Source: Rhododendron vialii (Eukaryota > Streptophyta > Magnoliopsida > Ericales > Ericaceae). From it: a DNA stretch of 64,000 bases. This document shows, in pieces, positions 1-64,000 of this stretch. Under the pieces are notes generated by a model. The model saw only the letters and a list, made by a program, of their open reading frames with translations. It ran no database searches and was not told the origin of the DNA. The first letter of the stretch is position 1, and every line of letters starts with the position of its first letter. The stretch lies in NCBI RefSeq assembly GCF_030253575.1, contig NC_080557.1, forward strand, positions 647,501-711,500, read 5' to 3'. Both the position numbers and the translations under genes were made by a program.

Positions 1-198
1 CTACAGTCACATTCAAAAAGAATTGTTATATCGGTCACCCTCTTTTTCACTTTTTTATTTGGAAAAAGAAAAAAGAAAAAGAAGAAGTACTTGCTTCTCT
101 TCCGTTACTAGTTTCCCAAAATGAGCCCCAGTTTTTTTTTTTTTTTTGTCCTTATTTAAAGTTTTGTGTCAAAATTTTGTAAATTATAGGTTTATGAG
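1..198. other. AT-rich spacer, no gene seen
   Basis: The stretch holds poly-T and A-rich runs and no open frame or recognisable repeat. It borders the foldback repeat that starts near 199. Confidence 0.4.
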
Positions 199-651
199 AA
201 ACTTTTTTATATCCCAGATATACAAGGGCTCTTAGTATCCCTTTCCGGTTCATTTTCAATTTTTAGTTCACTTCCTAAGCACACCTTGATAATCGGCTTC
301 GTTCATTTTGTAAAGTTCGACGAGAACATTAATAATGCAAAAAATTATGATTATTGGATTTTAGTAGATACATGATCGGCACATATGAAAAATGCAAAAA
401 AACAAAAATTGGATCCAAAAACACACTAGATCAGAACCCAATTTTTGTTTTATGGCATTTTTCACATTTGCCGATCATATATCTACTAAAGTCCGATAAT
501 CATAATTTTTGACAGGATTAATGTTCTCGTCAAGCCCTACAAAATGAACGAAGCCGATTAACAAGTTGTGCTTGGGAAGTGACCTAAAAATTGAAAACGG
601 ACCGAAAGGGGATACCAAGAGCCCTTGTATACCTGGGATATAAAAAAGTTT
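199..651. repeat. Foldback element (near-complete hairpin)
   Basis: The two halves are inverted copies. The left arm runs about 199-412 and the right arm about 437-651, with a loop of about 25 bp. The outer ends read AAACTTTTTTATATCCCAG and its complement. Similarity persists along the full arms, for example the stretch containing CGGCTTCGTTCATTTTGTA. It has no coding capacity. The flanks GTTTATGAG and GTTTACGAA could be a decayed 9-bp target duplication, which would suit a Mutator-like foldback MITE, but this is inference. Confidence 0.75.
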
Positions 652-735
652 CCCGTTTACGAAGCTATTCGCGACTGTCTAAAAGTATATTGGACGATCC
701 AGATGTTAATAAAAAAAATTCGTAGAAAAGTTTAA

Positions 736-975
736 GGCCCCGTTCCAGAACACCTTCTTAAAAAATAAGTATTTATTTCACATTTTCAAATTCAAAAATA
801 ATGTAAATGGAAAATAATTTTTAAATTTTTTTTGCACCGTATAAAAGATCTCGATGAGATCTATCAAACTAAATCCATATTAGTAGAAAAATTATTTGCG
901 TAAACATATTATTTTTGAGTTTGAAATTGTCTTTTTAAAAAATAAATACTTATATTGAACCATCCAAAATTGAAA
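736..975 (+). mobile_element. Tourist-like MITE, GGCCCCGTTCC family, right end decayed
   Basis: It begins TTTAA then GGCCCCGTTCCAGAACACC and shares its inner AT-rich sequence with the complete copy at 9079-9317, in inverse orientation. The right terminal repeat is no longer recognisable. Confidence 0.55.
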
Positions 976-1367
976 CGGACGGCCGAAATCGCACGTTCCG
1001 CCGTGAGCAAGTTTAAGAACTTTGGAGTCATTTGTTTGTAAGTTTACGAACTTTGGAGTCATTTGTTTTAGGCCAGACCAACTAGTTGGGCCGAGCGTCG
1101 AGCAGCGTTAAACGCGCGAATCACGGACCTCCAACTAACTCATTTATCGTGAAAACAACGAGCAATCCACCAACTTATCAAAAAGGAAAACAAACAAATA
1201 ATCTACCAAAACAAAGAACAAATTCGGGAAACGCAAACAGCACCGGGAAAAGGAAAGTCCAAGAGAAGATTACCAGAACCGTATATCTCAACACGTGATT
1301 ATCATACTTCCTCCATTATCTTCCTCTCTCTCTCTCTCCACCCATTTATCTTCCTCTCTCTTTCTGA

Positions 1368-1375
<8 letters not shown>

Positions 1376-1424
<49 letters not shown>
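1376..1424 (+). repeat. (CT)n microsatellite in the ALIS 5' leader
   Basis: An almost pure CT run ends 14 bp before the ALIS start codon, with further CT-rich stretches from 1320. Pyrimidine-rich leaders of this kind are common in plant housekeeping genes and can act as GAGA-type elements. Any regulatory role here is inference. Confidence 0.8.
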
Positions 1425-1426
<2 letters not shown>

Positions 1427-1438
1427 GAGCATTTCGAA

Positions 1439-4400
1439 ATGAATCCAGGGGATTCGGATGGAGCCTCTGAAACATCCTCGGTGGCCGCCAAGAAGAATTC
1501 CAAGAAACCCAAATGTACGTTTCCTAACTCTTTGCATTTTTTTTCCCTTCTCCCTCCTGAATTTGTTGCAGCACTGTATCATCCTTCATGCATTTATTTT
1601 TGCTTTTATTTCTTTTACACTTTGATTACCGTTTCCTTGTCCAAATCTCCGAGATTTTTTTGTTGGGTAATCCATTTAACTCTGTATTGCATGCATAATT
1701 GCAAGAATCCCTTGTCGCCAATACGGGTAGAATGGTACCGGGTCATTGTGGTTTGTTGTCATTTTAATTAGGGCTGTATCATCTTCAATAATTTGGATGG
1801 CAATTCAGGAACAGTTGAAATACTTATGAAGAAAGTATGAATCAGATTAGGCACTTAATGGGCTGCGATTCGACATGCGTGCTCATAGGATCTTTCAATT
1901 GCATCATGGCAGAGGGCTAGGGGCTGTTTGATTGGCCGGATTAGACACGGGTTTGGATTACAAATAGGATGGGATGGGACAGCATTTTCCGGGCCTTTTG
2001 TTTTAAGGATTGGATGAATGTGCATACCAATGCTCTAGACTATCAATGAAGGAAGCATGGTAATGTGCACATAAATTGAATTGGGTCACTAGGTCTGCCT
2101 TCTCTGAGGCCATTTGGCTTTGATTTGGGGGCATGGTTCCGCAGCAAAACAGGTATAGGGGGCACTATTTCAGTGGTATTTTTAGAGCAGCCACTTTGTG
2201 CATATTGCCAAAGGTTAGGTCTGTCACCAATCCTCCCCCACCCATACCCTCGATGATTTGGGACTACATGGGTTCTGTTGTTGTTTTAAGGATTGGATGA
2301 GGCATTGTATATCTGTTGGACGACCAAATTCCAGAAATGTGAGCTGTGCAAGATGCTGAGCTGTGAAATTGGTAATCTCATCAATACTAGTTCGGTGGGA
2401 CCATCCATCCTCTGAGATTACACATAACTTCATTAGTAGTCCGACCAATTAAACATGGCCTAATTAGAGGGTACATCGAAGAGGAAGTTGTATAGCAATT
2501 TTCCGAAGTTGAAAGGCCCTCAATTTTTGAAGTTCAATGTAGTAGTTATCTTCTTAAGCAAATTGTTCGGATCATGCAATGAATGTAAAATAAGAGATCT
2601 GAATGCCATGCAGTGAAGGCAATGATTAAGAGGACACTATTTTCTATGTTCATCATCGTTCGATACCTAAGACTTGCATGACTATAGACTACGGAGTCAG
2701 TATTTTGAGTTGGGCTTGGCGGGCCTATATAGTTCGGTGACAAATAAAATACACACTATTATTGGTTCTATATTTTTGAAAATCATATGGGTACGAACGC
2801 CACATTTGTTCCCTCTGGCACCATCCTTGCATCAGATTTTGTTTACACCAGGAGCCCATTCGTTTTGGAATTTTGGATTTGGATTTATAGGTAATGAGTG
2901 TAGAGAGAAATAGAGTAATGATTGAAAATATAGATAATGATTGGAGAGAAATAGAGAGAAAAATGAAAGTAATGATTGGAGAGAATAGGATAATGATTAG
3001 AATCTAAAATCCAAAACCCTTAAACGAACGGTCTAGTGTCTTGAGGCAAGTTGTCCTCAGGTTTACAGAACTACGGCTTTAATGATTTTTGTTCTGTACT
3101 TTGGTGGTCATGAATGAACTATTTATGCAGAGATTTGTTTTACTTTCCAGATTCTCGGTTTACACAACAAGAGCTTCCTGCTTGCAAACCAATTTTGACT
3201 CCTGGTTGGGTATGGTCAATCACATATTTTACTTAATCTAGCTTACAGAAAAGATATTGTCTCTAAATATTTATATCTAGTCACTTTCCTCCTGTCTCCT
3301 GCCATTCAGGTCATTACAGCTTTCATCTGTATTGGAGTCATCTTCATCCCTATTGGCCTCGCTTCCTTGTTTGCATCTGAGAATGTAATATGTCAAATAG
3401 CTCTTACTATTGAATTAGTGATGTTTTGTAATCAACATCTTGAAATTATGTATGAACTATCTCATTGTTTAATGTGCAGGTGGTAGAAATTGTGGATCGT
3501 TATGATAAGGATTGCGTTCCTTCAACTTATAATGGTAGCATGCTTGAATTTATTCAAAGCTCCGAAACCAACAAGACTTGTATCAAGACCTTGACTGTAA
3601 GTGCAATACCCATGTACAGATGACTTCAAATCAATTATGCTTGATCTTCTTTTCTGTGATTCACAACATTTACATGAACCCCTTTAATGCTTTTTCAGGT
3701 GCCAAAGAAGATGAAACAGCCAATTTTTGTATATTATCAGCTTGACAACTTTTACCAGAATCATCGCCGGTACGTTGTGTAGTTTCTTTGATTTTATGGA
3801 ATCTAGTAATGTGGTTTGGTTCTTATTCATCAAATGGTTTTGTTTTCTCATAGACACTGGTCCGTCATTTTTGGTAAGACTTGGGCTTTAAAGTGTACAC
3901 ATAATAACTGGATTTGGGACTGTGTTCTGTGTTACCCAAAACGCATGCGTAGTACTTTCTTGTAAAGTCAAACTGGAATAGAAATATTGAAGCTAAAATT
4001 GGAATCTTGTGCTAGTATTCATTAGTTGTGGCATAAGAGGACCAGAGCAGATTAGAAATGACATTTTGATCTCTAAATATGTAAAATTCAACAGGATCTA
4101 GGGTGTAATTGCCATTATTTTCTGGAATCTCATGGTATGATAACAAGTTCTGACCAATGCAATAGCCAATGATTTAGTAGCAGGACAAGTCAAAGGATTG
4201 CTGTGACTCTTTGCTACCCACCTCTGGTTCTAGCTTTTTCGGGTCTATGCAGCCATGGTCTTATAATTACACGACATTTGCAGAATGGTTTGTTTCATGT
4301 AGAAGACCAAAGAGTTTGAGGCCTGAAAGAACAAGTAGTTTCATCAATGCACTATTGTTTTGGGCAAAACATAGATACAAAAAAGTACACCAGAAATTCT

Positions 4401-6477
4401 ACGGCATTCCCATCTTATTTATCTAGTTTTGTTTACCTTTTGATATATTCATTGGGAAAAATTAAGTGTTTCTGTTTTCCACAAGCAGATAACTAGGACC
4501 AACACTAATAAGTTTTGTGCTAATGATCTCTATGAACTTCGTGCTAGCAGCACGGGCTAAAGACTGACTTTTCTTTTGTTGTGCCTTTCTTATCATGTTA
4601 GCTTTTTCCTTGTGATTCTTCAACCATGCTTTGATATATTTTCCAATTCAAAGATGCTGAGATTTTTTCTGTTTATTACATTGCAACCTTTATCAAGGAC
4701 TGTTGAAGACTGGAATATTTAACCCCTGAATCTCTCATGTGGAGAAAGTGGACCGTTCCGTTCTTCTTACATTTTCGCTTGTTCTGTTGGTTTTGGTAGA
4801 AAAGTTTCACTTGTCATTCTTCCAAGTGTGGAAGTCTTTTCACATGTATCCTCTGATTCCATATGCGTAAACTTACATTCAAAATGGACGTCCAATTTGT
4901 TATAAACTACTAGCTGCCCCAGTATCTGTCAAAAGTACGTAATCCAATATTCATTCCAAACTCAGCTTCTGATAAAAGGTTGTTCTTTCCTCTCTGAGTT
5001 GTGGCTCTCTCTCTTCAGATATGTCAAAAGTAGAAGTGACAAGCAATTGCGTAGCAAGGCATTCCAAGACAGCGTAGAAGATTGTAAACCTGAAACCAGC
5101 ACTGAAGCTGGATCAATTGTTCCTTGTGGCCTCATTGCTTGGAGTTTGTTCAATGATACGTATGGTTTTTCTAAGTATAACAAAACTATACAAGTCAACA
5201 AAAAGGGTATCGCGTGGAAAAGTGATAGACAACACAAATTTGGGTCTGATGTGTATCCTAAGAATTTCCAGCAAGGTTGGATTGGGGGTGCGAAACTCGA
5301 CGAAAATGTTCCAGTATGTATATATTTTACTTATTTCACCTTCTTGTGTCTTTCTAGGTTTTTTTTTTTAACTTGGTTTTCCATATTTTCCCTGTTTGTT
5401 TCCATTTTTTCATCTTTATTCTGTATCTAATAGTTAAGTGAGCAAGAAGATCTTATGGTTTGGATGAGAACTGCCGCATTACCAAGCTTTCGAAAGCTAT
5501 ATGGAAAGATAGAGGAGGATCTTGATGCTAACCAGAACATAACAGTTGTAATTCAGAACAACTACAACACCTACAGTTTCAGTGGAGACAAGAAGCTGGT
5601 CCTTTCAACTACAAGTTGGATTGGTGGGAAGAATGATTTTCTTGGTGTAGCATACCTTACAGTTGGTGGACTATGCTTATTTCTTGCAATAAGCTTCATT
5701 CTTTTGTATGTCTTCAGACCACGGTAAGTGATGGTTCTTATGAAGTCTTGCCAATTGCGTTGTCAGATTGATTGAGGTTCATTTTCCATGTGGTTGCATA
5801 TTCATGTCTCTCTTGGGATTTAGGCTGTGTCATGCTGTTTCCTGATGTGTTACACCGTAGAATCCTTGATTATGTTCTAAATAGACTACATCCCTTTTTT
5901 CTTTTGAGAATGTTTCTGGTTGTCGACCACGTGAAGAGACGGACTATGTTATTATATGACTTCAACACTTTCATTTTGAGGCTGTTGGCATCGTTTGGAA
6001 TGATATTGCCAATGCTAAAGAAAGGAACTGATTGGCCCAAAATTCAATTTTGTTTAAATTAGGCCATATCTGAGACAATGAAGTTGCAGTTGCTTTAATT
6101 TGAATTGAGGAGTTTCTGTTTCAAAGAAAAAAACTCAGTACTGTTCTTGGTAGTTTTCTTTCCAGGCTATGAGTTCCGTCGGAGAATTTCATCCATTGGG
6201 AAGTTTTACTCCTGGATGCAAATTCAAATGACGTCCTGAGTTTCTCAATTGTATGATCAAATAGGTTTCAAAAATTTACATGGCAATGCTTTTATCTTTC
6301 GAAACTTCTTGTTAGGTTTCAATGTAAGCTTAGTTCTCTTTTTTTTTTTCTTCTGATTTTGTAACCTTAGCTTTGATCTTGCTACTGAGTTAATTATTTT
6401 TTTTCTCTTCATTCAGGCCTCTTGGGGATCCATCTTACTTGTCATGGAACAAAAATCCTGCTGGGACTCTGAACTAA
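1439..6477 (+). CDS. ALIS: ALA-interacting subunit (ALIS), CDC50/LEM3 family P4-ATPase beta subunit
   Basis: The product is the accessory subunit that P4-ATPase lipid flippases need for folding, ER exit and activity. Eight exons join in frame with GT-AG introns: 1439-1514, 3151-3209, 3310-3384, 3480-3596, 3699-3769, 5019-5313, 5434-5723 and 6417-6477, giving 347 residues, close to the roughly 350 usual for plant ALIS proteins. Visible landmarks are a short polar cytosolic N-terminus, [15 protein letters not shown] just before membrane segment 1 (about residues 46-67), a lumenal CDC50 domain with several N-x-S/T sites (NGS, NKT, NDT, NIT), segment 2 (about 300-325) and a cytosolic tail ending NPAGTLN. 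The start follows a CT-rich leader and fits the family N-terminus. Introns 1 (1.6 kb) and 5 (1.25 kb) are long, and intron 1 carries a MITE. No lesion was seen, so the gene looks functional. Confidence 0.95.
2857..3034. mobile_element. Small MITE in ALIS intron 1
   Basis: About 175 bp is bounded by inverted repeats: the left end reads CCATTCGTTTTGGAATTTTG and the right end is the complement of a close variant (CCGTTCGTTTAAGGGTTTTG). Between them is AATGATTGGAGAGA-type sequence repeated several times. There is no coding capacity. Confidence 0.6.
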
Positions 6478-6731
6478 GATTTCTTCATTGATGCACCACT
6501 ATAGTCACTGGCCTACCCCATCGATGGATAGCGAAATGTTTGGATTTTCGCTTTAAAAGAAGGTTGCTGCGTATGAAACCTCGTCTTTGAGTTTCTCTTG
6601 GGAAATTCTCTTTGCCATGGAGGAGTTTTGACCTGATTGTGAGCTACTAACTTCATCTTTGAAGGCTTTCGTTAGTAGTGTACAGAGGGGAGATGTTATC
6701 GAATGGTGGTTTTCGTTATTTACTTTTGCGA

Positions 6732-6737
6732 AATAAA
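6732..6737 (+). terminator. Candidate polyadenylation signal of ALIS
   Basis: AATAAA lies about 255 bp after the ALIS stop codon, in the expected 3' UTR range. It is a motif match only. Confidence 0.4.
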
Positions 6738-6760
6738 CTTGTTGGCAACGACATTGATTG

Positions 6761-6860
6761 ATAGGTTGTAGATGTCATTTTTCCAATGTTCTGTTTTTCC
6801 ATTTATTTCTATAGGTTGTAGATGTCATTTTTCCATTGTTTTGTTTTTCCATTTATTTCT
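6761..6860. repeat. 50-bp tandem duplication downstream of ALIS
   Basis: Two adjacent copies, 6761-6810 and 6811-6860, begin ATAGGTTGTAGATGTC and differ at about two positions, so the duplication is recent. Confidence 0.85.
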
Positions 6861-7024
6861 TACTGCCATATAGCGAAAATGATTAGGGCCCTTTGGCTTA
6901 ACTTATTTGTGACTTTTTAATATAGTTTTTTTTTTTTTTTTTCTCTCTTGGATTTTGCTACATAGATTTGGGTCAAAGTTTTACATGACATCATTCAATG
7001 AGAAATGGTTGATAATTTCAATAA

Positions 7025-7166
7025 TTCTAGTATCACATACACTTACACACCCAAATACACTCACACATGAGTGGTGGGTCTCACACACACTAACACTTCA
7101 AGTGTGTGTGAGACCCACCACTCATCTGAGTGTGGGTGTGTGTTTGAGTGTATAAGTGTATATGGT
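7025..7166. repeat. Short hairpin MITE, GTGTGAGACCCACCACTC family
   Basis: The two arms are inverted copies meeting at the CACACAC/GTGTGTG centre near 7094-7110. The core GTGGTGGGTCTCACACACAC pairs with its complement. CTA on both outer sides may be a 3-bp target duplication. Confidence 0.65.
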
Positions 7167-7655
7167 GCTAGCAAGGTTGATCACAAATTTGATAAAGGTA
7201 AAAGAAATTCATGTAAGATGACAAAAAAGACTCAAAAAGTTGGGGGGTTTTTCGTCGTCTTATTTGAACTTTTAGCAAATTTGGTCTGTAATTTTATGTT
7301 TTTTGGGTTTCTCTCATCGAGACGAACTCTGTAATCTAAAAAATTAGAATCAAATCTAGCAACAATTAAAAGAGCAAACAACTAAAATTGCAAAATTCTG
7401 GACCACGTCCTGGTAAATCGAGCAGGGGGCCAACCTCTGTTATCTAATTGTTCGGTACAGTGACAAATTAGTCAGTTTGATTATATTTTTGTGATCCTTC
7501 AAATTGCAAAATTTTATTTGTATTGTTTTCAAAATAACGTAAAATAAGACAGGTTCACAAGCTTCCAAAAAATTGCTACTCCATCGATTTATATCTTGCG
7601 AAGAAATACAAAGTTCTTTTAAAGATTTCATACCTTGTGATAACAAACATGTATG

Positions 7656-8640
7656 AGAGACCATTTTCTAATTAATGAGAACTTTTGTAGTGTGAAACTT
7701 CCAATTTTCAAATTTAGGAGTTTAAAACCCCTCAGGTATTAACTATTTCCGGGCCAATTCGCTTAGAATTTAATTAGGACCTCCAAAGGGGGCGGTGGAA
7801 TTGATTTTCCACAATTAATGTACATCGGCTTATACATCTGAGTCATAAAAAATAAAAATAAAAAACTTAAAATTTAGCTCATGATTAAAGGAGATTGGTT
7901 TATTCACGGAGGAGCCGTGAATAAGCCATCAGCCGTCCGTAGGTTTTTTCGGAAAAGTTTCATTAAAATCCAGACCATGTAATGCATTTTGGATGCGTAC
8001 GATGTTGCTCATAAATAGTTATTCATGGAAACTTCCGTAAAAAAATAATCTCGATTGAAGATCACACGTCGGTTTTGTTCCTAATCATCCCCAGATCAGC
8101 ATAAAAGTGAGAGTTTAGCTCATAACATCACCGAATTAGCGAAGGATTGATTGGTTTACGAGAGACGAACAAAGATTAGAGTCTGATCCAAAAAAAAAAC
8201 CCAAAGATTAGAGTCGGAGAGAGAGAGAGGGGACAAAAAATGGGAAAAATAAAAGGGCTGGTGGAGGGAGACCGTGGTCCGATACAATCCCACTGCTGGA
8301 CTCATCCACCCGATTCTCCTCCGTCGAAATGGCCACCGCCGTTCCCTTCCACGTCCCCCGCCACTCTGTCTTGACGTCGGCACCGGCAGCGCTCGCGCGG
8401 GTCCATTTTCATTTGCAAACGCTCTTTTTTACGGTTGTGATTTTTGGCTTTCTGATGTTTACGGTTCCATTGCTGTGGCTGTTTATATCGTTATTATACT
8501 TAATCGAATCCAATCCCGTCCCTCTAAAATGGCGCCAAACTTGTTCTTCGACCAGTTATGCACTTGTCCAGGTGTTTGGACTGACTTACATGTACATTAA
8601 CTAATTTCTTTTCAATCCGGTCAAAGGCAGCAGCTGAGTC
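7656..8640 (+). repeat. Duplicated promoter, exon 1 and intron 1 start of the FGGY kinase gene
   Basis: This block matches 48326-48802 followed by 52182-52770 in the same orientation. Similarity starts at AGAGACCATTTTCTAATTAA and ends shortly after CCGGTCAAAGGCA. It lacks the roughly 3.38 kb of transposons that separate the two halves at the intact locus. The empty site is TAA at 8123-8125. It is a DNA-level copy, since it contains promoter and intron sequence, and not a retrocopy. Confidence 0.85.
8329..8402 (+). pseudogene. Exon 1 fragment of an FGGY carbohydrate kinase
   Basis: It starts ATGGCCACCGCCGTTCCC like exon 1 at 52382 but lacks 10 bp that encode part of the FLGVDVGTG strand, so the frame shifts. 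The splice donor context GCGCAG/GTCC has become GCGCGG/GTCC. No later FGGY exon follows within this region. It is a dead fragment of a host gene. Confidence 0.85.
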
Positions 8641-9075
8641 ATGTGCATAAACAGGACTATCTTGACCAAACTTATGCTTCTTTGGGATATCTATATGTAG
8701 GGGTGATTTGGATTGAAAAGTAGAACAGTAATTTTTTTTTGTCTTTTTGTCTTTGTTAAAAAAAAATTCTTTTTGTTAGTTTTGTATCAAATTTTTGTGA
8801 CTTATTGTTTCGTCTCGATAAGAGAAATCAGAAAAGTAAAATTTTTGATCGAAACTCATAATTTTTAAAAAAAAAAATAAGTAAAAAAAGTTCTGCTTTT
8901 TTGGATGCTTGGTCCTGTGCCGGTTGCTTTGTCCTCAGCGGCATTGGTTTGGGGGCTTTATGGGCTTGACTTTTCTGGGCCAGATGCACTAGACTGTGAG
9001 TACTAGGTGAATAGGCCCATCTTGTACTTCTTGTTCTTTTGCTTTGAGGAAAACCCATGAATGGGTCTGCCATGT
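8641..9075. other. Spacer, no gene seen
   Basis: T-rich sequence without a supportable gene. An 81-codon open frame on the minus strand has no recognisable content. Confidence 0.35.
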
Positions 9076-9078
9076 TAA

Positions 9079-9317
9079 GGCCCCGTTCCCGAAAGAGAAA
9101 TAAATAATTATTTTAAAAAATAATAATCTTAAATTTAAAAATTATGTATTTAAGTAAATAATTTTTTTATTAATATGAATCTCGTTTGATAGATTTCATT
9201 TAAATTTTTTATACGGTGCAAAAAAAATTGAAATTTGATTTTTCATTTATATTATTTTTAAGTTTGAAAATATGAAATAATTACTTATTTTTTAAAAAGG
9301 TGTTCTGAAACGGGGGC
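9079..9317. mobile_element. Tourist-like MITE, GGCCCCGTTCC family, complete
   Basis: Terminal inverted repeats GGCCCCGTTCCCGAA and the complement of GGGGGC at the far end bracket 239 bp of AT-rich DNA. TAA target duplications lie at 9076-9078 and 9318-9320. The 3-bp TAA duplication fits PIF/Harbinger-type MITEs. Relatives are at 736-975 and 29453-29575. Confidence 0.75.
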
Positions 9318-9568
9318 TAAGGGTATACGAGAGATGATTGTATGGCCGATTCAATCAATGGGGTGAGTAGAGTCAAGAGTATAATTTGATACTATAGCTC
9401 TTCAGTTTAAAGTGATCCAGAAAATACATTTTTCGGCCCATGAAACAAAGCAACATTTTTTAGGAAAATTCTTATGTGCATAACTAAGGCTCCTGTGAGA
9501 GATTACCATGAAAAAGGTGTAATTGCAAAGAGAAGGCCTGCACCGAAAAAGCAACGTATATCTATATG

Positions 9569-9571
<3 letters not shown>

Positions 9572-9605
<34 letters not shown>
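9572..9605. repeat. (CT)n microsatellite
   Basis: A pure CT run directly left of the LTR-like block that begins at 9609. Confidence 0.85.
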
Positions 9606-9608
<3 letters not shown>

Positions 9609-9609
<1 letters not shown>

Positions 9610-11481
9610 GTAACGCTTTGAATTTTGGAAACGTTAAATGGACAATTTTATTGAAAAACTAAATAGAGTCTGGCTCATTATTACATCATAACTCTCACAA
9701 GAGTATTTTTGATTAAAACATGGGAGGAAAACTAAGGTTTCTATCTACTGTTCTGCCTGCTCCTCCATCCTAGTCAGCTCTTCGGCTCCGAAAGCTTCCA
9801 AGGTGTAGAGTTCACCATGTTCATCTACAAGGTCTGACACATTATACCAGCGTCACCACCAATATAATATGTCAGGGTCATCAAAGATAAATACGATGAG
9901 CTACAAAAGCTCAATAGAATAAACCATACACACTAACCCTTAACTTACAACAATAGATCATAAAATTTAATGATTTCCACATAGATCATGCATTTTTGAC
10001 AAAATAGTTAATCAATGACACATCCACATTCACTATCCAAACTAACGTTGGTGTCTATGATTTTCTGAGTTTCTCCTACGCGACTTGTCGTAGACCGTGT
10101 CACCATTTTTCATATACCAAATCAATATTTCCAAATCGTTTTTGACACACCCAACTTCGGTTCCACCGCTTTGGGTTCCCGAGAATCCTCACAATGGTTC
10201 CGCCGCTCCGGATTCCCATTGGCACACAAAAAAATGGAATTTGGCATTGGCTCCTCTCCACGGATGACCAATCCACAATTCAAAACCCTCGGTTCCGCCG
10301 CTCCGGATTTCTGAGTATCCCACAATGATTCCGCCGCTGCGGGTTCTCATTTGGATTTTCGAAAATCATTAAAACAATTGCGTAGGCTCCTCTTCGCGGA
10401 TAACCAAACTAAAATTCATCCCTCGGTTCCGCCGCTCCGGATTTTCGAGTATCCCCACAATGATTCCGCCAGTCTGGGTTCTCATTGGGTTTTACGAAAA
10501 TGTTTTCACACACACACACCACACAATGCGCTGCCAAGTTCGGCCCCATTGTGGTTTCAAAACTTATCTTACATTAAACACACCTTAGGTGTCATGTTTT
10601 TACTTTCTCGGTTTTTGTGTCACGTTGCATGCATAGACTCCGCGGTAGGGCTTTCCACATACGTAATCTTAAATCATTCATTGTAATCTTGAAACTAAAC
10701 TAACAAGATCATCCAACTCTATATTCTTAATCATGCTTAAATCACTACTTAAAAGCATAACGCCACATGTACGGACGCCCTTGGAGTGGATACCACTTAT
10801 GCTTTATCACACATCAAGACAAATAATCCAAGTAATCACGTATGCATGCTTATAACCATTTTAAAAATCAAAATCCAAATACTTCTAATCAAGCGATAAT
10901 ATTCTAATCTTTAAAAATCCGTTCTCTCCTCCCCGTGGGAAGTTCAAAACAACACATATTTATTAGAGTAAAAGTCAATTATTCCAACATGGTTATACTT
11001 CTATTAGCAAAATAAATTATTAACTATCATACATTTCAAACATTATAAGCAATAAACAACTTCATATACTTAGAGAAGGTGGTTAGGGATATTCTACTTA
11101 TACTTAGAGATAGGGGGTAAGAATATCCTACCGTTCTTCTTGGCGGTAGGGCGGCTACGGAAGGTAAGTTGACGATCGGGCGGAGTAATTTCTTACGGTA
11201 AGCTTTCGGTAGTTTCGAAAGAGAAAGGTTTCTCTTGAAACTAGTCTTTGACTAAAGCTTCTAACTTTTGGAATCGAAAGGGTGGTCGAGTGGTGGTTTA
11301 GTGGCGGCCTAGGATGAGTTTCTTGAAGAACTCAAGAACAATAAAGAACAAGAAGAACAAAGTAAGAACACAATGATTTCTAGAGAGAGAAGTTGAAGGA
11401 TGAAGGTGTGAGTTGAATGGTAAGTGAGGGGTGCTATTTATAGCAAAAACTTGACCTTCTCTCTCCCCCCCTTAGCCGAAT

Positions 11482-11525
<44 letters not shown>

Positions 11526-11529
11526 CCAT
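9609..11529. mobile_element. LTR-like block, tentatively Ty3/gypsy Del/Tekay type (fossil)
   Basis: It begins TGTAACGC followed by an AATTTTGGAAACGTTAAATGG-like start that I associate with Del/Tekay LTRs, and continues about 1.9 kb without coding sequence. It holds three pairs of GGTTCCGCCGCTCCGGA-type repeats (10159/10196, 10291/10327, 10425/10462). A TATA-like CTATTTATAGC lies near 11431. The right edge runs into a second CT microsatellite (11484-11525). No partner LTR or clear target duplication was found, so age cannot be estimated. Confidence 0.5.
11484..11525. repeat. (CT)n microsatellite
   Basis: CT run with a few T interruptions at the right edge of the LTR-like block. Confidence 0.85.
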
Positions 11530-11700
11530 GGATTTTGCTCTATTGATAGATATTGCTGGGTTTAGATATCCACCACCTGTCATTCTCATTGGATGCATTT
11601 TATTGTAATCTTCTGGAGTCGCTATGTTCCAGCCGTAGTTGAAGTCTATCGCGTGTTGAGGTGCTAGTGTAATATTTTCTTGCCTCACTATGTTGTGAGC
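11530..11700 (-). other. Unrecognised exon-like stretch, minus strand
   Basis: The minus strand is open across this stretch and includes NYGWNIATPEDYNKMHPMRM, which looks protein-like in composition. I do not recognise the family. It may be a gene fragment or transposon-derived. No flanking exon could be joined with confidence. Confidence 0.25.
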
Positions 11701-12366
11701 ACCTTTCTGTGCAGCGCATACAACGAATGCCCAACATGTATCTGTTCAGCCCATTACACAAGTTATAAAAGTTGCAATTAGTATATCCAAAAGACATGCA
11801 TTATCAAATAACTTACCGAAAGGTCCTGGTCTCAGACTGGGTTCGTTATGGGGCGATGATCAACTATCATCTTGAATCGCCCCGTAGTAGATAGGCCCCA
11901 TTTTAGCAGCGTCTTGACCACCATTATTACTTATATGACCCAACAAAGCAACCTAGTAAATTGCATAACAATTCAGTCTAAATGATAGATCTATGAACAG
12001 TACAATAGAGACAAAATATCAAGCACTGGAAATAAGTGAGAGGTAATCATAAGAGAATATTCAATTTCTCACAAACCTAACCAATAGCATCAGTTTCAAT
12101 TTCTCATAGACGAAAAATAACCATTGTTTATGCAAATACTCAAAAAAATTTCCAGTTTCAGCTCACAGAGAGAAAATACCAAGCACTGGAAATAAGTGAG
12201 CAGTACTCATAAGAGACTGTCCAATTTCGCACAAACCTAACCAATAGAATTAGTATCAATTCTCACAGATGAAAAATAACCATTGTCCGTTTTGCAAATT
12301 GTCAGAAATTTATACAATATCAGCTCACTGGTAATGTTGCAGCTCGTCATTAATTTTGTGGCTACA
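11701..12366. other. AT-rich spacer with a degenerate internal repeat
   Basis: AAGCACTGGAAATAAGTGAG and the following CATAAGAGA...CAATTTC...ACAAACCTAACCAATAG occur twice (about 12019-12087 and 12182-12248). No gene was seen. Confidence 0.45.
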
Positions 12367-12548
12367 TGTAGACACCCCGATCTGACTTCCCGATCGTTTT
12401 ACTTTGTTCTTCGATTTCTTGATTCCCCGATGATGAATCAGGTCGAAAACAGTCTCGAGAACTTGGAATGGCTTGAGTTTGGCATGTGAGGAACCCTTTC
12501 TTAGCCCTTAAACCCTTGAATCAGAACCTGGACCTTGGGTTTGAATGT

Positions 12549-13772
12549 CGCGCGACACACTGGGACCCTCGCGCGATGGTCCATTTGCCAGGTGGTGGTC
12601 AAAGTCAAAGCTTTGACCATTGACCCGCGCGGGGTTGGCTGAAGCCTCGCGCGATGCTCTCACTTCGTCGCGCGATGGTCAACACCTGTCATTTTCACCC
12701 AGATTGCGTGGTGGTCAGGGGGCTACAGGCCTATGTGACCCCGTTTTTCTCGGCTAAACAGCGTTCTGGGGGGGCTCCCCTTGCACCACCTCACCCCCCA
12801 TTCTCCCATCACCTTTGCCACCCCACTCCTCCACCAAGCAATTGTAACCAGCATTGTTGGCTGGTTACAAGGCCTTGGCTAGCCACCAATTAACCCCTTT
12901 TTTCTATAAATACCCCCCCCCCCCCCCCCCATGCTTCCTTGCAAAGGGTCACCAATCTCTCTCCAAGAAAGAAGAAGGCAAACTCAAAGCACAAACATCT
13001 CACACCCCACTCATTCCCACATAATCACCCTCCAAATCTCACCATCTCATCATTCAAGCCATCTCCAAGACACTCAAGCAAAGGTATAATATCTTTCTGC
13101 TCACTGTTCGAACCCCTGAGGGGGGCTGGCAGGGTCAAGGCTGGTAATCGATACCAGTTCTGGCCCTAAAGCTAGCAGGGTTTCAAGAGCTGTTACCTGG
13201 GAAACCCTCGCGCGATGGTCCCATATACTCGCGCAACACTTCTGTCTGCGTGAGATTGGACCACGTGGGGAAGGGACCCTGGTCTTTAAGTTTATTATCG
13301 TGTTCATAGTCTTTTTAAAGTCTTTTAAGGAGCTTTAGCTCACTGCTTTGTTGTTTTGCATGTTGAAAATCATTGTTTAGCTTAGTTTATAATACCTCTT
13401 GGTTTAGAATGCTCTTGGGACGCTCCTGAACATGTCTCAGGGCCCTAAGTATGCAAAGCAATTCCTGGAAGTCCAGTCTGAACAGTCGCGCGCCTGTATC
13501 ACTCTGTCGCGCGATGGTTCTCTGTCTTCCAGGGACTGCCCTTGCATGAGCAGCTTGGCCTTGGCCTCTGTTTAGACACCCCCACTGTTTAGGGGTTGTG
13601 TTTTCATAATATTTCCATTTGTTTGCTGTAATATTGTTTACTTTCAAGTACTTATAAACTGCTTGGTTTGCACCTGGGTGAGCACTGGTCCTTCCAGAGC
13701 CCAGAAGGGGGTGAAATTCAAACCATTGGTGAAGCGTCAATACTCGCGCGAGTATATGGTTGTGTCGCGCGA
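12549..13772 (+). promoter_or_regulatory. Five pairs of TCGCGCGA motifs, each pair 21 bp apart
   Basis: Octamer starts are 12549/12570, 12647/12668, 13208/13229, 13486/13507 and 13744/13765. Every pair has exactly 13 bp between the two octamers. Eight are exact; 13229 reads TCGCGCAA and 13486 reads TCGCGCGC. TGGT or TGGTC usually follows. Function is unknown; the repeated palindrome at two-helical-turn spacing looks like a paired protein-binding array. Confidence 0.85.
12907..12930. repeat. Poly-C run
   Basis: A homopolymer of more than 20 C follows TATAAATAC inside LTR1. Confidence 0.9.
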
Positions 13773-14445
13773 TGGTTTGCTTGCATGCAGATGAACTCAC
13801 GCATGCAAGCTGGCTGTTTGTTCGTGCCAAAATCATACACAGCGCTGCCTTGATGTATGATCGACGTTTTGAACTTCATTCCATTTATTACTTGTCATCT
13901 CACTAATCCATGCCATATCTTATCACATCCTGCAAACATGTTACAGTATTAATCCCCGATTAACTGTTTCCCCGCCCTAATTGGCTAAAAATTGATTAAT
14001 CAAAATAGAATCGCAAACAAGCATTTTCGCAAATGCCTAAGTAGAGACCGATCTCCGGATTGGGTGAGAGGGGTGCCATAAAACCCTTCCCCTCTTGTAA
14101 CCTGGCTCCCGAACCCAGATATGGTTATGACGGGCTGGTTCCTTAACTTTTTCAAATCAAACAGCGCGACAAGTGCTTCGAAATACGGTTCCTTGGGTGT
14201 CGGACCTTCAAACCCGAGTGGCGACTCTGTATTTTTGCGAGCGCTTGTCGTCTAGCTGAAAGCGCTCCCGCGAACCGGCACTTTTCTCTTTTAGGAGGGG
14301 AATGGAATCCCTTCCTAGGAAAGAAAAAGGGGCACGCATGCCCACACTACAGTTTCTTCTGGAGATGTCCCACTAAATTCAATTTCTTCTCAGTACAACA
14401 GAGTTAGACTCGAATGGATTAGTTGCTGACTGAACGATGGCAGAA

Positions 14446-14650
14446 TCATGGTTGAATCAGCGCTTGCAGCTAAGGCATAGGCAATCCGTTTGGCTTGCTC
14501 CATGGCCAGAGCTTGGGGAGAAGGGAAGGCAATTATCGAATCGGATGGCGCTACTCTCATCTAGATGTTATCTCTACATACAGACAAGGGGGATTGGAGC
14601 ATACAGACTATCCTTGAGGATATTTTTGCTCGATCTACTAATGAGGATCA
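14446..14650 (+). pseudogene. RNase H (RVT_3-type) relic, probably from a non-LTR element
   Basis: One plus-strand frame reads ESALAAKA, AIRLACSMARAWGEGK, AIIESDGATLI and later DWSIQTILEDIF. This matches the order of conserved blocks in the plant RNase H domain found at the end of LINE polyproteins: the AxxxAxxxA helix, the E/VESD strand and the WxIxxIIxDI helix. Two in-frame stops interrupt it, so it is dead. The rest of the parent element was not found nearby. Confidence 0.55.
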
Positions 14651-14689
14651 TATTTTATGCTTTTGGTTACATTTTCTTGTGAGTAGGAT

Positions 14690-15370
14690 TGAGAAATATG
14701 GTAGATATAAAGTCCCACTAAATATGGGACGTACAACACTATAAGGATGTCGTGTTGTTAATTCTCCCGTTATTAGTCTAGTGGGATTATTTATCACAAG
14801 GAATAGTATAGCCTTTCCCCTTAGAAGCCCAATCAAGGACCCAGATGCGAAAATGGATATGGGACACGAACACAGTGAAAGACACCTCATAAACTACAGC
14901 TAAAATAAAAAGATAAGTGGCCAATAACATATCGTCGAACAACCAAAATGAAGGAAAATTAACTTAGCAAAAGAACGATCTCTAGCACTAATTTGGTATA
15001 ATTTGATCCATCAAAATACTAACAAGTAACAACAAAGTGAGTTAAGTTTGCTGCCATTTGATTCCAAAAATAAGTTTGATATGTTATGAAGTGACCACTT
15101 GGTGTCCACAGGTGTCTCAATTGAGGTTTGTCCTTGACGTGTCTTGTAGACGACCCCTAGTGATATAATTGTTTCAATACGCCTCTTGGCATGTCCCATA
15201 TGTACCCCATGTTTCCCTTTGTTTATGTGTCCTTGGCATGTCTTAAATGAATGTGGCAACCGTTTAGGCATGTTGATTCGTCATAGCCTTCTTTGTTATT
15301 TCAGTCAAACAACTGGTGCTAATGCATTCTGAATTCTGAAAGTATTTGCTGACACCACATATGGTTTTTT
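14690..15370. other. Spacer, no gene seen
   Basis: No frame or repeat with support. It forms the left flank of the solo LTR at 15376; removing that LTR rejoins TTTTTTGAGTC to CACCATCTC. Confidence 0.35.
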
Positions 15371-15375
15371 GAGTC

Positions 15376-17177
15376 TGCTTCGTTTGCTCCGATGTAATGG
15401 AATAACGCCCCAAGCGTAGGGCCTAAAACGTTTGTTGAAGCATAATAAATAGGAAATCCGGGATCGTACCCAAGGGAATATTATATGGCGTGCTCGGATT
15501 TGTAGATGCAAGTAGGGGCTTTCAGCTTTAAGACAGCCAACTTTGTTTTACTTTAACGGTGGAAATAAAAGGGCTAAATTAAAAAGTAATTAACTAGAGA
15601 AAAGATAGGCTAGGTCTATGAATTATTAACACCCAAGACCCGAGCTAAATCACACTCGTCACCCAATTAGTCAATTTAAGTTTCTTGGTTAAAGTTTTCA
15701 AATTGGAAAATAAAATGATTTGGGAATCAAGCTAGCTCTAGAATTCATTTGGCAAAAACCTCGTGCGAAAGAGCTCTAAGCATCATGTGTGGTGGGTAGG
15801 CGAAGCTCCCACCTACACATGATCAAAGAGGTTAACACCTCGGTGATTTGACAAATAAATCCGAACCCCACATCAATTTTCAAATCAAAGTTTAAAGCTT
15901 TATTGGGTGCAAAATGCAATTTTCGCCCGAGCCATGAGGTGCTAATCACCCCATGACCTAACCCTTGAAACTACTCACTCATATCTAGAGAGATAAAAGC
16001 AAGTGAAAAACTACTTGACATAATTGAAATAACAAGACTAGAAGAAAATTAGAGATTAAGATAGATCAGGAGAAGATAAACAACTTTAATTAAGGCAACA
16101 ATAACAAAAAGTAACAACTGAGGGCAGAAATTGAAATATTCAAAACTAAAAAATGAAGAACACTCAAGAACAACAAGAACAATTTGAATCTAGATCTAGA
16201 TCTAAAATTAGGTAAGCAAATCTAAGTCTACTTTCTATATATTCTACTTGTTTGTACAAAACAATGACATAAGCTTTTATACTCTGGGTGATCCGCGCCT
16301 GGAATATTCCCAAGATGATCCGAAAATCCACCTCTAAGCCCCTCGGCATCGATGGCAACGGCCTTAGGGTGCTCTGCTAACATGCTCGGCATCGATGGAC
16401 CTTGAAACCTTACATCGATGCCGAGGTCCATAGCTCAGATTTTCTTAAGTGCTTCGGCATCGATGGATCTCCATTCTTCCCATCGATGCCGAAGCCCATA
16501 GCTCGGCGCTCTGGTTTGCTGCTGCCTTGGCCATCTGCTTCTTGCTCGGGCAAATCTGGTTCTACTCGGGCAACTCTGGTTCTGCTCGGGCAAATCTCCA
16601 CAGCATCTTATTTTCATTCTCTAAACTTAAGTAAAGATTGCATTTTAAACCTTTCTTTTACCTTTTCTTTACTTTAATTTATTTAATGAAATAAGGAAGT
16701 ACCCCCCATTTGGAAACAATGGCATTACCAGAATTTTGAGATTTCAATCCAATCAAAATGTTGACCCCCAGCTTTTAGTGTAAAACAGAAAACAGCACAC
16801 TTTTCTATCGAATAAATGGCTCAAAACATGACCTTAATCTTTGAATAAAATCTTGCAATTTTGAAGTTGCTCTTAGAAAAATTCAAGGATTAATTACCGT
16901 CATTTTTTATCTCGAAAATCGATATTTTTTCGAAAAGTGATTTTTCCATACTTAGACAGATTTTCAGGGGCCGATAGGGTCTTCATTGGTTCCTTGGGTA
17001 CTTGGACGCACTCAGGCCATGGATGATGTCAAAATATGCCTTATTCACACGATTTCCCTGAAAGTACTAAAAACATACCTTATGAGTAAACGCAATTAAG
17101 AAGCAACTACTTAAGCGATGAAATTAACTAAAACTAGATACTAGCGCACCCTGCATTGCATTAACGGGTGCTTATCA
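15376..17177. mobile_element. Solo LTR with 5-bp target duplication (fossil, 'LTR3')
   Basis: 1802 bp starts TGCTTCG and ends GGTGCTTATCA, flanked by GAGTC at 15371-15375 and 17178-17182. TG...CA ends plus a perfect 5-bp duplication indicate a solo LTR left by recombination. Inside lie GGGATCGTACCCAAGGG near 15460 and a cluster of ATCGATG palindromes (16345-16490), then three GCTCGGGCAA-type repeats (16546-16596). The lineage is Ty3/gypsy-like by style but not proven. Age is unknown because no partner LTR exists. Confidence 0.8.
16345..16490. repeat. Cluster of GGCATCGATG motifs in both orientations
   Basis: Copies start at 16345, 16388 and 16456 (GGCATCGATG) and at 16413 and 16481 (the inverse, CATCGATGCC). 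The two inverted pairs, 16388/16413 and 16456/16481, have the same spacing: 23 bp between CATCGATG cores. Confidence 0.85.
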
Positions 17178-17475
17178 GAGTCACCATCTCAACATGAAGT
17201 TTTGAAGCTTTATCATCTTGTTCCTTCTGTTAGGGGTTTAGATATAGATTGCCTGTAACATATGGGATGTCTCCAAGCCCTCGTGTTGTTACTAGCATAG
17301 AGAAAAGGTTAGTGTTGCAAGTTGCAACTAAGAAAACTTTAGCAGTAGTAGGTAACACCCCAACACTTAACGGGAGATCAGCAATATAATTGGAAACACA
17401 ACGATTCAGATAGCCCAAATCCCCCTCCCCCCCCTTCCCTCCCACCAAATGAAAAATTGTACAATAATATTGACT

Positions 17476-19733
17476 ATTGAGTAAGAATTGAATAACGTGA
17501 ACTAAATGAAATCAATCTGTCATCTTAAATTTTGCAGGTGGAAATATGCCAGGTTAAGGGTTGCTGAATGTTTCTGAAGTTATCGTCTGCAAGGCATCTT
17601 CCCATGTATGTGTGCAAAATACAGGAAACACTCAGTAATTAAACTTGTAAACCTTTTGTGTGGATATGCTGTTGAAGATAGACATGTACCAAAGTACTAG
17701 CAATAATTGGTTTCTTCGTTCTAGTGTGAATTGGTTTCTTCGTTGTAGTGTGATGATGTCAATCAAAGTATATAATGTAACTATTGTTGTAATGTAGATC
17801 CACACGTGTTGATACCCTAAACTTCACATTTCCTCAAATTCAATTGAACATGAGGGGATAGAAATCCATTTTTTACTACCTCAAGAGAAGGGGAAAAAAT
17901 GAAAAAGAGAATCAATGAAAATGCATAACAATTAACCTAGTTATAGAGGATAGAAGTTGAAGGGAAAATGATTGAACCTATGGAAATTTAAATTTCATAA
18001 CAATGCAGAGAGGGAGAGAAATTGGGAAACCTTGAGAGACTGTTGAGGATGGAAAAAGGAGTTTCTCAGTGAATCTGGGTCAGGTAGATTTCGTGGGAGA
18101 TGATGACTATATCGGCCCGTTTGGATGCGGGTAAAAAATGGGGGTATTAGTTAATAAGGGGGATAAGATAGTAGGGGGTATTAGTTAATATGGGAGGGCC
18201 CATATTGATGTGATGTTTATGGAGGTGCATTGAGTAAGAATTGAATAACGTGAACTAAATGAAATCAATCTGTCATCTTAAATTTTGCAGGTGGAAATAT
18301 GCCAGGTTAAGGGTTGCTGAATGTTTCTGAAGTTATCGTCTGCAAGGCATCTTCCCATGTATGTGTGCAAAATACAGGAAACATTCAGTAATTAAACTTG
18401 TAAACCTTTTGTATGGATATGCCGTTGAAGATAGACATGTACCAAAGTACCAGCAATAATTGGTTTCTTCGTTCTAGTGTGAATTGGTTTCTTCGTTGTA
18501 GTGTGATGATGTCAATCAAAGTATATAATGTAACTATTGTTGTAATGTAGATCCACACGTGTTGATACCCTAAACTTCACATTTCCTCAAATTCAATTGA
18601 ACATGAGGGGATAGAAATCCATTTTTTACTACCTCAAGAGAAGGGAAAAAAATGAAAAAGAGAATCAATGAAAATGCATAACAATTAACCTAGTTATGGA
18701 GGATAGAAGTTGAAGGGAAAATGATTGAACCTATGGAAATTTAAATTTCATAACAATGCAGAGAGGGAGAGAAATTGGGAAACCTTGAGAGTCTGTCGAG
18801 GATGGAGAAAGGAGTTTCTCAGTGAATCTGGGTCAGGTAGATTTCGTGGGAGATGATGACTATATCGGCCCGTTTGGATGCGGGTAAAGAATTTGGGGTA
18901 TTAGTTAATAAGGGGGATAAGATAGTAGGGGGTATTAGTTAATATGGGAGGGCCCACATTGATGTGATGTTTATGGAGGTACATTGAGTAAGAATTGAAT
19001 AACGTGAACTAAATGAAATCAATCTGTCATCTTAAATTTTGCAGGTGGAAATATGCCAGGTTAAGGGTTGCTGAATGTTTCTGAAGTTATCGTCTGCAAG
19101 GCATCTTCCCATGTATGTGTGCAAAATACAGGAAACACTCAGTAATTAAACTTGTAAACCTTTTGTGTGGATATGCCGTTGAAGATAGACATGTACCAAA
19201 GTACCAGCAATAATTGGTTTCTTCGTTCTAGTGTGAATTGGTTTCTTCGTTGTAGTGTGATGATGTCAATCAAAGTATATAATGTAACTATTGTTGTAAT
19301 GTAGATCCACACGTGTTGATACCCTAAACTTCACATTTCCTCAAATTCAATTGAACATGAGGGGATAGAAATCCATTTTTTACTACCTCAAGAGAAGGGA
19401 AAAAAATGAAAAAGAGAATCAATGAAAATGCATAACAATTAACCTAGTTATAGAGGATAGAAGTTGAAGGGAAAATGATTGAACCTATGGAAATTTAAAT
19501 TTCATAACAATGCAGAGAGGGAAAGAAATTGGGAAACCTTGAGAGACTGTCGAGGATGGAAAAGGGAGTTTCTCAATGAATCTGGGTCAGGTAGATTTCG
19601 TGGGAGATGATGACTATATCAGCCCGTTTGGATGCGGGTAAAGAATTGGGGGTATTAGTTAATAATGGGGATAAGATAGTAGGGGGTATTAGTTAATATG
19701 GGAGGGCCCACATTGATGTGATGGTTATGGAGG
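17476..19733 (+). repeat. Threefold tandem repeat, unit about 753 bp
   Basis: Copies start at 17476, 18229 and 18983 with ATTGAGTAAGAATTGAATAA and differ only at scattered positions. Each unit joins about 637 bp of flanking DNA to the first 115 bp of a DNA transposon (from GGCCCGTTTGGATG). Only the third copy continues into the rest of the transposon. No supportable gene lies in the unit. Confidence 0.95.
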
Positions 19734-20072
19734 GAGATTAAATAATAAGTTGTTTGGATGAGATATTAGAAAAGGGGGATTAAATAGTATTTTGTTTGGA
19801 TAGGGGATAAGGAAGGGGGTATAAGGAAGGGGGATGATGTAAAAAGCTGTCTAATGACTATTTTGCCCTTGTGCAGTATTAAATTAGATTATTCATTAAA
19901 TTAAATATATAATTATAAAATTCAACATATTTTTTATTTTTTAGACATGATTAATCAAGAATTATTTTACTAATATAATAATTATATAAAAATAAATAAA
20001 GCATTAAAATTTCATTTTTTAAGTGCTTTATTATATTTATGTTTATTTTTTAAAAAGAAAAATTCTAAAATC

Positions 20073-20197
20073 AGCCCATTGGGCTGACGATAGTAGGTGT
20101 GTGAATATGTATTAAAGGATGTAAAAAATACACAGAAATACGTGTTTTTGTTGTCTTGTAGTGTGTTTATCGTCAGTCCACTGGGCTGACAATAGCA
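20073..20197. mobile_element. Short nested MITE (CAGCCCA-TTGGGCTGACGATA ends)
   Basis: The left end CAGCCCATTGGGCTGACGAT and the right end, complementary to TCAGCCCAGTGGACTGACGA, bracket about 120 bp inside the larger transposon. Each end is itself a small palindrome. Confidence 0.55.
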
Positions 20198-20580
20198 AGA
20201 CCGTTTTAAAAATTTTGAAATTTTAAAATGTGAAATTACGTACCTATTATTTGGATAAAAAAAATTAAGAATATCTTTGTTGAAAATGTTTAATACAAAT
20301 ACTTAATCATGTTTAAAGTAGGAAATTTTATCATTTTTTAAAAATGTTTTAAAAAACCAAAATTTGTTGAAATTTTTAAGAAACCAAAATTTATAAAATG
20401 AATGGAAAGTAGATGGTGGTTAGAAACATGTGGGTGTTAGTTGAAATCATGTGAGGAGTAGGTTTCAACAAACTATTTATTTTCAATTTTTCTATAAATA
20501 GCACTCATTTTTTTATATCTCATCCCACATCTCATCTTCATTTCCTAAGTTCATTATTATTATTTTTTTCTTCATTTCAA

Positions 20581-20894
20581 TGGCACGTCGGGCTTGGAGC
20601 GAGGAGGAGGAGGAGGATACGTTGTTAACAAACCTAACGAGCCTTGTAGATCAAAGGGTTTGGCGAACTGACAACGGATATTTTCGCAATTCCTACTTGA
20701 GAGTTCTTAAAAATGAGATGCGAGTTTCTTTCCCTCAAGCAGGGATAAACGAGATTCATATCGAAGGAAGGATCAAGAAATGGAAGAGTGATTATCACAT
20801 ACTAGACGCTATGCTTAGGCATCCTGGGTTTGGGTGGAATCCAAATGAAAACAAACTAGTGGTGGAAAATGAAGTTTGGAATGAATTTGTTTAA
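20581..20894 (+). CDS. Myb/SANT-like DNA-binding protein (transposon ORF1 type)
   Basis: 104 residues begin MARRAWSEEEEEDTLLTNL and end GWNPNENKLVVENEVWNEFV. This is the Myb/SANT-like domain found in PIF/Harbinger ORF1 proteins and plant L10-interacting-MYB relatives: a W-S-EEE start, a DNG(Y)FR turn, HIEGRIKKWKSDY and FGWN near the end. A probable continuation starts after an acceptor near 20980 with DHRHLRYFR and FPYFNRW, matching the FPYYD/IFGKDRA segment of relatives, but it soon loses frame. The protein would bind element ends and partner a transposase that is absent here, so this is likely a relic or the helper of a nonautonomous element. Confidence 0.6.
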
Positions 20895-21312
20895 GTAAGT
20901 ACTCTTCAATTTGTTTTCAATTTTGTATAAAGTATTGTTTTGTAAATTTTGTTAATGTTTTAGTAAAATTTATATGTAGGATCACCGACATCTGAGATAT
21001 TTTCGGGACTGACAATTTCCCTATTTCAATCGATGGGCCTATTGCTTTGTTTCTTAGGAGAACTAGAAGTTCGAAGTTTAAGGCGGGCATTGGAAGAATA
21101 AATTAAAAGTTGTGATAATAAATGTATTGACGAATAAATTTGTAGGCTTCCTAATGTATCTCAAGTGTTTAATTTGATTTGAGATTAGTACCCTTTGTAA
21201 AAATAATGTAGTCTTCATTTCCAAATTACGAAATTAAACTCATAACTTGCTTACAAATCGAATAGATGTGCGAACAGAATACAAAGTCTTAAAATTACAA
21301 ATTTTTACAAGT

Positions 21313-21561
21313 TTATTCCGAATCGAATAAACGTGCCAATAAAATACAGCATACGAATCCTAAGACAAATATCCCAATAAAGTATGCTATCAGACTTGTT
21401 CGATGTTGATCTGCCAAAGCAATTGCGAAAGCGGAAGCACTGTCACTTGATTGACGTTTGATTGGGGCCAACTGCATCTCTTGATTCAGCCGATATCTTT
21501 CCTCATGAAAATGTAACAATGCTCCTTCTGCTTCCTTGAACGTGTTGTACAATTTCTTCAA
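21313..21561 (-). CDS. Small unrecognised ORF with C-terminal membrane segment
   Basis: 82 residues include EGALLHFHEERYRLNQEMQL and a hydrophobic stretch LIAYFIGIFVLGFVCCILL (about residues 56-74), ending LFDSE. I do not recognise a family. It lies inside the DNA transposon on the opposite strand to the Myb-like ORF. It may be a captured exon or chance; the amphipathic then hydrophobic pattern is the only support. Confidence 0.3.
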   Translation of the reverse strand: MKKLYNTFKEAEGALLHFHEERYRLNQEMQLAPIKRQSSDSASAFAIALADQHRTSLIAYFIGIFVLGFVCCILLARLFDSE

Positions 21562-21599
21562 GTTCCCCGGGCATGCATCTCTTCAACGTGTTGGACACA

Positions 21600-22740
21600 G
21601 GACACAGTTTGGACACACGCATACACACTGTCCAATTCACACACATGGCTACAAGTAGCACAAACTAGGAGAAAACTGCACTGTACAGTTTGGACATAGG
21701 ACACAGATTTGCATGCTGTTTTTCTATAGAACAGAACAGAACAGCCTTAAAATTTGCAGAAAACTGCCCAACAGAACATCATTACAAACTGTAGAAAACT
21801 GCCACCAAAACTTAATAAAATAGCAACTCATAATGGGATAAGTCTTGACAATAATTCTATCAATTGGCTCAGATATTTCAATTTTCAAGGTCAGTTTTCT
21901 TGGTTACTACTTATGTTGCCGAACGGTCGTGAACCCGTTGACCCTCACAAGTGTCCTACCAAGATGAGTGTATACCCTTGAGTGTATTTCCATTTCATCA
22001 CAGCCATATAATAGTAGGCGCCGTTTGGTTGGCATGCATTTATTCTGTAGTTTGCACCCACGCACACACTGTCCAACTCTTTGGCCAACAATTTGCAGAA
22101 ACCAAGCTAAGTGTAGAAACAACAGAACTAACAAACCAAGCTAACAAAAAACTGCAGAAACCAACTTGGAGCATTTCCAGAATTTCCATAACAGAAACCA
22201 ACCAACTAGGAAAAGGAAAACATCCTGCTATTTTCTGTAGTCATCTATCCACAACACTGCTTCAAAAATAGGTCAGAAAACATTATGCCCTACAGTTTGC
22301 ACACACACAAACACACACACATAGCAGAACAGAAAACTGCAGAAACCAACTTGGTAGTGGACTATAGCATCACAATTATGAACTCAGAAAACTGCACCAA
22401 ACTGTAGAAAACTGCAGAAAATTCCAACTCACTACACTGCTATAACCATGCACACACCTGGAATGGTCAACACACGCACTCACACACAGCACAGTTGAAC
22501 CTGCAGAACAGCTTCCAATAACAGCATTCTATTACCACAAAATTGCTTGAAAACCAAGTAAACCTCATGACAAGTGCAGAAAACAAGTTGCAAGCCCAGA
22601 ATACAACTTTCTAAATGAAGAGAACAGCATGCAAACCCCTTAACAGAGTCAAAGTTGAGGAAAATTGAATTTTTGCTCAGAAAACATGGGGTCAGAAACC
22701 AACACACACACACACACCTGCACTGCTTTGCACATAGAGA
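21600..22740. repeat. Region of dispersed AGAAAACTGCAG-type and (CA)n motifs
   Basis: GAAAACTGC occurs again and again (for example near 21643, 21761, 21792, 22330, 22386 and 22407), often followed by AGAAACCAACTTGG, mixed with CACACACA runs. No gene was found. Dispersed subterminal motifs are common in class II elements; that role is inference. Confidence 0.5.
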
Positions 22741-24380
22741 CTATATACCCACTAATTTGTGCACCTGGTCCACATATGAACATAACCGCAGGTGAAAATT
22801 GAATTGGGCTCAGAAAATATTTATGGAATCATAAGGGTACTCTTGGCTGCAACTAATGTTACCCCGCTAAGGTATCTACCTTAATTAAGAAATTAATTGA
22901 TTCATCATTGCCCTAGTTGCAAGTATGACACACATTAGTTTCCAAAACCTGTCATGCAAGAAATATTCATATTACATTCCACATTTCCAAAAAATTGCAT
23001 CAAATGTAGCAACATAAGGCATACAAATTATTCAACTAAAACTATTTATTCAAAACTCTAAATTTCACCTTTTCAACTATTTATACATAACTACAATTAT
23101 GTATTCATAACTCCAAATATGAATGGGTTTGACACACGTCTACAAAAAAATTTCAATTCCCAACTATTCATTAGTTGACAAAATTCTAAAATAAGTTGAG
23201 CAGAGGTCAGTTTGACACTAGGACAAGTACCCATACCCAATATTCCCACAAAAGTCCAAGAAACATAGCAGCTGAGACATGCAAAACCATATATCCAAGT
23301 TAGCAATGGCACTTGCAAAAATACCCATCGCAGAACCACAATTTGTCTATTTTGCAATTATATCAGAAAGGCGTTCACATAATGAAGTGATCACAGGCAA
23401 CAAAAAGCTCTTCCATGTTGTTAGTAATTAACTACAGAAATCAACATTCACTAGGAAGAACATTCAAGAAATGATAGACCTCTTCTTCATCAATTACTCT
23501 TGCTTGTATAGTCGTATGTATCATCCATTAGCTGAATTGAGGGCTCTATGCATTAGCTTAAAATTAGGGCAGTACTGTAGAGTTGTGAATATATAGTTGA
23601 TACTAGTGAACATATGAGTGTGAATGTGTGTTTTATCTTATCAAAACTCTTTAGAAGGAGGCTTGAACGTGATCAACCCAAAAATTAAACCAAAAACACA
23701 GACATTTGTAAATGGGATTAATGAAGAGGGTAAAGCCTCTTTTTTCTTTTTCCTGTTTTTGATTTGTGTTTTCAGTTGCTATCTCTCTTTGGCAGTCTAT
23801 AGAATCTGAAAACTAAAAAATAAAAAACTTCTCTTTTTGGCAGTCGCACAATCCATTACAAAACTAAAATCTAAAAACAAAAAAATTGAAAACAAGAAAT
23901 CAAAAATAAAGAGTCGTCTTCATCATATAATCTGTGAAGTAGTTGGCTAATCTCTCTATACAGCAGCATTTTGATTCGACCCATAAAAATCTACGAGTCT
24001 CTACAAAATCAAGACCTGGGTCTTGAGGAGGACGACATAGTTGGCTGTTTCTTGGAACAAATAATACAAAATCAGAAACCAAAAATATGTCCAGACCCAG
24101 TCCATGGAGAACACAAAATCACAAGTAGAAGAGAAAACCCACACATCCGTACTCGAAAATCAACAAAAAACGAATCACACAACAAATCGAGGCTAAAATC
24201 GGTTAATAGAACCTCATACCTGACTTAATCGAGGCTAAAATCGGTTGCACTCACCAAATCGCCACTGCTCTGGAAAACGAAACCACAATGGTGGGCGACA
24301 GAAATGGGAAGCTGGAGGTGAGAGAAGGGGGATAAAGAGGGGTGAAATCGTCCAGTTTGAAAGGGGATTAGGGGGGATAA
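22741..24380. other. Transposon interior, no gene seen
   Basis: AT-rich DNA with short open frames only. AATCGAGGCTAAAATCGGTT occurs twice (about 24185 and 24224) near the inner right end. Confidence 0.4.
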
Positions 24381-24547
24381 CTCATGGTCACCTCCAACCC
24401 TAGCCGAAGATAAGACCGCCGATGCCCCCTTTCTCCGGTCTTAGCCAAGAAACGGTTTTGTGGAAAACCCCTGACTTTGTGGCTCCTAAACGGGGGCAAC
24501 GCGTGGGCCCCTAGTCTTGTATAGGAGGGAAAATTAATCCCACCTCC

Positions 24548-26541
24548 TGTAGTATGGGCACGCGCCCCCGGAAATTCTATTTGTAAAATCGGGCGCGGCC
24601 CTTTTTGTTTGGAAGAGCGCGGCGAAACGCCTCTATTCAGAGTCGCCACTCGGGTTTTAGCAGTGAGAGCACCCAAGGAACCGAACTCGAAAAACGTTTG
24701 CCACGTTTGTTTGATTTTGAAAAGGCTTGTAGACTGGACCGTCGTCACCTTCGATATTTGAGGTTCGGGAGCCAGGTTAAGAGAGGGGAAGGGTTTTATG
24801 GCACCCTTCTCGCCCAATCCGGAGATCGGTCTCTACTCGGGCATTTTGTAAAAGCGCTTGCATTTCTCTCTCATTTGATCATTTTTTAGCCAGTTAGGGC
24901 AGGGGAACAGATAATGGGGATTAAAGCATTATAACAAGTTGTGATTTCTGTGGCAAAATGTTTATGAATGGCTTGATTGCAATGCTAAATATAGATTGAG
25001 AACAGGCACTGAGCAAACTGGACAAATTGCAGTACGCTGCCCCGCAGGGGCGTGAGCAGATTCTACCAGCATGCACTGGCCGAGCCACTGCATGTTGATT
25101 TGACTTGCGCACGCCACAGGGAGACGGGCGTACTCCACTCATCTAGTTTCACAGTCCTTGTTTGCAACCCTCTGGGCTCTGGAAAAGGACCAGTGCACAC
25201 CCAGGACAAACCATGCAGTTTAAATAAGCAGGATATATATTTACAGACAGCTGGGATGGCTTGAAGCCATGAACATAGACAAGAAACCCCCTAAACAGAG
25301 TGGGGACAGAAAAGAGGCCAAGACTGAACTAAGATGCAAGGGCCAGCCACTGGATCCTAGCTTTAACTGCCGTACGCCAGTCATGGACTGCCGTACGCAC
25401 GTTTGACCCTAATCCAGTGCTTGGCTTTTACATCATCTGGGCTCTGGAACATGACCAGAAGGATCCCAGAGGCCTTCCAAACAGATAAAGAATAAGCAAT
25501 AACCTTTGTATCTAAACAGTTCTAAACACACAGAAAGCAATAAACTGGTTATTTAGCATGCAAGGGTGATTGACAGAAAGATAGAGCAAAAGGAATGACG
25601 ATCCATGATCCCCACGCCAGTGGTGCTCGTACTGCCATAACTGGCGTACGGCATAGGGTTACTGGCGTGCGCCATGTTCCATCTGATACGATTGTCGTAT
25701 TTTACCAGTTTGACGCCAGGACTAGCATTACTTACTAGCTTGGGCCTCACTGGCTCCCCTCAGGGGCCAAAAACAGAAAGGGACACAAAGGTGGTATACC
25801 TTTTTGTTTGAGGATTGAAGGTGGTATTGAACTTTAAAGCTTGGAGATGGAAGCTTAGATGGTGACTGGATGTCAGCAGGGTGTGTGGAAGTGGACTGTT
25901 TTCTTTTCTCTTTCAATGGAAGAAAAAGAGATAGAGAGCAAGAAAGGAGGAAGGAGAGAGCTTCTACTTCTTAATGAGGCCAACCCCTTGCAAATGAATG
26001 CAAGGGGGGTATTTATAGAGGGGGAGTGACTGAGATCAGTTTGATCTAGGGCCTTGTTTGGCTGGTTAAGGCAAGGTTGGAGCCTCCCATGCATTAAATG
26101 CATGGGACTTGCCTTGATGGGGGGTGTAGGAGAGAGAGGGAACGTCTCTGCCAAGAGTAATCATCAGGGACGCTGTAGCCGACGTCAGGGTGGCACAAAA
26201 GTCCCGCCCAAGTTGCTGAATAAAGTTGATTTGACTGGATTTGACTGGCGTGCGCCACTATTAACTGGTGTGCGCCAGTAAAAGATGGGCCCCTGGTCGA
26301 TGACTGACACGTGGCAGGTGACTGGCGTACGCCTCCAGGACACTGGCGTATGCCAATTGGGTTTTGCTGGGGCTATTTGGCTCTGGTTTGAAGGGTTTGA
26401 AAGGGGTTTTGAGAGAGGTTCGGGACGCTCAAAGCTCAATCACACATTTGTCCTTAAACTGTTTTCGACTAAGATCATCATCGGGGAAATAAAAGATCGA
26501 CAAATAACGCTATCTGGACAGTCCAGAATGAGGTGTCTACA
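24548..26541 (-). mobile_element. Tat-like LTR, minus orientation, with short internal stub (fossil, 'LTR2')
   Basis: On the minus strand it begins TGTAGACACC (plus 26532-26541) and ends CCCATACTACA (plus 24548), about 1994 bp, aligning with LTR1 along its length. About 165 bp of further element sequence appears to continue on its 3' side to near 24384. CCCGAGTGGCGACTCTG is shared with LTR1. It is inserted in the right end of the DNA transposon, so it is younger than that transposon. It is a fragment; no partner LTR is present, so insertion age cannot be measured. Confidence 0.6.
25106..26354 (-). promoter_or_regulatory. Five pairs of GGCGTACGCC-type motifs, 20-21 bp apart
   Basis: Decamer starts on the plus strand are 26324/26345, 26247/26267, 25643/25664, 25369/25390 and 25106/25127. 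Spacings are 21, 20, 21, 21 and 21 bp. The exact palindrome GGCGTACGCC is at 26324; others differ at one to three positions (GGCGTGCGCC, GCCGTACGCC, GGCGTATGCC). The pairs occupy the positions that hold TCGCGCGA pairs in LTR1. Confidence 0.8.
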
Positions 26542-26587
26542 TATAGCAGCATCCAAACGGGCCATGGATGCTCTATGATGACTATAT

Positions 26588-27620
26588 TCGTACCAGCAGC
26601 AGGCCCACTGCACCAGCAGGCCCAACCCAGCCCATTTTCTAGGGTACTTCCTTCAGAAATGTAATCATTACTTTTTGGGCTCCAATGAATTTTTTCTTTC
26701 CGATCCATTTTTGGAAAGCATTTTAATTCTCGACTTCTTTTTTTTCCCTCTCTTGACTAGTAAGAGTAGACAAAGATTCTCACATCCAAAAATAATAATG
26801 AATCAAAATTTTGAGATCGAAGAAGTATATAAAAAAAGAAGAAGAAGTACTATTTCAGACGTTTATAAGCGGAGAAGTCACAAGATTTCTCCCACCGCAT
26901 ATTGGTATGGTCTCTCCTACTCAGCGTTTAGTGATTTGAGATGTAATAAAATTACTCAACATAAAACCATAGATAGTGAGTAGTATTTTTTCGTAAAAGT
27001 CTTTTGGATATTAAAATTTCTAACATATTCATCAGTCGAGATTAAACACCCTTGTGGAAAAAGCACACGGGCTAGCTCCCAGCATGAATCTTCAATTTGT
27101 ATTAATAATGGTGCGATGGTAGGATATGCTCTTTTTGCATCGATATGAATTGCACTTTTGTTCGTTTTGGGTTTCAAAATCCTTGCGCACAATCCCCGAT
27201 CTCTTCTAAAATTAATTTTCAATTCAATTCGGTTCAAAATAAAGGGTATTGCCGAGGGAAAAAAGAAGAAGAAGGGTATTAAGTTATTAACAACTTCCAC
27301 TGCCCCCACTAGAGGATGATGGGATTGGTCTCTCAATATTAGTCGAGAATGTGAAACAAACGTAGAGAATTAACTAGCAACCTCGCTATTAATCTCTCGG
27401 TACTATGAAAATCTCAATCCAAACTTATTTCGAACCCCGTCAAATCTGTCACGGTTCAAACGGGCCTTGGGGACCCCTAAAGCAAAACATTTGAACACAG
27501 GAGCCTCTAAAGATTAAAAAAAAAAAAAAAGAAAGAAAAAGAAAAAGAAAGAAGAGAATGGTAGATTTCATAATTTCGGAAAATTAGGATCTTTAACCAA
27601 TTTGAGTGCATGCATCCTAC
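26588..27620. other. Spacer, no gene seen
   Basis: Mixed AT-rich DNA, with an A-rich run at 27509-27560 after CCCCTAAAGCAAAACATTTGAA, a possible retroelement tail. No supportable gene. Confidence 0.35.
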
Positions 27621-27624
27621 TTTT

Positions 27625-27976
27625 AGGGGTGGCAAATGAGTGAGTTTGGGCCAAATTGGGTAAGTTATTAATGAGTTGGATCTTTAATGGGTCATTGACC
27701 CATTTAGACCCATTAATTACAAGTCTAATTACTCATATCCAATCCGACCCATTTATTTAAAAGCAAACCCGACCCGTCAATTAACCTAATTACATATATA
27801 CTAAAATTTAAAATGACTAAAATATCAATGTATACTAAAATGACCATATTACCCCTATAAAATTAAATGACTAAAATATTTATGTACACTAAAATTACCA
27901 AATTACCCCTGTACACTTAATTACAGCAGTAAAATTGGAGGAAAACGGCTCAATTTAGCTCCAAATTTCTCTCCCA

Positions 27977-28014
<38 letters not shown>

Positions 28015-28683
28015 CATTCACACACTCTCTCTCCAATTTCCCTCCTCCAAATTACCCCGTAATCATGTTTTTTTCTCTCTAAACTAATGTGCTTCCGTCT
28101 AAATTCATTTTCCCTCTCCTCTTACCCCTCTCTCTCTCCAACATGATTTTGATTCAATAAATCAATATTGTTGATTTCACACAGTAAAATTGGAAAAAAT
28201 ACTCCTCGCATTGAATATTGATCGACCAAATCAATAGCAATTTGCACAACAAAGGCAAGTAAAACAACCCCTCTCTCTCTCTCATCCACTGTTCCGATCC
28301 ATGAAGAGCGATACTCCGATTCATTGATCCTTCCCTGCCTATTCAATTCAGCTATAGATACAGAACAATAATCTGGTGAATCTCCAGCCCAATGCCAAGG
28401 CTCCAAACAGCCGATTATTCAACAGAATTCTCCTCTTCAATTTGCTGCTGCAGTTGTGTTGGATCTGTTTATTTATCTCAACCGTCCAAATAAGCTGATT
28501 TTTGTTGAGTTATACTCATGACTTATTGAGTCATTTAAATTGATTCAATTAAAATTCAATTAATAAATAGATTAGATGTGTTAGACCCATTCTAACGCAG
28601 CTAATAAATGGACTGAGTTGGATCTATCTTTTAATGAATGAATTTAGATTATTTAATAAATTTGAATTTAATTTGCCATCCCT
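27625..28683. mobile_element. hAT-like nonautonomous element (tentative)
   Basis: The left end AGGGGTGGCAAATGAG and the right end, complementary to AGGGATGGCAAATTAAA, resemble hAT termini. Between are repeated TGGGTCATTGACCC-type sequences and a CT microsatellite (27980-28010). An 8-bp target duplication was not found. Confidence 0.4.
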
Positions 28684-28684
28684 C

Positions 28685-29450
28685 GTTAAAATAAACGGAC
28701 CCAGGTATCAGGACAGGTTATTTACTCGGTACTGGAATTTTGTAACATGTGGATACAGTATATTGGGAATCGATTCCCTTGCTAGGCTAGAGTGAATGCG
28801 GTTTGCGCATGTGGAGAAAATTTTGTCAACTTTTCGCAATTTATTTATTTTTGAAAAGCTTAGGGGAGTGGCCCTTCCACTTTTTGACATTTGTTCCATT
28901 CCATACGAAGTCGTGGACAACAAGTATGGCCTGTCTTCCGGTCTCATTGACGTTCTGATTTCTAAAAAATGTCTGAAATACCCCAAGGGGTGTCAATCTT
29001 GTTTTTTTTTTTTTTTTTTAACACGGAAGGATGAGAATTAATTTTATCTACCACCTCTACTAGGCAATTACTAACTAGGGAGGGATATGAGGATCATCTT
29101 AAACACACACACTTAACTCAAACTCCCGATGCCGATCAAAAAAAAAAAAACTCAAACTTCCGATGTGGGAGCCAACCCAGATCACAAGCCTAAGAGTCTT
29201 ACATGCATATCGACAGGATTATCGTGATCGAATTAACAGGGCTGATACCTGAATCTAGCTCTCTCACAGGGGCGGGCCAAGACATCTTATTAACTTTTTA
29301 AATGATTGTTTCGTAATTAAATAGTCGGATTTCAATCTTCATGAAGGAGAGCTCTTCACGTCCATTAGCGTTCTTTTAACCTCCAATTTCTCTCTGTTTT
29401 GTTTATAGCATACGATCTTGAAGGACCATAATTTGTAGGAAGCGAGAACA
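28685..29450. other. Spacer, no gene seen
   Basis: Includes poly-T at about 29001-29019 and poly-A at about 29138-29150. No coding or repeat structure could be supported. Confidence 0.35.
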
Positions 29451-29452
29451 TG

Positions 29453-29575
29453 GGTCTCATTCTGCTAAGATTCTTATTTTTTAAGTGCTTATTTTCCGTT
29501 ACGAAACATGTCATTCTTTCACAATATATCACATTTATTCAAAAAATAAGTACTTAATTTTAGCGGAATGGGGCC
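29453..29575. mobile_element. Short MITE, GGCCCCATTCCGCT family
   Basis: The left end GGTCTCATTCTGCTAAGATT and the right end, complementary to GGCCCCATTCCGCTAAAATT, bracket about 123 bp including paired AAGTGCTTATTTT/AAAATAAGTACTT. It is a relative of the 736 and 9079 elements. Confidence 0.5.
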
Positions 29576-29599
29576 TTGACATCCACAGAGAGAGAATAT

Positions 29600-30800
29600 T
29601 ATTTAAAAAATTACGTAAAAATTCCTCTTTTATTAATCCAATGTATATATGTGCTTTGTCTATGATTCGGCATTCATGTATCTTAAAAATAATACTAATT
29701 ATATGGTACTGGGATTTTTAGTTAATTTCTTTTCAAACAAAGGAACCCATATCAAATGATATTTCTCTTAGCTTTGTTTTTTTGCGCATGAAAATCCAAC
29801 TTTTATTTGAATGCCTGATCCTCACATATTTAACCTTTTTAATGCCTAAAATCCAGGGGAGTGAAGGACTATTTCTTGAGAATATGCCTGTGAATGCAAT
29901 CAGACCCTGAAAAATTTCAACTATCCTGAAAATTAGGAGTTCGTTGCTGAATATTAGGGTAGGGCAAATCTAGGGTACCTTTGTCATTTTGGGATTGATT
30001 CTTCAACCGTTGATCATTTTTGCATTTGGACTTGATCAACTTTGACTTTCTCGTTGACCAACCAAGCGGGCTCACTTGATTTTGACTCTTTGTTGACCAT
30101 GAGTTCAGGCTCACTTGCTATGTGACACTCAATCATTAGCTCTTTCTAAAAGTGTCAAAAATGGGTGAAAACAGAAGCCCAACAAAACAACGAAATCAAA
30201 TTACTAAAATAGGGTTTACGCGAAACAAAAGAATGTGACAGGGAGTTAGGAGAGTTTTGTGGGAAACAAAGGGTTGGTGGATTGCGCGATTGATGTATCC
30301 TGTGTACTTTTTATTGATGCAGATGCAATGTATTTACTGATAGATTTTTCAAACATATACATATGTAGGTAAACGGTTTGGTTCAGTTAGAATCATGGTT
30401 CCAAATTATGGAACTAGAGACGCAACCAAAATATCCGGTTCTCATTTTTTTTAGAACAAAACCAATCTATTAAACTACAGAACCAATCCAAATAGACCGG
30501 TTCTTAAGTACGGTTTACCGATTTTTTTTGACAACCCTTGTTCATACTGTCTAAAATTGCCAAAACACCCTTCCAATCATATCTTTCTTACAAATCGCAC
30601 TCATCTATCACTTTTATTAAACAAGGCCTAAAACAATACTCCTAACACAATGAATAGGGAAAACCCAAAAAGTCATATAACCAGGCCAGGTCAGGTCAGG
30701 TTGGGCTACTAAATGCAAGCCCAAGGTTAGCCCCAATAACCTAACCAACCCAACCCAAGTCGCCGTCATTTCCCCATTCTGAACCACTCCCCATGAATCA
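29600..30800. other. Repeat-rich spacer, no gene seen
   Basis: Contains TTGACTTTCTCGTTGACC-type sequence (30040-30100) that resembles retroelement LTR text, and GGTCAGGTCAGGTTGGG with an AACCCAACCC counterpart near 30690-30760. Boundaries could not be set. Confidence 0.3.
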
Positions 30801-30809
30801 TAATCATAG

Positions 30810-31488
30810 GGCTTAAATACTTAAATGGTCCTTACAAAATAGAGTCGGTTTCAATTTTGTCATTGTAAAATTTTTTGTTTCAATTTTGTCCTTCCAGTTT
30901 GTGACTCATTTCAATATCACCCTTTCCGTTAACCAGTGGATGGAATTTGCCTACATGGATAACGAGAGGCTTAACAATACGTTTCTTATCAAAAACCCTT
31001 AGACAGGTTATCATCCTTCCTTGAAGGCGTCAACACTAGTTTCTTGCCGCACTTGCGAAGCTGATCCTTTTGACTGCTTGCACTGCTATTTGATGAATGG
31101 GTAGCCATTATTGAGGTCGATGATGCATCTGCTAAGTGATGGAGAGGGTTTTTGGTAAGGTTGATGATGTTGTTTGGGGATCGCATTTAGGGCTTCAAAC
31201 GGGGAAGAACTGATTTGGGAGAAACCTTATTGCTCTGATTTTGGGGGGGAAAAGAACATGAGTAATATTGGGGGGAAGAAAGGTGGGGCCAGGTAGGTGT
31301 GCTGGTGCTGAAAAGGCTCCCACAAAAGGCTTTCGTTATCCACGTAGGCGAATTCCATCCACTGGTTGACGGTAAGGATGACATTGAAATGAGTCAAAAG
31401 CTGGAAGGACGAAATTGAAACAAAAAAATTTTCAAGGACGAAATTGAAACTCACTCTATTTTGTAAAGACCATTTAAGTATTCAAGCC
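30810..31488. mobile_element. Mutator-like MITE with 9-bp target duplication
   Basis: Ends are GGCTTAAATACTTAAATGG and the complement at AAGTATTCAAGCC, with inverted similarity for about 150 bp (CCTTACAAAATAGAGT and its partner; GTGGATGGAATTTGCCTAC and its partner). TAATCATAG is duplicated at 30801-30809 and 31489-31497. The 9-bp duplication and long inverted repeats place it with MULE-derived MITEs. The interior has a 65-codon minus-strand open frame of no recognised family. Confidence 0.85.
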
Positions 31489-31513
31489 TAATCATAGTAG
31501 TGGCTTCTGGAAA

Positions 31514-31930
31514 CAATAATGCTACACTTATAACACTCTTTTACAACATTGCTGACATGGCTGTGGAGGGGCCCACTCACTTAACCCCAGTTTAAAAAAA
31601 AAAAAAAAGGAGAGAAAAGGGACCAAAATCCCTGGAATTCAAAATGCGTGGTTGTTTTTCCCAAATCACACCAAACATCGACCAAACTAGGGAGAGCGGG
31701 AGAGTGAGGCAACCACCCACCACTGCCGACCACCACCATTGCTTCCCCACCTCCGGCAACCACCTCCTATTGGCGAGAGACCCCTGTGCCTCTGTCAACC
31801 ACCGCCACCGCACCGACGAGATTCAAAACCACGCAGAGAGAGGACTACGAACCAGATCGACGAACTTCAACCAAGGTCTCTCTCTCTCTCTGTATGTCAG
31901 TGGGTGTTTTATATTTGAACTGAAGTTTTT
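31514..31930 (+). repeat. MULE left terminal inverted repeat
   Basis: Pairs with 36300-36721. It includes a short CT run near 31876 and ends in GTGTTTTATATTTGAACTGAAG. Confidence 0.8.
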
Positions 31931-32398
31931 ATTCTCATGGACAGCAACTTCTTGGTGACCCTAATTTTACTAGCACTATTAAGTTAGGGAATTGGTTTTA
32001 TATTTTTTGGAAGAGCATCTTTTGGAATCCAATTTGTTGTTTATGGTGAAATTTTCTTTTTCGGATTGTATTTTGAGGCTCAATTTGCAACAAACACTTC
32101 CCAGCCTATGTTAGTAAAATTGGGTGTGCAACCATTATTGTCTATTGTATGTGTTCACTGTTGCATTTGTAAATTGATTCCTACAAGGTTCATTTCATAT
32201 TGAAACCTAGACTTAGGAATTCCCAATTAGTGGTCAGTCATTCATCCCAATACAACTGATTATGGCTTTTGTTTATATTTGTAAATAAGAAATCTATTCT
32301 AAAAGTCGTTATGTGCTCTAATTGACTTTTGATTTTAATTAGACCCCTTTCTCATGTGCTATGTATCTAATATGTTTCCTTTGTTTCTAAAAAAGTAG

Positions 32399-33140
32399 AT
32401 GATGTCGCCGGAGTCTATTCCGTCGGCAATGCCCTCTCCATCGCCGAAGCGGAGGACAAACGAAGATGACCAAATTGATTTTGGCAGGTATTTTTCCCAT
32501 CCTGTAATATAATCCAATCAATTTTGATAGTACCCTAAAATACAATCTTTATGTCAATTCCATGCATTATTAAGAGGGGTTTTTTTTCTTCAATTTTGCA
32601 GAGTCACTGGAGAAGAAGAAGAGTTATGGAGTGGATATAGTGAAAATGAAGAAGAGGTAGGTCCTTCAAACAAAGAGTGTGATGGGATAAATACTACTGA
32701 GGATGGGAATGAGGCAATAGAAAATTGTGAAGATAGAGTTGAGGAACCAAAAGTGGGAATGACATTTGACTCATTAGACAAAGCTTATTTCTATTACTGT
32801 CAATTTGCTAAAGAAAAAGGGTTTGCTGTGTGCAAAAGAACATCGAGAAAGGGAAAAGATGGGAAGTTGAGTTATGTAACTCTTTCTTGCAGTCGTGGTG
32901 GAAAGGCAAAGGTGACAACAAGCAACCTAGCAAAACCACGTCCGCAATCCAAAATTGATTGTCCAGCTCACGTTACTGTTGTTATACTGCCGGATGGAAA
33001 GTGGAGGTTAAACCGGATTGTTTGGGAGCACAATCATGTATAGAGCCCTTCAAAGGTACGGTATTTCAAATGCAATAGGATACTTGATGAGCATGTCAAA
33101 AGAAAGCTTGAACTAAATGATAAAGCCGGGATCAACCTAA

Positions 33141-33171
<31 letters not shown>

Positions 33172-33358
33172 TGGGGGACCTGATAAGCTTCCGTATGGTC
33201 AGAAAGATTGCCGAAATTATGTGGATAAAGTGCGACGTTCACTAGTTAAGGAAGGAGATGCTGAGGCAATGCACAATTATTTCATGAAGATGAAAGCCGA
33301 CAATTCTGACTTCTTTTTTGCAATGGATTTGGATGATAATGGTCGATTAAGAAATGTC

Positions 33359-33394
<36 letters not shown>

Positions 33395-35306
33395 GAGTTC
33401 GGTGATGTTGTAACTTTTGACACAACGTACTTGGTAAACAGGTATAACATGCCTTTTGCTCCATTTGTAGGTGTGAATTATCATGGTCAATCTATTTTAT
33501 TGGGATGTGGGCTAATCTCTCATGAAGATACAGAGTCATTTTCGTGGCTATTTCAAACTTGGAAGACATGCATGTGGGGTCGTGCTCCGAGAGCAATTAT
33601 TACCGACCAATGTTTGGCTATGAAGAATGGTATAGAAAAAATATTCCCTAACACCCGACATCGGTGGTGCATATGGCATATTATGAAAAAGTTGCCTGAA
33701 AAATTGAATGGGTACAACGCCTACGAGAAAATTAGGGTGTGTATGCGCAAGGTTGTTTATGATTCACTGACAATAAAACAATTTGAGGATACTTGGGATA
33801 TATTCATCAAAAAGTATGAGCTTCAAAGTAATACATGGTTACATGGGTTGTATCTGGAAAGGAAACGATGGGTGCCTGCTTATTTGAAAGATATGTTTTG
33901 GGCGGGGATGTCATCCACACAAAGAAGCGAGAGTATGAATGCATATTTCGATGGTTACATTCATAAAAAGACGACCTTGAAACAGTTTGTGGAGCAGTAT
34001 GAAAATGCTTTGGCGAATAAGATAGAGAGTGAAAATGAACTAGATGCGAAAAGTCTCCACACTTATATCCCGTTACTAACTGAAGATGAGTTGGAGAAGC
34101 AATTTCAAAGTGCTTACATGAATTCAAAGTTTTAGGAGTTTCAAAAGCAGTTTTTTGAAAAACTTGACTGTTTGTGTTCAAAGACAAAAGAATGTGGTAT
34201 TATGTCCGAATATGAGGTACAAGAGTGGGTTACATTTGGAGAAGAAGAAGAGAAAAAGAGGAAACAAGTGTCATTTACTGTCGATTTTAATTCTGAAACC
34301 AATGAAACACATTGTAATTGTCGATTGTTTGATTTTAGAGGAATGGTGTGCAAACACCAATTGATGGTGTGGTTTCAAAGAGGAATTCAAAAAGTGCCTG
34401 ACAAGTATGTGTTGAAAAGATGGTGCAAAAATGTGAAAAGGGTACACACTAAAGTTCGGATATGTTACGATAAGTTGTCAACGTCAATTGAAACGCGTCG
34501 GCATGACAATATGTGCAATCTCTTTAATGAGGTTGCTGATTTAGCAGAAGCATCTCAAGAGAAGTACGATATGGTGATGACACGGGTACATGAACTAAAA
34601 CGAGAGTTGATGGACGTTTCGGTTAATTGTGAAAGTAATGTGGGTTTCAAAACTCCTAATGATTCATTTTCACTTGGAGATGAGGTTATTAAAACCAAAC
34701 AGAGTACGAACATACTTGACCCGGAAGGTCTTCGTCGAAAAGGGAGACCGCCGTGTAAAAGGATGCAAGGTGTTGTGAAAAAAGCTGTTAAGAAGAAAAT
34801 AGAAAAGAAGAAGACGACATTGCCCAGGGAAAAAGCTAAGATATAAGTTCTTTATGATTTGTTAATATGGACATATAATAATATTCGATGAATACTTAAT
34901 AATTATTTTATTTGCTAATTTCAGGAGGTTGAGGAGATTGTGGTTGACCATGTGTTTGGGACACAAGAGAGTGTTGTCAATGTAAATGTAAGAAATTTTA
35001 GTTTATTGCACAATTTCATGAATCATGTTAAAGTTATTGTTAATTCTCATTTTTATTGTTGGCCAGAGTCATCAAAGCTACATGGGGCAATCAATGTGGC
35101 CAAACTTGATGCCCCATAATATGCAACCGAATATGGCACAAGGTGGAAGCATCTTCCAATTTTCTCGAAGTTCATGCCCAACTGGAACAGGCTTCAACCA
35201 ATTCATGTATATGTTTCCAAGTTCACAAACAAACATGCCATCCTTATTCAATAGTCATGATTGGAGAGGGCACTCAAATATTACAAGCAGACAAGTTTGG
35301 GGATGA
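32399..35306 (+). pseudogene. FAR1-like MULE transposase, interrupted
   Basis: Exon 1 is 32399-32487 and exon 2 is 32602-34846, with probable C-terminal exons 34925-34987 and 35067-35306. Domains run in order: acidic N-terminus; FAR1 zinc DNA-binding domain (FDSLDKAYFYYCQFAKEKGF to WRLNRIVWEHNH); MULE DDE domain (TFDTTY, AIITDQ, then GMSSTQRSESMN carrying the Glu); SWIM zinc finger (CNCRLFDFRGMVCKHQ); a basic tail; and GQSMWPNLMPHN. Two in-frame TAG stops, at 33041-33043 (family usually Leu) and 34133-34135 (family usually Lys or Arg), break an otherwise continuous frame. The expected donor after Lys at 34840 reads ATATAAGT, not GTATAAGT, so the last exons are cut off. It is recently dead, with little other decay. 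The family includes host FHY3/FAR1 transcription factors, but the terminal repeats mark this as transposon-borne. Confidence 0.85.
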
Positions 35307-36299
35307 GGGCAATTAAGTTTTTTGGAGACTCAAGGGCAATGTGTTTGAGGACCACCGCAAAGGCATTATGCTTCCATAAACTTAATTGCCCTTGATCACA
35401 ACAGTACAACAAATAGAGTGGTTCCAAGAAAATAGTACCAAAACAAGGCATGACTAGCCATAACAGTTGCACAAGCATGAACATACTACCATCAAAAGAA
35501 GGCTTTTTCAGCCAAAACAAGGCTGAAAGAACAGTAGCAAACAAAGCCACTTTCAGCCATTAATTGTATCAAAACAAGGCTGTGCCATAACAAAAAAAAT
35601 AAGGTTGCACCATAAAAGTAGTAGCAAATGAATTTTTTTTTTCCTGAAGTTGGACATGTAGAAACTACCAAGCAATCAGCAATGTTTTTCCAGTGAGAAA
35701 AGATTACAAATAACTGCAACCGTTTTCCTTTTGTCAATCTGCAGAATTGGTTTGCCTGGACCGTTACTGTCCCTTAAAATGACACACATACAAATCAAGA
35801 ACTTTTGGCCCAGGGGACTTCAACTGGTTCAATCATATTCAACAACTAAGGGAATGTCGAAAAGAGTTGGTTAAAGGAAGCAGGGGTCAGGAGTTCATAG
35901 AGTAGATGTTTAGAAAAAGTAACTCGAACGAGTTAATTTGTCGAATACCATTTGAAAACTCAACTTCACTACTACAACAGACAAGTCATAAAACTGCTTT
36001 TCATATAAGGCTTTTCTACTGCTCATGTAAGACTTTTCTACAGCTCAACTAACCGAATGACGCAAAACAATAGATATTACATAGGATAAGGTGCACGCAC
36101 CTAGCTTGTGCCAACCTACAAGTTGTATATTATATACAGGGCTAGTGTAATTTTTTTTTTTGCACATCCATACCAGCGAAGCAATAAAATTAGGGCTTCG
36201 AACTCATACAATTCAGATGGAAGCTCGTGCAAGTGCAGGGTAATTTGGGGGTTTTCCAATTACAAGGCAAATTTCGAATTAGGGTTCTTTTGTAACCCA

Positions 36300-36721
36300 A
36301 AAAACTGAGTTGAAGGCTCAAATATAGAACACCCACAGACACAAAGAGAGAGAGAGATAGAGAGAGAGACCTTGGTCGTTGATCTGGTTCGTAGTCCTCT
36401 CTCTGCGTGATTTTGAATCTCGTCGGTGCGGTGGTGGTGGTTGCCGGAGGCACAGGGGTCTCTCGTTGATGGGAGGTGGTCACCGGAGGTGGGGAGGCAG
36501 TGGTGGCGGTCGGCGGTGGTGGGAGGTCGCCTCACTCTCCCTAGTTGTTGAAGTCTGGTGTGATTTGGAAAAACAATCGCATGTTTTGAATTCCAGGGAT
36601 TTCAGTCCCTTTTCTCTCTCCTTTTTTTTTTAACTGGATTAAGTGAGTGAATCCCCTCCACTGCCATGTCAGCAATGTTGTAAAGATGTTGTAAAAGAAG
36701 GTTGTAAGTGTAGCATTATTG
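36300..36721 (-). repeat. MULE right terminal inverted repeat
   Basis: Inverted partner of 31514-31930. Its last base lies 62 bp before the cystatin-like start codon at 36784. Confidence 0.8.
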
Positions 36722-36783
36722 ATAAAACCAGATCTAGGGTTCAGCTTGGGCTTATCTGTGAGAAACCAGATCTAGGATTTGCT

Positions 36784-37380
36784 ATGGCTCTCCGGATTCT
36801 CCTTAGCAGCGGAAGAGGAGGGAACGCCGTTGTTCGCCAACGCTGCAAAACTGGAATTTCAGAGCTTTTAAAAAGCTGCTTCTCAACCCCAATCATCATC
36901 AACACCATCCACCATCGGCGGGGATGCCATTTTTCAATGGCCGATTGGCTTGCTGGTCGTTCAATAGGGATTAGTTTCTCCCACTATCCAAAAGATTCAT
37001 ACATCTTTCAAACCATCACGGCCACCATCATGGATCCCCAAAACAATATCGAAATTGTGAGCATAGCCCAGTCTGCCGTGAACGAACACAATTCGAAAAG
37101 CGAAGACGACGAGGCGGAGAAGGGGGCTAAGGGTAATCTTCGGTTCGTGGAGGTGCTGGAAGCCAGCCTTGAATATGACCGGGGAATAACCAAATTTATC
37201 ATCACGTTCAGCGCAGTCGACGAGGAGGATTGCGCCGGCGGCCTCACCAAACGTTACAAAGCAATTGTTTCCCAGTCGACGACCACTGGTGTCCTCACGT
37301 TGAATAATTTGGGCCCCAACTCTACTCCCTTCCAGGACGATTTTATAAACGGTAAAGTTCTTCCACTTTTTCATGTTTAG
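36784..37380 (+). CDS. Cystatin-like protein with possible organelle presequence
   Basis: The frame starts at an ATG in CT-poor DNA, just right of the MULE. The first 80 or so residues are rich in Arg, Ser and His and poor in acids (LRILLSSGRGGNAVVRQR), like a mitochondrial or plastid presequence. A second Met then starts MDPQNNIEIVSIAQSAVNEH, which resembles the plant cystatin signature LARFAVDEHN, followed by LRFVEVLEASLEYDRGITKF and a final strand KRYKAIVS. The inhibitory QxVxG loop is absent: YDRGI stands in its place, so protease inhibition is doubtful. The frame stops at 37378-37380, but AACG/GTAAAG at 37351-37356 is a good donor and the gene may continue in an exon I could not find. 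Confidence 0.55.
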   Translation: MALRILLSSGRGGNAVVRQRCKTGISELLKSCFSTPIIINTIHHRRGCHFSMADWLAGRSIGISFSHYPKDSYIFQTITATIMDPQNNIEIVSIAQSAVNEHNSKSEDDEAEKGAKGNLRFVEVLEASLEYDRGITKFIITFSAVDEEDCAGGLTKRYKAIVSQSTTTGVLTLNNLGPNSTPFQDDFINGKVLPLFHV

Positions 37381-37742
37381 TGGAGTATTTTTTTTTCTTC
37401 GTATTTATAGCATTGAGAGAGAGAGGCTTTTCATCTGCTATCGTGCTTTCTTCTTCTTTTATTTTTTATCCTCGCCCACTTTTCGGCTTTTCATTCTTCA
37501 ACATTCCTACACGAACATAATTCTAATGCACCTTTGTATTTAGGAAAATAGAAAACAGAAGCATGAGTAGAAAACTGAATAGGGCACTTAATGGGAATAC
37601 AAGAAACAAATATAGTATGAGATTAGGCACACGCAGTCTATTTGACAAACGCAGTTTAAGGTGATGATCCACACTGTATTGCAAGATATGGTGTTTATTT
37701 ATTTTTAGTAGGATAAAATAACGAAGTGTCCACAGCGAGGCA
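37381..37742. other. Spacer, possibly intron of the cystatin-like gene
   Basis: No second exon could be identified. A poly-T run follows the open-frame stop. Confidence 0.3.
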
Positions 37743-38297
37743 AAATTGATGAAACATTGCCTGACAGATAATCAAGTCGATAAAATTGAGTAGTAAAAAT
37801 TAAAAAGGTGAGCTTTAGGGGCACTCAGTTAAGTTGAGAGCAGTTGTCAAATCTTAGAAGGAGAGAAGAAATAGTTTACCAAATTGATAGAAACATTGCC
37901 TGACAGATGATCATGTTTATAAAATTGAGGAGTAAAAACTAAATAAGTGAGCTTTAGGGGCACTCAGTTAAGTTGAGAGCAGTTGTCAAATCTTAGAAGG
38001 AGAGAAGAAATAGTTTACCAAATTGATGAAACATTGCCTGACAGATGATCATGTTTATAAAATTGAGGAGTAAAAACTAAAAAAGTGAGCTTTAGGGGCA
38101 CTCAGTTAAGTTGAGAGCAGTTGTCAAATCTTAGAAGGAGAGAAGAAATAGTTTACCAAATTGATGAAACATTGCCTGACAGATGATCATGTTTATAAAA
38201 TTGAGGAGTAAAAACTAAAAAAGTGAGCTTTAGGGGCACTCAGTTAAGTTGAGAGCAGTTGTCAAATCTTAGAAGGAGAGAAGAAATAGTTTACTAA
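37743..38297. repeat. Minisatellite, four copies of about 139 bp
   Basis: Copies start at 37743, 37882, 38021 and 38159 with AATTGATGAAACATTGCC. The last three are nearly identical; the first is more diverged. No coding frame runs through it. Confidence 0.95.
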
Positions 38298-38493
38298 CAA
38301 TGACGTTATGACTTAAAAAAGACCTTACATAGCTTTAAAAGAGGGAGACCCTGTGGTGTTCTCCCTTTGAACATTGTAGTATGTTTGGGAAGATAGCGCC
38401 TAAAGTGGCTGGAAAGATGCTTCTGGGAAGATGGTGGCCTCTTGATTTCTGGAGACCAGTGGACTAGTGTAGGTGGAGGTGGTGAGAGCTGAG

Positions 38494-38494
<1 letters not shown>

Positions 38495-38524
<30 letters not shown>
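38495..38524. repeat. Poly-G run
   Basis: An uninterrupted run of nearly 30 G. Confidence 0.9.
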
Positions 38525-38525
<1 letters not shown>

Positions 38526-39705
38526 GTGGTGGTGGCAATAGTCACTAAACTTAGGGGAGAAAATAAAAGGCTAAAGGGTTGGTGGATTTCATAAATGAGG
38601 AGCCATTTTGTCTAATGGTTGAATATGACGATTGACTTCTGTAAGCAATATACCACTAGCATCAGCAAGAGCAATTAGAGTTGAACCGAAAATAGTTTGA
38701 GATCCATCCGTTGGTTAGCTTAACGAAGTGCCAGTCTTGATCTTTGTAGCCAAAGAATAGAGGGAGAGACAGAAGGGGGAGGAGGCAGCCTGTGTTAGAC
38801 ACATGGTGCTTCCCTGTGAAAGGAATGAGAAAATTGATTATCGAGTCATTTGACGTGCGCACACCCATACTGGAAAAGAAGAAAAGGTTTTACAACAGTC
38901 ACCACTAAGTACAGTGGAAAGACTGACAGGCGCAAACACTTCCGTTTAACCAATCAAATCAAAATTTTCCTCCCATGTACGTTTGAGTCCACAAAAGAAA
39001 ATAGTGTTGTCCCTTTCAAAAGATTATGTATTCAGGTCAGGGACTTTACATTTTTCATCACTCTTCCACCCTACTTGTATACCTGCTATGCTTTTTCATT
39101 CAAGTTCTCAATGTGTGGATATGCTGTTATATTGTTTGACAACATTCTCTCTAACTCTGACCCTGGAACTTGAACAAGTCCCTGCATAGACAACATAGAT
39201 GGATGGTAATGCGGCTAATGTGCGGGGGCAGAATGGTGTCAATGCACAATCTGTGAAGTTTAGAGACTAGAAATTCTAACCTTGCCCCTGAATGATTTCA
39301 TTCATAGTCTTGTAAGAAGGCTTATGATACCAAACTTTTGGTGAGGAGAAAGGCATGTGTGTATCTATCCCAGATTCTTCTTCTTCTTCTTTTGGGCTGC
39401 TTTTTTTTTTCCGATGCCGGGAATTTCCTTGCATATTTCTTTTCTGCTGCCTTTTTTTTTTCTTTTTGTTTTAGTCACCAGGAATTTCCTTGCATATTGC
39501 TTTCCTGAATTATTTTATTTTTTACGGCATAGAATTGGTAAATAATAATATCTTAATAGTATTATTTACTGTATAATTGCCAACTAAAAAGTAGCCTATC
39601 AAGTAACCAGCATTTCCCTACTTTGAATTTGTAATGGATGAATAGTCTATATGGCGGTGGGAAGAAACCTTGGTCACATAGTGCTGGTTCGTGAGCGAAA
39701 CATCC
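38525..39705. other. Spacer, no gene seen
   Basis: Near-duplicate segments CAGGAATTTCCTTGCATATT and GGGAATTTCCTTGCATATT occur at about 39419 and 39479. No supportable gene. Confidence 0.35.
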
Positions 39706-39713
39706 CATACTAC

Positions 39714-40416
39714 TAGGGGCGGAGCCAGGATTTACTGGCAGTGGGGTCAATTATCTACGATAAATAAATTCTATTTTTCGTACTTGATGATCTGGAATAC
39801 ACTGAAATGCCAAATAGAAAGGAGTGTAACACATAATCATCTGCAATTATGCTCCAAAAAAATACACCGAAATGCCAAACATTTTATAAAGTAGTTAAGT
39901 GGAAATCTATTCATAACATATAATTGTGTTTGCGATTGACCCATACGATATTCATATTTTGTGGATGTCAAGTCAATGCACAACAACATAAATTAAATTC
40001 TTCTTGCCCAAAATAACACACAAGTTAAATTCTTACAAGATTCTCAATCACAAGGTCCAAAACTAATTTGCTTTTCAAAAAAAAGAAGAAGGTCCAACTT
40101 AGTAACACAATGGCGTATAATTCCTTTACCTGCAGAGTTTATAAAAATTGGGGGAAAAATTTCCTAATATGTAGCCAAGAACTTTAACTATGCCAAACCC
40201 AACAAAGGTTTCCCAAGTTGGGGGATGAAGAAGACAAAAAAGCATGAGCTGTGAAGGGCAAGGTGCTGTAATTTTTGCTGCTCTTTGGGGCAAGAATACA
40301 TTTTACATATGGGGCAAGTTAATTAAATTCCCAAAGAAATCACACTTATCCAATGAAAACTTAACACCTTAGTGGGGTCAAGGAACCCCCCTTGACCCTT
40401 AATCCCTCCGCCTTTG
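39714..40416. mobile_element. hAT-like nonautonomous element with 8-bp target duplication
   Basis: Starts TAGGGGCGGAGCCAGGATTT and ends CCTCCGCCTTTG, so the termini pair as YARRGGCGGAG. CATACTAC is duplicated at 39706-39713 and 40417-40424. An inner GTGGGGTCAA/TTGACCC pair is also present. 703 bp without coding sequence. The 8-bp duplication fits hAT. Confidence 0.8.
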
Positions 40417-40429
40417 CATACTACTACAA

Positions 40430-41985
40430 TTTGCGAGAGCGAGGATTAAGAGCAGGTGCGTTGGCAGTTTTGAAGGACTGTGGGACATAGGAAGAAACAA
40501 CAGCTATGTTTTAACGCATGTTTTGACTTTGCTTGTGCATTATTTATTGCGCAATTTAAGTCTTGTAATTGATGATCATATGTTTGTGTGTTAGCATGTG
40601 TATGATGTTAATGGTTTGACATATAAGGATAAGGCTTTACTGGGAATTGCCTTTGATTTCCCTATCGTACTTCCTGAATGCCAATTTCATGTATGTTTTC
40701 TGTTTGTTTTTATTATAGTACTTCAGTCTTGGCAAGTTTCAGTTTCAAACGACATTAATAAATCTTGGGCAAGTTTTTCTCATGAGATTGTAGTTTAAAG
40801 CCTCTTACTTGTAGTGATGGAGTTTATATTTCTTCCTACTGCCAAACGGCCTGTGTAGTTTGGATATTGTCAAGTGTCACCCAATTGTGTAATCTTTTCC
40901 ACTGTTGGGAGCGATTGTTGTGTCATTTTTACTTTGGCCGCTTCAACCAATTTAGTGGTATAATTGTTAAGCTTCGTGGGGAAACTGATTCTTGTGAAAG
41001 TGTAAATCAATGCTGAAATTGAAAATGAACTATTCTCTGTGGTATCTTAGCAGGTCATCTTTGTTGAGACTTGGAGGCTGTGGGATAATTGTGTGGCAAT
41101 TAATGCTTAAATTCGTTGATCATTACAGTTGTACGTATCTTTGATTGATTTTATGTTTTTGTTTAAGCAGGTGAGTACCGATATAGGAAGGAGGCAGTGA
41201 AGATGCATTAATCGTATGGATGTTCAAGTGTTTGTGAATGGTGTTTTTGCCGGTTTAACTTAATGTCATGTTTTTGCTGGTTAATTTAGGTTATGTTGTG
41301 TTATGTTTGAGTCGTGTATTTTATTCCCTTTAAAACTGATGTAGAAGCACAGAGATGCACTTAAATTATGTCTTATATTTTCATATTTTGCATAACTTTT
41401 GTTTGGACTTGAAGACCAAATATGCAGCCCCCTGTGTTTTGCAGAAAACAAGGCGGTTTTGCTGCCAAAAATGTAGCCAGTAATTCACAGTAACAGCGAA
41501 GATAAATACAGGTATCTAGCATTTACCAACACAAACCCTAGTTTGACATCACTCCTCCAGAAACCACAGTCAAACACCAAAGCCAGAATTCCTAGTTGGC
41601 CATCACTCCATCCCAAACCAAAGCCTCCCGACACTAGTAGAGCCCTCATCTTTTTCTCACCCAGAAACAGATAAGAGGGAGAGGGGGTGAGCGAGGAACT
41701 GGGGGATGGTGCTGTGTGGCTAGCGAATAGCATTGTGCTGTGCATCATCCCGAGATCCACCGTCATAGGTGCCCGAATGGAGCACCAACATCAGAGGTGG
41801 AGTAGCACGCTGCCACAAATCGAGAAGAGATGGCAACGGGGCGGATCGGGATTGGATATCACTACCTCCGTCCCTGATTTCCAAACTTGTTTACCATCCC
41901 CATCCTCGCCCTAATCTGCTAATGGAAATTTTCGTACGGGCTATCATTTTGTTGGCCCCGAAAGTTTGCACTGCTTGATTTTTTC
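40430..41985. other. Spacer with unassigned exon-like pieces
   Basis: A plus-strand open stretch from 40598 (MYDVNGLTYKDKALLGIAFD) follows a possible acceptor TGTGTTAG, and another short one (EYRYRKEAVKMH) follows TTTAAGCAG at 41168. I recognise neither. They could be remnants of one small gene or chance. Confidence 0.25.
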
Positions 41986-42639
41986 TTGAAATTGGGGGCC
42001 GCTATTTGCAACCTTTTACTCCATATGGACGGTCAAAAATTTTCCAAGTAATTACAACATGACCCCCGTGCAAATTGACCTACTTGTCCTTATACCTATT
42101 CATGAAATGACCTATATGCCCTTTTGAATTTCTACACATAACGCACCATTTTTAAATCCTACACTAAATTTTCTCTCCCAACTCCAAAATCATCTTCCTC
42201 CAGTTCCCCCCCAAATCATCATCCTCCCTTCATCAGTCACTTTGACCAAAAAAAAATAAAAATGGACGACTGGGAGGAACCAGTCGACTGGGTTCCTCCA
42301 CACAATCAAAACCCATCCCTCTCATCTTCATCCTCTGTCTTCTCCTCTCTTTCTCTCTCAATCTTGTTCATCATTTTAATCTCAATGGAGGAGCAAAGGC
42401 CACATATTGTATCAATGGAAGATCCAGTCCTTCCATTGAAAAAAAAGAGATGACCTACTTCTAGGTTTAGGTTTAGATTTTGAAATTGAAATGAAATCAA
42501 ATTCTATCGCCAACGATATGATGGCTGAGAAGAAAGTTGCTGTGATGGATATTTTATCTTGGAAGCCGTGTGATGAGGAGGTAGGTTTTCCCTGTTCACA
42601 GTGGCACAAAATTTTAAACCAGTTTTTCGGTGTTTTAGG

Positions 42640-43025
42640 TTCGAATAAGTTAAGTAATTTAGTAGTTAACCACCATAAACAATTAGCATATTCGACAGTT
42701 AGTTATCGAAATTCAGATATAGTTTTAGCATTCAATTAGTGAAATATATGTATCTTTTATTTGTTAAACTCTAGTTCGGCAGTTAATTACCGATATTTGT
42801 TATACTCTAGTTCGGCAATTAATTACTGATGTGTGTATGCATTTCCAACATGTGATTACTGAAATATAATCTTGTTTTCAACAGCTATTTACCGAAATGT
42901 ATATAGGATTTTCGTATACATGTTTATTTTTACTAGAATTTGGCAGTTAGTTACTGTATTGTGCACACACGTTCGACGTATAGTTATCGAAATTGATAGT
43001 TATTTTTGACAGTTAGTCAACGCAC
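42640..43025. repeat. Left subterminal array of TTCGRCAGTTAGTTACCGAAAT-like repeats
   Basis: Degenerate repeats of TTCGGCAGTTAATTACCGA type recur about every 45-60 bp (for example 42691, 42775, 42813 and 43001). Confidence 0.6.
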
Positions 43026-43167
43026 GGCAGCCACATAGCTCCAGTGGCCCTATATGATTTCACAGGGGCGTTTAGAAGGTGAGTGTTTTCAAATAACGTA
43101 ATTTATTGGTTCTTTTGATTTTGTTGTTTTACTGCTATTGAATGTTTTTGTTCAACCATGTTTGTAG

Positions 43168-43660
43168 GTTTTTCCATCTGAAGATGAGTTGAGACATTGG
43201 ATAATATCTGCAGGTCAAAAAAATGGGTTTGTGATTATCATTAAGGCGTCAGAGAGAATGGCAAAAAACTGAAGGCCAATAATGCGGTTTGCATGTGAAC
43301 GGGGTGGAAAGTATAAACAGTTTATCAACAAGGCAAAGGACAAAGGAGACAATGTGAAGGAGAAGGGCAAAGAACCGAAGGCAAAGAAGATAGCACACGT
43401 CATAGGAACTAAGAAATGCGAATGCCGTTTGAACTGAGATGTGTTAAGGGGTTGGAAGGTTGGCCTGTCACTGTCTTCAACGACAATCACAATCATCGTC
43501 CCGCAGAACAGCTTGAAGGGCACGCTTATCCCAGGAGGTTGTCTTCGGAGCAGTCGACTATGTTGGTGGATATGGGTGTTTGCCTTGTACTAAGAAACAT
43601 CGTTTTGTTCTGGCTTCATAAAACTACATGTTTGAATATCACTAGCACAAGCCTTCAGTG
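43168..43660 (+). pseudogene. FAR1-type (MULE transposase) N-terminal region, broken
   Basis: Plus-strand frames read VFPSEDELRHWIISAGQKNG, then RFACERGGKYKQF, then GTKKCECPFELRCVKGLEGW, then HNHRPAEQLEGHAYPRRLSS. In order these match the zinc-binding DNA-binding domain and linker of MULE/FAR1 transposases (GTKKCECPF, HNHPLPEHLEGH and RLSEEE in relatives). At least one stop and one frame change interrupt it, and the DDE domain is missing. Confidence 0.65.
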
Positions 43661-43789
43661 CGTAATTGAGAAATGAACACGGGCAATTGCACAATATCAT
43701 GTTGTATATATCAATGGTTGGTTCAGGCCCCCTAATGGCCGAATGTTGTCTTCCCAATTGCAATTGATCAGTCCTCAGTTTTTTTTTAT

Positions 43790-43855
43790 GTAATCGTGGT
43801 TGCTAGTTTAAGTTGGTCTAGTTTGTAATCGTGGTTGCTAGTTTAAGTTGGTCCC
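43790..43855. repeat. Tandem duplication of about 33 bp
   Basis: GTAATCGTGGTTGCTAGTTT with AAGTTGGTC follows itself directly. Confidence 0.85.
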
Positions 43856-44099
43856 ACTACATAGCCCTTTGCTTTCCTAGTGCATTCTTAGCAATCAATA
43901 GACAGTGAGCATCAAGAAAAAAACTATGACATATGAATAATTCGAAACAAAAACCTGCTTTTGCCAATTCGTTAAACTTGTTACGAGAGAGAGTAGAACA
44001 AGTCTGACCAAATGTCCGTTCCCCATAAGCCCAACATCTCTAACTACCAAATGTCTTACACACACATGCAAAAAATACAACAAAGAACTGTTTATCATA

Positions 44100-44760
44100 A
44101 ACCCAACATCTAACCTCGGCCCCTCAGCCACGGAAGGTAGTCCTTAGTACACGCCCAAGGAGTCACAGGTGGTGTACGCTCTCTCTTATCCTCAGGCACC
44201 AAGTGTTAGTCAGGGCTTGACCAAAATCCTTCAGTCCATTCGTACGTAAGCAACGTGGTAAGTGTGCTGCCCTCTTGATGCACGCTGAGGTGCTATAGGG
44301 TCTGCGGTTATTCGCTGTATTAGACCAAATTGCCTCAAGGCTCTGTCGGGGAGGTATGGCTCCACATCGGATATGGCACGAATGGGACCAATGTAGAAAG
44401 CAATATCGGCCTGGCCCTGGCCCCGACCTTGACCTCCTCGAGTTCGAACTTAAGGCGGTGAACGCATAACCTACATAAAGTTAGTGTTCATAAAATACGA
44501 AAACAAACTACTGAGCAAGTGTAAAGTTGGAAAAAAATAATCTGCCAGAATTTCAACATCTGCTTGCTGACATAAGTATAACATTTCGGATTCTGATTCC
44601 TGAAAATGGTAAACAATTTCGGTTTCTGATTACCGAAAGTACTTACATATTTCATTTTTTTGTAAACTATTGAAAGCAGTTTACCTTAGCAACCTCAGAT
44701 TCCTCCTCATGGACACCCTGGCCCTGACCCGGTCCTCGAACTTCACGCGGTGGACGCATA
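44100..44760 (-). pseudogene. Plant mobile domain (PMD / MAIN-like) fragment
   Basis: The minus strand over 44470-44265 reads FYIGPIRAISDVEPYLPDRA then LRQFGLIQRITADPIAP, which matches the conserved C-terminal part of plant mobile domain proteins (YLPDRVLRQFG). Stops follow further along. A G-Q-rich lead (RGQGRGQGQ) precedes it and recurs at 44760-44690 (VRGPGQGQGVHEEE), so an exon has been duplicated. PMD proteins occur both as host MAIN/MAIL proteins and inside MULEs and retroelements; here it sits within a MULE. Confidence 0.65.
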
Positions 44761-45235
44761 ATAACCTGCATACAATAACAATAATGCAAACTTAGAAGTC
44801 CAAAAAGGCAAAAAAAAATTAAAAATGCCAATAATACTCTTGAAATCCATAAGTGTTATGTCGTACATATGTTCAAGGCTAGGCAAACACCTACTTTTAC
44901 TTCCAATAGCTATGAACTATTATTCCAACACTTCAGGTTACCTTTTCGGCAAATATAAACAATTTCATGCAGATAACACTTAATCCCTACACTTAGTGGT
45001 GATTTCTACTAAGGCAAGTGTAAAACTGAACAATTTTTTTTAACAAAATATTCCGGTTTCTGATTACTGGAAGTGGTAAAAAATTTCGGTTTCTGATTAC
45101 TGAAACTTCTTACATCTTTTGGTTTCTTGTTACCGAAAGTTCTTACATCTTTCGACATTCAAAAACCGAAAGTTCTTACCAATTTCGGGATCTAATTACC
45201 GAAATCGCTACACAAATATCGAACTTGATTCACGT
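44560..45235. repeat. Right subterminal array of TTTCGGTTTCTGATTACCGA-like repeats
   Basis: At least eight degenerate copies, for example at 44614, 45054, 45088, 45117 and 45185. Each is a small imperfect palindrome (TTTCGGT...ACCGAAA) and mirrors the motifs at the left end. Confidence 0.65.
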
Positions 45236-45341
45236 TATTATCGTTTTCGACTACGTACATATCTCAACATTCAAAAACCATAAATAAGAAAGTAAAAATA
45301 ACCTAATTACCAAAATGTCTACACAAACACAGGAGCACAGA

Positions 45342-45362
45342 GGGGGGGGGGGGGGGGGGGGG
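45342..45362. repeat. Poly-G run
   Basis: About 20 G just inside the right part of the second MULE. Confidence 0.9.
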
Positions 45363-45706
45363 TGGCGGTGGTGCGATGGTGTTTTGGCAGGAGTGGTGGT
45401 GGTGCGGTGGTGTTATTAATCTGCAGGAGGTGGATATGGAGGTGTGGGCGGGCTATGGAGATGATGGGAGCCGGTAGGGCTTCATTTGAAGAGTTAAAAG
45501 TGTAATTTTAGGTTTTTTGAGAGGAATGGTATAATGGGAAGATCTGATACATTTAATGGGTTATATGGAGAAAATTTTTATTTTAAAATATTGGGGATGG
45601 GTTATGTGAAGGAAGTGGGCTAATGGAGAAAATAAAGGGTTGCGAATAGTCGCCCCCTTTTTTATTCGTAATTAGTTTTGAAGTTTTTGACTTATTTAAT
45701 TACCTA

Positions 45707-45879
45707 CTAGGGTTTGCCCGTGCCTGAAGGCACGGTGCAACGTGAGATCTAATTAGTGTTAATTATGCAATTAATATTGTTTGAGAGAGAGAGGGAGAGC
45801 CGTAGGATTTATGGAGCAAATCAATGGTTAGGATTTATAGAGAGATAAGATTCAAAACCCTTCTCCCTTATTATGTAGA
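45707..45879 (-). mobile_element. Mini-Helitron, nonautonomous, complete
   Basis: On the minus strand it starts TCTACATAATAAGGGAGAAG and ends with the hairpin CCGTGCC-TTCA-GGCACGG, then GCAAACC and CTAG. The flanking bases on that strand are A before and T after, the Helitron AT insertion site. The 7-bp stem is perfect and lies about 7 bp from the end, as expected. 173 bp, no coding capacity. Confidence 0.85.
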
Positions 45880-46447
45880 TGAGTTTTTCATGCACCTATA
45901 AACCCTTTTGCCAATAATGAACAATTTTACTTAATCAAATAGAAAACCGTGACTAAAAGCAAGCTCATCCTTGCAAATGCCGAAATTTGGTATTAAGAAT
46001 AACAAAATCTTAAATCCTCTTTCACCCTCGCGCCAAACTCAATGCAAAATTTTGGCAATGCCATTCCTAGGGCCAAACTTGGTATCCAATTTGGCAATTG
46101 CTAAACTTGCCACATCATCACAACCATTTACTATGTGTCGAAAATGGAATTTGTTTAATCCAATACTCTGGATTTGAGAGTGTTCCAAAATGACATTAAA
46201 CCGGTGCAGCTATTTTTGGGCATAGAGCAAGCCATAAAATTGACTTTAACATTGTTATTTTGGTACCAACGGGTGGACTTGCTCTAATTTGGTACGGGTG
46301 TTTTGAATTGTGTCGACTGTCATGATTTGCATGGAACACAAACTCCATTGAAGCAAAGATGGCAGGTGGGTGCTGAACAGGCTGTTGTTGCATGCACTAC
46401 TGATGAATGGGGGCGGGGCAAGTGCTACTCAAATGATTACTATTTGA

Positions 46448-48325
46448 GGTTTAGACTTCATAGAGTAGTTTGTGCAATTTTAGCGGTTCAAAAGTGTCTT
46501 AATAATGATTTAAAAAATTTGTTTTTATTGGTTTAGATTTGTTAAAAGACTCTGACCGGTCAGAGCAAGAGTGTTTAAACAAATGTGGATCACTAATTGT
46601 CAAGATTGGAGGCCGAGATGCAATTGCTTGGCCGAGATGCAATTGCTTCCTGCCATCTGTTTTTGGACTTGGACTATAATGAAGTCTTTTTTTCATGTTT
46701 GTTATTATGATAATGTTATTAATACAACATTTTTCACAAAAATATACACAAAATGGTCACGTAACATAGTTTCCATGGAATAAGATGTTTTACAGTAAGT
46801 AATGAGGTAGTGTCAAATAGATATGTTGCGCTGATTGTTAAAAATATTGTGTTATTAGGTCATCCATAGTGGTAAAATCAAAAAAAGATAATCAAAAGTT
46901 GACACATCAGCTTTTGATTATTTACTTAAGAGGTTGCTAAGCTTAACAATGTTGAGCTTCACAATGGTCACTTCTAGTCCATAACCAAAATAAGGATCCA
47001 TTAGGATATCCACAATGCTATAATAAAAAATTGATAACTTAAAGTTGCCACATCAGCTTTTGATTATTCATTTAAAAGATTGCTAGGTTAGTAATGTAGA
47101 TGTTTACAATGACATAATCAAAATTGGATAACCAAAACTTGTCATATCATCTTTTCAAACTACAAAAAACTAAAAACTGTGAACAGTAGAAAACAGGTTT
47201 TCTAAAAATAGTTTTAAAACTAATAGAAACTATTTACTAGAAATATTAGAAAATAGTTTTTGAAACTTTTTTTTTGGAAAAAAACTATTTTTTAAAAAAA
47301 TAATTTTTTTGAAAATATTGTTCGAAAAGAAAGAGAGAGGGGAAAAGGGAAGAGAAATAAAACATTTTTGTATAATGATTGGTGTATTTGATCGAGAATA
47401 TGTAGGGTACTCTAATAAATTTGATTATTGTCAAAAGGTTGCTAGTCTTGATTATTCAAAATCCAAAATTTGATTATTTTTAAGGAGGTTGTTAAGTTTG
47501 ATTATAGCATTATGAGCCATATTTTGCACTAATATTGTTAACTTTAAAAATCTTTTACTTTTGATTATAGCATTGTGGATACTCTTAGACTTTTCCTAAT
47601 TGTTGTACTCCAACAAATAAGTGACTATATAACTAGAGTGTAAAGTGGTTTACTGATTAATGAATTGAATTATAATGATCATTGAGATTGACCTCGTGAT
47701 CAAGACATGTGATCGATCTAAGGGTTTGTTGTATTTTAAGATTTTAAATTCGACATCTTTCAGGTGTTATCATCAACTCTCATATGGTTAGTTTATACAG
47801 AAAATTGTCACAGCTTTAATTAAGTCTCTCACTAATTGACGGTTGCAACGTGTATTTGATTGCCATTGTTAAACGTGACAACGAATGGAGTGAGAAAAAT
47901 ATATTCCTCACTTTGAATAAGGAGTGCGTTTTGAGGCATGACCAAAGGGGTGCGAGAATTGGATTATGTTGGAGGGAAATTTTATTGGATGCTCATGGGT
48001 AACGTCATGTCGTGTTGCAAGCCTTCTATAACCACATTTCATTAGTCTTAATTTAGGGAAAAATTAGTGGATGTTGGTGGGGTAACGTCATATCGTGTCC
48101 TAATCTTTTTATAACATTTTACGAGTCCTAAATTAAAGACTATCGACTACGCATGAATGTATGACTATGGTGAGACTTGAAGTGTCCAACTCAATAACTA
48201 TCGTGTTACACAAGGATGGATAATTTTTATAACTTTTTTGCTAGCTTCTCCTACTGACGACATCTTAGAACACCTCGGGCCCTTACTTCTTTTTTTTTTA
48301 ATCATTCTAACGCGAAAATTGAGTA
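46448..48325. repeat. Direct repeat A, left copy (upstream of the FGGY gene)
   Basis: Matches 60314-61432 in the same orientation from GGTTTAGACTTCATAGAGTA through CACCTCGGGCCCTTACT. The left copy contains an extra 727-bp element at 46858-47584 absent from the right copy. No coding frame was seen. Confidence 0.85.
46858..47584. mobile_element. Tourist-like element with TTA target duplication
   Basis: Starts GGTCATCCATAGTGG and ends GTGGATACTC (inverse GAGTATCCACAATGC). TTA lies at 46855-46857 and 47585-47587. The empty site GTTATTAGAC is preserved at about 60698 in the right copy of repeat A. The inner sequence matches the element at 51102-52164. Confidence 0.85.
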
Positions 48326-48802
48326 AGAGACCATTTTCTAATTAATGAGAACTTTTGTAGTGTGAAACTTCCAATTTTCAACTTAGCTATTGCCTCGATG
48401 GTCAAGACCTGAAATTTAGGAGTTCAGATATTAACATCTTTTTTCAAGCCAATTCGCTTAGAATTTAATTAGGACCTCCAAAGGGGGCGGTGGAATTGAT
48501 TTTCCACAATTAATGCACGTCGGCGACACCCGAGTTATAAAAAGAACTTAAAATTCAGCTCATGATTAAAGAAGATTGGCGCCATTTGCGGTGCTGAACG
48601 ATCTCAGCCGTCCATAGGTTTTCTCGGAAAAGTTTCATTAAAATCCAGACCGTTCAATGCACTTTGGATGCATGTGATGTTGCTTATAAACAGTTATTCA
48701 CGGAAAATTCCGTAAAAAAGATAATTGGGATTGGAAGATCACACGTTGGTTTTGTTCCTAATCATCCCCAGATCAGCATAAAAGTGAGAGTTTAGCTCAT
48801 AA
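48326..48802 (+). promoter_or_regulatory. Distal upstream region of the FGGY gene, displaced by insertions
   Basis: This 0.48 kb is contiguous with the FGGY leader in the copy at 7656-8640 but is now 3.4 kb further from the start codon because of the elements at 48803-52181. No specific promoter motif is claimed. Confidence 0.6.
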
Positions 48803-50511
48803 GAGCATCTCTAGTCTTCAGCCATTTTTTCTCTCAAATTTGAGTCAAATTTTGGGTAAAAACCTATTTTGGGTAGGCACATCTCCAACCATCAAACCCA
48901 AATTTTACCCATATATATATATTTATTTATTTATTTATTCTTAATGGCATAGTGGTAAATAAGGTAAAATAGTCAAATCAAAAAATGAGGAGACCTAGTA
49001 CTCTTCTCTCTCCATCTCCGGCTCTCTCTCCCCCAAAATCAAACACAAATTTTTTTTCTCACAAAACTCAAAACTGGATACAACCATAAAAGATAACTTT
49101 GAAACTCGTTCATCATCATTGGAGGAGGCTAGAAGAGAAGACGACAACGCTGGGGGACACAAGACGGCTTAAAGGTCACAACGCCAATGCCACTTTCTGC
49201 ATCGCCTCTCAGACCGCCGGCCCTCGGCTTGCCACCACTGCCGACAAGGTTCTCTCTCCCTCCTCCTCTTCCCCCTCTCTTTCTCTCTCTAACTAGCCGT
49301 TGTGGAATATGACTGTCCCTAACTCTGTATCTTGGACAATCAGGAAAATTTTCAATCTGAGGTATTTTGTGCAGTCTTGGATTACTTACCAGGTGGGTAA
49401 TGGAAATCAAACTTTCTTGTGGTTAGATAATTGGCACCCATTGGGTCCACTGCTTGCTAGATTTGGTGCCCGAGTGACTTATAATCTGGGTAGGAATCTA
49501 CAGGCTAAAGTGGCTTCTATTATTGTTGATAATCATTGGCTTTGGCCCAGGGGAGGAATACAATCACTAGAAAGATTATTGAGCATACACCGGTTTCTCT
49601 TCTTTCTAATACTACCAGGGAAGACTCTATTATTTGGAACTTAAATGCCAATGGTAGATTCTCTGTCCAGTCTGCCTGGAATGCATTCAGAAGGCCCAAA
49701 CCTCCGGTCCCTTGGGCTAAAGTAGTGTGGTACAAGCATGCAGTTCCTAGGTGGGCTATTGTGCAATGGTTGGCCATCCTGTGTAGACTTTCCACAAAGG
49801 ACAAGTTGCAGCAGTGGGGTGTCTTGGTGGAAAACCAATGTGTGTTGTGTTCAACTACTATGGAATCTCATGAGCGTCTATTTTTTCAGTGCCCTTTTTC
49901 ATCTCAGTTGTGGAGCTTGTTGCAAATGAAGTTTAGTTCCTTTTGCAGCCTCTCTATTCTTTCACAGGTGGTAGATTGGATGGTTCAACACCATACTGAC
50001 ACTCTTTTCTTGAATCTGGTGGCTAAAGTGATTTTTGCTGCTACGATTTATCATGTTTGGGGGGAGCGTAACAGACGTATTTTCCAACAGCATAGAGGCT
50101 TAGATGTGCGAAATTTGGAAGCTCAGATTTGTACAGAGGTTAGAGCTTGTATTAGTTCTTGGAGAGGAGTGAAGAGAATAGGAGTTAATTTGGCTCTTTG
50201 CTCTCGTTGGCGCTTTTCTACTTGTATTTTTGACTCTAGGTATTAGCGAGTAGCTTGTATAGTTGCTGAATTTGGGTTAGTTGTATTTTCTATTGTATAG
50301 TGTTCTTCTGAGCAATTTTTTGGCTTGGTTCACTGGGGAATGCATCTTTGATTTTGTATCCTGTTTGTTGTGAATAAAACTTTAACTACCTAAAAAAAAA
50401 AATTGTCCAAAATGGAGAAGAATTTGGGTCAAAGATTGGAGAGAGATTTTTATGATTTTTGCTCCATTTTTAAAATTTGAGTCTTAAAATAAGTCAAGGC
50501 TGGACATGTTC
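48803..50511. mobile_element. Tourist-like element E1 with TAA target duplication, hosting a LINE fragment
   Basis: Starts GAGCATCTCTAGTCTTCAGC and ends CTGGACATGTTC (inverse GAACATGTCCAGCC), with TAA at 48800-48802 and 50512-50514. Most of its interior from about 49290 to 50401 is a LINE 3' fragment. Confidence 0.75.
49297..50401 (+). mobile_element. 5'-truncated LINE fragment with poly-A tail
   Basis: It encodes the end of a LINE polyprotein: SWITYQVGNGNQTFLWLDNW in one frame, then after a frame change near 49540 a 236-residue frame ending at 50246. The latter contains the reverse-transcriptase zinc-binding (zf-RVT) domain (AVPRWAIVQWLAILCRLSTK, CVLCSTTMESHERLFFQCPF with its C-x2-C and H/C ligands). 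A 3' UTR with AATAAA and a poly-A run at 50391-50401 follows. Reverse transcriptase and endonuclease domains are missing, so it is a dead-on-arrival insert within E1. Confidence 0.85.
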
Positions 50512-50514
50512 TAA

Positions 50515-52181
50515 GAGCATCCGCAATGGTAATAATCAAAACCAATAATCAAAATGTGTCACGTCAGCATTTGATTATTCATTTAGTTCATAATCAAACT
50601 TAACAACCTCTACCTCAACATTGGTTATTTTTGCATCCCTAACCAAAAAACCCCCCACAATACAAAATGCACATTTGTCCAGTCACAAACGAATTTCAAT
50701 TATGCACCCGATCACACCAAATTATTCGTCTCGATGAGACGATTTCAATGTGGAGTGTTTTTGATTTATTGAGTTTGGTTATTAAGTTTGGCTATTGAGT
50801 TTTGATTATTGATAAAAGTTGTTAAGTTTGGTTATAAAACTTTGTTTGGTTTGCTTCTCAAAAAGAATTTTTCAAAAAATTTCCTTTAGATTCCTCTTAC
50901 TTCCAATATTTCTCCCACTATCTCTCTCCACTTATTACCCATACTATTTTTCAAAAAACTTTTCAAAAAACAAAATAAACACAACAGAAATGAGTGAAAT
51001 TTGATTATTTACTAAAATGCTTGTAACTTTGCTTATTATAATGTGGGTGTTTTTTTGAACATTATTATTAAGTTTGATTATCCAAACTCATTTGTTTATT
51101 AGGCCATCCACAGTGGCATAATCAAAAATGGATAACCAAAAGTTGACATATCAGCTTTTGATTATCCATTTAAGAGGTTGCTAAGCTTAACAAAGTTGAG
51201 GTCCACAATGATCACTTCTAGTCCATAACTAAAATAAGGGATATACTACAATTTCACTCTCTCTCCCTTTGTGTTTTCCACCATTGATCACTTTCCTCCA
51301 TTACACTTTTTTTTTGACAAAAATATATCAATCTTCTCCTTTAATTTTGGGAAAAAAATTAGTGACTTTCTTCCCTAATATTATGAATTTGGAAAAAAAA
51401 TCATGTACTCAAAAAAAAAAAAACCAGATATGTTCTTGAATTTGTAAAAAAATGTAAGGTTCTTTATGTACTCAACCATATGGAGAGGAACGAAAAAAGA
51501 ATAAAATAAAAACTAAAAAACAAAAGTGAAATACCTTAATGTGGCGACAAATGTTTTCTACCATTGATCACTTCTCCATTACAATTTTTTTTTTGGCAAA
51601 AATATATTGATTTTCTCCCTTAATTTTGGAGGAGAAATTGGTGACTTCCTTCCCTCATATTATGAATTTGGAAAAAATATCATGTACTAAAAAAAAAAAA
51701 ACAGATGTGCTCTTGAATTTGTAAAAGAATGCAAAATTCTTCATGTACTCAACCACAAGGAGAGGAACGAAAAAGAATAAAATAAAAACGAAAAAAAAAG
51801 TAAAATACCTTAATCCGGTGATAATGAGTTGAATTGTACGTGATTGAAAGATATGAACTTCACTTTTGGAGGGAAAGAAAAAGAAAGAGTTTGTGGCTGA
51901 AGAAAATGAGATATACAGCAAGCGAAGAAAATACCATTTGAAACACGCGTGTACATAAATTTTAGAACCAGTTAACTTATGTGGTGTGAGATCTACAAAT
52001 TTTGATTATCGAAAAAGGTTGCTAGTTTTGGTTATCCAAAGTTCAAAATTTGATTATTTCTAAGAATGTTGTTAAGTTTGATTATACCATTGTGAACCAT
52101 CTTTTACCCCAATATTATTAACTTTAAAAATAATTTGCTTTTAATTATGCTACTGTAAATGACCTTACAACGTGGATGGTC
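50515..52181. mobile_element. Tourist-like element E2 with TAA target duplication
   Basis: Starts GAGCATCCGCAATGG and ends CGTGGATGGTC (inverse GACCATCCACGTTG), with TAA at 50512-50514 and 52182-52184. Element E3 is nested inside it. Confidence 0.65.
51102..52164. mobile_element. Tourist-like element E3, nested in E2, TTA target duplication
   Basis: Starts GGCCATCCACAGTGGCATAA and ends with the complement of GGTCATTTACAGTAGCATAA. TTA lies at 51099-51101 and 52165-52167. An internal tandem duplication with a 280-bp period (CCATTGATCACTT at 51281 and 51561) is present. Confidence 0.75.
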
Positions 52182-52381
52182 TAACATAACCAAATTAGCG
52201 AAGGATTTTAAGAGAGACGAACAAAGATTTGAGTCTGATCAAAAAAAAAAGACAAAGATTAGAGTCGGAGAGAGAGAGAGAGAGGACAAAAAACCGGAAA
52301 AATAAAATGGCTGGGGGAGGGAGACCGTGGTCCGATACAATCCCACTGCTGGACTCATCCACCCGATTCTCCTCCGTCGAA

Positions 52382-55300
52382 ATGGCAACCGCCGTTCCCC
52401 TCCACGTCCCCCGCCGCTCCGTCTTCCTCGGCGTCGACGTCGGCACCGGCAGCGCTCGCGCAGGTCCATTTTCATTCGCAAACGCTCTTTTTCTTATGCG
52501 AGTTCGATTGGTTGGTACTATACTATCGGTTTGATTCCTTCGCCCCCCCCCCCCCCCCCCTCAACTTTTTTTACGGTTGTGATTTTTGGCTTTCTGATGT
52601 TTACTGTTCCATTGCTGTGGCTGTTTATATCGTTATTATACTTAATCCAATCCAATCCCGTCCCTCTAAAATGGCGCCAAACTTGTTCTTCGACCAGTTA
52701 TGCCCTTGTCAGGGGTGTCCGGGCCAGCTTACACGCACCTCAACTAATCCCCTTCCCAATCCGGTCAAAGGCAAGCCATCCACGCCGGGATTAGGGAATT
52801 CGCGAGAAATTATTTCTTGAAGCTTGACCCCAAGTATCGAAACATGGTCAATTGTGTGGGGGAGCAAACCCACTAGCCAACCGAACTAAGCCTTGGGGCT
52901 GTGCCCTTGGGATTTGATGGTGGGTTGCTCTTTGATGGTACATATTAAATACATGTTTTGTGAAGTTAGTTAAACTTAATAGAGTACAGCCAATTAATGC
53001 CCATTATTGGGCGTCTGGGAGTTGTAGATTGAAGACAAACCTAGCCTTTTGCATTGTCCATAGACTCAAACTCACAACCGAAGATTGGAAGGTTGATATG
53101 TTCTGAGATGGGAGTTCATTGTTCAGTATGCAATTCTAGTAGAGACCCTCAATCATGCCATTATTCTGTTTAATTGCCATTTGCTTAAAGCTCTTATAGG
53201 AGTTACGATAATGTATATTAATTGACATGGTTAAGTCTATTGCTGATTCTCGGTTTAAGGTTATTTGATCTCCGAGATGAAATGGTTTATGATTCTTAAT
53301 TTGTGTAATCAAGTTTGATCAGAGTCCTGACCTTGGCAGTTTTTTGACTGGTCTGTTTAAAATGTGAGGTGAAAATTTGAATCTAGTTATTTTATGCGAT
53401 CCACGGAGTTACTCATATTTAGATAAGTTTATGAACCTTGTTGGATTTTATTGCTTTCTCATTCTATGATAAGTTAGAACTTTCTGGATTACTGCATTAG
53501 GTTTTGTCTATCATTTGTCCCTCTCCAATATTCTTTCCGAAAGAAATGCGAAATTTTCTATATTTTTCACACTTCAATTTTGTTTGATCCTATTTGTTGC
53601 ACTTAAAGTTAGAGCACAATGTATACATTCTCCTTGGACACTGCTATGTGTTCCTTAAGCATTGCTGCTCGATGCAGGTCTGTTTGATGAGGATGGAAAA
53701 CTTCTAGGTTCTGCTAGCAGCCCAATACAGATATGGAAGGAAGGTGATTGTGTTGAGGTGATAAACACTCAGATTCCATTTAACTCATGTGGATTGTAGA
53801 ACGGAGTCTTATGCTTATCTTTAAGCTATATATTTGGCCTAAAACCTATGTTTTGGAGGCTCTGGTGATTATTCATGAAATGAGGAATAACATTTTGGTA
53901 AAATAGCTGGCGTTACATGTTTAGGATCGCGTGTATGTCTAGCCATTCGTGTGTCTGAATGACTTTTATACATACTTTAATGATTTGATTTTGTTTCCGA
54001 ATCCAGCAATCTTCAACTGATATTTGGCATTCAATCTGTGCTGCCGTAAAATCAGCGTGTGCCCTTGCAAATGTAGCTGGGGTAGAAGTAACGGGTCTGG
54101 GATTTGCAGCCACTTGTTCACTCGGTTAGTAAATTTGGACCACTCTATCATAAACGTTGCTCTAATTTGGAACTTTATTGCATATGTTTCTTCGCTACTG
54201 AGTTATGATGCATGTGACCTGATAATAACTCATCCAAAATGACTTTTGTGTATAGTTGCTGTGGATTCTGAAGGCTCCCCTGTGTCAGTTTCTTGGAGTG
54301 GTGATTCAAGAAGAAATGTGATAGTATGGATGGACCATAGAGCTGTAAAGCAGGCTGAGAGGATCAATTCATATAATTCAACTGTGCTACAGTACTGCGG
54401 TGGGGCTCTTTCCCCTGAAATGCAACCGCCTAAGGTACCCTAGCAGTTAATGTGGGGGTTTGGTATGCTTTACTTCCTTCTAAATTTCATTTATTTCATT
54501 ACAATCTGCATAAGAGTGGTATGCCTCCAGTCCAGATGATAGGGTTGTCCCCATCTGTCGAGGGATATATGCCTCAAAGGTAGGATGACCTTCTCTAGGA
54601 TCTGAATTTTAGTGGCTATTTGGTTGAATTATCACAACTTTTTGATGAGGATTTTATTCATCTTTTCGATATATTGGGACCTTTGCTTTATGTAGAACGG
54701 GAGCATAAGTGTTTCTATTTCATATCATCTCAAACTTTCAGTTATCTGGTTGTCGTTCTTATTTCCTATTTCCCTGAGGGCCCTTGGAACTGGTTCCTTT
54801 ATTATTTTAACATGTTTTGCTTTTTATGTTTTGGAGAAGTATACAGTGGCTTTACCTGTTGTAGAAATCATCAGTAGAGTTTTTGAAAAACTTGCTAGTT
54901 GCTGCTTTCTTTGATTTTGGACGTATTGCGTGTTGAAAATTGTGAATGCATTTTTTTTCCAGCTTTTATGGATGAAAGAAAATTTGCAAGAATCCTGGAC
55001 GATGGTATTTAGATGGATGGATTTGAGTGATTGGTTGTCATACAGGTAGATTTAGTTGTTAATATGGTATGAAGATTTATTTTATTGTGTCTTTCACTTT
55101 CTTTTATGCAGAAACTCAAGTTTCTTTGCCGGCTTAAGTGAATGTCTTAATTATCATTATTTACCTAGAGCAACAGGAGATGATACTCGGAGTTTGTGCA
55201 CCACCGTGTGCAAATGGACCTATCTTGGTCATGCACACATGCAGCAAATCAAGGAGAAAGACTCCAGAGATATGGAAGCTTGTGGATGGGATGATGACTT

Positions 55301-56306
55301 CTGGGAGGAGATTGGCTTAGGTGATCTGGTGGATGGACATCATGCTAAGATAGGTATCCGTTAAGGCTTCTTTTTGCAAATTCATTTGTGTATTCCTTTT
55401 TCGGGTTGATGAGTTCTTTTGGAAACCAAGCATATTTTTTTCCCTGCTAAAAGAACAATGGCAAACTTTGCAAGGCTTTCTTTGTTATCATCTATGCCTT
55501 TTGTTTTCTTGTCTGCAGTTAATTAGTTGTTCTTTTATGCAAACAGGACGAAGTGTAGCTTTTCCTGGCCATGCTTTGGGTTCTGGTTTAACACCTACTG
55601 CTGCGAAGGCAAGAAACTTTGTACTAAAGAATTCATACTGATTAAAAGTGGCACTTCCTTGAGGTTTATTGATGAAGCAAATACACATACTTAGTAGCGG
55701 GGATAAAATTGCACATCCCTCTAACTCTGTTTGGGTTTGGAAGCAAACTCCCATGATAGTACCGAAATATACTGTGTTGGTTTTTTCTTTTTTATTTGAT
55801 TCTGCTAAGAAGGAATTTGAATTCAGGAATTGGGTCTGGTAGCTGGAACTCCTGTGGGAACTTCGCTGATTGATGCTCATGCTGGTGGTGTTGGGGTGAT
55901 GGAAAGTGTGCCTGTGTCAGATCCCGAAGGCAATTGCTGTTGTACTTTTTTGTCATAATCTAGCCAGTTGTTTCTGTAATTTTTTTTGTCTTGACAAAGT
56001 ATTTCTGTCCAGCTTTGGATGAGGAAGCAATATGCCGTCGCATGGTTTTAGTCTGTGGAACTTCTACCTGTCACATGGCTGTATCCAGAAGCAAGTTGTT
56101 CATCCCAGGGGTCTGGGGACCATTTTGGTCAGGTATGACTTTGAAACTTAATATGAGTTCCATGACTTTAAAGATGTCAATCTATGTAAGCTCTGTGATA
56201 GAAATTCGTAAATGGAATTTAATCGCAAGGCCTAGTGATTTATGAATAGGTGGATTATGTATTCAACCAATAATTTCGCAATTCTCCACATTGACATATA
56301 GGAATA

Positions 56307-56340
<34 letters not shown>

Positions 56341-57787
56341 TCTAAATTTCTTTGTCAGTCTTGTGATTTCTTCGTTGCTCTTCTTTTCCTTTCTTACCTT
56401 TTCTGCTGCATCTTTACTATTGCTCAAGCTTCGGATATGATATGGGAACAGCGGCTACTCCAACAGATGGTCGATCTAAATGGTTATTGTCTAGAATAAA
56501 GTTTTTCCTTTTTAGCCTCTTTTAAGTGCTTTTCTAATCAGGATGTGGTCATGCAAGAGGCACAGAAAGCTAATTGCTTTCTTTTCTTGTAAGCGCTTTC
56601 GGAGGATATTCCTGACTAATTACTTCAATTTCTCCTATCTGCCAAATATTTGTTAGCAATGGTTCCTGAGTATTGGCTGACAGAAGGTGGTCAGAGTGCT
56701 ACTGGTGCATTGTTGGATCATATAATTGAAAACCATGTTGCGTCTCCTCGCCTTGCAAATCGTGCTGCTACTCAAGGTAAACTCTTGTTTACTGGATCAA
56801 ATATGTGACACAAATCTCACTTTCGGCAATATGGTTGACTGGTTATTACATAGATTTGTGTCTTTGCCTTTTTTTTTCTTTCTGAAATAGTTAGTTTCTT
56901 AATTGATCCGTCAGTCATCCAGGTATATCCCTGTTTCAACTACTTAACAAGATTTTGGAATCAATGATGCATGACATGGGATCTCCTTTTCTTGCTGCTT
57001 TGACTGATGATATACATGTCCTTCCTGACTTCCACGGAAACAGGTAAAATAGTTGAAGCTCGACTTGTGTAGTTGTAGGCCCCCAACTTTCTTTCCTTTT
57101 TTTTTTTATCCATATATGCTGCTTTCTTTTTGTTTCAGGTCTCCCATTGCAGACCCAAAGGCGAAAGGTATTGTCTGTGGATTGACCCTTGACACAAGTG
57201 AAAAACAGTTGGCTCTTCTTTACCTTGCCACAGTGCAGGGTATTGCATATGGTACACGTCACATCGTGGAGCACTGCAATGCACATGAGCACAAGGTAAG
57301 AATAACACACTTCATTCATCCTACACTAGTTTTGCGATTTTGGCAACAAGAGAAACTTTACTCCTGTTAAGATACACATGGAGTTGAATCCTTTGCGAAG
57401 ATTATAGAACATTCAGATACTCCCATATTCGAAGTTATCCTGATTTATGTCCTTTACCTTTTGGTGATCCACAGAAATGCCCCAAATCTACTTTTTATAT
57501 CTATCCCCATTCAGAAACATCAGAACTGTTATAGATTTCTATTTTTTCTCACCTTCTTCACTTTCACATTAAGTTTCGTAGTTTCCAAAATTCTGAAAAT
57601 CGTTGAAAAATTAGTAATGTCGTCAACTACTATCAGAGCCGCTATAGATATTCGACATTTCCCATTTCACCCCCATTCTATTCACTTCTTAATAACAACA
57701 ATTTGTTGATTACAGATTGACACACTACTTGCATGTGGTGGACTTTCGAAGAACCCTATTTTTATTCAAGAGCATGCAGATATCATT

Positions 57788-57855
<68 letters not shown>

Positions 57856-59733
57856 CGTGCACGAGTGTGTGGGCGGGCGCGTATGCTACAGCTTCAAGTA
57901 GTCAAAACACTTTATGGTTCACAATTCCCCCAAGGTCAATCTTTTTTCAAGGGTTAGTTTCCATTCTGAAATATACTCATACGGATCAACTGCTCCCACG
58001 TTCAATGAACGTGAGAGTTGAGATTTGTAAATGAAATTGAAGGATCAGAGTTTGATTTTTTATTTAGAAATGCAATTTATCAGGTCACACTTCCCACTAC
58101 TCAGGATTTTCCATTGGTTGGTTCATGTTCTCAATTTGTATCGAGTGGGCCGGGACTAGAGGTTCTAGCACTTACTTGGGCTGTGCGCAGCTCATTGGAA
58201 ACACAGGTGATCTGATGTGAATGCAACCCATTCAGGGTGTTTAACCTAAAGATTTTTAACGAGTTCAACTCAGAATGCTGGACCTTCCTCTAGGTTACGG
58301 TTACCATCATAGTAGGTTGTTACTCTGAAAATTTCGGACCTATGGTTGCTTTTGAGTGTTAAAGCCTAATCTTAAATAACTGCGCTCACTTTGTATGCTG
58401 ACAAAGGGGATGCATGTTAAATGAATTCAGGAGGCCAATACAAAAGCAATATATTCATGGATGTGATTCTGCATTTCTGGGTGGGAAGCTGTATTCACAT
58501 CTTTTAACCGTTTTCTAAATAAGCTTTCCCAATTCTTAGGACCTTATATTTGGATTGTGCATTTTCTTCACTATCCTCGTATTGACAGAACTAAGCCGTG
58601 ATTTTCTGTCATTGGTGCAGGTTACCCGATTATTTTGCCTCGAGAAAGTGAATCTGTGCTCTTGGGTGCTGCCATTCTTGGTGCTGTTGCTGCAAAAAAA
58701 TATTCTAGTCTCAGCGAGGCTATGAAGGCACTCAATGCAGCTGGACAGGTATGCTGGCACTTCTTTCCAGCATATGCTTCGGTTTTATTTACTTAGAAAA
58801 GGCAAGATGGAAGAGCTGCTCGGTTGTTCCTTTCGTGAGGGGTCAACACATAGGAGGAAAAAGAGTTTGCCTGACTGGATCCTCTGCTTAAGCTTAAGTT
58901 CTGGCAGGGTTATTGTATATTCTAGTCCGAACTTGCATTTTTTGCTTCTTTATTTTGATGATATGCACATCTTGTTTACTATATTTATTAGGAAGGATTG
59001 AGATGAGCTCCAATCAGCTAAACTTGCATTCTGTGGCTAGCTAGTGTGACTCTAGTTTAAACATGGGAGGTCCTGTGTGAGCATAAAATTACGCTGTTAA
59101 GTCTACATTATAGTACTTGAAAACTTAAGAGTCTGCATTCGGGCCTAATTTTTGGATCTGCCGGTAGGTGTGTAGTTGGGCTTTTACCCTGACCAACTTA
59201 AGTTAATGAAGACCAATGGTTCGGCTTGATGAACAGGATCCTTTACTAGGCATGATGCCCATGTTCAAATTGCATCATTGTGACCTAAACCTCTCTGCCC
59301 TTCCTAGTGATTGCAAGAGTAATAGAAACCTGAGCATAAGGTTGTTGAAGAATACTTTCGGGTTTTTTTCTATTGTGTGTGTTTATGGTATTTGTGCTTT
59401 CACCAAGTTCTAACATGGGTTTTAAAGGCCAAGTGTCATGACTGGCTAGCTTTCATGGTATTTCTATCGGTCCTGCTCGGTGGACAAGTGAGTTGGAGTC
59501 TTGGCCTGCAACGTTAAGCCAACATGTCTTTTAAGTTGTTCAGCTCACGCAATTCATATCCTAGAGTTCTTACAGACTTCTGTTATTTTGGCATGCTTGA
59601 ATCTTGGCAGGTTGTCCATCCATCAAATGATCCAAAAGTGAGGAAGTACCATGACGCCAAATACCGTATCTTCCGTGAACTGTATGAGCAACAACTTTCC
59701 CATCGTTCAATTATGGCTCAAGCTTTGGCATAG
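52382..59733 (+). CDS. FGGY-family carbohydrate kinase, predicted D-ribulokinase
   Basis: Fifteen exons: 52382-52463, 53678-53757, 54007-54124, 54256-54434, 54963-55045, 55169-55353, 55547-55608, 55827-55929, 56013-56132, 56657-56776, 56923-57043, 57139-57295, 57716-57788, 58621-58748 and 59611-59733. They give 577 residues, close to the Arabidopsis relative as I recall it (about 579). Human FGGY and yeast Ydr109c of this subfamily phosphorylate D-ribulose, so an ATP-dependent cytosolic sugar-repair kinase is likely. Visible motifs are the phosphate loop [10 protein letters not shown] (19-28), WMDHRA, the catalytic-base region DAHAGGVG (Asp279), [21 protein letters not shown] and the ADP-binding CGGLSKNP. 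It ends [11 protein letters not shown]. Intron 7 uses a GC donor (AAG/GCAAGA), and intron 8 appears to as well (GAAG/GCAATT). Intron 13 starts with a CT microsatellite. No lesion was seen. Confidence 0.95.
52544..52560. repeat. Poly-C run in FGGY intron 1
   Basis: About 17 C within a roughly 75-bp segment absent from the duplicate at 8.4 kb. Confidence 0.9.
56311..56338. repeat. (CT)n microsatellite in FGGY intron 9
   Basis: Pure CT run. Confidence 0.85.
57790..57855. repeat. (CT)n-(GT)n compound microsatellite at the intron 13 donor
   Basis: The intron begins GTCTCTCT directly after exon 13, continues as about 24 CT units and passes into GT units. The 5' splice site is part of the microsatellite. 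Confidence 0.9.
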
Positions 59734-60313
59734 TTTATGAAGTCATCGGTTTCATAGTCATGCACGATCCAGCAAGCTACACTTTTCAAATGCTTTCCTC
59801 GCACAAAAAAAAAAAAAGGAAGAAAAATAAGTAAAGAATTTGTTCAATTATGCAAAAGTTGATTTTAGTTTTGCACAAGCCACAAGTACAGTGCATCTAC
59901 TTCAGTTACTCCCTCGGGCTTTTTTTTGTTTGAAGTTTAAGTGTAGTGTACAGCTATTCCCATACTTAGTTCATCTCAAGCCGAACAAGATCAAAGAACA
60001 ACTCCTTTGCATCCAGAATGTTTTTACATATATTTTTTTGCAGGTTTAGTTTTCATTTTTCTAACATGCTATGCCGCTCATATACCTATGTATGTGATCT
60101 TGAAAATCTTAGGTTGCTAAAGGGGCTATACATAGATGTCCTATAATATAGACAAGACGTATATCCAATTTCAAGTTGGTTGACAGGCGAACTTCTCATG
60201 GCATAATCTCACTTTTTTAGCCTCCAAACTGAATCAAATCTGCGAACTTATTGTTTTACTTTTCAAGCAATGAGTGGTAACTTTTTATGTTGGATTTGAC
60301 TTCTCCAAGATCT
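59734..60313. other. FGGY 3' flank, no gene seen
   Basis: Poly-A run at about 59804-59818 and AT-rich sequence. The 3' UTR probably lies in the first few hundred bases. Confidence 0.4.
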
Positions 60314-61432
60314 CGGTTTAGACTTCATAGAGTAGTTTGTGCAATTTCGACCGTCCAAAAGTGTCTTAATGATGATTAAAAAATTTGCTTTTATTGGTTC
60401 AGATTTGTTAAAAGACTCTGACCGATTAGAGCAAGAGAGTTTAAACAAATGGGGACCACTAATTGTTGAGATTGGAGGTCGAGTTGCAATTGGTTCCTGA
60501 AATCTGTATTTGGACTATAAAGAAGTCGTCTTTTCATGTTTGTCATTAGGATAATGTTATTAATGCAACATTTTTCACAAAAATATGCACAATAGTAACA
60601 TAGTTTCTATAGAAATACTAAGATGCTGTTTTACGATAAGTAATGAGATAATGAATACTAGATATGTTGTGCTGATTGTTGTTTAAAATATTGTGTTATT
60701 AGACTTTTCCTAATTGTTGGACTCCAACAAATAAGTGACTAACAAGAGTGTAAAGTGGTTTACTGATTAATGAAATGTGTTGCAATGACAATTGGGATTG
60801 ATCTCGTGATCAAGGCATGTGATCGATCTAAGGGTTTGTTGCATTTTAAGATTTTAAATTCACATCTTTTAGGTGTTATCATCAACTCTCATAAGGTTAG
60901 TTTATATGAAAAATTGTCACAATTTTAATTGAGTCTCTCACTAATTGACGGTTGCAACATGTATCTGATTGCCATTGCTAGACATGATAGCGAATGGAGT
61001 GAGAAAAATATACTCCTCACTTTGAATAAGGAGTGCCTTTGAGGCATGACCCAAGGGGTGAGAGGATTGGATTACGTTGGAGGGAAATTTAGTGTCTCAA
61101 GCCTTCTATAATCACATTTCATTAGTCTTTATTTTGGAAAAAAATTAGTGAACGCTGGTGGGGTAACGTCATATTGCGTCTCAATCCTTTTATAATATTT
61201 CATGAGTCTTAAAATTAAAGAAAATCGACAATGCATGAATGTATGACTATAGCAAGAGTTAAGTATCACACGAGTGATTCCAATCCAACTCAATAACTAT
61301 TGTGTTATACTAAGGGTAGCTAATTTTTACCTTCAACTTTTTTTGCTAGCTTTTCCTATTGACGACATCTTAAAACACCTCGGGCCCTTACTCTTTCTTT
61401 TTTTTGTTCAGTCTAACACGAAAATTGTGTAA
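60314..61432. repeat. Direct repeat A, right copy (downstream of the FGGY gene)
   Basis: Same orientation as 46448-48325, without the 727-bp Tourist-like insertion. Smaller gaps are spread along it. Confidence 0.85.
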
Positions 61433-61654
61433 GAACTCGCTAAACCTTTGATTCAAAATTGTACGAAATTAAATTTTGTTCGAATCAAGAAAGATTTGAA
61501 CCTTTACTCAACCAGGCCATATGGTTTCTCACAGAAGATCTGGAATTCCGGAATTAAATGGCGAAAACCCCAAAATAGCAAACCCCCATGTTGAGTCTGT
61601 ACCTATTACGGAATCCAACCCCATACCCATAGGCCTCCCTCCATAAAATTTTTT

Positions 61655-61836
61655 GCGTCATGGCCGCAAATTTTTATACTGTGGCCGAATACTTTTGCAT
61701 AATGGCCGCAAAGTTTTGGATCGTAGCTGCAAACTTTTGTACACTGGTCACAAACTTTTACGTCGTAGCCGCAAATTTTTACACTGTGGCCGCAAACTTT
61801 GCACTCTAGGCGCAAACTTTTGCATGCTAGCTGCAG
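61655..61836. repeat. Minisatellite of about 20-bp units, GTGGCCGCAAACTTTTGCAC type
   Basis: About nine diverged units, each with a GGCCGCAAA or GTAGCCGCAAA core. The minus strand is open across it with a CGH-containing repeat, but this follows from the repeat period and is not evidence for a protein. Confidence 0.8.
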
Positions 61837-62034
61837 ATTAACTAATGGGGTGTTTGGATAAAAGTTTTTTATATTATTACCGTATCACTTTCTTTTGGTC
61901 ATTTTTCTGTGTCAAAAATTCTTTTTTCGTATTGACAACCGAAATCAAAATTTTATGAAGTTATGATAAAAAAACCTTAAAAAATTCACCAAAAAACAAA
62001 ATACTTGAAAAAGATAATTTGTCATTTTCTTTAT

Positions 62035-62385
62035 TGGTTTTGGGTACAATTGATAAACGAACCAAGCTACTTAATTTTGAGCTCGTGTTCATTCATTAAA
62101 AACTCAATCAAAATCGATTTGTCAAATTAATAAATCAAGTTTGAATATTTTTTTTTGAAGTTCGTTAAACTTTCAAACCAAAGTTATTACTTGGCTCATT
62201 ATACTTACGAAGTAAAAAAAAAATTACGCAACTCGAGATCGATTTGTGTTTAACTTGATTAAGACTCATACAAGATCGGCTTATTGCATAAACTAGCTTA
62301 AACATGTTTTGAAACCCATTAAATTTTCAACCAAACTTAATTAACTCACTGTTCAGCTCGTTTCGCTCATTTATCACCCCTAATT
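62035..62385. mobile_element. hAT-like nonautonomous element (tentative)
   Basis: The right end is complementary to AGGGGTGATAAATGAGCGAA; the left contains TTGATAAACGAACCAAGCT. CTCG-containing family text (GAGCTCG, CAGCTCGTTTCGCTC) is typical of such elements. No target duplication was assigned. Confidence 0.35.
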
Positions 62386-62699
62386 TCATCTTCTCTGAAT
62401 ATTTTAAAATTGTCTTGTCTGTGAGAAAAATTACAGTAATTTTTGTCACAGAGGTATATACCCCGTGGAGATAAATAGATGCTCTTGGCTCCGTGAAACC
62501 AAAAGCCGCCACGTGTTGCCCTACCTGGCAACCCAGCAAACGAGCGATGGCGTTCCTCCGTCATCATCTTCTCCAGAAGATTTTCCCTTCTCGTTCACAG
62601 CCTCGATACCCTCACTCTCTCTCCCTCTAAACTTTCTCTCTCCTCCCCATTTTCTAATCCTTCCCCAGCACTTATATATTCCGATACGTAATTTTATAT

Positions 62700-62886
62700 C
62701 GTAGACCCTCTCTTGTCTACTGCCACGATACAGATCGTAACCTGCTTAGAAAACCCGCAACGGGGAAAAAAAAATTCCAAAAAAGATTCGGTCTTGAGGT
62801 ACTCATGATTGGCTAGGGTTGTGTGGATTTGAGTTTGTGTTCATTTGTTAGGTTTTCGTGGATTGAAAACCACATCCGCATTTCAG
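62700..62886 (+). other. Probable 5' untranslated exon of the PB1-domain gene
   Basis: CT-rich sequence and a TATATA-like box near 62674 precede it. CATTTCAG/GTAAGATT gives a good donor at 62887, with the intron ending somewhere before 63308. The acceptor could not be fixed. Confidence 0.4.
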
Positions 62887-63307
62887 GTAAGATTTTGTAA
62901 TTCTACATTTGGAATCTGGTTGATTTCGGTATCGTAATTTGGAATCTGGATCAGGAGATTAGGGTTTGTATAGGTAGTGTTTTCGTGCTGGATTCAAGGG
63001 ATTGAGTAATACTCGATGCTTATGTAAGTAGTAGATACATCAAATCGGAGCAGCTAATAAGGAGTTGATTTGATGATTGTTTTTGGAAATGGATAGATTT
63101 TTGGCAATGTTTTATGGGATGGCCAATGGAGAACCAATCAATAATGTGATCGAAAATGGTGAGAGGACTGGTTATGGTACTTGTTATTGAGGTAATGGAA
63201 GTTTTAAGCTATTAGTGACTTGAGAGATTCTCATGTGTCATATATTAGTTGCGATTCGAGACCCGAATTGAGCAGCCGAGCGATACAATCAGCTGGTTGT
63301 GTGTTCG

Positions 63308-64000
63308 ATGGACAGCCCTACTGCTACCCCTGGATCACTCCCTAGTTCTAATGATGAGAACCCGCGTGTAAAGTTCTTGTGTAGTTTCTCCGGTAGTATT
63401 TTGCCACGTCCCCAAGATGGGAAGCTGAGGTATGTGGGTGGTGAAACGCGAATCGTGAGTGTGCCACGCGACATTAGTTATGAGGAGCTGATGGCAAAAA
63501 TGAGGGAGCTTTACGATGGAGCGGCTGTGTTGAAGTATCAACAGCCTGATGAGGATCTTGATGCTTTGGTGTCTGTTGTGAATGATGATGATGTGACCAA
63601 TATGATGGAGGAGTATGATAAGGTGGGTTCTGGAGACGGGTTCACTAGGCTCAGGATCTTTTTGTTTTCAAATCCCGACCAAGATGGCTCTTCCCATTTT
63701 GGTGATGGGGCTGAAAGGGATACGGAGAGGAGGTACGTGGATGCTCTGAACAGCCTTAATGAATCGACAGACTTTAGGATGCAGCTGGCTAGCGAATCGA
63801 TGGCTGATGATATGCATGCTGCAGAGCAGTACCTTAACCAGATAAGTCTCGAGAGTAGCCTTCATAACCAGAGGAATTACGACATACCTATGTCGCAGTT
63901 TAACTTGAGGCAACTCACGATACCTCATATGGGAACAGGACAACACCAACAAATGGAGCCTCCTTGGAGTCCTGCATACTACTCCCCTCGGCATCCTGGT
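63308..64000 (+). CDS. PB1-domain protein, probably Raf-like MAPKKK (N-terminal part, runs off the window)
   Basis: Open for 231 codons to the window edge. Residues about 20-108 form a PB1 domain: RVKFLCSFSGSILPRPQDGK, LRYVGGETRIVSVPRDISYE, and the acidic OPCA motif DEDLDALVSVVNDDDVTNMM followed by RLRIFLFS. The basic K in GGKxRY-like form (DGKLRY) and the OPCA acids suggest a type I/II PB1 able to pair at both faces. Plant proteins with this N-terminus, followed by a Ser/Asp/Gln/Met-rich linker, are mostly Raf-like MAPKKKs with a C-terminal kinase; others are PB1-only. The kinase part would lie beyond 64000. The start is the first in-frame Met and fits the family start (MDSPTATPGS). Confidence 0.85.
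   Translation, partial: MDSPTATPGSLPSSNDENPRVKFLCSFSGSILPRPQDGKLRYVGGETRIVSVPRDISYEELMAKMRELYDGAAVLKYQQPDEDLDALVSVVNDDDVTNMMEEYDKVGSGDGFTRLRIFLFSNPDQDGSSHFGDGAERDTERRYVDALNSLNESTDFRMQLASESMADDMHAAEQYLNQISLESSLHNQRNYDIPMSQFNLRQLTIPHMGTGQHQQMEPPWSPAYYSPRHPG

Follow-up and report, generated by a model that had tools for sequence, protein, structure and literature searches.

Each of two solo LTRs in the window (the whole 64-kb stretch of Rhododendron vialii DNA that was analysed) carries five pairs of ~16-bp palindromes, the two members of a pair lying ~21 bp apart. With a probability of roughly 0.6, these pairs are the sites of a dimeric, sequence-specific protein, the best candidate being the plant mobile domain (PMD) protein encoded by the retrotransposon itself, with the sites and the protein changing together. 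We read this arrangement, by analogy, as a VANC-like address system within LTR retrotransposons, in which binding and function are the parts that we infer.

Both LTRs belong to a large Ogre/Tat-like group of Ty3 retrotransposons, and the LTR-start words of this group occur in thousands across the host plant genome. LTR1 (type A, TCGCGCGA) occupies 1,980 bp of the plus strand (positions 12367..14346, TGTAGACACC...GCCCACA); its ends were set from related LTRs, sixteen of which continue into a PBS-like sequence, and in the sequence it is flanked on the plus strand by CTACA target site duplications at 12362..12366 and 14347..14351. LTR2 (type B, GCGTACGC) occupies 1,989 bp of the minus strand (24553..26541, TGTAGACACC...GCCCATA), with CTATA on its 5' side (26542..26546) and CTACA, one mismatch from it, on its 3' side (24548..24552), both on the minus strand. 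An internal repeat of ~175 bp in LTR2 takes in pairs 4 and 5. The two LTRs could be aligned end to end, and each has a TATA-box-like sequence, identified by word match only, at offset 538 in LTR1 (12904..12911, plus strand) and at offset 524 in LTR2 (26011..26018, minus strand). In LTR1, two of the site clusters lie upstream of this sequence and three downstream.

The LTR1 sites, all on the plus strand, comprise pair 1 (TCGCGCGA at 12548 and 12569; 12544..12580), pair 3 (13208 and 13229; 13204..13240), pair 4 (13486 and 13507; 13482..13518) and pair 5 (13744 and 13765; 13740..13776), each with a spacing of 21 bp. The second pair is in fact a triple (12621..12679), because an eleventh site, CCGCGCGG at 12625, precedes the TCGCGCGA sites at 12647 and 12668, with spacings of 22 and 21 bp. 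On the minus strand, the 16-mers of LTR2 begin at LTR offsets 185 and 206 (pair 1, 26321..26357), 263 and 283 (pair 2, 26244..26279), 866 and 887 (pair 3, 25640..25676), 1140 and 1161 (pair 4, 25366..25402), and 1403 and 1424 (pair 5, 25103..25139), the spacing being 20 bp in pair 2 and 21 bp in the others. An earlier note on this DNA had described such pairs, and all ten of its pair members are present, although the first LTR1 site begins at 12548 rather than 12549. The 21-bp spacing that it gave for LTR1 stands, with the qualification that the sites at 13229 (TCGCGCAA) and 13486 (TCGCGCGC) have one mismatch each; its GGCGTACGCC-type sites in LTR2 are likewise present, but nine of the ten are imperfect or variant forms and the one at 26324 alone is exact. 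Of the matching offsets, those of pairs 3-5 fall in homologous alignment columns, whereas pairs 1 and 2 are merely nearby. The claimed switch of palindrome at all sites is softened in that the two types do differ but both retain, relative to the centre, CG at ±2/3 and GT at +7/+8.

The spacing is well above chance. The 64-kb window was scanned for perfect 8-bp palindromes with at least three different letters that recur, with no more than one mismatch, at a distance of 9-59; three of the eight cases were at 21 bp, all three within LTR1, and the other five comprise four pairs of CATCGATG and a single one of GCAATTGC. LTR1 has six pairs at 20-22 bp and LTR2 seven, versus maxima of 1 and 3, respectively, in 500 dinucleotide shuffles. 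Among 72 related LTRs, two of them the window LTRs, there are 345 such pairs versus 1 after one dinucleotide shuffle per LTR, bearing out the earlier note on this point; control distances of 30-32 gave 5 pairs, and two of the 72 (L021 and L094) had no pair at the threshold used. Genome-wide, the pattern TCGCGCGA N5-34 TCGCGCGA occurs 3,445 times versus 20 for the reversed pattern, and at 50 distinct places among the matches listed the spacing is 21 bp in 47 and 27 bp in three.

At least five palindrome types (A to E) are found among the related LTRs, the tree family labels having been assigned by hand before the tree was built. The wider survey comprised 97 fetched stretches and the two window LTRs, one listed LTR place (8311503) having no stretch of its own. 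The own type is used at 455 of 462 paired sites in the GCGTACGC clade and at 125 of 135 in the TCGCGCGA group, while type E mixes with type A. That a copy should use one motif throughout at a fixed spacing, as the earlier note anticipated, holds across this survey, the exception being a small clade (L093, L095, L098 and L062) that mixes TCGCGCGA and GCGCGCGC forms. The internal consistency of the copies, together with their constant spacing, leaves the idea of a concerted switch standing. When sites are selected by the 8-bp core alone, types A to D still carry information as far as ±8 bp and E does so patchily, with little information further out in A, B and D. The sites mostly form fixed pairs at matching places, odd numbers or longer rows being seen in the A-type triples and in L043, L055 and L082. 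A 21-base conserved LTR stretch has no exact copy in viral and prokaryote collections. Our literature search found no prior report of paired palindromes in such LTRs, which does not prove absence, and a full-text search with six 12-base palindromes returned four papers, none of them about retrotransposons, as judged by title or the start of the abstract. The insertion of LTR retrotransposons into palindromes, the subject of PMC6911290, is a separate matter.

Conservation was compared in 44 of the 48 B-clade LTRs, leaving out L025, L028 and L031, which have insertions or duplications, and L101, a twin of L100. Column identity is 0.847 in the sites versus 0.443 in the within-pair spacers, and neither this difference nor so low a spacer value was reached by any of 20,000 random placements. 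Site conservation alone is unexceptional, 2,294 of 20,000 random placements being equally conserved; only the contrast with the spacers stands out. At four pairs the spacer is 5 bp long in 173 of 176 instances, and it takes 16-30 different sequences per pair. Spacers of this kind, nearly fixed in length and variable in sequence, would be expected if two proteins were bound at a distance of two helical turns. CpG retention in the clade is 0.916 inside the sites (18) versus 0.771 outside (47).

The contrast between sites and spacers contradicts a scenario of concerted homogenisation without function, in which a single palindrome came to occupy each LTR through gene conversion or tandem duplication. 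The repeat of LTR2 that covers pairs 4 and 5 would suit this scenario, but it is hardly credible when the spacers, which differ from pair to pair and from copy to copy, show the highest variability of all stretches measured, and when site-specific variants, for instance the CGGC end of pair 4, pass down through the clade. Gene conversion within an LTR, an alternative raised by the earlier note, is disfavoured by spacers that are much less conserved than the sites they divide. It is also very improbable that the pairs act as RNA or single-strand hairpins, with copy a pairing with copy b. Two equal palindromes are able to pair mutually, but the fixed spacer of ~5 nt would leave a tight loop, the odd site numbers mentioned above do not fit, and a change in one copy is matched by a compensating change in the other no more than by chance (26 of 88, one third being expected). 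Within B-clade palindromes, a compensating change in the other half is also no more frequent than chance (20 of 58).

The evidence that points to an element-encoded reader comes from full-length elements. One such element of ~20.8 kb extends from L010 to the end of L011 with CCTTG on either side, and target duplications of 5 bp around TG...CA LTRs recur, for instance CTACA/CTACA at LTR1, ATATC at L009, CCACT at L013 and TCGAC at L017. Directly after the LTR, 16 of the 99 stretches have a GTGGCGACTC[TC]GCTGGGG-like sequence, which may fit tRNA-Arg. In one full-length element of each type (A and B), a PMD gene lies antisense upstream of the 3' LTR, its product matching PF10536 at 6e-28 (B) and 2e-31 (A), with scores of 98.4 and 109.8 bits against a gathering cut-off of 34.9. 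To our knowledge, no DNA-binding fold has been described for PMD, and a sequence search of solved structures gave no match for the A protein. On C1, as far as its LTR starts are listed, all eight B-type PMD exon-2 matches (the query included) are antisense and 2.1-2.8 kb from a B-type LTR start, the chance being 0.011 each. Of four A-type matches, two, in near-twin elements, are likewise antisense, with the start of an A-type LTR 2,743 bp away; one A-type PMD, a rearranged copy beside L037, is sense relative to its LTR.

The PMD gene itself carries two further own-type pairs, one in the promoter and one in the first exon, at places that match between the two families: -232/-212 and +199/+220 relative to the ATG in B, and -246/-225 and +181/+202 in A. 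No opposite-type sites were found in the PMD-gene stretches read from A and B, and these observations concern two families, represented by a single element each and, for A, by L070 as well. The repetition of each family's own palindrome inside its extra gene suggests that the protein of this gene reads the sites and changes with them, and the reader is likely to be encoded by the element. Between A and B, exon 2 shares 70% identity and exon 1 has diverged (44%), so that specificity would have to lie in few residues or in exon 1.

The pairs could also be read by some other protein of the element, be it Gag, integrase or the product of a further extra ORF, which might use them to recognise its own DNA or RNA. 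The LTRs, where the sites reside, are handled by element proteins, and the internal region was read only in parts, but the sole extra gene seen bears pairs in its promoter and exon 1, like self-regulated DNA-binding genes, which makes another protein improbable. Transposase_28 (PF04195) was considered as a reader and dropped for these elements because, for its seven C1 matches below 15.34 Mb, the closest listed LTR start is ~7.6 to 290 kb away. With 150 of 1,960 candidates scored, not a full test, no scored match lay beside a listed LTR start of type F (compared by eye over C1 and part of C2), or inside these elements where checkable.

Host transcription factors or chromatin proteins might instead read the pairs, the retrotransposon families having drifted apart in the host readers that they use. 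The pairs lie on both sides of a TATA-like box within the LTR, the usual place for host factors, types A and B have a CG-rich core in common, and the host PMD proteins MAIN and MAIL1 affect promoter-motif genes, according to the available text of PMC7156037 and PMC9899485. We nevertheless consider host readers rather unlikely, since the five or more palindromes that share length and spacing within one genome would need five like-built host factors, each swapped at ~10 sites together, and the element's own PMD gene carries these pairs as well.

If the PMD protein encoded antisense upstream of the 3' LTR in full-length Ogre-type elements is the reader, one dimer would sit on each ~16-bp palindrome, with a second dimer two helical turns off on the same DNA face. 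Its targets in types A and B would be the LTR pairs, of which two clusters precede the TATA-like box and three follow it, and also the pairs in the promoter and first exon of its own gene. Such binding may open or activate element chromatin against silencing, or tune element transcription, and, as each family has its own palindrome, the protein would act on its own family only; sites and protein changing together would then give rise to families A to E. The sites, their spacing and family specificity, the contrast in conservation, and the PMD gene with its own-type pairs in an A and a B element are observed, and we infer the binding, the dimers, the anti-silencing or activation and the coevolution of specificity; the anti-silencing role is suggested by analogy only. 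The pairs provide concrete candidate target sites, presorted by family, and PMD binding and the change of specificity are testable in one experiment.

The analogy is with VANC of VANDAL elements in Arabidopsis, a likeness noted earlier that gains support from the finding, in a single full-length element of each of the two types, of an antisense PMD gene that bears own-type pairs. In the available text of PMC5735166, VANC is likewise encoded by the element, its short family-specific motifs lie in noncoding parts and near the element's own genes, and the motif changes between related families; a figure legend draws VANC proteins with DUF1985, to which the PMD proteins here may bear a weak resemblance (sub-threshold matches of exon 2 in both families, 5.5e-4 and 2.3e-3). 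VANDALs, however, are MULEs with a VANA transposase, whereas the elements here have LTRs, a PBS-like sequence and PMD instead of VANC. The VANDAL motifs are tandem repeats in the same orientation, unlike the palindromes here, mostly in fixed pairs two turns apart at matching places, and anti-silencing is demonstrated for VANC (PMC5735166) but would apply to PMD by analogy. A reader of the VANC kind would attach to its motif and take away DNA methylation in trans.

A PF10536 domain in a Gypsy-borne gene is also shared with the PMD-A proteins of Gypsy retrotransposons and with host MAIN and MAIL1 (PMC5418596). That account, in its available text, calls PMD function undetermined, speculates on anti-silencing for MULE-captured PMDs and mentions no target sites, for which the palindrome pairs here are candidates. 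Tentatively, and at somewhat less than even odds, Gypsy-borne PMDs in general may be dimeric anti-silencers that bind DNA sequence-specifically, with a fast-changing specificity and a distant kinship to VANC, each Ogre family addressing itself alone through ~7 or more pairs, and MAIN and MAIL1 may descend from them or share their ancestry. If so, LTR retrotransposons, a large share of many plant genomes, would run a self-addressed regulation so far known from VANDAL DNA transposons, and plant MAIN and MAIL1 would derive from, or share an origin with, such element regulators.

Retand TRP28 offers a further parallel, being an antisense extra ORF before the 3' LTR with DNA binding predicted by its author, but it is a PF04195 protein whereas the gene here is PF10536 (PMC11963269, available text). 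The available description of the Ogre lineage mentions no LTR palindrome pairs. The elements here resemble that lineage in having a PMD gene, which is reported in 57% of Ogre elements, a very large size, and the 5-bp duplication typical of plant LTR retrotransposons (PMC6317226).

Both window LTRs, which belong to the Ogre/Tat-like Ty3 group, start with TGTAGACACC, a word found 4,755 times in the host genome (532.6 Mb in 13 contigs), as against 513 times for the reversed word. The sample was the first 100 of these places among the matches listed, all of them within the first 15.3 Mb of contig C1, and was picked by LTR start, with the palindromes playing no part; 97 were taken as stretches, two are the window LTRs and one falls within another stretch, giving 99 stretches, 72 of which hold a conserved domain of ~260 bp near the LTR 3' end. 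Related LTRs end in CCCACA, followed directly by a primer-binding-like sequence in 16 of the 99 stretches, and in other cases, compared by eye, by a copy of the 5 bases preceding the LTR or its partner LTR. By these ends and flanks, the window copies are read as solo LTRs, namely LTR1 (12367-14346, plus strand), with CTACA at either side, and LTR2 (24553-26541, minus strand), with the flanks CTATA/CTACA.

The ten pair members described for these LTRs in the earlier note are all present in the window, although the positions needed one-base corrections and some copies are imperfect. The number of pairs is indeed above chance, being reached in 0 of 500 dinucleotide shuffles of each window LTR. 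Among perfect 8-bp palindromes repeated at 9-59 bp in the whole 64 kb, a distance of 21 bp accounts for three of eight cases, all TCGCGCGA in LTR1, where an extra site at 12625 makes the second cluster a triple. LTR2 also carries a repeat of ~175 bp (25058-25230 and 25321-25498, 64% alike) that takes in pairs 5 and 4.

The spacing is shared by LTRs that use different palindromes. A motif-free search for near-palindromic 10-mers in 62 stretches found the 21-bp distance 88 times, 20 bp 12 times and 22 bp 8 times, with 0-3 pairs at each remaining distance from 12 to 60 bp save 57 bp (16) and 49 bp (14), both of which are between-cluster distances. The best palindrome per stretch is mostly TCGCGCGA (type A), GCGTACGC (B), GAGCGCTC (C), CCGTACGG/CCGCGCGG (D) or GCGCGCGC (E), and with their context all five are 16-bp palindromes. 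When sites are picked by the 8-bp core only, information extends to ±8 bp in A to D and is patchy on the left in E, the profiles for C and E being based on 13 and 14 distinct sites, and it falls sharply beyond ±8 bp in types A, B and D. With 16-bp templates, the 72 LTRs contain 345 pairs at 20-22 bp versus 5 at 30-32 bp, and a single pair at 20-22 bp in a control of one shuffle per LTR; at least one pair is present in 70 of the 72. Genome-wide, TCGCGCGA occurs twice with 5-34 bases between at 3,445 places, compared with 20 for the reversed pattern, and the spacing is 21 bp at 47 of 50 places among the matches listed. Longer rows at the same step are found in three stretches (L043, L055 and L082), and triples in type A.

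The suggestion that each copy uses one motif throughout is borne out by the share of paired sites that are of the LTR's own type (A 125/135, B 455/462, C 21/21, D 18/19), figures that speak for consistent copies rather than discrete types because the templates were drawn from the same data; for E, which grades into A, the share is only 16/28. In a midpoint-rooted tree of the 3' domain, a region outside every A and B pair, the B-type LTRs form a single clade with support of 100/100 (45 of them, joined by 3 previously unassigned), the D-type rows (four and one unassigned) and C-type rows (two and one unassigned) form separate clades, and A is, under this root, a grade giving rise to B and E.

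Conservation of the pairs was assessed in 44 of the 48 B LTRs, where mean column identity is 0.847 in the sites, 0.443 in the within-pair spacers and 0.806 in the LTR outside sites and flanks. The contrast between site and spacer was matched by 0 of 20,000 random placements; conservation of the sites taken alone is unexceptional, being equalled by 2,294 of 20,000. The spacer is 5 bp long at pairs 1, 3, 4 and 5 in 44, 44, 42 and 43 of the 44 LTRs, and 4 bp at pair 2 in 40, while its letters vary, with 16 to 30 distinct sequences per pair. A spacer fixed in length and free in letters is the expected trace of two dimers bound on one helix face, and the pairs are very probably bound by some protein as dimers two turns apart. 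The pairs might instead act as hairpins, copy folding with copy, a reading that is not favoured since matching changes between the two copies (26/88) are not above one in three. In the B LTRs, CpG retention is 0.916 within sites versus 0.771 elsewhere.

A candidate for such a binding protein is encoded by the elements themselves. One B element, flanked by the LTRs L010 and L011 (C1:116460 to ~137233, CCTTG at each side), carries an antisense gene upstream of its 3' LTR, with exons inferred from reading frames and splice-like borders, and exon 2 matches the plant mobile domain (PMD, PF10536) at 6e-28. An A-type relative lies in stretch L070, in which TGTAGACACC occurs by chance within exon 1; A exon 1 itself was taken from a complete A element (L107; LTR starts C1:7481221 and 7500562), with TAGGG at either side, in L047 and L046. 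A and B PMD genes are 70% identical in exon 2, 54% in exon 3 and 44% in exon 1. Relative to the ATG, B pairs lie at -232/-212 and +199/+220 in the B gene and A pairs at -246/-225 and +181/+202 in the A gene, the promoter pairs coinciding in pairwise alignment. Counting LTR and gene together, there are thus seven matching places (five and two, respectively) at which one family has palindrome A where the other has B. The exon 1 pairs fall in coding sequence (L107:1037-1073 for A, L003:106-142 for B), where the 21-base step translates into a peptide motif repeated every seven residues (A, RRATQSD/RRATVEV; B, RRTPGGM/RCTPGSV). Beyond the PMD gene start, A elements have four further A sites at 21, 27 and 21 bp (C1:7487280-7487356), a cluster also seen at C1:7835551-7835627 and 9378472-9378548, at equal distance in at least three copies.

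Of 150 B-type exon-2 matches scored, 17 are on C1, and 8 of these (query included) fall where LTR starts were listed; each of the 8 has a B-type LTR start 2.1-2.8 kb away, to which it is antisense. For A-type exon 2, four matches fall in the same range. Two of them, from near-twin elements, have an A LTR start at a distance of 2,743 bp and are likewise antisense; the third is L070 itself, for which the 5' LTR would be L071 and a 3' LTR was not seen, and the fourth, next to L037, has the sense orientation and is therefore rearranged. In L037 (C1:6246288-6249087), an A-type LTR is joined to the sense PMD gene ~80-100 bases past the conserved 3' domain. Among the matches listed, 14 of 150 A-type exon-2 matches (query included) are at 100%, and three copies on contig C7 (two at 100%, one at 99%) are ~18.7 kb apart; such near-identical copies point to recent spread.

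As a proposal, the PMD protein would read the palindrome pairs and then, for its own family only, either oppose silencing or increase transcription. From the sequence relationships, we put the probability that the PMD protein reads the pairs at about 0.6. Given binding, the second step is a tentative suggestion, drawn from analogy and from the arrangement of pairs around the promoter. The analogy is to the VANC anti-silencing proteins of VANDAL transposons, named in the earlier note for binding short family-specific repeats, and is faintly supported in that two PMD exons (P0001, L106:308-949, minus strand; P0002, L070:1105-1743, plus strand) weakly match DUF1985, under Pfam's cut-off (5.5e-4 and 2.3e-3), a domain drawn in VANC proteins in a figure legend of PMC5735166. 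PMD and DUF1985 may be one distant superfamily. VANC motifs, however, lie within tandem repeats, and "palindrome" is absent from the text of PMC5735166. Passages of PMC6317226 already place PMD in Ogre elements, and those of PMC5418596 describe PMD-A clades as Gypsy-borne, with no function assigned there. No report of paired palindromes in such LTRs was found in the open-licence literature, surveyed at listing level.

The paired-palindrome device may reach beyond the Ogre-type group, as suggested by a solo LTR of a second family (window 15376-17177, minus strand; TGATAAGCACC...CGAAGCA, GAGTC at each side), which has five 16-bp TCGGCATCGATGCCGA-like palindromes, including two pairs at 23-bp steps, upstream of a TATA-like box. 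The 13-base start of this family occurs 515 times genome-wide versus 2 for the control, some occurrences being ~12.0 kb apart. Elsewhere in the window, a unit of ~754 bp forms three head-to-tail copies, 98-99% alike (17476-19748), and an ORF at 20582-20894 (plus strand) encodes what we take, by eye, to be a Myb/SANT protein of a PIF/Harbinger transposon.
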